64,000 nt of DNA, from positions 34,607,501 to 34,671,500 of the forward strand of contig NC_091670.1 of NCBI RefSeq assembly GCF_042453785.1, in the 5' to 3' direction. Origin of the DNA: Malus domestica (lineage: Eukaryota; Streptophyta; Magnoliopsida; Rosales; Rosaceae). The number at the start of each line of letters is the position of its first letter. Position 1 is the first letter of the stretch. A program made the position numbers and the translations under genes. The notes under the pieces were generated by a model. It did not search any database and had not been told where the DNA came from. It worked only from the letters and a program-made list of their open reading frames with translations. Shown in pieces: positions 1-64,000 of this stretch.

Positions 1-238
1 CATCTTTCTTTTCCAAATCTACTCTCATATAACATGTAACAGAATCCATAAACATTTATTTCGGGTAGATTACTTGGGTAATTTGTGATGGAAAAGAATC
101 CAACACACACTAAATAAATCCACTCACGCATTACTTTTACTAATCAAGTTGTCAACATGCAGTTACAAGCAAACAACCCTGATCTTTGAACAACATCATA
201 CAATTTAACTTTTCTAAGTCATTTGTACGATTTTTGTG

Positions 239-843
239 TTGTGAGGTTGTTAGTTTGGACTTTGGAAGACTTGATTGATGATTTTAGTTCAACTTTAAAT
301 GTTTATTTTCATTGTCTTTGATTCTAGTTAGAATGCTTATGTTATGATTGTATTGGATATGTTAAAATTTAAAATTTCAATGTTTTTCATTTTTTGAAAA
401 AAACAAAAAACAAAAAACCGAACCGAAAAAAATCGAAAAAAAAATGAACTGAACCGAACCAAACCGAAATTTCGGTTTGGTTTCGATTTTGGCAAAAAAC
501 CGAACCGATTTAAACCGAACCCACCCCTAGTTGTGAGGTTGTTAATTTGGACTTTGGAAGACTTGATTGATGATTTTAGTTCAACTTTAAATGTTTATTT
601 TCATTGTCTTTGATTCTAGTTAGAATGCTTATGTTATGATTGTATTGGATATATTAAAATTTAAAATTTCAATGTTTTTCATTTTTTGAAAAAAACAAAA
701 AACAAAAAACCGAAACCGAACCGAAACTGAACCGGAAAAAACCGAACCGAAAAAAACCGAAATAAAATGAATCGAACCGAAATTTCGGTTTGGTTTTGAT
801 TTTGGCAAAAAACCGAACCGATTTAAACCGAACCCACCCCTAG
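239..843. repeat. Two-copy tandem repeat, about 0.3 kb per unit
   Basis: Copy A is 239-530 and copy B is 531-843. Both start with TTGTGAGGTTGTTA and end with CCACCCCTAG. The second half of each unit is made of many short AACCGAA words around the self-complementary core AAACCGAAATTTCGGTTT. Copy B is longer because it has extra AACCGAA words. No coding potential is visible. It looks like a simple tandem duplication of a degenerate transposable-element end. Confidence 0.85.
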
Positions 844-2020
844 GACCAGGAGCATCTCAGTTCTCTTCAGCATCTCTTGTCTTGTGCTTAATCCGCTAAA
901 TGTGGTTATATTACTTAAAACAAAATTTGGGGGAAAATGTTGGATGAGCTGGTATTTTACTGAGTCCTTGTCTCCTTGAGAAGAGAGTAGACAATGGTGG
1001 AGGTGGAAAGGGACCCAACGTCAGGATATTCGAGAGGCCATCATTGTCCCAGTTGTTTGACTCATGGCACTCTACTTCTGTATTCCCTTTTGACCCTATA
1101 CTCCCCTACTCTTTATAGACCTGATGCCATCCTGAAAGATTACCTTCTGGCTCATGGCTACACAATATACTGTCGGCAAAAATGGCACATATTTTACAAT
1201 TTGTTAAACGTTTTATAGAGAAAAGCAGCATTTCACTACTAATCGCATTCATATTGTCTTAATTTTATTATTCGTGTATTTAATAAGTGTAGAGTATTTA
1301 CGCAAAAATCTTTAATGTAATTAAAAATGTAACCAATTAACATAAGTAGTATATAAGTTGTAATTATTTTGTAAGATGAACGATGTAGAACTTTTACTTT
1401 GTTCAATAAGATTACATTCTTCTCTTATTGTGCAACTTTTGTTTAAGTATAACATTTGGATAGAATAAAGGAAAAAGATTAAAGGGGTTAAAAAATAGAG
1501 ATGTGAAAAACAGAGTATGCAGAAATCATTAATGTTTTACTTTCCTGCATTAAGAATGTTAGCATTGGTTTTTCAACTAATGTTTGTATTTCTCTTCATA
1601 TAGCTTCTTTTGCGATTTTCCGAAAATGTTATTTTCCTGTCAAGGAATTTATTGGTTGAATGATTAAGAGCGTTTATCTTTATATATAAGATGCTGTGTT
1701 CGATTTCTTGTGAGTTTTCTCTTTCATTGGCAGGAGGATGCGAACAAACCAGTTTACAGGCCGCACAAATCTGTAACGAACTAGATGTGAGCTCCAGAAG
1801 CTTGCTAAGTAAGGATTCGTGCAATTTCCAAATAAATTGTGGAGGCCATGCTTCTGCATTGAAGAAACAGGTCTGGGGATATCCTGGGTTGAAACTAGGG
1901 TTCCTATTTGGATATAATCAAAGCCCATTTGCATAGAGTTCTTCCCTCTTCCGGCAAAATACCAAAAGGGCATATTTTGTGCGCTGGCTAGGGATTTAGA
2001 TGTGATATTCATATCCACAA
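844..2020. other. Gene-poor stretch with one weak terminal-exon candidate
   Basis: I recognise no gene here. The only exon-like signal is at 1734-1784 on the plus strand. A pyrimidine-rich tract and CAG precede a 16-codon open stretch reading EDANKPVYRPHKSVTN, then TAG. It could be the last exon of a gene whose other exons lie outside the window, but I find no matching upstream exon in 1-1690. Treat it as a guess. Confidence 0.2.
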
Positions 2021-2256
2021 AGGTGCGTTTGTTTGCCATCACCAGATTGGACTACTTATTAGTGTAGTTTCGTGTGTGTTACGCATATGCACCAAGTTTT
2101 ATGAGATTAAAAGGGACTTGCATCGGTTGATACCACGCTAAAAGGGACTTGCAGCTGAATCGAAATTGGGTTCTTTTGACCTCTATAGAGTAGGGAGGTT
2201 GTCTTTGTAAGTTCCCATTATCCTGCTTCTTAGCCCGATAATGCACCAAACGCTTC
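2021..2256. repeat. Possible MITE fragment
   Basis: The left edge (GGTGCGTTTGTTTGCC) and the reverse complement of the right edge (GAAGCGTTTGGTGC) are loosely inverted. In between there is no open frame of note and a short internal duplication of AAAAGGGACTTGCA. The terminal match is short, so the assignment is weak. Confidence 0.3.
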
Positions 2257-2676
2257 ATTAAATCAGTCCAGCGTAATTCTTGAAGCTAGTCCAGTGCAAC
2301 AAATGCACCCTAAATGCTTTTAGCCGTGTAACCTTTGATTTACTCAACCAAAAGGTCAAAAGTAAACAAGGGTAAGGGTGTGCATGAAGAGAAAACAGGC
2401 GTGCATCTCTCTGAAGCAAATTAGCACTGCTGAAATAGAGATTGCTTGCCAAAACCACTTTCGATTCTACCACCTTCCTTTTTTCTCAGTAAAAAAATAT
2501 ATTTTCAGTGTCTACCCCTTGAATTCTTGGAGAGTTTGATCTCTTTATCTCTTGCCAAGGCGGGCTTAAAACTCTGTATTCACAGCCACAATGTAGGTAA
2601 AAATTCAACCACCTATAAATCAGGTGAAAAGCTTTACAGTTTGAACTGCCACAATAGGCTACTGCACCGAGACCTC

Positions 2677-5600
2677 TCATCTTAGAACGACGTTCAACTT
2701 GCTCTGCACCAACTCTCTTACATTCCACTGCATACACATTTGAAACAGTTATGGAGGTGTGAATGCTCCTATGAAGGAAAGATATGATTACATCTTCTCG
2801 CTGTAATACTTACCTGCAACTTATTAATTTCATCATCTGTGAGCGAGCGTTCCATGGATCGATATGCAATTCTGTAGCAGTGACTGGTCATCCCTTTCTT
2901 GTTTGTGAAATTGTCTATCAATTGCACCTGGCAATGAGGGAGCAGGTATTTCAGTAAACGCATAACAACACTTCCAATATAGTATTGTCAGGTAATAGCG
3001 ATCACTTCACCAGACTCGACAGAGTAAGTTGGGGCAAAATACTTGATGAACAAATATCACACAGTGGTGGTAATCATAGATGAGATTTTCCATGAATGCG
3101 TACGAAAACTTCCAGACTTGGATTACAAATAACTTTCCAGGTGTAGGAATTATTCCACAGAACCATTTTAGTAAAGGTTGATATAGTTAATAAATATAGC
3201 AGTTCAGGTGTGGAGACGTTAAAAACTTTCAAATCTTTCAATTTTAAGCCACTTCAGTAGAAAATCATTTCAGAAAACTAGCTGCACTGAATAAGTCAAG
3301 TTAGAGCTGCTCTTTATTTCCAATAAACATCAAGGTTCAACCACAATGTTCAAAATCTACACCTCCAGTAAATTTATCAGTGAAAACAGCCATACCTCCT
3401 CTGCAAGATCTCCAGCAACTTCTCTAACAACTTCACATAAATTGTTTTCAGTGAAAGACTCGTTTATCCAAAAACTGACATCTTTGTAACAAGGAGGATA
3501 CTGAAACGAAAAGAAAGTTTATAAGAATTGTTAGCAAGCAGTAATTTACCCGCAGTAATTTACCCTAAAACCAATAGTTAGATCCACAAGCAACAAAATC
3601 TTAAGAAGCCATTTGTTTTTCAAGGCAATAAAAAAAATCCAGTCATACATAATCATTTCTTTGTTCTTTCTTTTACTGAAGAAAGTTGGGGTTCCACCAT
3701 AAAACCAATTGGCAATATGGGGAGTAGCCCAACCTCTTATAAGCCCATGCAAGGTCCCTCTTCCCATCAATGTGGGACTCATTCTCAATAGCATCATGGT
3801 TCAATTTTTGCTTTCTATCTTTTGATACAAGATATAACAAAAGGGCAGCACAAGCTCTAAGCATACGAGGACAGAGGGAGGGAGATCAAATATCTCACAA
3901 AACTATATCTTAATTTTACACAATAATACGTGACCAGAAAACTCAGTAACCAGAAAGTAAACATGCTAATTTCCTATGCAACAATACCTTGGAAAATGGC
4001 TTGAATTTGATTCCCAGCTGGCCACTTGAAAACTATATCCAAAATTGGATAATTAGATATAATGGATTAGAAAAATGCCAAGGACTTTAATACTTGCTTA
4101 TTTCACTTGTCAAGACTTAAAATTGAGCAAATGGAACATATCTAAAAAAAGAGAGGGGAAAAATCATATTTAACGGATTGAGGAACCACCTGAGAGGTGA
4201 ATCTCTCATCAGTTGACCAGAAAAGCCGAATATCAGGGATGTCAAATAAAACCATTGCAAGCCGTTCCAGTCCAAGTCCAAAAGCCCAAGCAACGTTGTC
4301 TGTTTTGCCACTTCTCCTCAATATTTCTTGTTCTGTCACCCCACAACCCAAAACCTCCAACCATTTTTCCTGGTATTGTATTCAACATTTATAAAATTGA
4401 TTTAATGCTAAAAATATTCATGCCTCCAAGCAGCAATTGAAAAGTATGAAAAGGGGTTTCAAAGCATGAATTGTAACAACAGAAAACTTTCCTAAACATA
4501 AGAACCACGACTTATAACAGTGGCCACTAGTTCAATGTGAGATTTGATTATCAACAGGTGTCCCAGTTCAAAGCAAGTCAAAAGCACTAGTTGGATATGA
4601 ACAGAAATAATCAACAATGGAAACAGTCAGAATAGAAAGTATCTCCAAGAAATTGCATAGATATATTTTTGATAAATTTTACTTTTATTACTTTTTCATC
4701 TACAGAATAGAAAGGGGCGCAAGGGTCACTACATGTAATCTAGGATAGCTATCAAGTTTAATCTAGCGTAAACACCTACTTGCACTCTAGAACTCCCAGA
4801 TCTCACAGGCAGCAGATAAAGACAAAATCATACTGGCAACTAATATACTACAAAGAAACACTAAATTTAATCCAACAGTTGGTTTCAGATTTGGATGATT
4901 TTGGGTAGACCTGATCTCTGAGAGAAGACCTAAAAGATAGAAAGTTAGAATCGTTGAGATACATTAAGGAGTGGGCCAAACAAAAATGTGTGTCAAAAGT
5001 GTGTGTCCCAGGATCCTAACTCATATGTATCAGAAATAGCATGAAGTAGATTCACAATCCACAAAGAAACACGGAATTTTGTTTCGTGTCCCAAAATGAT
5101 CAGTGTCAGTAGTATACCTGAAAAAATATCTCAAGTTCAAATGATGGGTTGGTAAATGGGAAATATGTATCAACCCAGCGCATTTCCACAGAACCTGAAA
5201 ATTTCAATCTGATAAACTTAGATGTTCCAAAACAACTGTATCAATCCACCAAAAAAAATAAATTGTATCATATAACAAATAAACAAACAAATTAAATAAA
5301 ATTAAGAAAACACTTGAAGAATTTTTTAAGCAAATAAAACTCCATATGCTTAATAGCTATTTGTTGAATGCTAAAGCACTCAAATGGCACACCAAATTAC
5401 AGCTTGCCTAGGAGATACGAAGCACAGTGGTTCAAGATAGATTTTACCAAATAAGTGGCGTGCCAATCCCTCTAGACATTTCTTTAAATCTCCAGCAGCA
5501 TAAGATGTGCCATCTGTCCCAGAAGCCTCCCAATCTTGTGGAGAAAAAACACGGACACCTTCCATCTATATGGGCAGGAAATAAATTCATTCGTTCAGGC

Positions 5601-7049
5601 AGAATTCCAATAAGCTAAGCAGCATTGAAGTCTTATTCTAAGCATTAGAGATAAGAAACCTGATGGAACACAGGGTAATGTGTTGAGTCAATGGAATCCC
5701 TACGGTACACATCTCCTGTTACAAGGAAATGAGTATGTCCTCTTCTCAATATTTCTGCCTGATGAGCACTTGTATGACACCTCAAAACGGTTTGAGAGTC
5801 AATATAGTACGTATCATTATAACTTCGACTTACATGATCAGCAGGAACCAAAACATCGTCAAAATTCTGAAAGAATTGAAATTTGATTCACTGTCAAGAA
5901 GTAAGTCACAGGGTTCTTACAATCTTAGAAGGATAAAAGAGCACTGCAATAACACATATTTACTATTCTTCTTTTATGAAAAATGCATGACTTAATTAAT
6001 GAGGTTAACAATCCAGAAACGAACCTAGGAGATATGAATGATAAATGCTATAAACTAAAGATTCTTGTCCCCTTCATTTGGTGTATTTCATGGCCCAATT
6101 TTTAAAATAAAATCAAGTTCGTACCTCTTTCACAGAGACAATTGGGCAAAGATTATCAAACTTATCGAACTGATTTGAGTAATTGGTGTCGAAATACTCA
6201 TATATTGCATTCTTCAAAATCCCAAGTGGGTGCTGATCTCTTCTGTGGAGTTGCAGTCCAAGCTTTGCAAAAATTGTATCCGGTACATTGTTTGTGGGGT
6301 CATCCCTCAGCACATCTACAAACCCATAATCCAAAACTATCAAGCCACTAACAAATCCTTCAGAAAACCAAGTCTGCAACTTTCCAATTGCACATATCCG
6401 ACAGAGCATCAAAAGCAACAGATGATGAGAATTCTAACATGCTTTGAAATGTTTGTTAGACTTAGGCCATCAAACAGACACCCGGAAACAAGTATTCCAG
6501 AGTGCAATGGATTTATGTGAGATACAATTCTCTAACAAGTATACAAAACAAAATGCAAAACTTTTCAACCAACCAAATTGCATTACGAACAAAATATACT
6601 GCAGAAGTTAATGAATAATAGAATAAATGGACTAACCAAAGTTGTAAAAACTTAAAACCAATTCAAATATTACAATTTCACAAAAAACTACTACTTATGG
6701 AACGAAGAAATTCCACAGTTTCAGGTTGTAGAAATGCAAACCAAGTACAAAAATTTCACCACCACTGCAAACCCAATACAGAAAAACAACAAAAATATCA
6801 AAAACGAGAGCAACCCAGATGAGGGAAATGGTCAAAGTTACCATCTTTAGCAATCTTGACGCCGCCCAGCTCGAGCACGGAAGCCACCGGCTGCCTCCAT
6901 TTCTTGTTGTGAAGCTTATCGGAGGAAAGAGCTGTAGAGGAAGAAGAGAAGGGCAGGCAGAAAGTGAAGCTTCTGAGGCAAGCTGTGCGGAGAGAAGGTG
7001 AGGTTTTGGAGAAGAGAGTGGTCTGCGCAAATGAGAGGGCCGTTGCCAT
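2677..7049 (-). CDS. Phenylalanyl-tRNA synthetase, chloroplast/mitochondrial
   Basis: Attaches phenylalanine to tRNA-Phe in plastids and mitochondria. It is the monomeric organellar class II type. Exons (minus strand, first to last): 6842-7049, 6125-6315, 5660-5866, 5448-5565, 5118-5194, 4190-4369, 3988-4032, 3396-3500, 2814-2927, 2677-2727. All introns are GT-AG, and phases join without a break to give 431 residues, close to the plant family. Residues 1-60 are rich in Ser, Thr and Leu, as in a transit peptide. The catalytic core includes [17 protein letters not shown] (about 186-202) and motif 3 [16 protein letters not shown] (about 298-313). A ferredoxin-fold anticodon-binding domain ends the protein (about 340-431), with [17 protein letters not shown] inside it. 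The start at 7049 is the first ATG of the targeting-peptide frame. The family equivalent in Arabidopsis is At3g58140 (recall). Confidence 0.95.
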
Positions 7050-7184
7050 TCTCGTTGGGACTGGAGAGAGCTGTGCGTGGCAGAGTCTCCGTACTCTTAT
7101 CGATGATTTGGGGCTTTGCCTTTGTGTTTTTTTTTGGTTTCTTTCTTGAATTTATTTGTCTCGGGTCGGAATTTGGGTTTGAAA

Positions 7185-7208
7185 AGCCCAACCTCGCAGC
7201 TAGGCCCA
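7185..7208 (-). promoter_or_regulatory. Two site II elements upstream of the PheRS gene
   Basis: Read on the minus strand, TGGGCC (7203-7208) and TGGGCT (7185-7190) lie about 135-160 bases upstream of the PheRS start codon. Paired TGGGCY elements are a known feature of plant genes for organellar and ribosomal housekeeping proteins. Function here is inferred from position only. Confidence 0.4.
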
Positions 7209-8231
7209 AATCCACTGATGTAATTTCAAACCTCGATGCTTGTTTTGAATGTTCCTTAGCTAAGTTTATTATGCTGTTGTAAAGTTTGAATTTCAAACTA
7301 GCGTGTACATAGGGTATTTCAAACCCACTGATGTAATCTCTATGATTTTATAAATACAAGCGACCCTTGATTGAAGGGGTGTGCAAAAACTAACTGAAAA
7401 CCTAGCCGGCTAAAGTTTTACATACTGTTCCACTAATAGTATGTTCACAAAACGATAACTTTTCTCGTTTATTGATAGATATATTGTACATGACTGATTG
7501 GTACGATTGTAACTGTGATTTGATACGAACGCAATTGGGATAAATATTTTCTCTTCATCGGCAAAATAATATAGTTCGTAATAGTTAGACTCAAGACCTA
7601 TTTACACACAAGTAGAGATTAAAACGCTAGTAAACCAATTCGTCATTGGCATGGAGTATGCTTTAAATTTGATTAATTCATGAGAATCGTACCTAATATT
7701 AATCAAACCAAAATTAATACCGATAGTATTAGTGGCTTCGTTGCCCTCAGTTGGTCTCAGTTGGTATAGATGTTGATTGCATAAAATGTTTTGGTCCAGT
7801 TAATACTAGACTCTCTAGATTTGTACTTTCTGAATAGACTTAGAGAAGAAAGACCACTTTGCTTGATTACGTTTCCAACTAATTGTATAATTATATTGTG
7901 TATCATGTCGTGTTTCTGACATACTGAAAAATGCATATGACATTTTCATCATCGTATGCTCATTCATTGGATGTCAAAACGAATACTTCTTTATTTTATT
8001 TTAAGTTGGAAATAAACAATCAGTGAACCTCAACACCAAAAAGAACAAACAGTGCAGAAATTAGAGGAGGATTCAACTGCGAAAAACAAAACGATCACTG
8101 AACCTCAACTGTTACATTGCAAAGAAAAACAAGAAATTAAAAACCATTCCCGCTGGCAGTCATCCACAATGCAATAGTTAAAAAAACAAAAATAAAGAGT
8201 AGATCTTACTTGCATTGTCACGTTCTAAAGC
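7209..8231. other. Intergenic region with serpin 3'-flank repeat
   Basis: No gene is seen. The segment 7741-7900, downstream of serpin 1, contains TTGGTATAGATGTTGATTGC, then ATAAAATGTTTTGGTCCAG and a TTAATACTAGACTCT block. Matching blocks occur downstream of the second serpin (18395-18470), and a third copy without a gene lies at about 31040-31100. It is therefore the 3' flank of a duplicated serpin unit. Confidence 0.5.
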
Positions 8232-9482
8232 TCATTCTTTTAACGGATTGAGAACATGACCAATGAACAGAACCGTTCCAGTCACTTCCTCTCTGACTAT
8301 AAACATAAACGGGTGATCAGCCACAAAGTTTATCGTTTTCGGTATAAATGGTTCATCATCACCATCCGCTTCATCGTCAAAGTCGCAAAGAGAAACAGCT
8401 GCAGCTTCTGTGCCTTTTTCATCAACTTCAATGAAGGATTTGTGAATTATTTTGGCCTTATCTATACGTGACTCCACCATCCCTGTCAAATCACCTTCAC
8501 CATTGAAAGGAAACACCAATCCTACATCCATGAGAACTTTAGAAGCTTCAAAGCCGGAGCTAATCTTAAACCTTGGGATTACAAAGGCACCAACCGCGAC
8601 TCTAGTTTCAGGGCGATGACGATCTAAGAAATCAGGCTCGGAACAAACTCTCTCAACAAAAGCTGGGAGCCCATCTTTCGCATCAGGAAGTAACAAGTAC
8701 ATACAAAATTGCCTCTCATTGTCTTCGCCTTGTTCGTAAGGAAGCTTCGAGACCTTGAAGCCGTCAAAGGCTTTTACAAACTGGTAATCGTAGCTTCTCA
8801 TGAAGCGCGCCTCAACAGAAGTACCGTCAAGAAGGTGGAAGTAGTCCTCTTCTAGTGTCTCCGATGTATCAAACGGGTCACTCCAATCTGCTTTAAAGTG
8901 TAAAGCATTTGAAAATATAAGCCTGGTATTGGTTTGGACTGTCCCAGGAGCAAGAACCTCAGTGATAAGGCCCTTCGTCGCCTTTTCAGCCCATGAGTTC
9001 ACTTCGGCTCTCGCTTCCTCAGGGTTGGTTTTAAAGTTAACTTGTTTTATAGCCGCCTTGTGAACTGTGTCCACAACCTCTTTGAAAGAAGGTTTGATGG
9101 GGAGAGATTCCTGAACCCAAAGGCCATTGGCAAAGTTCAGGCAAGGACCACCTCTAGCGGATCCGTCTGCGAAGATTAGAGGGACAAGATGGGAGGCGAG
9201 GGAGTTGAGTTGGTCGGTGGAGTTGGACTTGAGGAAAGAGAGCAACTGCTCCTTCGTGGGACCCTTCGACCCTGCCGTCAACAGCCACAACACAACCTGA
9301 ATGGACAGCGGCGAGTACACCATGTTTTTGTCTTTGCCTTCAGTGGTGAGCAGTTGCTTGGTAATTCTTAGTGCAACATCGGTTAGGTCGCTGATAGAAT
9401 TTTTGAGATCCATTCTTTGGGCAGGGAGGGAGGTGAAAGTGCTTGATCGATCGTTATTTGGGAGAGGAGAGACACCAGGCAA
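8232..9482 (-). CDS. Serpin with an acidic reactive-centre loop
   Basis: Serine protease inhibitor fold (serpin clade of plants), expected to trap a protease through its exposed loop. The single exon gives 416 residues. A second in-frame ATG at 9413 gives 393 residues and matches the usual plant serpin N-terminus. I keep 9482 because a TATA-like box at 9554-9561 would place transcription start upstream of it. Visible landmarks are [19 protein letters not shown] near the N-terminus, the hinge [10 protein letters not shown], and the C-terminal [18 protein letters not shown] and FIGHVLNPLKE. The loop after the hinge reads LCDFDDEADGDDEPFIPK. By hinge spacing the P1 residue falls on Glu/Asp, unlike the Arg or small residues common in plant serpins. 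No intron is seen, although several plant serpin genes have one (recall), so a retroposed origin is possible. Confidence 0.9.
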   Translation of the reverse strand: MPGVSPLPNNDRSSTFTSLPAQRMDLKNSISDLTDVALRITKQLLTTEGKDKNMVYSPLSIQVVLWLLTAGSKGPTKEQLLSFLKSNSTDQLNSLASHLVPLIFADGSARGGPCLNFANGLWVQESLPIKPSFKEVVDTVHKAAIKQVNFKTNPEEARAEVNSWAEKATKGLITEVLAPGTVQTNTRLIFSNALHFKADWSDPFDTSETLEEDYFHLLDGTSVEARFMRSYDYQFVKAFDGFKVSKLPYEQGEDNERQFCMYLLLPDAKDGLPAFVERVCSEPDFLDRHRPETRVAVGAFVIPRFKISSGFEASKVLMDVGLVFPFNGEGDLTGMVESRIDKAKIIHKSFIEVDEKGTEAAAVSLCDFDDEADGDDEPFIPKTINFVADHPFMFIVREEVTGTVLFIGHVLNPLKE

Positions 9483-9553
9483 GTGGGAGAGGAGAGATAA
9501 ATATTCAACCCTAAAACACTCACGGCTGTATTGTAAAGTAACCCATTAGGCTT

Positions 9554-9561
9554 CTTATATA
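9554..9561 (-). promoter_or_regulatory. TATA-like box of serpin 1
   Basis: TATATAAG on the minus strand lies 72 bases before the ATG at 9482 and about 140 bases before the in-frame ATG at 9413. The spacing fits a TSS near 9525-9530, so both ATGs would be in the mRNA. Confidence 0.4.
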
Positions 9562-9790
9562 GGAAGAAAATCATGGACCTTGGGAGGTGGAAGTCCATAT
9601 ATCAAGAATATTTAGGACTTAGGAGTTTGTATTCGATTGGAATTCTGAGACATTTTAATTTTTTTTAATAAATTTAGGGGTATTTAATTAGGATTTTAAG
9701 TAATTTTTTGAAATTCAATCAGAATTTTATAATAGCTTTTTTTATTTGAACAAATGATGTTATCTATACCAATGGGAATGAGAATGGGCT

Positions 9791-10340
9791 TAAGGGTGGT
9801 TTGGAAGTGAGGTGCTTAAAAAAAAAGGAAAACTAATGAAAAGGGCTTGAAAACTTTGAGTTTTAATGATAAGGACAAAATAAAGGGTAAAGTGAATAGT
9901 ACCAGGATTGACTTTTTAGTGTAAAAATGTGGTTTTTCGTTAAAGTGAACAGTACCAGGTGCTTTTCGTTAAAGTTCCCTAAAAAAAAAAGCACCCATGA
10001 AAAAAAAGCTGTGAGGGTTTTAGGTGTTTAGTAAACTGAAAAAAAGGCTTATTTTGGAAGCTGCTGTGAGAATAAGCTGAAATAAAAGGAAAAAGCTGAA
10101 GCTGCTATTTGCAGCTTTGAAAAACTGGTTTTTTTTCAAAGCACACGGAGCTACAGTGCTCCTTTAATGAAAAGACCCACTATCAGACTGTTTTTTTTTT
10201 TTTTTTTCCAAAAGCACTTTTATAAAAAAGTTTACCAAACACTCTGCTGATTTATTTCACAGCCGTTTATTCTCACAGCACAACCGCTTATTCTCACAAC
10301 AGCTTTTTTTCAAAGCACAGTAATACCAAACCAGCCCTTA
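9791..10340. mobile_element. Non-autonomous TIR element, about 550 bp
   Basis: The left end TAAGGGTGGTTTGG and the reverse complement of the right end (TAAGGGCTGGTTTGG) are near-identical inverted termini. The interior is A/T-rich, with AAAGCTGAAGCTGC and TTCTCACAGCA words arranged on either side of a centre, and it holds no open frame. A second short repeat (9830-9985) sits inside it, flanked by A runs. I cannot fix a target-site duplication. Confidence 0.6.
9830..9985. repeat. Short dispersed repeat, copy 1
   Basis: Contains AATAGTACC, GACTTTTTAGTGTAAAAAT, GTTTTTCGTTAAAGTGAAC and CTTTTCGTTAAAGTTCCC. A second copy with the same order of blocks is at 28960-29085. I associate this repeat with apple and pear genomes (recall). 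It is the main pointer to the host lineage. Confidence 0.7.
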
Positions 10341-10364
10341 GTCTCACAATGAGCTAGCAATAAT

Positions 10365-10450
10365 GTGGTTCAAATTCGCGCGAGAATCGAACATAAGACA
10401 TCTCACTTACAAGTGAGGAGGAATATCACTAAACCGTTGTACTAAGTGGC
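10365..10450 (-). repeat. tRNA-like SINE fragment
   Basis: On the minus strand the segment starts GCCACTTAGTACAACGG, which resembles a pol III A box (TTAGTACAACGG). About 45 bases on it has TGTTCGATTCTCG, which resembles a B box. The spacing fits a tRNA-derived SINE head. A more degenerate copy is at 10577-10612, and both are followed by similar TGTATTCACTTAG-type sequence, so the pair may come from a local duplication. Confidence 0.45.
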
Positions 10451-10916
10451 TTAAAATAGTTTATTAAAATCCAAGTGTATTCAATTAAGATTTTAAACAA
10501 AGTATATAACATTTTAGGTGTATTCACTTAGGAATTTATTTTAAGGAATTTTAAAACTTTGAGGAATTTATTTAACAAGTGAAGATGAATACTACTAAAC
10601 CATAGTACTAATTGATTTATTAAATAGTTTATTAAAATCTTTAGAAATCCGGGTGTATACAATTAGGCTTGTAAACAAGTTTATAATATTCAAGGTGTAT
10701 TCACTTAGTAATTTATTTAAAAATAAATAAATGTTGAGGAATTTAAGACAATTGGAGAGATTCGAGCAAATTGAATCAAAATTTTACATGCAATATCTAC
10801 AAATCAATTGAATTATGTTAAATTTTATTTTGTTTGGAAGATTTATTTATTTAAATATATTTTTATTTATTTACTTTGTTGTATATTAATTCATGTTATT
10901 ACTTTTCCTACAAAAA
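10451..10916. other. A/T-rich repeat debris
   Basis: Partial duplication: blocks around AGGTGTATTCACTTAGGAAT occur near 10515 and again near 10690. No gene or clear element boundary is seen. Confidence 0.4.
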
Positions 10917-11222
10917 AAAGCCTTATTTTTCTTTTTAATATCAAAAAGAGTTTTAAGAGCATCTCCAAGGTACGGGAGATATAGGACTCTCCAAGGTAAG
11001 GGAGATTTAGGACTCACATCTTATTTTGTTGTTTTGGGGGGGGGGGGGGGGGGGGGGGGGCAAAGCCTTATTTTTCTTTTTTATATCAAAAAGAGTTTTA
11101 AGAGCATCTCCAAGGTATGGGAGATATAGGACTCTCCAAGGTAAGGGAGATTTAGGACTCTCCAAGGTAAGGGAGATTTAGGACTCATATCTTATTTGTT
11201 TTTTTTTTGGTGGGGGGGGAGG
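10917..11222. repeat. Tandem duplication with a 25-base G run
   Basis: Copy A (10917-11060) and copy B (11061-11222) both begin AAAGCCTTATTTTTC. They carry repeated CTCCAAGGTAAGGGAGAT and TTAGGACTC units. Copy A ends in an uninterrupted run of 25 G (11036-11060), and copy B ends in a shorter run near 11210-11219. The run length may be unreliable in the assembly. Confidence 0.8.
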
Positions 11223-11345
11223 CTACAATTTAACGTATGGGCCAAAATATAAGAATAACATAAAAAATAGAAACAAATCTCAACTAATGTCTTTTTTTTA
11301 TGTACACTGTGGGAGTGTGCTAATTATATGATTTTGTACCTATTT

Positions 11346-11842
11346 TATAAATCCTAGAAGATTATGTATAGAAATTCTTCGAGATATAGAAGATCTTTAC
11401 TTGTACAACTTAGAGAGTAAGTTTTTTTTCTCCCTTAATAGTATAAATAAGGAAACCAATTTCTTTAAGGACAAGGAAACCTAAATCTCAACAAAATAAA
11501 ATCCTTATCAGATCAATCTAATTTTCTTTTCTTTTTCTGTTTTTCCAACATCTCCTCAAAGTCATAGGATTGGCGCTATATAATGCTTACATATAAATCC
11601 TAGTAGATTATGTATAGAAATTCTTCGAGATATAGAAGATCTTTACTTGTACAACTTGGAGAGTAAGTTTTTTTTCTCCCTTAATAGTATAAATAAGGAA
11701 ACCAATTTCTTTAAGGACAAGGAAACCTAAATCTCAACAAAATAAAATCCTTATCAGATCAATCTAATTTTCTTTTCTTTTTCTGTTTTTCCAACATCTC
11801 CTCAAAGTCATAGGATTGGCGCTATATAATGCCTACATATAT
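11346..11842. repeat. Direct tandem duplication, 246-bp period
   Basis: Copy A is 11346-11591 and copy B is 11592-11842. They match almost base for base, sharing TATAAATCCTAG, GAGATATAGAAGATC, AACAAAATAAAATCC and CATAGGATTGGCGC. The only clear differences are single bases, so the duplication is recent. Content looks like the end of an LTR or of a TRIM element. No coding frame is seen. Confidence 0.85.
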
Positions 11843-12180
11843 TTTAATACAATCATCATTTCAACAGTTATTGGGTCATGGACAGCATGGGCAAATGGAC
11901 AAGATAAGATTCTTCATCACGAACCTGCCCATTTTCTGAAAACCAATTGTCGACCACCAACTTCTGAATCATGCATGTTCCTCTTTTCTGAAAAAAGAAA
12001 AGCAAAAGTAAGGAATAAACACCACCAGAATGATGTAATTTATTTTTTATTTTTTCAAAGACATCTGTATAAACCCCATCAGAGGGTAAAAACAATAAAA
12101 AAATAAAAAAAAGCGGCAAAGCCCAAAATAAATAGGTTGGAATGTTGTGTAGAGATCGAAGGCCCATAAGCCCAAAACAG

Positions 12181-12420
12181 CACCAACCAAGTGACCACAA
12201 GTATGTCCAGTACTACAAAAAAAATTATTCGGCACCCCACCACTATTATCACCAACCAGGTGGCCAAAAGTACGCCCAGTGCTACAAAAAATTATTCGAT
12301 AGCCTGCCGCTATTACCACCAACCAGGTGATTAAAAGTACGCCCAGTACTCCAAAATTATTCGGCAACCTGGCGCTATTACCACCAACCAGGTGATCAAA
12401 AGTACACCCAGTACTTCAAA
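12181..12420. repeat. Tandem array, four units of about 60-66 bp
   Basis: Each unit has the form CACCAACCAGGTG, then CAAAAGTACGCCCAGT, then ACAAAAATTATTCGGCA-like sequence. Units start near 12181, 12251, 12318 and 12381 and diverge by a few bases and small gaps. The array leads straight into the minisatellites at 12424-12690 and probably belongs to the same LTR. Confidence 0.75.
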
Positions 12421-12423
12421 TTA

Positions 12424-12690
12424 TACATGAGCATTACTTATATCAATCATACATAAACATTCATAAGCATCACTCATTCAATCATACATAAACATTCATG
12501 AGCATCACTCATGTCAACATCCATGAGCATCACTCATGTCAATCAACATAAACATTCATGAGCATCGCTCATGTCAATCAACTTCAAAAGCTTCATTTAC
12601 AAAAGCTCTAGCTTCAAAAGCTTCATTTACAGAGCTCCAGCCTCAAAGCTTCACTTGCAAAGCTTCACCTACAAAGCTTCAGTGCAGGGT
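12424..12690. repeat. Two adjacent minisatellites
   Basis: The first part repeats ACATAAACATTCATGAGC and ATCACTCATGTCAAT in units of about 35 bp (12424-12585). The second repeats AGCTTCAAAAGCTTCATTTAC-type units (about 12585-12685). Both are noncoding and look like the internal repeat of a long LTR. Confidence 0.7.
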
Positions 12691-13639
12691 ATACAAATAC
12701 CGCCTCCGAACAACCGCCACTTCGGCCCATACATGGATTCAATTTGAAGTCTCCAGCCAACAGACTCTATTGACCGAAAACTTGGGGGAATACATTATAC
12801 ACCATATATTGGGCCTCAACTGTGCCTCATGAAAAATACTTGGGGGACTTAGCCCATTATTTATGTACTGAGGAGCGAGCCCTTATTCTATAAAAGGGAC
12901 TCCCACACTTTCATTAGAGAGCACCCATTATTCATATATTGAAGAGCAAGCCCTTGTTCTATAAAATGGACTCCCTCACCTTCATTAGAGAACATCGCCA
13001 CATGTTGAGCAACCGCCTCGCCGCGAGCATCAACTTTAGCCTATCATTTTTGTATTGATGAGCAAACCTTTATTCTATAAAAGGGACTCCCTCACCTTCA
13101 ACGCCACAAGCCGAGCCAACCAAGGCAACATAAGCCACAAGCAGAGCAACCTCGTAACATGTACTACTTGAGCATCATTTCTCTTTAAGCACCACCTCAT
13201 ATCAAGTATTAGTTCAAGATGACATCTAGTTACTTCGGGCCACACATGGACTGAATTTCAAGTCTCCAGCCAAAAGACTCTCTTGACTGAAAACTTGGGG
13301 GACTACTGTTTATACCATACTTAGGGCCTTCGTATTTAGATCTCGTATAAATACTCAAAGGACTTAAAAGTAATTATGTAATAAAGGAAGGGGCAAATAT
13401 GTAATAAGTGAGGAGCCATTATTCTATAAAAGGACCCCTCACCCTCACAATTAGAGAGGGCCTCACTCTCACCCTCGAAGGCCAATTCCTAGGCCCTCTC
13501 ACCCTCAGAAGCTCTCTCTCTCTCCCTCAGAAATACAATAATTAGTGTGGACGTAGCTCAAACATTGGGGTGAACCACGATACATCTTGTGTTATTTACT
13601 TTCTTGCAGATTCATGGTCGAATTTACGTTGTTCCAAGA
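12691..13639 (+). mobile_element. LTR fragment with four repeated TATA units
   Basis: Noncoding LTR-type sequence with repeated phrases ACTTGGGGGACT and GCCCATTATT. There are four TATAAAA boxes at 12889-12895, 12960-12966, 13076-13082 and 13425-13431, each within TTCTATAAAAGGGACTCCC-like sequence. After the last box comes a CT-rich leader (13435-13530), as in a plant LTR R/U5 region. The fragment is joined at about 13640 to a copia pol reading in the same direction, so it is either a chimera or an insertion product. Confidence 0.65.
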
Positions 13640-13664
13640 CCCTTCCGGTTTTGTGCATCAATAA

Positions 13665-16394
13665 ATGTCAAAGAATATGATGTTTCCCATGAACATTCAA
13701 AACGATGTTGCAAAGTGTCTCAATATATGTTACAAATACACATCCTGGCTTTGGCATCTTTGTTTTGGGCATCTTAACTTTGGGGGACTGGAGTTATTAT
13801 CCAAGAATGAGATGGTGAGAGGCTTACCGTGCATCAGTCGCCCTGATCAAGCTTGTGGAGGATGTTTACTTGGGAAACAGTTTAGGAAAAGCTTTCCAAA
13901 TGAGTCGACCACAAGAGCCCAGAAGCCACTCGAGCTCATTCACACCGATGTGTGCGATCTAATAAAACCAAGCTCTTTGGGTAAAAAGAATTATTTCCTT
14001 CTCTTCATTGATGATTTTTCAAGGAAAACCTGGGTATATTTCTTGAAGCAAAATCAAAAGTCTTTGGAGCATTCAAGAAATTCAAAGCCGCTATAGAAAA
14101 TGAGAGTAGTTGCAAGATCAAAGCCATGAGATCTGATCGAGGAGGAGAATTCACTTCAAAAGAATTTCAAGAATTCTGTGAAGCTAATGGAATTTGTCGA
14201 CCTTTGACAATTCCAAGATCCCCTCAACAAAATGGTGTGGCGGAAAGAAAAAATCGAACCATCGTAGACATAGCTCGAAGCATGCTCAAAAGTAAGAGAT
14301 TGCCTAAAGAGTTATGGGCAGAAGCTGTAGCATGTGTTATCTACCTATCAAATCAGTCTCCAACAAGAAGTGTGTGGGGAAAGACTTCGCAAGAAGCATG
14401 GAGTGGAAGAAAACCAGGTACCTCTCATCTAAGAGTTTTTGGAAGCATTGCCTATGTACATGTACCAGACGAGAGGAAGACGAATCTCGATGACAAAAGT
14501 GAGAAGTTCATCTTCATCGGTTATGACTCAAATTCAAAAGGCTATAAGTTGTATAATCCGAACAATGGGAAGACGGTGATCAGTCGAGACGTGACGTTTG
14601 ATGAAGAAGGAGAATGGGATTTTGGCCCGCATGCATGTGATCTTCACTTCTTTCCTCATTTTGAAGAAGATAATGAACAAAGGATGATGGAGCAAGCAAG
14701 AGATGTTCAACAAGAATCCACTACTCCACTTGCTTCACCAACATCAACCAATCATGGTAATTAACCAGCATCAGCATCGTCAAGTGGGAGTCTAAATGAA
14801 AGAGAAGTACCACACACAAGAAGTTTACGAGATCTCTATGAGGTAGCTGAAAGACTCGATAATCCTACATTTTTCAGTCTCTTTGCTGATTGTGAACTAG
14901 TTGACTTCCAAGAAGCAGTGCAAGATACTAAGTGGAGGAAAGCAATGGATGAAGAAATTGAAGTAATCCATAAGAATGATACATGGGAACTCGCTATTCT
15001 TCCGAAAGGACACAAAGCCATCGGAGTCAAGTGGGTGTATAAGACAAAGAAGAATGCCAACGGAGAGGTTGAAAGATGCAAGGCGAGACTAGTGGCGAAA
15101 GGCTATAGTCAAACAGCCGGAATCGACTATGATGAGGTATTTGCACCCGTTGCTCGGTTGGAAACTATATGATTACTAATTTCTTTGGCAGCTTAAAATA
15201 AATGAAAGATTCAACAAATGGATGTGAAGTCCGTTTTCCTAAATGAAGTCCTTGAAGAAGAAGTCTACATTCAGCAACCGTCAGGCTATGAAATCGAAGG
15301 GCATGAAGACAAAGTTCTGAAGTTGAAGAAAGCCCTCTATGGGTTAAAACAAGCGCCACTTCCAAGAAAACAACTTCATCAAGTGCCCTCATGAACATAC
15401 TCTCTACGTCAAAGTCAAGGATGAAGATATTTTGATTGTGTGCTTATATATGGATGATCTAATCTTCACCTGAAGTAATCCAAGCATGTATGAAGAGTTC
15501 AAGAGAGTGATGACCAAAGAATTAGAGATGATCGACATCGGGCTAATGGCATACTACCTAGGCATTGAAGTAAAGCAGAACGAATAAGGCATTTTCATCT
15601 CCCAAGAAAGCTACACAAAGGAGATACTGAAAAAGTTCAAAATGGACGACTGCAAGCCCATAAGCATGCCAGTGGAGTGCGGAGTCAAACTAACCAAGCA
15701 AGACAAAGTTGAAAACGTAGATCCAACATTTTTCAAAAGTCTAGTTGGAAGCTTGCGCTACTTGACTTGCACAAGACCAGACATTCTCTATGTCGTTGGA
15801 TTAGTCAGTCACTACATGGAGAATCCCACAACTACACATTTGAAGACATCCAAAAGAATTCTTCGATACCTTAAAGGTACTATTAACTTTGGCTTGTTCT
15901 ATTCAAGTTCTAGTAACTAAAACTTGTTGGATATAGCGACAGTGATTGGGCAGGAGATTCCGATGACAGAAAAAAGCACTACTGGATTTGTGTTCTTCAT
16001 GGGAGACACTGCATTCACATGGATGTCGAAGAAACAACCGATTGTCACCCTCTCTACCTGCGAAGCTGAATACGTAGCTACTACCTCAAGTGTCTGTCAT
16101 GCAATCTGGCTGAGAAACTTGCTGAAAGAATTAAGCATGCCACAAGAAGAGCTAATAGAGATCTATGCCGACAACAAGTCTGCAATAGCTCTAGCAAAGA
16201 ATCCAGTATTCCATAACAGAAGCAAACACATAGATACCCGCTATCATTACATAAGAGAGTGTATTGCAAGAAAGGATGTGCAAGTGGAATACGTGAAGTC
16301 TCAAGACCAAGTCGCCGACATATTCACCAAGCCACTCAAACAAGAAGACTTTGTCAGATTAAGAAACTCAATCGGTGTCACAAGACAAGATTAA
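13665..16394 (+). pseudogene. Copia pol pseudogene (integrase-RT-RNase H)
   Basis: Integrase shows LIHTDVCD, FIDDFSRKTWVYFLK, MRSDRGGEF and SPQQNGVAERKNRT. The integrase C-terminal part has KSEKFIFIGYDSNSKGYKLY. Reverse transcriptase has [12 protein letters not shown] and [12 protein letters not shown]-type sequence (here [12 protein letters not shown]) and then breaks. RNase H has YADNKSAIALAKNPVFHNR and ends DIFTKPLKQEDF. At least four frame interruptions make it non-functional. Confidence 0.88.
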
Positions 16395-16401
16395 GGGGGG
16401 A

Positions 16402-16886
16402 TGTTGAATTCTAATCTAGTCTTGGGCCGAGTCCAGCCCATGTTGAAAAGGCAATACAAGATTCATACAAATGCTAGATAATTCTAGCAAGAAGCATGTC
16501 GGTGAATACACAGGAAATGCTAGAAAATTCTAGCACCAAAGTCGGTGCATCATGCATGCATATTAATATGCTAGACAATTCTAGCATTTTAGCTTATTAA
16601 GTCGGCAAGGATGTTTGATGAATTGTTATAGAAAACTCTAGAATAATTAAAACCTGTGGCTAGGAGGAACTTAGTCCAATTGCACCGACTTGTGAGTCGG
16701 TTATTGCTTGCCTATAAATATAGTGTGTGTGTTGCTACGTAGCAAGAAGAAGTGAGAGCAAGTAAGAGAGCAAGAAGTGCGAGAGTATTTGAGTATTTCC
16801 TCTTGTATTAAGTTTGTGAGTGAATAAAAATCTTGTGTAATACATTGAGTGTTTTTTCTCTTGCCTATCAATTACGCTGCATTACA
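16402..16886 (+). repeat. 3' LTR of the truncated copia element
   Basis: Starts TGTTGAATTCTAATCTAG directly after the polypurine tract TAAGGGGGGA (16392-16401). It contains a CTATAAATA box near 16712 and several copies of TAGA(A/C)AATTCTAGCA. The right end is set at the last plausible CA and is uncertain because no 5' LTR is present for comparison. Confidence 0.7.
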
Positions 16887-17109
16887 TTCTTCTTTGTGAG
16901 ATAAACGTCTCCAAACTAATGAAGTCTTTTTAAGCCCCAGCAATGCCATGCCATAATCTTTCTGTCAATTGTCATAACATGTTAATTTAAAAGTTTTTTT
17001 AAACAAAATTTTGCGTAGTGTTAGTAGAGCGATAGCGATAGCGTTGTATGTTAGATAATTTGTTATTAAAAACAACTGTACTTAGTTATCTGAGTTCAAA
17101 TGTTATTGG

Positions 17110-17255
17110 GTTCCAAAAATACTTGAAGTATGGAGCTTCTTACAGGAAGCACTTCAAGTACATTTTCAAAATTCACTTGCATTTTTATCAAGGATTGGTT
17201 TCAAAAACATTCAACAAAAGCATTTCCAACGGTTTAAAAACACTTCCCAACGAGC
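17110..17255. repeat. Dispersed MITE-like repeat, copy 1
   Basis: Shares blocks with 29290-29435: AAGTACTTGAAG-type start, TTGGTTTCAAAAACA, CAACAAAAGCATTT and AAAACACTTCCCAACGAGCC. No open frame. The flanks 16890-17110 show nothing recognisable apart from a short GCGATAGCGATAGCG repeat near 17031. Confidence 0.6.
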
Positions 17256-17394
17256 CCAAAATTATTGGTGTATGAACACATATAAGAGTTAGTGTATCAA
17301 TCGCGCCATTGAGATTCAAAAGGGGTTGCTTGTAAAAGATATTATATCCATTTGAAATGGCAACCAGGTTCATAACAAACTTAACACCAAGCTC

Positions 17395-18137
17395 ATGCCC
17401 CGACCCCCTTTCTCCTCCCTGGACTCCCCTACTGACCCTTATCACAAGGTCAACGTTGATGGTTCTTGGAAGGGTTCTGTTGCAGGAGTAGGGTTTATAA
17501 TCCGCAATTCAAGAATTTCTTTAATTTGTAGCCAGACCAAGTGCTTGACTCGTCAGACGCCGGAAGAAATGGAGGCAGAGGTTGTTTTAACTGGTATGGA
17601 ATTAGCTTAGGAGCATAATTTGGAACATGTTGTTATTGAGGATGATTCTAAGTTGGTGATGGATGCTATCAACGATAGAGGAATTACGGGGTCTTGGAGA
17701 ATTTATCCCATTGTTATTCTATTCATCGGATTGCGAGTTTGTTTCGTTCAATCACTTGGAAGTGGTCTTCGAGATCTGCCAATCGAGCAGCCCATGCTGG
17801 TGCAACTTTAGCCAATTCGAGGGGTGCACTTTATGAGTTGGGCAACTATGCCTCCTCCCTTGCTGGTGATGGTCCTCTCTCGTGACAGAGTACTCTATCC
17901 TCCAAATTTGTAATCTTTTAGGGGCTTCTCCCCTCATTTTTTGGGTATGCCTATGGGGTATTTGGTGATGTTTGCTTCTTCTTTCTAGGTTCTTTGATGC
18001 TCCTGGTGTGATTAGGCAACACTTTTCTTCCCCATTGCGGGAGTGCAACTCCTGCTTGTATTTCGCTTTGCTGGTTTCAATATGTTACTCTTTTTCCTCA
18101 AGAAGAAAAAGAAAAAAGAAAAAAACTAAAAAAAACT
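17395..18137 (+). pseudogene. LINE-type RNase H remnant with A-rich tail
   Basis: The translation shows a plant RNase H-like domain: KVNVDGSWKGSVAGVGFIIR, then TRQTPEEMEAEVVLTGMELA, a stop, then EHVVIEDDSKLVMDAI. After one frameshift it continues with SWKW-type sequence and SRSANRAAHAGATLANSRG. It ends at 17883, followed by a 3' region and an A/G-rich tail at 18101-18137. This pattern fits the 3' end of a 5'-truncated non-LTR retrotransposon. The stop at 17608 and the frameshift near 17700 rule out a working gene. Confidence 0.75.
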
Positions 18138-18765
18138 TTTAACACCATAAGATGTTGATATCGTTCACAACATTTAGAATGCAGTTTTTACACATTCATC
18201 TTTTGTGGAATTTAAATAGAAAATTTTTTAAATTAAGGGATCCCTCTCGCTTGCCCGATTTCTTGTGCTCGAATCAAGTGAATCTTGCTTATATCAAACG
18301 AAATAAAACGAGGGATATAATGGAAGCCAAATTTCCATTCATCAACTTTACATACCTTTGCTTTTAACATGATATATGTAGCCAACGAACTGCGCAAGGT
18401 TGGTATACAAGCTTCTGTATAAAATGTTTAGTCCAGTTAATACCAAACTCTGTAGTTTTGGTATTTTATTCAGCAACTCTTTTAATTTGTTTGCACAATT
18501 AATTGAAAATGAAAAAAATAATTAAAAAACAATAAAAAAACTAGATATGATTCGATCAACTTGTCTTGGAAATCTGTCTTCATGTGCTATCAAAAGCGAA
18601 CAAAGATGAACGCAAAGAACCAAGCGAAACCTCAACTTCTGTTTGTTACAAGAAATATGAATCACCCCCAAACGCAATAATCAACAGTGCAGTAGTTATG
18701 AAAGAAAACATGCTACTCTAGCATGCAGAGAAGCAAACCAAGAAGAGCGTTGCCCTAATGATAAA
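18138..18765. other. 3' flank of the chimeric serpin gene
   Basis: No gene. 18390-18580 carries the same blocks as the flank of serpin 1: GGTTGGTATACAAGCTTCTG, AAAATGTTTAGTCCAGTTAA, TTTGCACAATTAATTG and GATTCGATCAACTTGTCTTG. The last two blocks also occur at 31455-31520. Confidence 0.5.
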
Positions 18766-20262
18766 TCATTCTTCGAGCGGATTGAGAACTTGACCAATGA
18801 ACATAACCGTTTCAGTCTTTTCCTCTCTGATAAAAAACATGAACGGGTGGTCAGCCACAAAGTCTATCTTTTTGCGAGGACTTAGAGGACCATAAGAGAA
18901 ATACATATCTACATAACTAGAAACAGCCGCTGCTTCTGTCCCTTCTTCATTAACTTCAATGAAGGATTTATGAAACATGGTGGCCCCATCTGGAGATGAT
19001 TCCACCATCTCTGTTAAATCACCTTCACCATTGAAAGGCAACACCAATCCTAAATCCTTGAGGATATCAGATGCTTTAAAGGAAGAGGAAAACTTAAACC
19101 TTGGGACTTTGAAGTCACCAACTTCCACTTGTGTTTCGGGGCAATATCGATCTAAGAAATTGGGCTCCGTACAAACTCTCTCAACCAAACTTGGGAGCCC
19201 ATCTCTTGTATTTGGAAGCAACAAGTACATTGAAAATTTCCGCCTCCTGTCTTTGCCTCGTGCGTAATGAAGCTTCAAGACTTTGAAGCCGTCAAAGGCT
19301 TTTACAAACTGGTCCTCGTCACTCGTCATGAACTGTGCCTTAACAGAAGTACCGTTGATAAGGTGGAAGTCGTACTCTTTTGTTTTCGATGCTTTGAACT
19401 TGTCCTTCCAAAGGCCTTTGAAGTATAAGGCATTTGAAATTACAAGCATGGTCTTCTTGTCAATCGACTCAGGAGGAAGAGCCTCAGTGATCGTCGCCTT
19501 TTCAGCCCATAAGTTCACTTCACGTCTCACTTCTTCAGGATTCTTGAAACTAACTTGTTTTATAGTTGCCTTGTAAGCACTGTCCACAACCTGTTTGAAA
19601 GCAGGTTTGATGAGGAGAGACTTCTTAACCCAAAGGCCATTGGCAAAACATAGGCAAGGACCGCCTCTGGCAGATCCGTTTGCGAAGACCAGAGGGACAA
19701 GATGGGAGGCCAGGGAGTTCAGTTGGTCGACGGAGTTCGACTTGAGGAAAGAGAGCATCTGGTCTTGGGTAGGACCCTTTGACCCGGCCGTTATTAGCCA
19801 CAACATAACCTGGATGGATAACGGCGAGTAAACAATGTTCTTCGACTTGCCTTCTGTTACGAGCAGATGAGTAGTAATTTTGAGACTGACATCGGTTAGG
19901 TTGCTGGCTTCTTTGGGATCCATGGTGAAACTGTCGGGATCACAATCCGAGAAGGGAAATGACTCGTTGGCTTCGTCGTCTGCCCCAGCTGTAGCAGGAG
20001 CAGCGATACCACCGAAGCCGTCACCAGTTTTATCAACTGCAATAGCATCACCACAACCAGATGGTACGGAGGAGGCCAACTTTTCCCGTCCAGACGCAAT
20101 AAGCTCTGTGATGTCTTTACTCTCGACTTCGGAAAGAAGAAGTTGAATCCTGTCATCATCAGCCTCAGCGCCGACAGAGCCAAGGATGTCCTTGAGATCT
20201 TCGGCAGAAGGGGAGGTCTTGCCCCCCAAAACGGCCAACAAGTATGCAGCTTCCACCTTCAT
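18766..20262 (-). CDS. Chimera: ribosomal protein P2 N-terminus fused to a serpin
   Basis: One uninterrupted 498-residue frame. Residues 1-67 are a clear 60S acidic ribosomal protein P2 N-terminal domain: [20 protein letters not shown], then [26 protein letters not shown]. Residues about 68-113 replace the Ala-rich hinge and lack the conserved acidic C-terminal tail (SDDDMGF-type) that recruits translation factors. From residue 114 (ATG at 19923) a full serpin follows, with [20 protein letters not shown], hinge [12 protein letters not shown] and [15 protein letters not shown]. The loop [12 protein letters not shown] puts Phe/Tyr near P1. Compared with serpin 1 it lacks three residues (KGL) in the WAEKAT-ITE segment, a conserved turn. 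Translation could also start at 19923, giving a plain 385-residue serpin. I see no stop or frameshift. Confidence 0.85.
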
Positions 20263-20346
20263 CTCTGCTTGAGAGGCTCTTGATTTGCGGAGTCTGGAGA
20301 AATATGCAGCCGATCGAATTCGAAGTGGAATACTACAAATGAAAAC

Positions 20347-20415
20347 TAGGGTTTATATTGCCACCAGGTTGGGTTCCCAGTTCTTCGGGTCAGCCCATTG
20401 GGTATAGAAGGCCCA
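20347..20415 (-). promoter_or_regulatory. Ribosomal-protein-type promoter: telo-box and site II
   Basis: On the minus strand there are TGGGCC (20410-20415), TGGGCT (20392-20397), and then the telo-box AAACCCTA (20347-20354), about 85 bases before the P2 ATG. An AATATAAACC stretch overlaps the telo-box. Telo-box plus site II is the known signature of plant ribosomal protein and translation-factor promoters. This suggests the P2 part arrived with its own promoter. Confidence 0.55.
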
Positions 20416-20778
20416 TTATCCTTATATCCATTACGTTTCAGTTGTTTAGCTGGCTAGGTTTCCGTTTCAGTATTTGGCATGAGTTGTATTTAACCTTATA
20501 TTTTCCGAGTAATACTAGAGAGATTAAATTTTTTAAACCAAATATGCAAACTAAATAATGTGGTTGTAGATTATTGAATTATTAATTAAGTGTCAGTTAA
20601 CGTGTTTGTTTCCTTTTGGTTACACATCATTTGGTTTGTAATTTAGTTTAAAAAATTTAATCATTCTAGCATCACTTTATTCCCATTTGCGAGGTTTATC
20701 AATGAATACTTTAGTTTTGTTTAATTTCCTCTCTATTTTTCTTCCTCAATTCTTCTGTCAACGGACAGACCTCATCAC
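20416..20778. other. Intergenic, upstream of the chimera
   Basis: A/T-rich sequence without a gene. Short inverted words (ATTAAATTTTTTAAACCAAAT near 20523 and its partner near 20640-20660) suggest a small degenerate MITE. Confidence 0.35.
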
Positions 20779-20890
20779 ACCATGAAATATAAAAGGTAAG
20801 TCCTTTATGCATAAAGGAAACAAAAATACCCATATCCACGATCAAACCCTAAAATGCTCACTGCTGTATTCTGACGTACGTACCTATAGG
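20779..20890. repeat. 112-bp direct repeat, left copy
   Basis: Near-identical to 21675-21788. Shared blocks include AAAAGGTAAGTCCTTTATGC, ATACCCATATCCACGATC and GTATTCTGACGTACGTACC. The part AAACCCTAAAATGCTCACTG with GCTGTATT also resembles the 5' flank of serpin 1 (9505-9535). The two copies flank the gene-capturing element. Confidence 0.8.
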
Positions 20891-20892
20891 AG

Positions 20893-21682
20893 CCGTTTGG
20901 TACATAGGATGGGACGGAACGGACTAGGACGAGATGTTCCATCTCACATTTAGTGCCCCTAAAATGGGTGGAATGCACTGTTCCACGGGACAAGTTTTGG
21001 GTAAATTTTCGTTACGCCTCACCCCCTTGGAACGACTCGTTCCACATCCGTGGAACACAAAATTATAACATTTTAAGACAAAAATACCCATCTCCCATTG
21101 TCTCTTTCCTCAGATCTCAACCTCTTCGTCTCTTTCTTCTTCCTCCTCGCTTCCATCCGAGCCCTAGTTTTCCACGGCATCTTTCAATATTTAGAAAATG
21201 GGGAAGCCATCCAAAAGGCAAGAAATCTAAGAATTTGGGGAAGGGAATGGTCACCCCCATCCAAATCGCCTTCATCGTCGACCGATACCTCTGCGACAAC
21301 AACTACTTGGTAACCCTCTCTCTTTTCAAAACCGAAGCTTCGTCCCTCATTGCCAAATCACCTATTCAAGAGGTACCCACTTGGTTTTACGCGACGATTT
21401 ATTCGAAATTGGTCTGAAAGATTTCTTATTTGTTTGATTTGGGATTTTCTTTTTTTTGCAGGCGCCGAAGAGTTTGCTGAGCGTGATGAACACTTACAAT
21501 GCTAGCGGAAGCCCCGCAGTTTCTGCACCTGCCGCTGTGGCTCCACAATCATTCAATCTTTTGGTTTCGTTCTATCCAACGCGTTCCAAACGCTGAACGG
21601 AACAACCGTCTTGTTCCGTCTGATGCGTACCAAACATACACGGAACCTCCGTTTCATCCCGTCCCGTCTGTGTACCATGAAA
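20893..21682. mobile_element. Pack-type TIR element carrying a host gene fragment
   Basis: The left end reads GTTTGGTACATAGGATGGGA then CGGAACGG. The right side has two candidate inverted partners: 21612-21635 (reverse complement GTTTGGTACGCATCAGACGG) and 21651-21682 (reverse complement with GGTACACAGACGGGACGGG). The interior has exon-intron-exon host-like sequence (21198-21590) and no transposase. Family is unresolved. 112-bp direct repeats flank it, far too long for a target duplication, so a later duplication must have occurred. Confidence 0.6.
21198..21590 (+). pseudogene. Captured fragment of a LisH-like host gene
   Basis: ATG at 21198 opens MGKPSKR, then a frameshift. The next frame reads KKSKNLGKGMVTPIQIAFIV and DRYLCDNNYLVTLSLFKTEA, with SSLIAKSPIQE up to 21372. 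A GT-AG intron follows (21373-21461, with a T-rich tract before CAG). The second exon reads APKSLLSVMNTYNASGSPAV. The pattern resembles the N-terminus of a plant protein with a LisH-like helix-turn-helix. Only the N-terminal exons are present and the frame is broken, so it is not a working gene. The intron shows capture at DNA level. Confidence 0.6.
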
Positions 21683-21788
21683 CATAAAAGGTAAGTCCTT
21701 TATGCATAAGGGAAACAAAAATACCCATATCCACGATCAAACCTTAAAATGCTCAAAGCTGTATTCTGACGTACGTACCTATAGAGAA
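21675..21788. repeat. 112-bp direct repeat, right copy
   Basis: Partner of 20779-20890. This copy continues into TATAGAGAACATGG, which resembles TATAGGAAG...CATGG at 9558-9580 beside serpin 1. It is therefore probably the original copy. Confidence 0.75.
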
Positions 21789-22555
21789 CATGGTTTAGGG
21801 TTTTTCTTTCTCTCTCTCCTTGTCTCTGGAGTTGATGCCACCGCAGGGCGTTTCTTGGCCCTCTTCCTCCGACCTGCTGCCGTCTGAGATTTCATATCAA
21901 CCAGAAGATCCACCAATTGCAACGCGACGGATGTGGGCAATATTTTTTTTTTTTTGCCAGAATATTATAATTTCTTACAAAGTAATCTAGAGTTATTGAT
22001 TCATAAATTTAGCACGAGTTTTCATTCAAGGGTGGAGTAATTGTTTTAGTGACGGAGCTTTAACTGGAAGCCATCAAGAACATGTTAATGTCCTCACTCC
22101 TCAGGCTGTTAGAATTGTGATGTAAATATAGCAACTGATGATTGTTCTGGTGACGGGGTTTTAACTGTGGAGATAACAAAGTGCGAAGAAAATTTACTCA
22201 AACTTTCTTTTTAGCATCTCAACTCAACAGATATTTGTCTCGACTCTCGAACAATAACTTTCGTGAATTTTGATGACTTCACTATGGCTACTTCGCCTGG
22301 TATCTAAATATATACTTCAATCTACTTGTAGACCATTAAAGCAAAAATCAAAAACAAAACTAGCCACCACTTTATATAGAACTGTATTATCCAAATACCT
22401 GGAGCCCTAACCATTGGTTCTCGCCAAGAATCGCTATTTAGTTTTATACAATAATATATTTACACTATGCATCCACAAGATTCATATTAACAAATGTATG
22501 GTGGAGATCGGTTTATAATTGAATGATGAAGATTGGTCTAGAAAGAGTTTGTTAG
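21789..22555. other. No gene recognised
   Basis: The start (21795-21890) has a CT-rich leader and a short open stretch but no recognisable protein. Two similar phrases, GTGACGGAGCTTTAACTG near 22050 and GTGACGGGGTTTTAACTG near 22152, hint at a local duplication. The last 60 bases and the sequence after 28122 together may be remnants of an older LTR that the copia element entered. Confidence 0.35.
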
Positions 22556-22789
22556 TGATAGTGTATATGGGTAGACAGGATATTGACAAGTGTCATTATG
22601 TTAGTAGTAATGTCTTAAGGAAGTTATGTGGGTGTAAAAGTATATATACTGAGTTGTAATTATTCTCATTCATTAATTCAATAGAGGAAAAACAGTTATT
22701 ACAATTCTCTCTCTAGTTTTCTCTGTCTAATATCTCTCTCTCAGTTTTTAAGAGTTACTTACACATTAAGCTTCCTCTGATCGTTATCA
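22556..22789 (+). repeat. 5' LTR of copia element
   Basis: 234 bp, starting TGATAGTGTATATGGG and ending GATCGTTATCA. It has a TATATATAC box near 22640. The extra 10 bases near 22747 are the only length difference from the 3' LTR. Confidence 0.9.
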
Positions 22790-22802
22790 TGGTATCTTCG
22801 CC
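22790..22802 (+). other. Primer-binding site
   Basis: TGGTATCTTCGCC directly follows the 5' LTR. The first seven bases match the usual start of a site complementary to initiator tRNA-Met (TGGTATC), but the rest departs from it. Confidence 0.5.
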
Positions 22803-23216
22803 GGTGGCTACCGCCGTTGAGTGACGATCTTGGTGCTTCTGCTTGCTTTCTCAATGTCGGTTGTGGATTCTGGTTGTTGTTGCTGCGTTGTGATGTCGGT
22901 CGTCGTCGATTGTTGCGCTTCTTCATTCCTTTGATTTGGGAATTTCTAGTACACTCTATCCAATTGTTGTGGGTTGATTTGTTTTTAGTCTGTGCTGTGT
23001 GATCTTTCTTTGCCTCGGTTGCATTCTTGGTCTTCGTTAAGAATCTGGTAGTTGATTTCTGCATCTGTGGCGTTTTTTGGATCTAAAACCCTAATTTTGG
23101 GAAATTGTGTTTTGTTTTGGAGTATTGAGGTTCAGTTTCTTGTAACGTTGTCTTCTTGATTACTGAAGTATTGTGATTGGTGTTCATATTGAAGTTATTT
23201 TCTTGTTCGATTCATC

Positions 23217-24515
23217 ATGGTGACTTCTTTGCAATTAACTCTCACACAATCTCCAATTTCATCTCTGATTCCGAGTGTTGGTAACACGGTCACTGTTAAA
23301 CTCGATGATTCTAATTACGTGACATGGAATTTTCAAATGGATCTACTTTTAAATGGTAATGGAATTCTGGGGGTTTGTTGATGGTTCCATTGCTTGTCCA
23401 GCGAAGTTTGATAGTATTGCTACTGAAGGTGGTACGGTTGTGCATGATACTATCATTTCTGATGCCTACAAAGTTTGAAAGATACATGACAAGGCTTTAA
23501 TGACTCTTATCACAGCCACTTTGTCACCATCTGCTTTGTCTTGCATCATTGGTTGTATTAGCTCTTGTCATATGTGGGAAACTCTGCGTGAATGATTTGC
23601 AAGTATAACCATAACTAATATTGTTCAATTAAAGATTGATATTCAGATATTAAAAAAGGACCAGAAACTATTGATCAATATTTGCAACGCATTAATGACT
23701 CTCGGGATCAATTGGCCACTGTTGGAGTTACAATTTCGGATGAGGATATTTTTATTGTTGCTTTGAGGGGTCTTCCTTTTGAATATAATACTATCAAAAC
23801 TGTTATCAGGGGTAGAGAAAGTTTGGTTAACCTGAAAGAGTTTCGCTCTCAACTTAAAGCTGAGGAATCCACCTTGAATGAAGCTGCTCAACAGCTACCA
23901 ATTATGTCTGCTATGCTTGCTCACAGATCTAGTTCTACGTCATTTTATGATCATGGTTCTACCTCTGGTGGTCAGTCTTCTTTCTTTCCAGAGTCATCAT
24001 CTGTATCACTACAGGGTTTCTCTCTATCAATGCCTCAGATGTCTTCGATGCTCCAAATGTCTCATATGTCTCCAATGTCCATGCCAGGTTATTCTCAACC
24101 TCTGTTTTCTCCTATATCTGCTGCATATGCTTCTCAATCCACCCAGCAGTTCGGCAACTCTGGTTCATACAATAATTTCCGGAACAACAATTACAAAAGC
24201 AAAGGAAAATGGAAGAAATTTTACTCTGGTTCTCCATCTGTCCAACAATTTGGCAACTCTGGACCTCAGTCCTTCTATCCTTCATCTGGTCAACAACAGC
24301 CTTATCCCACTGCTTATAATCCATTGCAAATTTGCCAGATTTGTGATAAAAATGGACATTCGGTACTCAATTGTTTTCAGCATGGATGTCAAATCTGCCA
24401 CAGGGTTGGACATGTTGCGGCTACTTGTTTTGATAGAAATAATGGTCAATCTCAGGCACATCCATATTATTCCTCATCTGGCATGATTGCTCCGCAACAG
24501 TATCATTCTCCTTAA
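23217..24515 (+). pseudogene. Copia gag pseudogene
   Basis: ATG at 23217 starts MVTSLQLTLTQS, with LDDSNYVTWNFQMDLLLNGN typical of plant copia gag. A frameshift near 23370 and stops near 23476 and 23593 break it. The frame is open again from 23682: IDQYLQRINDSRDQ, FEYNTIKTVIRGRESL. Two CCHC-like knuckles follow (CQICDKNGHSVLNC and CQICHRVGHVAATC). It stops at 24513. Confidence 0.88.
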
Positions 24516-24575
24516 CCGTATCCGTCTCCCCAACAGTTTTCATCTCTAAACCAGTACCCGTATTCATCCCAGGTT

Positions 24576-27500
24576 ATGATGTATCATGTCTCTTCACAGT
24601 CTTCTCCTATTGCTATGCCTGCAAGGATCAATCTGTTTCCCTATACACCTCAACAAGAATATTGGTTAGTGGATTATGAAGCCACTAATCATATGACTTC
24701 AGATATCTCCAATCTTCAAGAAGCTACACCTTATCCTTCTTCTGAAACTGTTACTGGAGCTAGTGGTGAAGGTTTAGCTATTGCTCACATTGGCAACACT
24801 TCTTTAACTACTCCATCTCATCAGTTTCAACTTAAATCTGTGTTACATGTTCCTCAATTGTCTCATCATTTGTTATCTATGAATCAGTTATGTCGAGATA
24901 ACAAGTGTCGGTGCATTGTTGATGAATTTTCCATTTGTATACAGGACAAGGCCACAGGACAAATGCTTTACCAAGGACTGAGTAACAATGTCGTGTATCC
25001 TCTTCCAGTTTTAAAACCTCCCAAGTCTCTTCATTTTCATACTGCAAGCTTTCTGGGACAAAAAGTATCTATTGAGCTTTGGCATTGCAGGTTAGGACAT
25101 CCTACTAATCCAGTGGTTAAAGCAGCATTAAGTAGGTCTAAGATTCCTTTCTCTTGTAATTCAAACCCCAAACCTTGTACTGCTTGCTTGCAAGGCAAGT
25201 TTACCAAATTACCTTTCCCTGTTGTTGCTTCCAAATATGTTGTTCCGTTTGAAGTAATTAATACCGATGTATGGGGTCCATCTCCTCATGTGTCTTTAGA
25301 GGGATTTAGGTATTATGTGTCTTTCATAGACGAGTGTACAAGGTATACATGGATTTTCCCATTAATGAATAAAGCTGGTGTGTTCACTGTGTTTGTTTAA
25401 TTCTTAGCTTTTGTATCTACTTATTTTGATGCTAAAGTTAAAATTGTACAGAGTGATAGGGGAGTGAGTATATTAGTTCCCAGTTTCAACTGTTTCTTCA
25501 AGAAAAGGGTATTGTTCATCAAAAGTCTTGTCCCTATACTCCCAAACAAAATAGGTTAGCTGAGAGGAAGAATAGGCATATAGTTGAGACTGTTATTACT
25601 TTACTTCAACAAGCTTCCCTTTCTGCCATCTTTTGGTATCATGCTTACGCCACTGCAACCTACCTTATAAATAGGATGCCTACACCCATTTTGCATATGC
25701 AATCACCTTTTGAAGTTTTACATCACTCACCACCTACACTGAATCATTTGCGGATTTTTGGAAGTGCTTGTTATCCATCTATGAAACCTTATAGATCTAA
25801 TAAATTAAACTCTAAGACCACTGAATGTTTCTTTCTCGGATATGCTGCTCATTATAAGGGATACATTTGTTTTGTTCCAACAAAAAACAAGATCATTTTA
25901 TCCCGCCATGTTTTTTTTTTATGAAACCAAATTTCCAAGTGTTCATTGGTCTCTTCCCTTACATTCTCCGTCTTCTATCTCTTCGCCCCATTCACAGTCC
26001 TATGTGGTGCACCCTAATACATTTACTCACAACAACCTTATTTCCATTCCCATCCCCTGTCCTATTGTTCCTAGGGTCTCCAATGTTACTCAGTCTTGTC
26101 CTTCACCATCTCCTATAAGTGGTGGCCTTGTCTCCTCTAGTCCTGCAGCTGGTAGTTCATTATGTATTCCAGAAAATAATACTCTGGATCGTTCCGTGTG
26201 TTTTTCAGAAGACAATCCTGATACTTCAATCTCTCAGGTTCCTGACCTTCAACCTGTCACAGTTAACTCTCATTCTATGCAAACTCGGTCTAAGTCTGGT
26301 ATTTTCAAAAAAAGAGCTTTTCATACTCATGTTACTTCAGAGTCTCATTCTCTGATTGAACCTCAATCCTTTAAAGTAGCTTCTAAGCTCTCTCACTGGC
26401 AAATTGCCATAGATGAGGAGATGAATGCTCTTCTACAACAACATACTTGGAGTTTGGTTCCTTTGCCTCCTCACAAGAATCTTGTGGGTTATAAGTGGGT
26501 TTACAAGATCAAGAAACATCCTGATGGATCTGTTGCCCGATATAAGGCTCGATTAGTGGCCAAAGGGTTCTCTTAAGAAACTGGTTTGGACTATTATGAG
26601 ACATTTAGTCCGATTGTGAAACCCACCACTGTTCGATTGGTTTTGTCCTTGGCTGCTACTCATGGTTGGAAGTTAAAACAATTAGATGTCAAGAATGCCT
26701 TTCTTCATGGCTTTCTTGATGAAGAAGTATATATGTCCCAACCTTAAGGTTTTGTGGATCCTGATCATCCAGATTATGTTTGCAAATTGGAACGATCTTT
26801 GATGGTTTGAAACAGGCTCCTCGTGCCTAGAATGACAGGTTTACCAAGTTTCTTATTCAGTTGGGTTTCACTACTTCTTAAGCTGATCCTTCCTTATTTG
26901 TCAAGACCATTGATCGTTCGGTTATGATTCTTTTGCTATACGTGGATGATATCATTCTTACTGGTACTAGTGATGATGTTATTCAATCAATGATTTCTCA
27001 ACTTACTACTGAGTTTGACATGAAGGATTTGGGCATTCTCCATTTTTTTCTCGGGTTGCAGATTGAGTATCAACCTCAAGGCTTATTTGTTCATCAATCC
27101 ACATATGTGAAGGCATTGTTGCACAAAGCAAATATGTTGGATTGCAAGCCATGTCTTACTCCCTGTCATCCATATCAGAAATTACTTTCACATGGTAGTT
27201 CTTCGGTTGTTGATCCTGGTTCCTATCGAAGTCTTGTAGGAGCTTTGCAGTATCTTACTTTTACTCGCCCTGATATTGCTTTCTCAGTCAATCAGGTTTG
27301 CCAATTCATGCACTCTCATCTTGAGTCGCATTTAGCTGCAGTAAAACGCATCTTAAGATATCTGAAAGGTTCTATACACTTGGGGCTCTGCTTTCGTCCT
27401 GGTTCCTTTCACTTACGAGCCTATACAGATGCTGATTGGGCCGATGACCCTAATGATCGTCGTTCTACTACTGGTTTTGTGATTTTTCTCGGGTCTAATC

Positions 27501-27901
27501 CAATTTCCTGGAGCTCCAAGATGCAGCATACTGTGAGCCGGTCCTCTACTGAGGTTGAATATAGGGCCATGGCCACTACTACTGCTGAGATCGTTTGGAT
27601 TCAACAGTTGTTACAGAATCTTCATATGCCGGTTCTCGACACTCTTTTGCTTCACTGTGATAACATCTCTGCAATGGCTCTTGCTACGAATCCTGTGTTT
27701 CACTCCAAGTCCAAGCATATTGAAATAGATTGTCACTTTGTGCGTGAAAGAGTTCAACGTGGTACTATTTTGTTACAGTTTGTTAATTCTGCAGATCAAT
27801 ATGCTGATGTTTTTACTAAAGGCCTTTGTTCTCCTCAGTTTCGTTTTAACTGTTCCAATCTCATGCTTGGTTGTTCTCAGCAAAAGTTTGAGGGAAGATG
27901 A
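24576..27901 (+). pseudogene. Copia pol pseudogene
   Basis: Protease comes first. Its active site, normally DSGA, reads DYEA in YWLVDYEATNHMTSD, so the catalytic Ser-Gly is lost. GAG-pre-integrase (LWHCRLGHPTNPVV) and integrase (VINTDVWGPSP, FIDECTRYTWIFPL) follow, then a stop at 25398. RT is in pieces with stops at 26574, 26746 and others, but YVDDIILTG survives at 26939. RNase H (TDADWADDPNDRRSTTGFVI, CDNISAMALATNPVFHSK) is intact to the stop at 27899-27901, which overlaps the LTR start. Confidence 0.9.
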
Positions 27902-28122
27902 TAGTGTATATGGGTAGACAGGATGTTGACAAGTGTCATTATGTTAGTAGTAGTGTCTTAAGGAAGTTATGTGGGTGTAAAAGTATATATACTGAGTTGT
28001 AATTATTCTCATTCATTAATTCAATAGAGGAAAAACAGTTATTACAATTCTCTCTCTAGTTTTCTCTGTCTAATATCTATCTCTCAGTTACTTACACATT
28101 AAGCTTCCTCTTATCGTTATCA
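27899..28122 (+). repeat. 3' LTR of copia element
   Basis: 224 bp with the same ends as the 5' LTR (TGATAGTG and GTTATCA). The preceding purine tract GAGGGAAGA serves as the polypurine tract. The pol stop codon shares its first bases with the LTR. Confidence 0.9.
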
Positions 28123-28545
28123 ATTACAAGGTTAGAGTTAGTTACCTTGTAAGCTAGTATAAATTGTAAAAGCTTTTTCATTTTCTGTAATTAGTTCAAC
28201 TTAGAAGATATCAATACAAGCTTTCATTTTCTTCCAAAGCCTCATCTTCTTCTCCAGTCCATTGTGATGGATAATCTTCATACTTTTTCGACGTAGTTAA
28301 CAATTCGAATCTAAAATTGCTCATTTACCACTAACCTTTATTATTAAATGGCCATAATAGTTCAACACAAATATGGCAAAATTTCAAGAGGGATCAGAGA
28401 GGCCACACAAGATAAAGTAAAGGTGATAAAATTGAACTGTTATTTGTAATTCGTTTTTTATCATCTTCATACTTAAGAATTTGTATGAGTCGACTATAAG
28501 ATTACTTTCCATCAAACAATTATTATTAAACTAAAAACTAGTTGG
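28123..28545. other. Old LTR-like remnant, no gene
   Basis: GGTTAGAGTTAGTTACCTTG, CTTTTTCATTTTCTGTAATT and TTCATTTTCTTCC near 28135-28240 have the look of a copia LTR 3' half (leader followed by a TTCT-rich tract). No matching copy is in the window. 28250-28545 shows nothing. Confidence 0.35.
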
Positions 28546-28742
28546 TAAGAGATCCTCTCTGGATCTCTCCCACTAAATCTACCTAATCCATTAATTCAGA
28601 TCTTTGAATTTGATCCAACGGCTACAAATAAGGGGCCTCATAAAAGTTATAATAATTTTAGTTGTTCGATCACATTTCAAGAGCTCGGATTAATGGATTG
28701 GGATGGCTTTGGTGGGAGAGATCCGGAGGGATCTCTTCCCCA
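28546..28742. mobile_element. MITE, about 197 bp
   Basis: Left end AAGAGATCCTCTCTGGATC followed by TCTCCCAC. The reverse complement of the right end reads AAGAGATCCCTCCGGATCTC then TCCCACC. The centre includes GATCCAACGGCTA. A similar inverted structure is at 53447-53643. Confidence 0.65.
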
Positions 28743-28959
28743 CACTTAGTGCCAATGAAAATTGAAGATTTGTGAATGATGGTATAAGGTCAATTTGAAA
28801 GGGCGTATATTCTTGACTTTAAATGAATAAAGTTGAGATTAGATTGGACTAGGCTAATGTCCTTGATTGAAATTTGTTATGATGTCATTTCGTTACATTG
28901 CGTGTGTAACCCTTGAGAAGAACCTTGGCCAGTTAAAACTAATGATTGTATTTAAAACT

Positions 28960-29085
28960 AATGAAAATGATTTGAAAACTTTAAGGATAAAGTGAATAGT
29001 ATTATTATTGACTTTTTAGTGTAAAAATATGATTTTTCGTTAAAATAAATAGTACCGGAAGTTTTTCGTTAAAGTTCTCATGATT
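28960..29085. repeat. Short dispersed repeat, copy 2
   Basis: Partner of 9830-9985, with CTAATGAAAATGATTTG, AGTGAATAGTA, GACTTTTTAGTGTAAAAAT and TTTTTCGTTAAAGTTCTC in the same order. Confidence 0.65.
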
Positions 29086-29289
29086 TTATCACTTAAAAAA
29101 TACTTAAGGATAGGGCAGTACTACAATATCTTTGAGTTGATTGGTAATAATGTGTTATTATTAAGGTAGGCATTGATGTTCAGTCGCATGTTATTTTCCC
29201 AACCACCTACTCACCTTATACTAAACTAGCAAGCAACCTTTGTTGTTGCAGTTGGTTTAGAACTCGATGGAAACTGTTTTTAAAATGAT

Positions 29290-29435
29290 TAAATGCATTT
29301 TTGGTGATATTATTTTTAAATTTCAAAAGTACTTGAAGCGTTTTTTGCAAAAAATACTAGTTACTAAAAATTGGTTTCAAAAACACTTTCAGCAAAAGTA
29401 TTTTTAGTAATTTTAAAAACACTTCCAAACGAGCC
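29290..29435. repeat. Dispersed MITE-like repeat, copy 2
   Basis: Partner of 17110-17255: AAAAGTACTTGAAGCG, TTGGTTTCAAAAACACTTTC, AGCAAAAGTATTT and AAAACACTTCCAAACGAGCC. Confidence 0.6.
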
Positions 29436-30579
29436 ATAAGTAAAGTGAGTAACCAGATAGTATATCTATGTGATTATTATGGCAATCATCTATTACTAGT
29501 TGTAGATCTATTGCAAAAATAAGGTCTCCTCATCTCTTAGTGTATTTTAGAATAGTAAAATTGATGTTTATTAAAAAAATAAAAAAATAAAATAAAAAAC
29601 TGTTTATTGCTGTTTTTATTTATTAGTTATTACTATTTAAACTATTTTAATTATTGCTACTATTATTATTATATGATGTATGATTACGTAATAAGAGCCA
29701 ACGGAGGCAGGATAATCATATTTTTGGTGTATTTTCTTTTTGGGTTGAAAAGTATACGTACTATATTGATTAGTAGTAGAGGTGGATCAAATTATGGCCT
29801 ATCAAGATGATCCTATTTCTTATCCATTTTTTATTCTTTATGTTATTAAAATTAATAACTCACAACTTAATGTAGTATTACGGTTTTTATTTGTTAGTAA
29901 CAAATCATAAATTCTAATTTTATAAATGACGAATTCGATATGAATTTATTTTTTTATTATCCTAATAATATATTCTTGTAAAAAGGAAAATTACAAGCTT
30001 GTACAAATAATACCGAACCCGAATAGTTTATAGTAGTCAAAGAAAAGGTTGTCAAAATACAAAAAGAGAAACGAAATCAGTACACTTGGGGCCTAGGGCA
30101 TTGGCCACCCCAACAATTATTTGATTGTTACCTCGCATGAAATGTCAACCACAGCTCAACACGATAGGGACAATGGAGATATTTAAATCACAATGTTTGA
30201 AAACAAAGGAAGTAATGTGCATGTGTCCAACCTTTCATTACGATCTTGCTAGTAACACTTGATTTGGTTAAACTTTTATGGTATGACGAGTGTACCATCA
30301 CTTATAGTTACTATTGTACACAACAAGCACTTTTTAATATAGGTGCATCTTGATTGCAGATCTACTGTTTTTAATTTGGTGTCTCGTTTTTATGTAGTTT
30401 GACACTTGTTCTTTCATTTCATTTTAGAGTTAACATTGTTAGTTTTTCAAAAGATAAAACATGAAGAAAACACTAAATTGAGGACAACAAATCCACTAGA
30501 CTTCGAGAGCTAAGGAAGATGGTAATATGTTGCGTGAGTCCTACCATTATATATATGATCTATATATATAACTACGATA
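29436..30579. other. A/T-rich intergenic stretch
   Basis: Very A/T-rich, with ATTATTATT and TATTAC runs near 29600-29690. No gene, RNA or element boundary is recognised. Confidence 0.5.
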
Positions 30580-30744
30580 AATGCTACGGAGACTTTGAAA
30601 AGTGTGACTCTTTATGAACTCTTTGTCATCTCATATTTTTTGCACAGTATTTTAATTATAATGTTGACACGATAATTAAAGTTAAAATGTGAGGTCACAG
30701 AGACTTCATAAAGAGTCTCATTTTGAGAAAGTTTCCTTAGCATA
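30580..30744. mobile_element. Palindromic MITE, about 165 bp
   Basis: The left arm ATGCTACGGAGACTTTGAAA then AGTGTGACTCTTTATGAA is the imperfect reverse complement of the right arm, which reads ATGCTAAGGAAACTTTCTCA then AAATGAGACTCTTTATGAAG on the other strand. The whole unit can fold into one hairpin. Confidence 0.7.
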
Positions 30745-31039
30745 AGTATATCAACAAATGTGATAAAATGACATTATATTAAGGGATTGAAGACTCACCC
30801 ATATCGTAGAATTCAACCACCTTTCTTTTTCAACATTGAAATTGAGAATGATCCTTCCTACCAAATTAGAGAATAACTAATGTTAGAGGACTCTCCACTC
30901 TAGTGTTCCCATTTAGTGCCTAATTCAATGCTACCATGTTGCGAAAGCCAAATTTTCCCATGTCATTTTCTTTACAAAACTTTTGCAAGATGGCTATGAA
31001 TGAAATTTTATGCCTATCCCCCTAATTTTTCCACCAGAG

Positions 31040-31540
31040 TTTGGAAGGTTGGTATGTAAGCATCTTCTATAAATGTTTGGTCTATGTAATACTAGACTCT
31101 CAAGTTAATAGGGTTCCATGAGTCTTATCCACATGCACCTCAAACTTTCTTAATCGACTTGAGATGAGAGGGTTGCATATGTACAAGGGGGTGTGATATC
31201 CACACATCATTTTTTACTTCTCACACACCTTTCTAATTTTTAGTCGTCGGATCGGATGAATTGAAGAAGATCAACGAACATAAATTAATAAAGGGTGTGT
31301 AAAAAGTAAAATAGGGTATGTGGATAACACATCCATTTACAAATTACGCTTAAATTTGTTGCGTCAATCTTCTTGCTGCTTATACTTTAGTTTAGTTTAG
31401 TGCATCGCTTGTTTATATGAAGAATAGACACATTTAGTCTCAGAAACCCTTTTGCACAATTAAAAATAAGAAAAATGAAAACAATATGAGATTGGATCAA
31501 CATGTGTCTTGGAGATCGGGAGATTTTCAGTATATCCGAA
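31040..31540. repeat. Third copy of the serpin 3' flank, no serpin beside it
   Basis: GGTTGGTATGTAAGCATCTT, AAATGTTTGGTC, TAATACTAGACTCTC, then near 31455 CACAATTAAAAATAAG and GATTGGATCAACATGTGTCT. The same blocks in the same order are at 18390-18580, and the first part is also at 7741-7850. A MITE (31187-31334) has split this copy. No serpin reading frame is found on either side. Confidence 0.5.
31187..31334. mobile_element. hAT-like MITE, 148 bp, copy 1
   Basis: Termini GGGGGTGTGATATCCACACA and, on the other strand, GGATGTGTTATCCACATACC. Flanking 8-mers ATGTACAA (31179-31186) and ATTTACAA (31335-31342) differ at one base and fit an aged 8-bp target duplication. The centre has GTCGTCGGATCGGATGAATT. 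The same family is at 49177-49325. Confidence 0.75.
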
Positions 31541-32410
31541 ACACGATGTGGTACATCACTTGTCCTTATATAAGTGGTGGGATATTTGTATTGAAAAATT
31601 AACAATTTAAAAAATAAAACTTCACTCCACTTACATATGGTGCATCACTCGTATTCTGGATACAATGAAAATTTTCTGTCAAAAATCGACAATTTTCGCC
31701 AATGACTCCTAATTGAATAATGAAATTATTGTTTAGATTACAATCCATCCACCATCATCCCGCATTCATTGGCTTATAAAAAACCAAAAATTTCTTTTAT
31801 AATCCTTGGAAAGACAAATCTCTATTTCATAATTTTAATTTCCATTGGTTATACCAAGAGATTCTTTCTTTCCATAGACCCAACCCATTTCCGGAACGGT
31901 TTGGTTCGGATCGCACCCACCCGGTCACAGGGGTAAAATCGGTAGAGGGACCATAGTTGAAGCTCTATCTCTAGGTCCCAGAGTACAAGAAATTTTTAGT
32001 TATGACAGAAATACGGATGATACATCATATATTTTTATGCAAGTGATGGAAAATTTTAATCTATTAACCTTTTAGCACACATAATCTACTATTTATATAA
32101 AGACACATGATGTATCATCTTGTGTGACGACCACGCTGAAAAATCTTACATGAATTTCCAACGTAAGAGTGTAAAACTAAACATCAACCAATGGGACCCA
32201 CCCATCCGGGCCCCACAGCTTAAATCTTGGCAGAGTCGCAAGTACCCAATGGACCATGACCCAACTGGTACTTCCGGAATCGAGGGTATTTTCGTCATTC
32301 CGATAGAGCGGGTGGTTACTCTGCCCACTGGTAAATGATTCTTGTCTTCCTCGCCACTACTACCGTTAGCTGTCTTCTGACGCTCACTCCCTCGTTTTCT
32401 CTGTTAAGCT
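31541..32410. other. Upstream region of the UDP-GlcNAc diphosphorylase gene
   Basis: No other gene. 31850-32340 is less A/T-rich and includes GGGCCCCACAGC near 32209. No clear TATA box at a good distance from 32484. Transcription probably starts between about 32340 and 32410. Confidence 0.35.
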
Positions 32411-32461
32411 TGCAGAGAGGGGAGAGAGAGATAGAGAGATCTAGAGAGAGAGAGAGAGAGA
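32411..32461 (+). repeat. GA-rich microsatellite in the 5' leader
   Basis: An almost pure AG tract ends 22 bases before the ATG at 32484, so it lies in the likely 5' untranslated leader. Such tracts are common in plant leaders. Confidence 0.7.
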
Positions 32462-32483
32462 CTCAGAATTCTAGAGAGAGAAA

Positions 32484-35400
32484 ATGAGTGAGCCATCGAA
32501 CGATGCGTTGTTGGCGCCACCCCCGCCTCAGGCGTTGCTGGAGAGGCTCAAGGATTACGGCCAAGAAGACGCCTTTGCCCTCTGGGACGAGCTCTCCCCC
32601 GACGAACGCCAGCTTCTCGTCAATGAAATCGAGGTCCTCTATTTCTTTCACCTCCTCTGGTTTTAATTTTCTCGGCAGCCAAACAGTTAAGATTCTTAAA
32701 ACAGAACTCGGCAGTGATCGAATTTGGGACCACTAACGATAATTCATCTGATTTTTCATAAATTTATTGGATTTCAATGCCAATCTGGGACAGTTGAATT
32801 GATTGCATTGTTGCTTTTGCTTCTGAATCAAGAGATTGATGCATTTTGTTTTGCATTTTTGTTTAGAGTTTGGATCTTTCGAGAATCGATCGGATCATAC
32901 GGTGTTCGCTTCGATCTCACGGTCAGTACCTTGCCAATTACACGCAGAAAATATAATCAAAGTATGATTAGTAGTTCTGATGGATTTTGATTGGTTTGAC
33001 AGGGCTGCCGACGGCGGCGATTGAGCCGGTGCCGGAGAGCAGTGTGTCGGCGGTGGAGGAGCGAACGCTAGAAGACAGAGAGAGGTGGTGGAAGATGGGA
33101 CTGAAAGCCATCCATGAGGGAAAGTTGGCTGTCCTACTTTTGTCCGGTGGACAGGTGAGGTCCAATTTTTTTCAATCATGTTTTGTAGCTTTTAATAGAT
33201 ATGTTTGCTTAATGTGGCATTGCTTGGCACTCATTGCTTTTGCTCAATGTTTAACTTTATACTGCATCAAAAAGAGAATTATTAGTTTAGTAGTGCTTCT
33301 TTATTTGTATGTGGGGTGTTACATTTGGTGCCCCTCTTTCTCTGTCCTTCAAACCATGACTTTCGGGATCGATTCGCTTTTTGGGGTTTTGTGTATATAA
33401 AGACAACTTGATTACAGATGGGTTTGTACGCTTAATGTTTAAAGCAAACTTTTTTAGTCCATAATGTATTTAATCATCCTCTCCTTCTCTCTCTCTCCCT
33501 CTCTAACTATTATTTTGCTATGATGTTGCTTTATGGATTTGTAGATAGTTTTACGAATAATGTGTTTCTCCCTCTCTCTGGTTGGTAGGATGTTATTTTC
33601 TAAATGTTCATTTGGGACAATGTTGATGGCACTTAGTGATGGAAAAAGCATTGGAATATGGTTTTCCCCTTGTTTAAGCATCATGTACAGCAAAATTGCT
33701 TTGTAGGATTCCAAAATCTTTATTCTTTCTTTCTTTTATTTTTCTGGTTTTTGTTTTTTGGGGTTATGGGGGATGTATGATACAGAGTGAAAATGTTTTA
33801 CACTGTATTTCAATCTCTTGTCACATTTGGAACGTGAAATACCGACATGTTCGGGTTCCACGTCTAGGTGAATGCTTTTAAAGAATTTGATGCTCGTGTC
33901 AGGGGTCCATCTTTCTCAGCTTCCTGGCTCACTTAATCTCATTTGAAGTGTTGTGTGCACAAGTCATAGTAACAGTAAACTACTCAAGCCTAGTAATTTT
34001 CTGGATAATAAATGTTGTGGTAATGCAAGCCACTAGAAATTTTTGTCATGAATAAAATGATTATACCCGTTTGAGAATGTTTGTGTTTTGAGGCTATCAA
34101 GATGTGATGTGAGGGGATGTAGTCATGAATGAATCTGTTACACTGCTTCTGGCTGAGTTTCTTTCAGGACATTTTCTCCATACTTGAGTTGTTTCAGTTC
34201 TGCTCTATCATTTTTTTCAAGTGTAAGCTTGGCTAATTTTGTAGGGAACTCGGCTTGGAAGTTCAGATCCGAAGGGATGCTTCAGTGAGTAGTAGTCATT
34301 TCCTTTTTTCTTTTTTTTTTCTTCATATATTCACCTGATTGTGAAGCATTGTGTGTATCATACCTTGATGTTTACATTTACCAGAAAAGTTTACCCTTGT
34401 GTGTATTTATACTTATATTTTAGACATTGGGCTTCCATCTGGAAAGTCACTCTTTCAACTCCAAGCTGAGCGGATTTTGTGTGTCCAAAGACTAGCTGCT
34501 CAAGCTACAAATGAGGGTATGTTTCATTGCAAGAGGTTCTTTATGGTCTCAAGTAATTTGGGTTTTCATATTAATTGCTATGTTATTCAGGTAACGCTGC
34601 TCCACTGCAAATACATTGGTATATCATGACCAGCCCATTTACTGATGAATCCACACGGAAATTTTTTGAAACTCATAAATACTTTGGTCTCGACGCTGAC
34701 CAGGTAAGAAATTTTATATTCTATTTTCTAATATTTTGTGGATAGCCAAGGTGTTTTTGTTTATTCTGAAGAAAACAGATTTTTTGCTTACTTTTCTTAA
34801 GTTCAAACTCCCTTGATGCAGATAACCTTCTTTCAGCAAGGAACCATACCTTGTGTTTCAAAGGATGGAAGATTTATCATGGAAACTCCATATAGAGTAA
34901 GGCTTCTATTTGAACTGTAACTTATTCAGAAACCTCACTTTGTTTTACCTCCTTCTTTTAAGCCTTTATAAATCTCTTACTTACCTTAGATGTACTTAGA
35001 ATATAACAAAAGGATAATTTTGTTTTACGATATTATATGCATGTGTGTAGCACACAGCCACTGTATTTCCCATTCCATAAAGATTGTGATATACTGCCTC
35101 CAACAAAAAAGGCCTATGATTAATGCCAGTTTATTCTTCTAAACCAGGTAGCTAAGGCACCAGATGGGAATGGAGGAGTATATTCAGGTATTTTCCCATT
35201 AGATTTGGCTGAGCTTAATTTCCTCAATTTTCCTTAACTGCTGATAAGACATTCCTTAATAAATTGGGCCCATATATTTTATCAGCTTTAAAATCATCAA
35301 GATTATTAGAAGATATGGCTACAAGAGGAATTAAATATGTGGATTGCTATGGAGTTGACAATGCACTGGTGAGATTTCTTCCTTTCTGATTTCGTGTGTA

Positions 35401-35683
35401 GTCTGCAAGCAGGGGAAAAAGAAGGGCAGACATTGAAATTCCTTCTCTTCCATTATTTGGTTGGTCAAGGAAGAAAATACTCATCTTTTTCTCCTCTCAT
35501 ATCTGCCTAAATCAACTGGAGTCTAAATGTTCTTTTTTAGAAAGAGTTGAAAGTTTTTCTTATAATGATTAGGTTGTTGAAAGCAGGTTCGTGTAGCTGA
35601 TCCAACGTTCTTGGGATATTTCATTGATAAAGGTGTTTCAGCTGCTGCAAAAGTTGTTCGTAAGGTAATTGACAAGAATTTAA

Positions 35684-35714
<31 letters not shown>

Positions 35715-37201
35715 ACACACACACACATACATTTGCTCCTGCTCTTGTATCTGAAGTGTATGGATTGTGATAGGCTGATAGAACTCAAATGATTTGATAC
35801 GAGCTATGGTGCTTGCTCGGGTAAAGATATATTACCGTTTTATAGTGGATTTTAATGTATGTGTCAGAGTCTTTCATAGTTCAAAATATCTGTTGTGCGG
35901 CCTATGCATCTGTAGGGGAGAACTCATCAGAACTGGCTCATCTTCATCCATATGGGTATGAGTATATTGGTAAAGCCAGAAAAAAGATGGACGATATTTT
36001 GGACGAAACTATTTTACTGATATCAGTTTTTCACCTGTGTTTGTTACACATGAGTTCCGAAAGTTTGTATCGTTCCATACATAGAGTTTTTAGAACTATT
36101 CTGATATATCACATTTTTAGTTACTTCGGGTTTTTGGTTACAGGCATACCCACAAGAAAAGGTTGGTGTGTTTGTACGTCGAGGAAAAGGAGGACCTCTT
36201 ACTGTGGTTGAATACAGTGAGATGGACTCATCTCTGGCATCTGCAATCAATCAAGAAACTGGACGTCTTCGTTTTTGTTGGAGTAATGTAATGTCTATTG
36301 TTACCTCTGATCTCATCATCTACTATTTCTTTCTTTTGAAATAACTACTTTGTCTTCTAAGTTCTACGCTTTTTTCTTTAGTGGATTGAATTATGAGTTA
36401 TGGCAGCTTCGTGCTTTCTAAGTTATGGCAACTCTTGCGACATTGTGTTTTTCAGGTGTGTTTGCACATGTTCACCCTGGATTTTCTAAACCAAGTGGCT
36501 AATGGCCTTGAGAAGGATAGCATGTCTCTCTCTCTCTCTCTCTCTTATGGCCTTACGTTTGGAATTTCCAATCTTTAGTTTTCGATATTGTAACAATATT
36601 ATTGTAAACATGCTTTTTTGAATGCAGTTACCATCTCGCTGAGAAGAAAATTCCTTCTATCCATGGACAGTCGATGGGATTCAAACTAGAGCAATTCATA
36701 TTCGATGCGTTTCCTTATGCACCCTCAACTGCACTTTTTGAGGTGACTTCATTACCCCGTGTTTGCTCTAATCCCAACAATTTCCTTTCTTGACTTTGCA
36801 GTGCTAAGGATAGCATTTGTTTGCCAAATATTCAGGTATTGCGTGAAGAAGAGTTTGCACCGGTAAAAAATGCAAACGGGTCAAATTATGACACTCCGGA
36901 TAGTGCCAGGCTTCTTGTTCTCCGACTCCACGCTCGTTGGGTAGTTGCCGCTGGTGGATTCTTAACACATTCAGTGCCTTTATATGCAACTGGTAACTCA
37001 CGCACGCACTGTTTCTTATTTGCGTTCTAGTATGTGCATAAACGCAGGGGAAGGAAACAAAAATAAGGGAAAGTTGCACTGACACAGTTGATGTTGAGTG
37101 CAGGTGTGGAGGTGTCACCTCTTTGTTCGTATGCCGGAGAAAACCTCGAAGCTATTTGCCGTGGACGAACCTTCCATGCCCCTTGCGAGATTACATTCTA
37201 A
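32484..37201 (+). CDS. UDP-N-acetylglucosamine diphosphorylase
   Basis: Makes UDP-GlcNAc from UTP and GlcNAc-1-phosphate in the cytosol, feeding N-glycans, GPI anchors and O-GlcNAc. Exons: 32484-32633, 32867-32921, 33003-33154, 34245-34284, 34424-34516, 34591-34703, 34822-34896, 35148-35187, 35286-35368, 35587-35664, 36144-36287, 36456-36523, 36628-36742, 36836-36992, 37104-37201. They join in phase to 486 residues, near the plant size of about 500. The nucleotide-binding loop LSGGQGTRLGSSDPKGCF is at residues 115-132, split by an intron. KPSGK-like sequence is GLPSGKSLFQLQ; the substrate region includes NVCLHMFTLDFLNQVANGL and the C-terminal part GFKLEQFIFDAFPYAPSTAL. The start is the only ATG before the conserved PPPPQALLERL. 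Nearest Arabidopsis relatives are At1g31070 and At2g35020 (recall). Confidence 0.96.
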
Positions 37202-38343
37202 TCTGTTTACAGAATCGTGGTTTTTTTTACCCTTAATTTGTGCGGCTGTATTTTACTAAAACCTAGAGTGTGAGTTAGCTCCGCCTATATCTTTAACGTT
37301 TGTGATTGATTAGTGGATGATTTGCTGTGTATAATATGAAGGTCTTTGAGATATACATGTATTTTTGTCATGCTTCAGTTCTATGTCTCGGCGGCCACCT
37401 TTGTTTGCTTTGTCAAGGTGTGAATTGCTACCCACCTATAGGTGGTGGGGTTTCCCTACCAACTAGAGGGCTTAAGGCGTGCTTAATTTGACATTTTTGT
37501 GAGGATAATGAATCATTCACCCACTTCTACTCTCTTGTACATCTAATCATTTCCATGTCTTGCATAGTTACAAGTCTACGCAATTAGGCTTAGCAAAGTC
37601 AGTTAATCAACTTTTTCCCATGTGGGACTCTCTGGCCTCTTAATATTTTTCCGATGAATCATGACGCATGAAAATAGTCATCGACAGTGCAAATTTCTCT
37701 CGTTGAGTTTGGAAAGCTTAGTTAAGACACGTTGAATAAATCAAAAGAAAACCAAGAACAAAATTAAAAACGAAGAGTGTGGAAGGTAGAACGGACAGCG
37801 CAAAATTTACTCCCCTTTTATTATTTGGTTGTTTTTGTTTTATTTTTGAAAAGCTTGATTGGCCTCAATTGGAAATGATTTTCTAGATAATCCGAATAAG
37901 TAGGGTTTTATGAGTTTTAGATCTACGTGGATGCCCTACTAACCGAGGGCTTATGACGTGCTTAATTTGACCTCAACACAACATGATGAGCCCGTCAACT
38001 TTAGCTATTCTTGCGTTGCGTAGTTACAAGCGTTCCAATGTGGGATATCTAGCATAACAAATGTTTAGCAAAAAGAGTCAAGGATAATCAGCCAATATTC
38101 ACTCTAACGCGCAACGATTGTAACTAGGAATGTAATTTAATCATGGATTGGAAGAACCATCCAGGTTACAATGCATTTTTCTCCAGCTACTCCGAGAAGC
38201 TTATCGTCCAGTTAAACCATCTCCGTCGAGCCGCTGAGTCGTTGAAAAGGATGGGCAAGGAAAGCAAGAGCTAGATTCCGACAAAGGTCGCAGGGTGTCA
38301 GACCAAAACCAAGTGTTTGAAGTTTCGTATTCTCCACGCAGGT
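37202..38343. other. 3' flanks of two convergent genes, with a duplicated segment
   Basis: Contains the 3' untranslated ends of the diphosphorylase (to perhaps 37400) and UreD (from 38343 down). Two related blocks lie between. GAGGGCTTAAGGCGTGC and TTAATTTGACA (37466-37490) match GAGGGCTTATGACGTGC and TTAATTTGACC (37944-37971), with GTTACAAG and ATGTGGGA words following both. No gene. Confidence 0.45.
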
Positions 38344-40745
38344 TCAGTGATATGGCGATACCCCAAGTAGTGGCTCCATGCCGGCCAATTGATGCTGCAG
38401 GAACTTATAAACTGATTCAGTTGTTGTAGCAGCTACACGAACAACCACCCCGATTCCCTGCAGAAAAAATAACCATTAACTCGCATTTACCTCAGATGGT
38501 TGCGAAATTCAGTAGAGAATCATGCAGCATCGTATGATCACTCCAATGTTCTAAAAATGGAAAACATATTTGAAGCAAGAACATGAAAAGAGAGTTAGAT
38601 GTGGGTCTTGAACCGTGTCATAGAAATTACTAGATTTATCTTATTGAGGAAATATGAAATGCGCAATATGTGGCAAGCATTGGTTTTACACCAGAACATG
38701 AACAGGCCCTTAGCAGCACCGGACCAATATACCTTAGGACCAAAAACACTTGAAGAAGCAATAAAGCTTGGTTTGGCGAAGCGATTATCAGAATTTGTTT
38801 TTATTTGGTGACCTGACGCGGTGGAAGGAATGTGTAATTGGTCAGACATGATCCTCTTCACGTTTTCTTGAACTAGGTTCTGAATGTGCTTGATCTTTGG
38901 CCTATAATGAAGCAACCGCAAGGTGTAACATTGATTTATTCACGTAATTACTGCCATTCCATATCAAGATGAGTAAATTAAAACCACTGTAAAACATTTG
39001 ATAAAGGTTTAGGAGAAGATGCAAATGGTCTATGAATCATGAAATACTCACCCCAAGAGTACAACCATTGCAATTACTTGGTAGTCCTGCATTCGTTCAG
39101 CAATTGAAGAGATATTTCCACGCTCGAGGTGCACCTGTCCTAAAAACATTGAACCATCTGAGAAAAAGAGGAAGGGAAGACAACAGGACTCACACAAGCA
39201 TTCATTTCTCAAAATCCTAGTGCAAGCATAAAAACAAGTTTGATTATTGAACTGGACCAGGAGATACATTTGCATATATGTACATGGGGATGAAACGAAA
39301 GACAAGCAATACATATTACATCAATGGGCATATTCAGGCGTTTAAATTTAGCAAGTTGATAAAGTTAGAAATATTGTGCTTAGAGGTTGAAACAGGGCAT
39401 CCCATCTTTAAATCTAGTCCTCAAACATATAGGGAACCTGAAATATGCAGCTCCCAAATTCCAAGAAAACTTATTGGTAGAATTACCATCCCTAAGAACT
39501 AAGCGTTTGGATGTTTAGACTGGAAACAAATAAAAAATGAAATGAAAAGAAAAAGATTACCGCGTCCAGAAACAGAGGTTCATCATTTTCCATAAATATG
39601 TGGTTGATGCTCTTGTAAAGATCGAAATCCCATTTTTCTCCACTTTCGTGACGCCCACTGGTAATCCAATCCACAATGACCAAACTTGAGTCGGAAACTA
39701 CCCTAAAGACTTGTTTCTGAGAGTATCTTGCCGTGGAAAAACATGTCACAGGATCAGGAATGACCGCCAAAAGGGCATTGCTCCCAACCCTTGCCTACTG
39801 CACAGAAACGTGATTTCCAGGATTCACATGTAATGTAGCCATTGACAGAAAGCATGAACTAATCCGAACAACACATATTTAGCTTCAACTGCGTATTAAA
39901 AACGTCCCTAAAATGTGCGGCATCAAACTACTATATGTTTGATTAGGCTAAATTCTTACCTCCAAGACTTGTTCACAGCACTTGAATCCCACAGACTTGT
40001 AAACCTATGCAACAACCAAAATCCATTTGAGAAATCCATATATTCCAGACACAGTACATTTCATTGAAGTCAATCTTCCACATACGAATAAGGGAATGAA
40101 GATAATGAATCCGCGAGATGTTATTGGCACTCCAAAATCGTTATCTTGCACTCCTCCCTAGAGAAAAAAAAGTAAGAACGACGCGCAAAATGACTATTCT
40201 GAAGTGCTAATTACGGTTCCCTAAAATCCGAGGAAGAGATTTCGTTTTTTAAGTAACCTTAGTGGAAGCTTGGGTTGTTAAGACAGTGGTGCAGCCATCT
40301 CCAATGTTAAACTCACATGAAATAGAATCTCCCTAAAACAAGAGAACAAGTTCAAAAAAATAAAATAAGAATAATAATAATAACCCAGAAAACAAAACGG
40401 ATTACAATTCACAAGCAAATACAGATTGATGAACAAAAAAGCACATACAGAAACAATACCACCACCATAGGTGAGGTTGTAAACCCAAACAGCATCAGTT
40501 TTGGAGGGACCCACCTTAGGAAACATCAAAATTAACACCCCAATTGGATCATTTCACATTATTTTCATCAAAACATGAAATTTGATCTGAAAATTTTGAC
40601 AAAAACAGAAGAAGAATAATGAAGTGGAGAAAAAAGATGAGACCTTTCTGGGGATGATGAACTTGAGAGGATACTTTGAGAAGCATCTTGTCACTGTTGA
40701 CCTTCCTCCCACTTTTTCCACCTCCACCCTTCCCTCTCTCTCCAT
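38344..40745 (-). CDS. URED: Urease accessory protein D (UreD/UreH family)
   Basis: Chaperone that binds apo-urease and, with UreF and UreG, loads nickel into the active site in the cytosol. Exons from the start: 40644-40745, 40449-40514, 40258-40332, 39960-40004, 39561-39794, 39052-39134, 38733-38901, 38344-38457. All are in phase and give 295 residues, the normal plant length. Landmarks are STVTRCFSKYPLKFIIPRK, VWVYNLTYGGGIVSGDSI, LTTQASTKVYKS, IPDPVTCFSTARYSQKQ, IVDWITSGRHESGEKWDF and AERMQDYQVIAMVVLLG. I chose the ATG at 40745. An upstream in-frame ATG (40799) would add 18 residues from a GA-repeat leader unlike the family. It lies tail to tail with the diphosphorylase and head to head with the L7/L12 gene. 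Confidence 0.95.
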
Positions 40746-40828
40746 CTCTCTCTCTTTCTCTCTCTCTCTAGAGCTGTAACCTGTGTACAAAACAACCAAA
40801 GGCTGAATAGTGATTAGTGAATAGGAAG

Positions 40829-40834
40829 CACGTG
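40829..40834. promoter_or_regulatory. G-box in the UreD-L7/L12 divergent promoter
   Basis: CACGTG lies 84 bases upstream of the UreD start codon and within the shared 0.9-kb region between two divergent genes. G-boxes bind bZIP and bHLH factors. Role here is inferred. Confidence 0.35.
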
Positions 40835-41015
40835 TTCACAAATTGGGTCGGGTCTTTCGTTCCGGTTTAAACCGGTGGTAAATTGGTTTTTTCCCATTTT
40901 CTTTGTTCTTTTAAAAATCATAAAACAAAAACCCTTCTTTTGAGTTCTTTCTCGCTAAGTCGCTCAGTCTCTCTAGGGTTCTACCTCAAGCTTCCACAAG
41001 CTCAGAACTCGTAAG

Positions 41016-41564
41016 GTACTCTCTCTCTCTCTCTCTCTCCTCTCTCTGTCTAATGATTGATTTTGGACTTGTGAATCAGAAATGTTGTATATTTGTTTGC
41101 CTAATTGAATTTCCATCGAGTTCCGAAATATGGCTCTTCTTTGTTTGTTAGTTTTGTTTACCTTCTGTTTGGTTGCTGAGAAAATGGGATCGGAAAATAT
41201 CAAACTTTAATGATTTCTTGCTTCCTGTCTGTTCTGCTTTTGATTGTTGACAAAGTCTGAATCTTGTGAATAAACATACCCCTGAAACACAAAACCAATC
41301 TCGGAATCATTTGGATGGAATTCGGGGATTCAAATTTCGCTCAACCCTCAGAAACCGAGAAAATTTGGATATTGTTACCTCCCAATGATAGAAATTTACA
41401 ATGAGTAGGCGGAGATATATTTTTTCGATAGGAAATGATGTGCAAGTAGAGGGATGATGGTTCTTATTTGTTACCGAAAGTGTATTGATTCAAGCCTTCT
41501 TGTTTGGCTAGCTTTAACGTTCCTCTATTTACATTAACAAATGCATATGATAGGTTTTGTGCAG
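41016..41564 (+). other. Likely 5'-leader intron of the L7/L12 gene
   Basis: AAG followed by GTACTCTCTC at 41016 and a TTTTGTGCAG acceptor at 41564 bracket a T-rich stretch with no long open frame. Its start carries a CT microsatellite. Splicing would bring the leader to within 100 bases of the ATG at 41664. Leader introns are frequent in plant housekeeping genes. Confidence 0.5.
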
Positions 41565-41663
41565 ATTCCGGATCCAGATAAGCGATTGTGAGAAGTGAAA
41601 TGGGTTCGTCATAGGTTGATTTCCATTTGTTGGGGAACCGGCTCTTGTGCAAACCTTGAAAAG

Positions 41664-42308
41664 ATGAGTTTGATCTTAAGATTACGGAATCATTTGCCTA
41701 ATGGGTTCTGCAGAAGACCCCTTATTTCTTCCCTTGGAGCACTGAATTCTGGTAGATTAAATGGGTTTTGTCGAAACTTTGGTCAACCTGCAAGGCAAGA
41801 AGAGGAAGAGGAGGAAGAAGTGGAGATTGACCAGAGGAGACTCCCTGCTGATTATGATCCTGCTACATTTGATCCCACAGAGCATCGTAGTCCTCCAACT
41901 GATCGGGTTTTTAGGCTCGTAGATGAAATATCATCACTCACATTGGTTGAAGTTGCTGAGCTGGGTTCCATTTTGATGAGAAAAAAGGGAATGACGGAGC
42001 CGCCAGTTGTGGGAGTTATGAAGCCAGGAGCTGCTGGACTAGGATTGGCAATGAAGGGACCGTCAGCAGCTAAGGAGGAGAAGAAACCAGAAAAGACTGT
42101 ATTTGAATTGAAATTGGAGTCATTTGAGGCAGCGTCTAAAATAAAACTGATCAAGGAGGTAAGGAGCTTCACCGACTTAGGACTCAAGGAAGCAAAGGAT
42201 TTAGTGGAGAAGGCGCCAGCGGTGCTAAAGACAGGAGTGTCAAAGGAAGATGGAGAACAACTGGTAGAGAAGCTGAAAGCTCTTGGCGCAAAGGTTTCTC
42301 TTGAATGA
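41664..42308 (+). CDS. Ribosomal protein L7/L12-like, mitochondrial type
   Basis: Stalk protein of an organellar ribosome that recruits translation factors. One coding exon, 214 residues. The N-terminus (MSLILRLRNHLPNGFCRRPL) is basic, with no acidic residue in the first 50 or so, as in a mitochondrial presequence. An acidic patch EEEEEEEVE follows. The dimerisation-type helix region VFRLVDEISSLTLVEVAELG is at about 82-101. The C-terminal domain (about 145-214) has VFELKLESFEAASKIKLIKE, VRSFTDLGLKEAKDLVE and KLKALGAKVSLE. An upstream in-frame ATG at 41595 exists, but its product lacks the typical presequence start. The close Arabidopsis type is At1g70190 (recall). Plastid location is less likely but not excluded. 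Confidence 0.92.
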   Translation: MSLILRLRNHLPNGFCRRPLISSLGALNSGRLNGFCRNFGQPARQEEEEEEEVEIDQRRLPADYDPATFDPTEHRSPPTDRVFRLVDEISSLTLVEVAELGSILMRKKGMTEPPVVGVMKPGAAGLGLAMKGPSAAKEEKKPEKTVFELKLESFEAASKIKLIKEVRSFTDLGLKEAKDLVEKAPAVLKTGVSKEDGEQLVEKLKALGAKVSLE

Positions 42309-44055
42309 AATAAAAAAGACGATCCAGATGTACTCCTCTTCGAGATATTGCGAGATTAGTCAATGTTTCCTTGGGAATACCAGGTAACCAGCTTTTCGGA
42401 GTTTTATCAATCCTTATGAATCACATCTCAGATTTCCTCCAACTGTTTTATGTTCAGAAATTTGCTCGCGATTGATTTCTTTACTGTATTGATATCTATT
42501 CTGGTAAAGCTGAGATTTTGATTAAGAATGGTCCGCAGATGAAGGCCGATTTCCATAATTCTTGGACCTTTGTTTAGTTTCTTCATTATTAATCATTTAT
42601 ATGTTAGCATGTGCGTGCGATTCATAGCGTTTATAATAATGGGAAATTATTTCCCTTGTTCCGTTTTTTTCTTTATGCGCGGCTTGCTCAATCCTCCTTT
42701 GATTTGTTCAATTCAACAACTAGATAAAAAGATAGGAGTGCATTGGAAGAAAAGTGGAGTGCGGAAATCACTTCCCTCAACTCCTGATAGCGCTTACTCA
42801 CGTGTTTTGAATATGGATGTACTGGTTTGCTACACATTGCCAAGCTGAAATCAGCAACCTTTGGCTCTTCTAAGTTTCTAATGCTTGATTTATGTTAATG
42901 CTTAGAGATTGAAAACTAATTATTGACCAAAAACAAGATAATTAGAAATCTAAATTATTAAATGGAATTGAGATATACACAAGAAAATGATGAACTAAAA
43001 AAAATTGTACTTTGTCTTTCACAAGGGGGAGATAATCACCCATACAGAATAGCTGTAGCTAAAAAGTAAGAGAAGAACTGGGTAATATTAGTTCTTGGAC
43101 TTCAGAGATTTTCACATCTCAACTGGGACAAATACCAACGATGTTTCTGTCTTCATGATCAAGGTCGGATCTCTCACTGTTCTCCGAAAGAATTAACGTT
43201 GTTGAGTCCTTCCATTTGGATTTTACCGTTGCTGCAGAGTACGTTGCTTCGTCTCCAGATTCTTTACCTGTGAAATGATAGATTTGCTTTACATTATAAT
43301 CTTGGTCTGCTCTACGAACTGATGTTGGTATACAATTAAACAATGATGGAATATAGGCCAAGGAAGGTTGGTTTTGAAACGTTTGCGACCAGGCAGCAAA
43401 TCCCCTGTAACTCACCTTTGGTAGACAGGAGCTAATGCTTCACTAGTCACTACGATGAGACGGGTGCTTTGAATGCAAATGTTAAATAGTTAAATGTTAT
43501 AAAAAGAGAATCGGTGGAGACATTTTTTTTCGCCACTGCGGTAAACCAAAATACTATATCTTTATTCACCTCACTTATAAACTATAAAAAAATTGTTGAG
43601 AGAGTATGAGATATTTCAGATCTTTTAGCTATTCAATTTTAATTTTTTTATTTAAAACAATCTAGCAATTAAAACACTTAAAATATCTCAAAACTATAAG
43701 CCCTTATAAACTTTAATATAATATGTTAACTTTTTTTTTTTTGGGTCAGACGATAGATTAACTATAAACCCTTATAAACTTTAATAAAATATGTTAACTA
43801 TTTTTTTTTTTGGTCAGACGATAGATTTATTATATTAGATGTTATCTGAAGGAGCCGACATGGTTCAAATCCACACTGTGGTATAAGAGCAACACTCATC
43901 TCCACCATTGTAGTAGAAGATCACTTGTTACTATGTTAACTATCTTATGTTTACTTATTGGAACGAGCAAATTTAAACCTTTCCCGAAATTTCTTTTTCA
44001 CATAATAAGGACTCAAATTAAATTATTTAGCTAATTTCCCTTTGTTGTCTATTCT
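42309..44055. other. 3' flank and gene-poor stretch
   Basis: 42309 to about 42560 is the 3' untranslated part of the L7/L12 gene. An open frame of 98 codons on the minus strand (43119-43415, ending SERSDLDHEDRNIVGICPS) matches nothing I know and has no promoter or splice context. It may be a decayed exon. 43640-43930 is A/T-rich with a duplicated 66-bp phrase (TAAACCCTTATAAACTTTAA twice) and MITE-like ends. Confidence 0.4.
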
Positions 44056-44060
44056 CCACA

Positions 44061-45380
44061 TGACACATCCCGACCCGGGATGTCCACTAGGACTCCGAAT
44101 CGAGCTGTGCTGGCCGACACCTGGAAGGTGACGAAGCCATAAAGTGTGATAATGTATAAAATGTGAATAAATTAAAACCTAAAAGTCCCTAAGTACACGA
44201 GTGCGCGGTGAGCGGATCTGGACCCATTTCACACGTGATACAAAGCATAGGTATAGTGCAGTAAGGTGATACAATGATCATACCATCACAAGAAAACATT
44301 TGTACCGAAAAGTGCCACGAATCCCTGTCGATACGGAACTCTGCTGCTAGAACCTGGAGGGGTACAAAAATAGAAAATGTAAGTGAGTGAAACAAAACTT
44401 TTCAAACCAATTCCAACTACCAAAGGTAGTAGCCCCTCAACGTAATACCTGCATAATTTCCCGGAAAATAAAAGGCGTGACTATAAATCAATACCATAAC
44501 CAAAATAATAGTCTCACAGTTATACCGTGTCAAATATCTCAAAAAAAAATAAGTACTCAGGTGAAATAAATCAATATGAAATGGCATATTAGCCGGGTCC
44601 ACCTATAGTGGCCTGTACGGCTGAATTAATAGCTCATCAACATGCTAGCCGGAGCCACCTCACGTGACCTGTACGACTTATCCATATCTCATCATATATG
44701 CTAGCTCATCACGTATCTCATCATATATGCTAGTTCATCATATATCTCATCATATATGCTAGCTCATAAGTCGGAGTCACCTTTAGTGACCTGTACGACT
44801 TATCCATAGCTTAATAAGTATACATGCACACGAGTCGGAACCACTTAAAGTGGTCTATACGACAAGACTGGGTATAAATAAATACGCTCAAGTACTACGA
44901 TCACGTGAATACGGTGCGAATAATCACGAGTCACCTACGAGTCAGAACCACCTATAGTGGTTTGTACTACAAGATTGTGCACCTACCTTAGATCCAAGGT
45001 AAGCGCAAGGTGCGGGAGGTGAACATCACGTGAAGGACTGTACCCTGGCCACAGGCGAGAGCACTAACACCAAGGTGCAAGTTTATGAGCTCTAACTGTA
45101 TCTATTGTCACATATACGATTCATGAGCAACCTGTAAGACAGTGTCGGAGTTGCCTATCATTGCAACCTACATGACAAGGTCGGAGTTTCCTAAACATAC
45201 ATGTAGTCATACCATAACCTCATCATTTCAACTAATACCATAAACTCACCTGAACTTACCTGGGTATCCTGCGTTCACCTTTGTACTTCAAAGCGTTCAT
45301 AATAATTGTGTGCAGGTAATATACATATAGATAAACCACGATGAAATTTAATACTCAACCACGTTATAGCATTTCCAATT

Positions 45381-45423
<43 letters not shown>

Positions 45424-47367
45424 GGCATAAAAATGCATAAACTAACGCCCTACTCCCGAATTATTTATTTTCGGGAATAATTATCGGTGACAAGCCCAAC
45501 TAGACACTAGTTTAATTAATTATCATTACTTACGCTTCCTTACTTCAAATTCTTGATTCTTTACACATTGATTTATGACCAACATTTAACCACCAAATCA
45601 TAAGGTTAAATCTCATATTTTCCACAAATGTCTGTCACGCTGCTCAATTCCCTAAACAAGGCTATTGTCTCAATTATTGTATGGCTACATCTAACGTCTC
45701 ATTAGACTGCCTACGTACCCTAAACAGGGATCAAGTCATACGTAGTTCACATTAGTACTTCACAGCATTCACAGTAATTATATGCAGCAATCAATTTATA
45801 ACTGTTTGTGGAATTATCAATCATATATGTATATATGTATATGATAGAAGGGAAAAGACCCACTTACCTGAGGTCCGTGCTACGACTCTCTAGCACGCAT
45901 ATCGAGACATCACGAACCATCGTCGCCTAGAACAATTATCAAATCACGTTTCAGAGTTCTTACCGATAAAACACATAATTTACATAAAACACATCCCTAC
46001 GTAATTCAATTCAAAAGGTCTGCATCACGGATTTCTGATTCGTTACTTCCAAAGACCCACATTATACATTATACTCCTAGAACGACATCCTAAAGTCTTA
46101 TTACGATCCAACGGTCGGATCTCCGCTAATAGCTAAAACCAAGTGGCGGTTAACCTTTTATTTTATGAACTTACAAATCCAATTTGGGAATATCCGTATA
46201 TCGGATTCCCGATCCGTAAGTTCCTATGGTCCTCAAATATTACGAACTATAACATACTAAAGTTTGGTGACGATCCAACGGTCGAATCGTCGATTCATAC
46301 AATGACCTATTAACGTAACATAGAGAATTTAGATTCTAACAATCAACCTACTTCATACAATTACCAAAACTAAACTCAAGGCATATAATTAGCCTAAGAA
46401 TAACATCGATGGCCCCCTGGCCACGCACAGCCGCACCACGGCGGTCGGTCGCCCTGACTTGCTGGAAAATCCAACTATTTAAAAAAATTACCAAATTTTA
46501 CAAGAATAAAGATCTCAATTAGTAGAGTAAACTTTATACCTACGGACAAGTCTAATTTGGCAGGGAAGAGCTCCAATTTTGCTCAAACCAGCCGGAACCC
46601 TAAGTGTAGGTGTGCTTCGATTCTTCCTTCTCGATGATCTGCCACCCCTACAACTGATTGGGCTTTGTTCCAGGGTTCTAGGGGAGCCTAATGGTGGTGA
46701 AGATTGACGTGATTACCTTAGAAAATGGCTGATTGCCTACGTGACCCGTTGCACCCACCGGTGCCATTCTTCATGATTTCGAGTCCAATTTCTTCGAATT
46801 TGGGGTGGAAGTGATAAGGAGAGGTTCATGGAGTACATCCCAAGTGGTGGTTCAACTTAAACCGACGTAATTTGACCAGCGGAACCCAAGGATTCCATTA
46901 TTTCTGACCGGGTTGAGACAAAAAGAAACGGGTTAAGGTGGTGACCCGGTTTCTCTCTTCATTTTCTTCTCCCTCCTTTCCCTCCTTTCCCCTTCTCTGG
47001 TTGGTCACCTTCTCCTCTCTCCTATCCCCATTCGTCACTCTCACTCTCCTTCTTTCTTGATTGGGCAGCGCCCATCATTTTTTTCTCTCCATCTCCTCCA
47101 CTGCCATCAGGCAGCCTTCCTTCTTTTCTTCCTTTCTTTTCTTCTATTTTCTCCCACAACCCTTTACATAAAAAATAAAAATAAGAAATGAATAAGATAA
47201 TAAATAACAATCCTTACGAACGTACTTTTGGAATACGGTAAGGTAATAGTTCATACGCGTCATGAACTAACGATCAACGAAAATCAATACCCTGGCCTCT
47301 AGGGTATTCTCGTAAATTTCACATTTTAAGATTTATAAAATAATAAAATTTGGGACGGGTTGTCACA
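44061..47367. mobile_element. Solo LTR, 3307 bp, with perfect 5-bp target duplication
   Basis: Begins TGACACATCCCGACCC and ends GACGGGTTGTCACA, inverted termini of the TG...CA type. CCACA is present directly before (44056-44060) and directly after (47368-47372). No gag or pol is inside. The interior has short direct repeats built on GAGTCGGAACCACC and CTATAGTGG/CTGTACGAC (44590-44970), an AT microsatellite (45387-45419), and a CT-rich tract (46950-47110). The long LTR and starting sequence suggest a Ty3/gypsy family. Unequal recombination between two LTRs would leave exactly this footprint. Confidence 0.85.
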
Positions 47368-47460
47368 CCACATTTCGTCTAAATTTTCTCCAAATATAGT
47401 CACATGCATAAAATGTGAATGCCTTGAGAGCATTTTGATAATTATCTTTCTAATTATTAA

Positions 47461-48092
47461 GGGTTCAATTCACTTGGAAATAGGTTAACCCTTCTACAAA
47501 CATCCATGCAACTATGCAATGCATATTCATTGATCATTATATTAGTCCAATTCAGTTCAATGAATTTGATTGAATATGATCTTCAAACACAAGGCATTGC
47601 TCATGATATCAAATTATTAATCCCAATTAATCAAAGGAAAACTCATGATTCATCACCCTGTTTTACATTGTATTTCTTTGATTACCTTGAACATGGTGCT
47701 ATTAATTAACTACTACATGACTCATCTCATTGTCCCCAAAACCATACAAAGTTATATATGGTTAAACATCGTCACTTGATAAAACTAATCCAAATGCTAT
47801 AAGTGACGAAAGGTTTGGTATCGATATTATATTAAATAAAATAAATTCAAACCAAATGTTGAACAAGCAGTAGGAAAACGGAAGTTGGATTAAGCAAAAC
47901 CGCATGATGAGTCATGAGTTTTCCTTTGATTAATTGGGATTAATATCATGATCAATGCATTGTGTTTGAAGATCATATTCAAGCAAATTCATTGAATTGG
48001 AGTTATATAATATCATGATCAATGAATATGCATTGCACAGTTGCACGGATGTTTGCAGAAGGTCTAACCTACTTCCAAGTGAATTGAACCCT
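47461..48092. repeat. Long inverted repeat, 190-bp arms
   Basis: The left arm (47461-47656) starts GGGTTCAATTCACTTGGAAA. The right arm (47904-48092), read backwards, gives the same sequence with about one mismatch per ten bases and small gaps. The 247-bp spacer has no gene. A transcript across it would form a long hairpin. It could be a fold-back transposon or an inverted duplication. No target duplication is apparent. Confidence 0.85.
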
Positions 48093-49024
48093 AAATCATT
48101 AACTAATAGTTTTCAGTCAATTAGGGAGATGGGTTGGGGTTCGATTGTTTTGTTTTCACTTTTCAAGGTGCGACTCAAACCAAGACATGTGCATTTGCGT
48201 AGCAGCATAGGTTTCAAAGTTTTCCACCGGCATCCAATTATATTGAAGAACTTAACCGTTAATTAGGATGATTATCTTTCATAAACATGGTTTACAAACC
48301 CTAGAAATAACCCATTAACTAATATTACTGGTCTAGTGCCTAGCAAGATAGATGGCGATGTTCATGTACTGTGTCCTAAAGTGAGATTGTTTAGGTTGAA
48401 GAATATATCTCTGTCCCCACTCACATATACATATACTATTCTGCCTCTTATTGTTTTGCTGCTGGGTCTCATCAGTTTTGAACGTTTGATTGATGCATTT
48501 TCTATGGGTTTGAAACCTAATACCATGGTCTAGCTAGGCTCTTGCATGGTATTGCCTTTGGAGTGTATTCAGAGTGTTTTAACTGTTAGATTTTTGTTTA
48601 AATGATGGTGCTATCGACATGGTTATTTTTATCTCTCATACTCTTCTTAATTTTTTACCGTCAGATTGAATGAATTGAAAAATATCAAAAATTAAAATTA
48701 ACAAGGATATGTGAAATGCAAAAATAAGTATGTAAATAACATTACCATGGTTTAAAAATATAAAAATCAAAATATAACGATTAAAATATTCAAAATATCC
48801 GATACTATGGAGCACAAAAAATGTCCCTATTATACCATGCTTTTCAGCAACTATCACATTTTAACCGAGATGTTTTGAACTAAGATTCTCTCCCCTCCTT
48901 TTTCTATCTCCTTCCATCCCCTCTTCTTACAGTCTCTTATTTTGTTTTTCTCTTGCTATAAAAAATTAATATATTCTTCAAAAAAAAAAAAATTTAATAT
49001 AAGATGTTGACGTGGCTTAACCGT
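48093..49024. other. No gene recognised
   Basis: 48610-48740 resembles a very degenerate member of the hAT-like MITE family (ACCGTCAGATTGAATGAATT at its centre). 48880-49060 has inverted CTCTCCCCTCC and GGAGGGGAGGG ends, a possible small MITE. Confidence 0.4.
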
Positions 49025-49176
49025 TACCATTCAAATAGGAGGGGAGGGAAAAAAGAGGAAAGATAATCCTACTCCATATGTTTTTGTTTGCATTGTATTT
49101 ATTCACTTAATTAAAGTGATATAAAACAAATATTCTGTACAGCGAACTGCTCTATTGGGCAACATGATTGTGTAAA

Positions 49177-49325
49177 GGAGTGTGATATCCACACATTCCA
49201 TTTTACTTCTCACACACCTTTTTAAATTTCAACCGTCGGATCAGATGAATTGAATAAGATCAACAGACAGAAATTATCAAGGGATATGTGAGAAGTAAAA
49301 TGGAGTGTGTGGATAGCACACCCCT
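49177..49325. mobile_element. hAT-like MITE, 149 bp, copy 2
   Basis: Termini GGAGTGTGATATCCACAC and, on the other strand, AGGGGTGTGCTATCCACAC. The flanking 8-mers are identical: TGTGTAAA at 49169-49176 and 49326-49333. The other duplication unit has a single TGTGTAAA at 50148-50155, which is the empty site. The element is of the same family and size as 31187-31334. Confidence 0.9.
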
Positions 49326-49753
49326 TGTGTAAACTATCAACTTATATAAAAAACTGATATCATTATCTTACCTAAAACTTTACTTTAAAATTAAAATGCT
49401 GCATAACCTTAAGGAAATTCAAAATTTTTAAGTACATCGATATTTTTTATACTAAAGAAAATGAAAGTTTGGCTAAATCACATAATGTCAACCTACTTTT
49501 AGTATCGACAATGAACAACCTAATTTGTTTCTTACATTATTTGAATTTCTCCTGGAAGCAATTGATGGATTGCAAAAATCTATATCGGGAAGGGTCAGTA
49601 TGGCATGCACGATGCACCTATATACCCTCTCACTGAGGGTCAATATATATTACCCTACACAATAGTGGTCGGTTGGCTTGGAATGTGAATCTATGAAATT
49701 TTCCATATAGTTTATATAACTAGTATAAGCCCATTTGAATTTGGTACTACCAA

Positions 49754-49799
<46 letters not shown>

Positions 49800-50574
49800 G
49801 TGCGCGCGGCCACATAAACTTTGTGAAGCCCTAGGCATACATATAGCCACTAGAAAAAAATCCTTAGTAATAGCATATGATGTTTTACTGTAATGTCGAA
49901 AAGCAATAATATATATGTACTTTGGCACGAGTTTAATTCTTATCTATCCTTCTCCATTCTAAAATTTAATAATTTAACTTATTAATGTTAACTGTTACTG
50001 TTCAAATAGGAGGGAAGGGAAGGGGAGAAAAAAAAATGAAAAATAATCCTACTCCATATGTTTTTGTTTGCATTGTATTTATTCACTTAGTTAAAGTGAT
50101 ATAAAACAAATATTCTGTACGGAGACTGCTCTATTGGGCAACATGATTGTGTAAACTATCAACTTATTTACAAAACTGATATCATTATCTTACCTAAAAC
50201 TTTACTTTAAAATTAAAATGCTGCATAACCTTAAGGAAATTCAAAAAAATTTAAATACATCGATATTTTTTACACTAAAGAGAATGAGAATTTGGTTAAA
50301 TCAAACAATGTCAACCTAATTTTGGTATCGACAATGAGCAACCTAATTTGTTTCTTACATTATTTGAATTTCTCCTGGAAGCAGTTGATGGATTGCAAAA
50401 ATCTATATCGGGAAGGGTCAGTATGGCATGCACGATGCACCTATATACCCTCTCATTAAGGGTCAATATATATTACCCTACACAATAGTGGTCGGCTGGC
50501 TTGGAATGTGAATCTATGAAATTTTCCATATAGTTTATATAACTAGTATACTCCCATTAATTTGGTCCTACCAA

Positions 50575-50618
<44 letters not shown>

Positions 50619-50620
<2 letters not shown>

Positions 50621-50825
50621 TTGCTTAAGGGTAGGGATCCCCATTTTTCTAAAAAAATGGGGACACGCTCCTCACCGTTGGATTTAACTTTAATGAAATT
50701 GTGTGATTGAGATTGTGTGGCCTGTGTTTTAATTTCAACCACACAATTTCATTAAAGTTAAATCTAACGGTGGGGAGCGTGTCCCAATTTTTTTGAAAAA
50801 ATGGGGATCCATCCCCTTAAGCAAT
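50619..50825. mobile_element. Palindromic MITE inside a TA microsatellite
   Basis: Left end ATTGCTTAAGGGTAGGGATC then CCCATTTTT. The right end on the other strand reads CATTGCTTAAGGGGATGGAT then CCCCATTTTT. The arms continue inward through GGGGACACGCTCC, CACCGTTGGATTTAAC and TTTAATGAAATTGTGTG almost perfectly. The corresponding TA tract in unit 1 is uninterrupted, which supports insertion with a TA-type target. Confidence 0.85.
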
Positions 50826-51316
50826 GTGTATATATATATGGGTGCGCACGCACGTGGCCACATAAACTTTGTGAAGCCCTACACATATATAGCCACTTGA
50901 AAAAATCCTTAGTAATAGCATATGATGTTTTACTGTAATGGCGAAAAGTAATAATGCATATGCACTTTGACGCGAGTTTAATCCTTACCGATCTTTCTCC
51001 ATTCTAAAATTTAATAATTTAACCTATTAATGTTATCATTCGTCGGAAGGTAAAAAATTCAAAAGAATTGCTGTAAAAGTTAACAAAACAAGAACTTCAG
51101 CCGTTGGTAGGTTATTCTACAATAACGACGAGTACGGCCTGGACTTTTATTTCATTGATTGGTGCTTAAGTTTATATATATTGTGTATAGTATTTCTATG
51201 ATCAGTTAAAATGTAGATATGTCATCGATAGATAGTAAATTTTTGTAGCAGTTGTTGATATTACAAACCTACAATTGTCAATATATTATCAATAATTAAT
51301 CTTCGAAGGGTACTTA

Positions 51317-51995
51317 GGTCATCTCTAACCAAAGGCTGACCAGATGTCTCGTTTTAGCCCTCTGGCCTTCCAAGAAATTAATATTTTAATGAACAGTGCA
51401 TGACCATATTTCTAACCATCTCCAATCGATAGCCAACGGGTCATAGGGCTCGTTTTAGCCATGTCACAAAAAACCATCTCCAACCGAAGGCCAAAAGGCT
51501 AAACATAATTTATTATTTAAATTTAAAACTACAACAACTTAACTAAAATTTAAAAAATACAACTTATACATTCCAAGTCAAATGTGAGAGGTTTTATTTA
51601 GAGTATATAAGAAGAAAAAAAAGGGAAGTGGGTGGGAGAGTCCCACATAGGCTGTGGGAGAGATTTGAGTAACCAAACATGCCTATAAAAGCCACATCCC
51701 AACGGACAGCTTTGAACAAATCACATTTAGGCCTATAATTAAATATTTAAAAAAAAAATTGTGGCCCAAAAAAAAAAAAGAATTTCAAGTATAATGGCTA
51801 GTTGACGTCAGCTAGCGGTTGCATTCAAATTTCTATCCTAGCCTGGGGCTGGTTGGGTTGGGCTAGCCGGTTGGCCCTTTGGCTCTTTTTTGTCTAATGG
51901 GGCCCACGAGCCCTTTGGCCTAGCCTTCAATTGGAGACGGTTTTTGGGCTATTTTCGGCTCTCTGACCCTTTGTACCCTTCGGTTGGAGATGACC
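51317..51995. mobile_element. PIF/Harbinger-like non-autonomous element, 679 bp
   Basis: Termini GGTCATCTCTAACCAAAGG and, on the other strand, GGTCATCTCCAACCGAAGGG. Direct TTA repeats flank it (51314-51316 and 51996-51998), the usual target duplication of this superfamily. Internal copies of CCATCTCCAACCGAAGGCC are found near 51471. No transposase is present. Confidence 0.75.
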
Positions 51996-51998
51996 TTA

Positions 51999-53446
51999 AC
52001 TGCTATGCAAAATAACTATATATAAAATTTTGTAAGCCATATTTGAGAATGTAAATGTCAAGAACACAAAACTTCGAGTGCAAAAAACCCTAATAAGTTT
52101 TCCTTAGGACTTGACCTACAAACCCATTGCACAATTCACTACTCTTGCAGTATGATTCTTATTGATCTCAGAATCTTATTAGGTTAAGAAATGCTCAGGA
52201 CACCACAATGCCCGGGTATTAAGGTCCATAACAGAGGTCAGAAAGTACACTTAGATTTGATACTACACAAATCTTACTGTGCCCTAGTGGCCAAGTGATC
52301 AGAGTTCTCTCTCAGATCTCAGAGAAAGGCAGGGAAATAGGGTTGCGTTAAAAAAAGAGCACAACGGCAGGCAAATGTGACCGTGCAATATATGAATGTT
52401 CGGCGGAGACCATTAGACCCATAGAAACACACACAGAGTCAGAGGACATATATTATATATATCGTGGTATTATGATTTGGAGATACGTTTTTTTTACACA
52501 CATTTTTTATAAAGTTTATTTTGAAACCATATAACCATTTGATTAAATTTGGTGTTTTTTTGTAGAACCGTATTTGTCTATTTTTTCACCACAAATGAAT
52601 GTCTTATGGTTTTGAATTTGTTTAACTTTTTGTAAGGATGATCTATAAATGGTGTACTAAAATATAAATAGTTCAGATCATTAAAATATATTACGAAATA
52701 GACCTTACAAATTAAATATCAAAATATGTGTTAAGAGCGTCATCCTACCTCTATATATATCAATGTTCTAAAAAGAGCTAGACACTAGTCGAACGGCGGG
52801 CAAAGACCTTGCACCTAGTCTTTTAAATTTTAATTAAATTTATTATCTATATATAAATAAATATCTACTTATACTTCAAAAAATAGATAATTATATTGTG
52901 ATATATAAATCGTAAAATAGAATAACATATAGATTATAAAGTAAAGACATATTGAAAACATGAGAAATAAACTTATAATGAGAGTTTATGAGTATTCAAC
53001 AAGTTTCTTATAATTTATTGAAAAAATAAAAAATAAAATAAAAGTTACCTATTTTATATTTAATGACAGTTGCGATTTAATTGGGCACCTAAACAAGTCT
53101 AATTGGCCTTTTTTTATTTTAAACGTTGAGGAATTAATCGAAACGGTATGAAGCAGCCCAATGCCAAAGTTGAGCCTAAACGGCCGATAATTTTGAGATA
53201 TATATAATATCAAAGTACCCCATGAATAAAGGAAGAGGCCATGTGCAGCTTTTGCATGCTCTTAGACTTTTTCCTCTTTTATTTTTCTGTATAATCCGAT
53301 AGCTGATCAGGGTCACCACGTGATCGACGACGCCCTGGCTCTTCTCTCTCTCTCTCTCTCTCTCTCGTAACCCATCTTCTTTGGTCTTTAGTCTTTACAC
53401 ACATGCACATTGACGTGCATGCCCTCTGACATGTGGATCTTGGTGT
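51999..53446. other. No gene recognised
   Basis: A/T-rich. A CT microsatellite is at 53343-53366. The stretch 52270-52340 has a B-box-free CTAGTGGCCAAGTGATC phrase but does not fold as a tRNA. Nothing else is supported. Confidence 0.5.
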
Positions 53447-53643
53447 GGTACCGGATCCCCTCCGGATCTAAAGGAACTGAGCTTAAGGATCAAATGATCC
53501 GGATCATTAAAATTTGATCTAACAGCTATAATTATTATAATTTTTAGAGGATTCCCTGTTTTGTAATCGTTTGATCAAATTTCAATAGTCTGAATCATTT
53601 GATCAGTTCTTTTGGATCCGGAAGAGATCCGGTTCCTTTAGGT
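53447..53643. mobile_element. MITE, about 197 bp, related in form to 28546-28742
   Basis: Left end ACCGGATCCCCTCCGGATCT then AAAGGAAC. The right end on the other strand reads AAAGGAACCGGATCTCTTCC then GGATCC. Inner arms share GATCAAATGATCCGGAT-type sequence. No open frame. Confidence 0.65.
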
Positions 53644-55167
53644 GTCTACCCAAAACTAAAAACTAAACACACTTGTAAATGACATGGATTTTTGAGTCAT
53701 CAACTTTCAACTTCGTAGTAATATTTGAAGAGAGAGATTTGAGTTTAACATTAATTAGGCAATATAATTTGCCATAAACAAAGGTAAAATCAGAGAATCT
53801 AATGAATTGGTAACGTATTCTTTTCCATTATTCAATAACAAGAGGTCAAAAAAAGAGATAAGAGAATGACGAGAGGGCGCTCATGAGATGGGAACCACGA
53901 GAGAAAAAATTTACATGCAACATCTGTTGCTAAATGCGTATTTTACATACACATCAATAAGTTAATATCTATTTTTTTCTGGCTTTCTCCCGATGGGATT
54001 GTAGTTAACTATTGAGAAGATGTATAACAGTTTGTTCTACAAAGCCGATAAAGATGGTTCTTTTGTGTAAAATCAAACAGATATAATTCTGATAATTATA
54101 AATTATTTTTTTCTGCTAACATTATAAAATTACAGTTCAGATCTTTGATCGTTGACGGTTTCGTTGATAGGTGTGGGACATATGCAAAGAATATTATACC
54201 AACCGAGGGTGGCCACTTGGGTCTTTTCAGTCAAATTATTTCTCTGGTCTCTGACAAACATTAGATTGGGATGCCACTGCCTTACTGCGTCACTTCCTAC
54301 ACTTGCTTTAATCATTTTTCTCTTAATCATGTGGTTAGTGATCTAATTAAGTTAACCTTGCTTTTACGCTAAAAGAAATTTCTGATTCGTTCCGCCATCT
54401 TATTCAATGAATCAATTAGAATTCATTTTCAACAGAATTTTTATGCATTCACAAGTTCTGTCGTTCTCGTCACTGCCAAACCCTCAGTTTCAACATAGGG
54501 ACGGTAGTTTCTCCTTAATCTCAAAATATAGTTAACACACGTTCTCTGCAACACATTTTATATGAGCATGTTGTAGTCATTAGATTGTCGAGTTTACTAT
54601 CTTTCATGAGAATAAACGTTACTCTATATAAATAAATTTGTAATCAATAGATTTAGGCATTCTCTCAATTTAATTGTATTCGTTAAATGAATCTCATACC
54701 GGATTTACACTTACGAACTTTCCATTTATACTAAAAAAAAAATGTTAACCCTAATTCTTTATTTGAATTCATAAAACATAGAAATTTGGGACTTTCAGTT
54801 CGAAGTTTAAATTTCATGTAAATATGCATATTTCTCATTTTTTATGAGTGAGAATTTAAAAATAACAAATTCTGTATTCAAATTTCATTATTTATTTTAA
54901 ATTAACAAAACAAGAAAATTTATAAATTTTAGAATAAAAATTTAATTGTGATTAATATGGTGTAGTGCTCGAGAAATACTGTTTGAAACCAAATTAAAAA
55001 GGTTCACATTGGCCTTCTGTTATGTGAATGATACATTTTTTATTAATTGAGAAGTACAAACAAAAGCATTCAAAATTTGGCATTGCGTGCAACTTTTAAT
55101 CTTAATTTATCTTATTTTTTACTTTTAAAGGTGAGATAACACCTCCCTCCTTCACCCCTCCACTTCC
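53644..55167. other. Intergenic region upstream of the small gene
   Basis: A/T-rich without a recognisable gene or repeat. The last few hundred bases act as the promoter of the gene at 55289. Confidence 0.5.
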
Positions 55168-55175
55168 TATATATA
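55168..55175 (+). promoter_or_regulatory. TATA box
   Basis: TATATATA followed by a CT-poor start region lies 121 bases before the ATG at 55289. The predicted TSS near 55200 gives a leader of about 90 bases. Confidence 0.55.
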
Positions 55176-55288
55176 CACATTCCAAACTGACTTCCATCGC
55201 CAGACCATTTGCTGTAATCATTTTCAATTCACTCACTTCAAATCTCTCCGGAAAAAAAAAAAAGAGAAGTTACATATATATTTCCACG

Positions 55289-55663
55289 ATGTGGCTTATT
55301 TCTTGGCCAAAGACCACTTGCCCCACCAAGACCGGTGGTTCTGAAGATGTCACCACCACCACAACCGCCGCCAATAGGTGTATGAATGGTTTATCATCCC
55401 ACTGCACTTGTCTAACCAAACTGGTGAGGAAGCTAATTAGGAAACATAGGAGAAGAGTAAGGGCTGCAGCTAGTAGGCAAAGTTCATTGCAGTCCCACTA
55501 TGATCCACTGAGCTATTCTCTCAACTTTGATGCCAGTGGGTGTGGGAACTTGTTGGATGACCAAGATTACTTCAAGTTCTGTGCATTTTCCTCCAGGTTT
55601 GTGGCCAACCCGTCAGGAAACTCAGCTTCTACTCCCAGGCTAAACACCACCACTCCTCACTAG
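55289..55663 (+). CDS. Small plant protein of unknown role
   Basis: 124 residues, one exon. It resembles a family of short plant proteins with a conserved YDPLSYSLNFD core followed by an FCAFSSRFVANP segment (here residues 71-81 and 97-108). I do not know its function. Seen features are a Thr-rich N-terminal part, two Cys (CTC) and a strongly basic stretch KLVRKLIRKHRRRVRAAAS at about 44-62 that could be a nuclear signal or a membrane-surface helix. No signal peptide or membrane segment is evident. It stands alone with its own TATA box, and a TA microsatellite follows 24 bases after the stop. The coding call rests on the conserved core and the promoter. Confidence 0.8.
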   Translation: MWLISWPKTTCPTKTGGSEDVTTTTTAANRCMNGLSSHCTCLTKLVRKLIRKHRRRVRAAASRQSSLQSHYDPLSYSLNFDASGCGNLLDDQDYFKFCAFSSRFVANPSGNSASTPRLNTTTPH

Positions 55664-57037
55664 AAAAGAAAAAGCAAAAAAAAAATATATATATATATAT
55701 ATATATGTTGAGCTTGTAATCTTTCATTAGGATGCAATGGGTATTTTGTATAGTGGTAGTCTGATAGAGGTTGGCATCTGAGATTTCTAGAGAGAGAGTG
55801 AGAGTGAGAGGTTGTTGATATGATGGGGAAGCAAGCTTAAGCTAATACATTTTTGTACTAGTGGTTAATTATTGTGTTGTGCTGACTAATAGATAATAGT
55901 TTGACGATCAATTTTCTTCTTCATAATTTTTTTAGCTTTTTATTCAAAATGGTTTCTTAGATTAACATAACTCTTCAATTTGATTTTTGAGATTTGAAAT
56001 CAATAGAAGTGGTCTTTATCTACCATCAATTATTAATTTTGATCATTCCGTTAAAAATACTTTCAATTTTTGTCAAATTATTTTGGTCTATTATTTATTA
56101 AACTAAAGGGATTCTGTCATTTTGGTATTTATTTAACAAACAAAAATTTTCGCAGAATGACCAAAATAATTGATGATGTACAAATTCAGGATTATTTCTA
56201 TCGATTTTAAATTTCAAAAATTAAAATGATGAGTTATATCATTTCGTTCTATATTTTTCTTTGATTTCAGATGTATTGGTTATTTTTATGATATATTGCT
56301 GATGTCAGAGTATCATTTTACAAGGACAAAATATAGCAAGGTTCCAAATTAAATTTGTATCCTGGGACATGAAAATTTTTACCCCCAAAACAAAAATGAG
56401 ATGACAAAATATGCAGAAACAACGTACCGTCCACAATTAGTCATGATAAAGAAAGAAAAATGGTAACCGCACATTGTTTTTCTCCTCACATTCCGTGGTT
56501 TTCGTTTAATTTATTTCTTTGGATGACCACAAATAAAGAAGTGTGCAAGAGACTCTGCTTTAACTTCTAGTTAGACCAAATTTCATCTGCATCAACCTTA
56601 ATCACTTAAACAACCAAATCTTGAAGTAACAAAACAAACTTGCACAAAACCAGTCGAGATTTGGTTGCTCAACGCAGAACTCCTCTCAACTGTAAACAAA
56701 TCAACAGTTCACAAGACCGCCACACGGAAACGGCCACCAGAAAATTCTAAGTCCAAAACCAGCCATTTTTTTCAGCAAAACCAACCGGTTCGGCGCCACA
56801 AATCGGACCTCATTGATGAGACCACAAGGAGGAAGAAAGCTTCCATGGATACACACATGGAAAAATGGGAAGGCAACAACACTATACTTTCATTCTCTTA
56901 CATAAGCTTTACACAATATATCCTAACAACCCTAGTTTATCATGCACTACACGAAACCTACAAAAATTCAATCACGTCGGAGCCATGAATAACACGAAAG
57001 AATAGCTGTGTTCTAATCTTCGCTCCGCGTATTACAC
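55664..57037. other. Convergent 3' flanks
   Basis: A TA microsatellite at 55686-55708 is followed by A/T-rich sequence. About 56480-57037 is probably the 3' untranslated region of the chromatin remodeller on the minus strand. The 107-codon plus-strand open frame within it has no recognisable product. Confidence 0.5.
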
Positions 57038-59088
57038 CTACGATTCCTGATCACTCACGGGATGATCCGAGACAGTGCCCTCAGAAGAAATTTCCTCTAC
57101 ATCGAGTCGTTCTGTCCTAGGGGGATCCGACTGTGTCTTGCTGGAATCCCCGCTGACAGTATCACATGTTCTAACAGGCGAGATCGTTCTTACCATAGCA
57201 GTTGCAGTTTGCGAGTCCAAGAGTTCAACTTGGTCAACGGAGTTTGGCAATGAGGGCTTTGCGTCACGGAAGCTTGAGCTTGCCATGCCAGAAGCTGCTG
57301 ACAAATGTGGACCTGGAGCAACGCAGGATGCTACCAATTGAAGCACTTCAGGGGAAGGCGACAATCCCATGGTTGTTTTCTTCTGCTGATTCAGATGTGG
57401 CGCTGAGGATGATGGATTTACCATACTCAGAGGCGCACTTAGGCCGGATTCAATCCGTGAAAGGCCTGAAGTTGCAGCCATTGCTTGTGAAAGCAATGGA
57501 AATGATGGGGCCATTGGAATGGAGCTTGAAGCATTGTCGCCAGCGTGCCTGCTATGAAAGTCCTGGCCTCTTCCAGCAATGTCTAGTTTAACCCGCCTAA
57601 ATAGACGTGATTTCTGCTTTCTTTTCTTCTTTAGACTTCGCCTTGGATCCTTTGGTAGCGAAGGAGGTGGACCGGGAATCACAAATGGAGGAATACTTCG
57701 CTTCTCCTCCCCATATAACAACCGGACAGATTGAGCTATTGCGGACACTGTGGGTGGCAGGTCAGGTACTGGGGGTTTAGCAGGAACACTTACAGCTTCC
57801 CGTAGCCAATGGGGTAGCGTGTCCTTCGAAGAACTACTTCCAGCAACATCTTCTCCCTTTAAAATCCCACTCTTGAGATTAGGCAGCAATCCTGAACTGG
57901 AGGGTTCACCTCTTCCCAAATTATTATTCATATCACGTAAAGCATTCAGTGACCTATCGAGCACGCAAGGCAACTTGCCGTACCTATGAGCACCCTGTTC
58001 ATCTTCCTTCTTCTGTACATCATAGTTGCTAGCGGAATTCAAGCCTAACGAACCCAAGCAACTGGTACCAAAAGAAGTGACAACAAATGGCTGCTCAGCG
58101 GGAACACTGGAAGATGTCCCTGCTCTGTCAGAAGCTCCGGCAGCAGAATCTTCAGAAAAATTAGTCCTGAATTTATCATGAAACCAAGATGGAATAGGGG
58201 GATATTGCTCATTCTGCAAACCGAGTCTATCAGATGATTCAAAATGCGGAAAGCCAGATGAAAGATCAGTAAAACCCAGCTTTATATCTGTCAAATGGGA
58301 TTGAAATTTTGGCGGTGTAACAAGTCTACTTCCATGCAGTGCCCGTGCCATCATCCCATCAGATATGCTTGGAAACTGTGAGGATTTGGCAGTCTTTTTT
58401 ATTGACTTTGACCCTGCAAAAGCTGACCCATCTAAAATCTTGAGTTGCTCCTCCTCCCACCTAGCTGACAGATCTTCTGAAGTTTTAAACTTTGAGAACT
58501 TCAACCTCGGGTCTCTCAGCATTGCATCCCAATTGCCCCTTCCATGCCTTCGAACACCAATCCATAGAAAATCAAGTTCATCTTCCGTCCACACATCTGC
58601 CTTAAATTTCTTTTTGAATAAGTTGCTTGATCCAGGACCAGTCCTCATCATTATGTTTTCGAGCACCTTCCGGTGGTTATCAGGAAAAGATGGAAAATTA
58701 GTTGGCATATGTCCCAAACCCAAGGAGGGAGGCACATCTCTATCTTGCTGATTATATCTGGCTGCATCTGGCGGAAATTTTAAATTCGGAAACAATGACA
58801 TTGTTGGAAGTTCTTGCAAGGAGCCACTAGCAGATTCGAGTCTGCTACCCAATGACAAGTTAGGTAAGAAGTCTAGATGTGGACTCAGCATGTTCTTTGC
58901 TCCAAGTGGGAATCTTGGTAGCAATTTCTCATCAAATGGTAAGTTAGGCAATGCCATCTTTTCCTGGAAATCAGAAAAGGAAGCACCGGAACTTTCTGGA
59001 TGATCATGACCGCTTCCTTGCCCAGGCGGAGGATACTGCAAACAGACCAAGCATGGTGATCATGTATCAACAAAATTTTCACACGCAG

Positions 59089-59146
<58 letters not shown>

Positions 59147-62100
59147 CCGGCCTAAATGGAAAACCACCATTTGGGATGTTAATCAACTTATTCTTGAGAC
59201 GTGATACTTCAGCTGGTGCATCTGATAGCTTCATGTCATCACCATTTACTTCTGTCTCATTCACAGTCCCAGACCGAGGATCCAGACTAAATGGAAACTC
59301 TGGCCGAGCTCCTTTTTGTCTGCCGTTTGACCTTGAAAATTTCTTATTTGATGATCCTATTTGACTAGCATTGGGAGCACAGAGTCCCAGAACAGGTAAT
59401 AAATTATTTGAGGGCAGTGAGCTTGTTCCCGGAACCTGGTGACTGGGAAGGAAAATATCAGGTGACATGTAGTCAAGAGAATTAACAGAAAGATCAAGGT
59501 GACTGCTTTTATGCTTCAATAGCCGGCCCAATCGTAAGGGCGAATCAGTCTTGGCCTTAGGGGGATCTAACTTATCGTCCTCCAAGTCAATTACAGAAGG
59601 CCTCTCCCTGAAAAACTGAACTAATTCAGTTGCTTGATCCCCATCTTTGGCAGTGTTGGTAGGACCCTGAGGAAGTGACTCAACAGGTAGTCCCTCACTA
59701 GGTTGAGGTTCTTCAACTGCATTCCTCTGAGCAAGTCGTTCTTTTTGTCTAGCTCGGAGCTTAGCACTGTTGAGTAAAAATACAAGTAATTAACGACATC
59801 CACAATCAAAAATTTAGACAATGCATAAAAACTTATCACTAGTACACTGGAACCATTTATTCAGGACTTCCAACCAAATCTAAATGCCTACAACTCAATA
59901 AATTTGTCACTACCTAAATATCTGAAATATTTTCTACTCCAAAATCCACCAAATTATTTATAGAGATTAGGTTCAAATTTGATAATCCATATATTAAGGC
60001 TCCAGTTCTAAAATCAATTAAACTAAAATCAGAAAATGTGAAAGGTACACACGTATATCCCTTTTACAAAACACAACTACGTATGTCGCAAAAATGCTGA
60101 ACTAAAGCAATTACGGTATAACTACTTGAAGGAAATCTGAACTTACAACTTTTCTTTCAAAGCTCGTCCAGCAGGTGTGTACTCCCTCTCTGGCTCTGGT
60201 TCGGGCTCATGCTCCTCGTCAGCACCCTGCTTACATGCAACCGATTAGATTTCTGCCGATAAGCAACTTAACCAAACTAATTATGCAGTAACTTTCTGCC
60301 CAGATAGTCCAGGAGCCTAAGGAAAAAAAATTATCTGCACTATATATGAATTCATGCAAGTCAAAAGACAAGTTAGAAGCAAAAGGCCTGAAACAAGTAC
60401 AGCCAACCTACAACCACATAGAATTCAGTTAAAGGAGTTAAGTAATTTTCAGGAAAGTGTATCTGCAGTTGAAAAAGAAAGCAAAAGTTTTTCTAAGCAA
60501 CAATTTCAGCAGTACTGTGAAAGTGCAGATACAAAAGAAAGGTAGACTAGAAAAAGCAACATGCTTCATTCAATCATATGTCTAACTGAAGTACCTCACT
60601 CAATGTTTCAGTTGGGTGTGCAGCATATGCTTCTCTGTAAGAAACCGCTTTCCGTTGGCGCTTCCCACGACCAAGAGCTGCTTCCTCCTCGCTTTGGTAT
60701 TTCTCCCACCTACAAACCCATCAAAATACAAATAAGTCCTTAATAAATCAGGATAACGGGAGACGGAAAGCGAAAGGTACACAGGAAAACCTCATCAGAA
60801 CACTAATGTTTGAATGTAGATAATATGAATTAGCAGATTAGAAGAGCAGCGGTAATAACACATGGAACACTGAACAAGGGTGATGTAGAAGAATTTGTTA
60901 CCTAAGGCGCAAAAGTCTGTCCCATTCATTTTCTTCAGTAACCATGTTATCCTCTTTCCCTTCAGTATTTTGTACACCAGTATCATCACTTGCACCTGGA
61001 GGTGATTCAGCTCCCTGTTCTTCAGCTGGTTCCTCATTCCATTCGGTGGCCTGATTAAAATTTAAGTTAGAAACTTTATGAGATAAAGAACGAAACAGGC
61101 GAATTTGGAATTTTGACTTTGTTGACTATCAGTCCTTATTGGGCAATTTGCATGCAAGATAAAAGCAGCATAAAGTAGGATAACAAGATCAATATGCATG
61201 GAACAAAAGATGAAAAGAATGAATGCTTTCTTTTACAACTATGAGAAGCATCAAACCAAAATAGGGTCTCCAAAAAAGGTTCAACAGGACACATAGCATA
61301 TTGAGAGAAACGAAAAAATTTCGCGGACTAGAGTGATCACATCCAATCTAATCAATTACAAAACTGACACAAAAACTATCAAAAACAAGTCAACTAATTA
61401 TTAATTTATTACTGACCCGATGAAGGAAGGAAAAATGGACAAATAATATCAATCTGGGTCGAAAAACTGTAGTTTTAGTTTTAATCCGAAAGTGAGCGAG
61501 AGGGAGGCTTAACAGTCATGCTTTCAAGTGGCATCAGATATAAAATCACCATAAAGACTTCTAATCGGGAAAAAAAAAACTCAATGCATTAGATAAGTTT
61601 AATAGTTTACCTTTACTGAGCCAAGCATGTCATTTTCCATTTCTCCTTCAGCAATATCAGTTGAACTAGACTGAAGGTCTGAACGGTCAAGCAACTTTGA
61701 AATTGCACTTTCATCCCATACAATCTTGTTGCTGCTATCAGTGCACTTATCCGTATAAACGTCTCCCAAGCCACCAGTCCGCTTCCTATGCTTATGTTCT
61801 ACATCTGGCACTGCCTCATCTTTGTTACTGTTATTTTCATCGGTATCTTTTCCATCAGTGCTAGGAGAATCATTAAAAAGCTCCTCTGTTCCCCATTTTA
61901 TAATATCCTCCACTTCTTTTTGGGATCCCGACTTATTCACAAAAAGCTGATCAAGCATAAGTTTCTTTTTTGCAAGCTGCAAGATGCGCTCTTCAACACT
62001 AGCACGAACTACAAGCCGATATACCAGAAGTCGTTTTGACTGTCCAATTCGATGTGCTCGGTTCATAGCTTGAATATCAGCATGCGGGTTGAAATCAGAA

Positions 62101-64000
62101 TCATAGATAATGACAGTGTCAGCTGTTGCCAAATTGATACCAAGGCCGCAAGAGCGTGTTGATAACAAAAAGACAAATCGACTTTGATCTTGGTTAAAAC
62201 GTGCAATTGCAGATTGACGATCAGTCACCGAAACAGAGCCGTCTACTCTCTCATATGTTTTAGGTCCAAATTCTATGGCCAAATAATCCTCGAGGATATC
62301 TAGCAGCTTGGTCATCTGTGAAAAGATGAGGACTCTGTGACCCTCTTTGTGCAAAATCTTAAGCATAGAATGCAACAGAGTCAACTTGGCCGAAGCCTTT
62401 ATCCGCATTTCATGAAGGAACTCTGCAGACCCAGAGTCAGGCTCAGTGCCAGGTATAAGATACGGATGATTGCAGACTTTCCTTAACTGCATTACGATGT
62501 TTAGCATGGATTGTTGTGCCACCCCTTTTCCAATATTCCGCAATATCTGATAATTCTTTGTCAGCATTGCACGGTAGTATTCAGCTTGGATAGAGGACAG
62601 CTCAACAGGAACCATCCGTTCAGTCTTGGGGGGGATATTTTGCATAGCATCCTTTTTAAGCCTCCGAAGCATATGTGGAGCAACAAGTTTTTTCAATTCA
62701 TCCACCTTTTCTGCAGTTGTAAGATCATTAAACCTTTCCTCAAATGCAGAAAGGGAAGGGAATGATGCCGGCTGCAAGAAGTTAAGCAAGTTATACATTT
62801 CACCAATGTTGTTCTGAAGAGGGGTACCAGTCAACAGTACGCGATGCTGGAAAGACAAGGAGTTGAGCAAGCTGAAAAGCTTACTTCCTGAATTTTTCAA
62901 ACGATGACCTTCATCAACTATGAGAACTTCCCAAGGAACCCCGCGGAGATGTGAGGAATCAGCAAGAACCATTTCATACGTAGTTAAAAGAACATTAAAT
63001 TTATACGCAGATGTTTTCTTATTCAACGTATTTGGATCACTAGCATGCCATTCTTGCTGGCGAATTATGGTCCGTGCTTTAGCACACCCATGATATTCCA
63101 CAACATTCAATTCAGGAGCCCATAATGAAAACTCAGCAAGCCAATTAGGCATTGTGGAAAGTGGAACCAAGACTAAACAAGGCAGAGTGGCTTTGAACTC
63201 AACGTATAACGATGAAATAAAAGCACAAGCTGACACAGTTTTACCAAGCCCCATCTCATCCGCTAGTATTACATTCTTGGATTTATGCCAGCATTTACGC
63301 AACCAATTAAGTGCTTCAAGCTGATGAGGAAACAATATACCCTTCAGTTCCTTAGGCTGCTCTGTCAGAGTAACTATTTCACTTTGCTGACAACTAACCT
63401 TCCCCTTTGATGAATCATCCTTAGAAGCATTGTTTTCCAGTGTTTGGCGCTCAAACTGATTAAATTGATCGATCAGATTCTGAGAATTTTTAATGACAGG
63501 CTTGTCCAATCTTTCCCAAGTGCATTCAACGTATGGGAGACCAGTCCACTTTATCAGAGCTTCACCTGAACCATTTTCAACACCGCGTAGACCAATCACC
63601 CGCTGTGGTTGCTTCCACCGTTCCTCACAGATATTTATAACAGCAGTTCCATACTTAGCCTTGTAATTTTCTAATTTTCTCTTGGCCAAGACTTTTAGCT
63701 CAGATTCAGAGATCCAACTATTATGAATATGAGACTTACCCACCCACTTAACTAAAAATTCATACGATACAGTCCCATCACTTCCACCTGCAAGATCAGC
63801 CAGTGAGGGCCCCTGAATTTTGGTTTGAGGGCTGCTACTGAGTCCAGTTTCTGTATCTGCATCTTTTTTGTCTTCGGTGTCAAGGGATACATGCATTTCA
63901 ATTTCACGAACCTCATCATTATCAAGACTTTTCAGACTAACTTCGGTATTCTCCGCAGTCACAATTTTTTTGGGGGGTTTTACTGAATCATCTGCAGCTA
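57038..64000 (-). CDS. CHD3-class chromatin remodeller, CHR4/PICKLE-RELATED 1-like (5' part outside window)
   Basis: Nuclear ATP-dependent nucleosome remodeller. Exons seen: 61611 to beyond 64000, 60902-61050, 60595-60709, 60147-60226, 59148-59766, 57038-59035. Phases agree and give about 1,780 residues; the reading frame is open at the window edge. Two chromodomains ([17 protein letters not shown] and [19 protein letters not shown]) precede the SNF2 ATPase. That has Walker A DEMGLGKT (about 63245-63262), the DEGH box [18 protein letters not shown], and helicase-C [20 protein letters not shown] with NRAHRIGQ. Further on come an acidic linker and a Myb/SANT-like segment [20 protein letters not shown], followed by a long Ser/Pro-rich tail. 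The N-terminal PHD finger expected for this family must lie beyond 64000. The tail organisation points to CHR4 rather than PICKLE. At5g44800 is the Arabidopsis type (recall). Confidence 0.95.
59088..59140. repeat. TA/GA microsatellite at a splice donor
   Basis: A TA run followed by about 20 GA pairs lies inside the 112-bp last intron of the chromatin remodeller. It ends seven bases from the donor site at 59147. On the gene strand it is a long CT tract just after GTAAAAA. Confidence 0.85.

Follow-up and report, generated by a model that had tools for sequence, protein, structure and literature searches.

Within the window, meaning the whole 64,000-nucleotide stretch of Malus domestica DNA that was analyzed, a reading frame of 498 codons runs without a stop from ATG to TGA on the minus strand (20262-18766). 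In this frame the N-terminal part of ribosomal stalk protein P2 precedes a serpin. Residues 17-99 match PF00428 (Ribosomal_60s; E 7.2e-9, 36.5 bits against a cut-off of 28.1), and residues 122-495 match PF00079 (Serpin; E 6e-86). The frame opens with the P2 N-terminal dimerization domain (codons 1-63; 20074-20262 (-)), delimited by comparison with a P2 gene on contig C14, and continues with a relaxed segment derived from the P2 hinge (19975-20073 (-)), which overlaps the region common to a sister serpin on contig C2. A linker (19924-19974 (-)) that is partly common to the same sister (EAN.SFP.SD, DSFT) leads to an intronless serpin of 385 codons from its own ATG (18766-19923 (-)), recognized by alignment and profile search. 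P2 similarity is detectable until about residue 94-97, followed by about 17 residues to the serpin ATG.

The P2 part finds its best solved-structure match in wheat P2 (PDB sequences, all ten matches listed) and keeps 30 of the 32 positions at which wheat and human P2 are identical; by sequence criteria, the fusion contains the P2 N-terminal dimerization domain. The acidic tail, which in the C14 gene ends in SDDDMGFSLFD, is absent from the fusion, and a six-frame scan of the window for the tail motif [GA]F.[LM]FD found nothing. As it lacks this tail, the fusion is not classed as a working P2. The serpin half covers profile positions 3-370 of 370 in PF00079 (290.5 bits against a cut-off of 27), and its top solved-structure match is Arabidopsis Serpin-ZX, 3le2 (396.6 bits, and 394 for a paralog in the window; PDB sequences, best 60 of 206 matches). 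In the conserved TNGxI loop after residue 257, the fusion reads T, a gap of three residues and I (19491-19494 (-)), where 3le2 has TNGLI, the paralog TKGLI and the C2 serpin TKGHI. The sequence-only reading had described a tail-less P2 N-terminal domain in one frame with a complete serpin; the joint frame and the missing tail hold, and completeness holds for the length of the serpin domain but not for the conserved loop. The reactive-center loop region with its hinge lies at 18862-18948 (-) by alignment, and the hinge equals that of 3le2 through EEGTEAAA. Judged against the consensus, this is a hinge of the inhibitory type, and the serpin half may act as an inhibitor. An AlphaFold model of the fusion from a two-row alignment had a mean pLDDT of 32.5, too poor for use.

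The paralogous serpin (8232-9413 (-)), identified by alignment, is likewise intronless and has its native leader directly upstream and no P2 part. Its reactive loop (8345-8390 (-)) is strongly acidic, CDFDDEADGDDEPF, unlike that of the fusion. Plant serpin genes typically carry a single intron at a conserved position (PMC7692276; PMC3534287), which both window serpins lack. The genome contains 51 serpin matches, of which eight (L001-L008, including both window serpins) span almost the entire profile uninterrupted, although one contains a stop. In some of these eight there seems by eye to be an intron just past the start (cag/TCGACC boundary), and the serpin genes on C8 are split near profile position 121. 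Two others, L002 on C6 and L006 on C4, have open N-terminal extensions that look targeting- or membrane-like by eye (MASFIALRR..., MASPLKLIS...).

Upstream of the P2 ATG lies a promoter of the ribosomal-protein type (20347-20415 (-)), with site II motifs (TGGGCY) at 20415 and 20397 and a TATAAA at 20357 that overlaps a telo box, AAACCCTA, at 20354 (-). The telo box lies 92 bp and the site II motifs 135 and 153 bp before the ATG at 20262. These are the usual distances in plant ribosomal protein genes, for which the published ranges are 0-280 bp for the telo box and 80-400 bp for site II (PMC3022908), so by sequence the fusion has the layout of such a promoter. The window contains eight telo boxes, and that of the fusion is the only one with site II motifs within 120 bp; it has two.

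The surroundings hold several further elements. A MITE-like short element with 36-nt inverted arms (20508-20676) is situated directly upstream of the P2 promoter. Farther out are a Copia-type retrotransposon (22556-28122) with terminal repeats that are 94% identical, and pieces of a second retrotransposon near 13.6-16.4 kb of the window. A ribosomal protein L7/L12 gene (41592-42305 (+)), apparently of the organellar type, also encodes a stalk protein, which is probably a coincidence.

Origin of the P2 part and site of the joint

A search of the genome (19 contigs, 651 Mb, with the window on contig C10) with the P2 part of the fusion returned 17 matches, mostly single exons. The 16 matches besides the fusion, all compared to it by blastn, represent exons of about eleven loci. 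Each of the five P2 genes that were read has an intron within codon 30; the C14 gene has a 5'UTR intron and a tail intron in addition, and the C12 gene also has a 5'UTR intron. Similarity between the fusion and the P2 genes extends from about 20313 in the 5'UTR to about 19981 in the coding sequence, and the 5'UTR stretch (20263-20313 (-)) is without its intron. At the 5'UTR site, near 20269/20268 (-), the fusion reads CTCTCAA/GCAGAGATG without an intron, and at the codon-30 site, 20175/20174 (-), it reads GGCTCTG/TCGGCG. Because both upstream introns of the P2 genes are missing at their sites, the P2 part of the fusion is a processed copy by sequence comparison. No poly-A was seen at the joint by eye, and a 12-bp repeat, ATGGATCCCAAA, surrounds an extension in the C2 sister only.

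One further intronless P2 copy lies at 22.03 Mb on C12 and another at 20.41 Mb on C4. Both are broken: the C12 copy has lost 1 bp, and the C4 copy has lost 17 bp and contains a stop. No serpin was found in the surrounding sequence that was read, 4.5 kb for one and 5 kb for the other. The promoter stretch TGGTGGCAATATAAACCCTAGT of the fusion has a similar counterpart in both copies and is absent in the C14 gene. This common stretch suggests that the P2 part was probably derived, through copying at the DNA level, from an intronless P2 gene already equipped with a promoter. We also considered whether a P2 tail and 3'UTR were retained before the serpin ATG, but a 3'UTR resemblance, TTTTCACCAT, failed against shuffled sequences: the value of the C2 sister was equaled by 67 of 500 shuffles, and the best match of the fusion was to the hinge instead.

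The site of the joint can be read from the leader that, in the paralog (9413-8232), lies immediately before the ATG. In a scan with a 34-mer of this leader, the best matches apart from itself were at 20878 (28/34) and 21773 (26/34), the next reaching 23, and none of 300 resampled cores reached 26. The first match (20878-20845) lies in a segment, D1a (20779-20889 (-)), that forms a 111-bp direct repeat with D1b (21674-21784 (-)); the two are 95% identical, and D1b holds the second copy of the displaced leader. As a control, 40 different 34-mers taken from the sequence upstream of the paralog were scanned, and four gave window matches of 27-29, so match size alone is not unusual in these repeat-rich flanks. 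What counts for the identity of the leader is its common position before serpins, and the same leader also precedes the C2 and C15 serpins. A gapped alignment of the paralog leader with D1a gave a weak signal (26.5, maximum of 500 shuffles 25), and the 34-mer scan together with the C2 and C15 leaders is the better test.

Furthermore, the two window serpins have homologous 3' flanks (79% over 71 bp). Together with the leader upstream of the fusion, this means that the P2 piece entered between the serpin leader and the serpin ATG, and by sequence it sits between the displaced native leader and that ATG. The reverse event, insertion of a serpin into a P2 gene, was rejected on account of the homologous 3' flanks, the upstream leader and the lack of a P2 tail match in the window. 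A second captured gene piece lies between the D1 repeats: a fragment of two exons with a GT-AG intron (21247-21500 (+)), which we take to be LisH-like. A frame that overlaps it (20908-21414) matched nothing in Pfam, and terminal inverted repeats around the fragment were rejected (20.5, maximum of 200 shuffles 22.5).

Age of the joint and selection on its halves

The nearest serpin among those fetched is the C2 gene (L003/L011, C2:7954418-7955554; 73% amino acid identity), which groups with the fusion in a ten-sequence tree (bootstrap 97). Between its native leader and the serpin start, this gene has an in-frame extension of 81 codons with the 12-bp repeat at both ends. The extension begins MDPKQNP..., includes a basic RKKPK stretch and aligns with residues 54-113 of the fusion (score 84, against at most 65 in 1000 shuffles), with 9, 12 and 21 differences at the first, second and third codon positions. 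It also resembles the hinge in other P2 copies, with scores of 44.5 and 36.5 where 500 shuffles each reached no more than 25 and 22, respectively, and a 3-nt insertion in the hinge is common to the fusion and the C2 sister. The P2 N-terminal domain is missing from the sister, and its upstream sequence showed no P2-type promoter stretch.

An in-frame remnant of the P2 hinge in the C2 sister suggests that the joint probably predates the split between the two genes. It is probably also older than the genome duplication, as the serpin halves of the fusion and C2 differ by a dS of 0.46, while the bL12 gene pair of the colinear block shared by the window region on C10 and C5 has a dS of 0.36. Apple chromosomes 5 and 10 are homoeologous. 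The P2 pair C14/C12, which may be homoeologous as well, has a dS of 0.14 in codons 1-63 and of 0.30 in the hinge. Serpins are present in the homoeologous C5 block, where no P2 was found at E up to 1 in the 78 kb read. The simplest history would be one joining event, after which the C2 gene lost its N-terminal domain, the one line of evidence for it being the common hinge with its common 3-nt insertion. Alternatively, recombination in the hinge could have brought the N-terminal domain to the C10 gene after the C2/C10 split.

Selection on the two halves was analyzed separately, as the earlier reading had proposed. The P2 comparisons comprised five intron-bearing P2 genes and the two intronless copies, with the stretches on C14 (3.36 and 26.5), C17 and C9 outside the set; codons with gaps or stops were dropped. 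Against the C14 gene, codons 1-63 of the fusion have 58 of 63 residues the same (dN 0.040, dS 0.485), and their dN/dS of 0.08 (bootstrap 0.02-0.19) is similar to that of working P2 genes. In the next 30 codons, the hinge, 12 residues differ (dN 0.300, dS 0.234). Working P2 genes have dN/dS values of 0.05-0.17 in the first part and 0.06-0.26 in the hinge (C14 against four others), and the fusion against the five P2 genes has 0.07-0.25 and 0.35-1.28. The contrast between domain and hinge depends on the reference gene, as the extremes are 0.25 for codons 1-63 (against the C10 P2) and 0.35 for the hinge (against C11).

The unfused intronless copies have changed at 14 of 62 and 11 of 59 residues and contain frameshifts and a stop. 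Fisher tests of the fusion against these copies, which ignore possible differences in their age, gave P values of 0.026 for the first copy and 0.034 for both pooled. Relative to C14 and C12, the fusion has five private amino-acid changes and 10 silent ones; with the C10 P2 as a third reference, its branch can be assigned just two amino-acid and six silent changes. In a neutral simulation, so few changes without a stop had a P of 0.11, 0.011 and 0.002 at 5, 8 and 10 silent changes. Collectively, the P2 domain appears to have been kept by selection and the hinge relaxed, and the constraint on codons 1-63 could partly predate the joining. The dN/dS of the serpin half is 0.32 against C2 and 0.50 against the paralog (bootstrap 0.375-0.677). 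Its branch in the tree (0.209) shows the same rate as that of the C2 sister (0.210), and its private changes (32) match those of the paralog (33).

A candidate chimeric protein and its alternatives

The reading we favor, with reasonable though incomplete confidence, is that the locus is an old chimeric gene for a selected chimeric protein in which a P2 dimerization module stands ahead of a serpin. It builds on features read in the DNA itself, namely the open frame, the processed origin, the displaced leader, the partly shared joint and the pattern of constraint. A processed P2 copy with a ribosomal-protein-type promoter would have been joined in frame upstream of the serpin, displacing the leader. 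Transcription from the P2-type promoter would then yield an mRNA whose first ATG opens a protein of 498 residues, ordered as P2 dimerization domain, degenerate flexible hinge and serpin. Selection would have retained the P2 domain and the serpin while the hinge and the P2 tail were let go.

P1 and P2 associate through helices 1, 2 and 4 of the N-terminal domain of each, whereas their tail is flexible (PMC3794596). The P2 domain of the fusion may pair with P1 or with itself, and a cytosolic serpin would thereby be held on free P1 or the ribosomal stalk, or be dimeric, without a P2 tail of its own for recruiting translation factors. We consider it possible, and propose it only tentatively, that the serpin rides on the stalk or the P1 pool as a tail-less stalk copy, where it might guard stalk proteins or nascent chains against proteases, or serve as a sensor. 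A V4E change in the first helix of the P2 domain and the three-residue loss in the serpin loop call for caution, since both weigh against a working chimera. Moreover, the C2 sister does without the P2 N-terminal domain, so the domain is dispensable in that gene.

The sequence-only reading had left open whether the P2 part acts as a protein domain or only as a donor of promoter and leader, the serpin being made from 19923 with the P2 codons unused. We regard the second option as unlikely, although the context of the serpin ATG, TTCACCATGGA, is stronger than that of the P2 ATG, GCAGAGATGAA, by the usual rule for start-codon contexts, and the serpin ATG aligns with the start of the paralog. In rice, moreover, serpin models were trimmed of 117 and 126 extra N-terminal residues because full-length cDNA for these was lacking (PMC3534287). 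However, if the transcript starts near 20345, as assumed from the TATA box, its first ATG is the P2 ATG at 20262. ATGs at 20159, 20156 and 20048 are out of frame, read beyond the serpin ATG and end at 19896, so a ribosome missing 20262 likely misses 19923 too, and the ATG layout favors the fusion rather than the serpin alone. Donation without translation also fits poorly with the amino-acid constraint on codons 1-63 and with the extension of the C2 sister, which is still open with its differences weighted toward third positions (9, 12, 21). Thus, constraint and the broken unfused copies favor the protein domain, and what stands of the other option is that the P2 promoter was donated.

It is also improbable that the locus is an unexpressed or decaying chimera that has stayed open by chance so far. 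The relaxed hinge, the damaged serpin loop, and the nearby retrotransposons and captured gene fragment would be expected of such a locus, but its 498 codons are still open across a joint that is probably older than the serpin dS of 0.46, whereas both unfused intronless P2 copies are broken. In addition, the serpin half has evolved no faster than its sister, and its unique changes match the paralog's in number. Finally, continued activity of the serpin promoter in D1, with the P2 region spliced out as an intron to give a normal serpin, would accord with the leader copies at 20878 and 21773 and a possible acceptor (...cccgacag, by eye) ahead of the serpin ATG, but is very improbable given the 13 ATGs that an unspliced transcript would hold between 20880 and 20345 and the constraint on the P2 codons.

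Comparison with known systems

In a limited literature search and among the PDB sequence matches listed, we met no report of a stalk dimerization domain on a serpin. Pattern searches for P2 relatives in viral and prokaryote contigs gave 23 and 224 matches, none of which was confirmed, and 19 plasmid records among the matches listed matched the serpin region only, at less than 60% identity. If translated, the gene would tie protease control to the ribosome, or exemplify how a serpin can acquire, in a single step, both a dimerization module and a housekeeping promoter.

With the cytosolic 60S acidic ribosomal protein P2, the fusion has in common the N-terminal domain, where it agrees with the C14 gene at 58 of 63 residues, and a ribosomal-protein-type promoter, but it lacks the acidic tail and the introns, its hinge is relaxed and a serpin replaces the tail. 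With plant serpins such as AtSerpin1 (3le2) and the window paralog it shares the full serpin domain and the reactive-loop hinge, and differs in its 113-residue, mostly P2-derived extension, the absent intron and the three-residue loop loss. Rice OsSRP-PLP is likewise a plant serpin with an N-terminal extension, supported by cDNA; however, this extension is short (45 residues), and its printed sequence is not that of a ribosomal protein domain (PMC3534287). The C2 sister also has an in-frame extension derived from the P2 hinge, but it has kept its native leader and has neither the P2 N-terminal domain nor a detected P2-type promoter stretch, which makes it the natural comparison without the P2 domain. 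Plants have a known class of chimeric retrogenes, in which a processed copy is fused to another gene. Like these, the apple gene combines a processed copy with another coding sequence; in contrast to them, it brings a P2-type promoter and links a stalk dimerization domain to a protease inhibitor.
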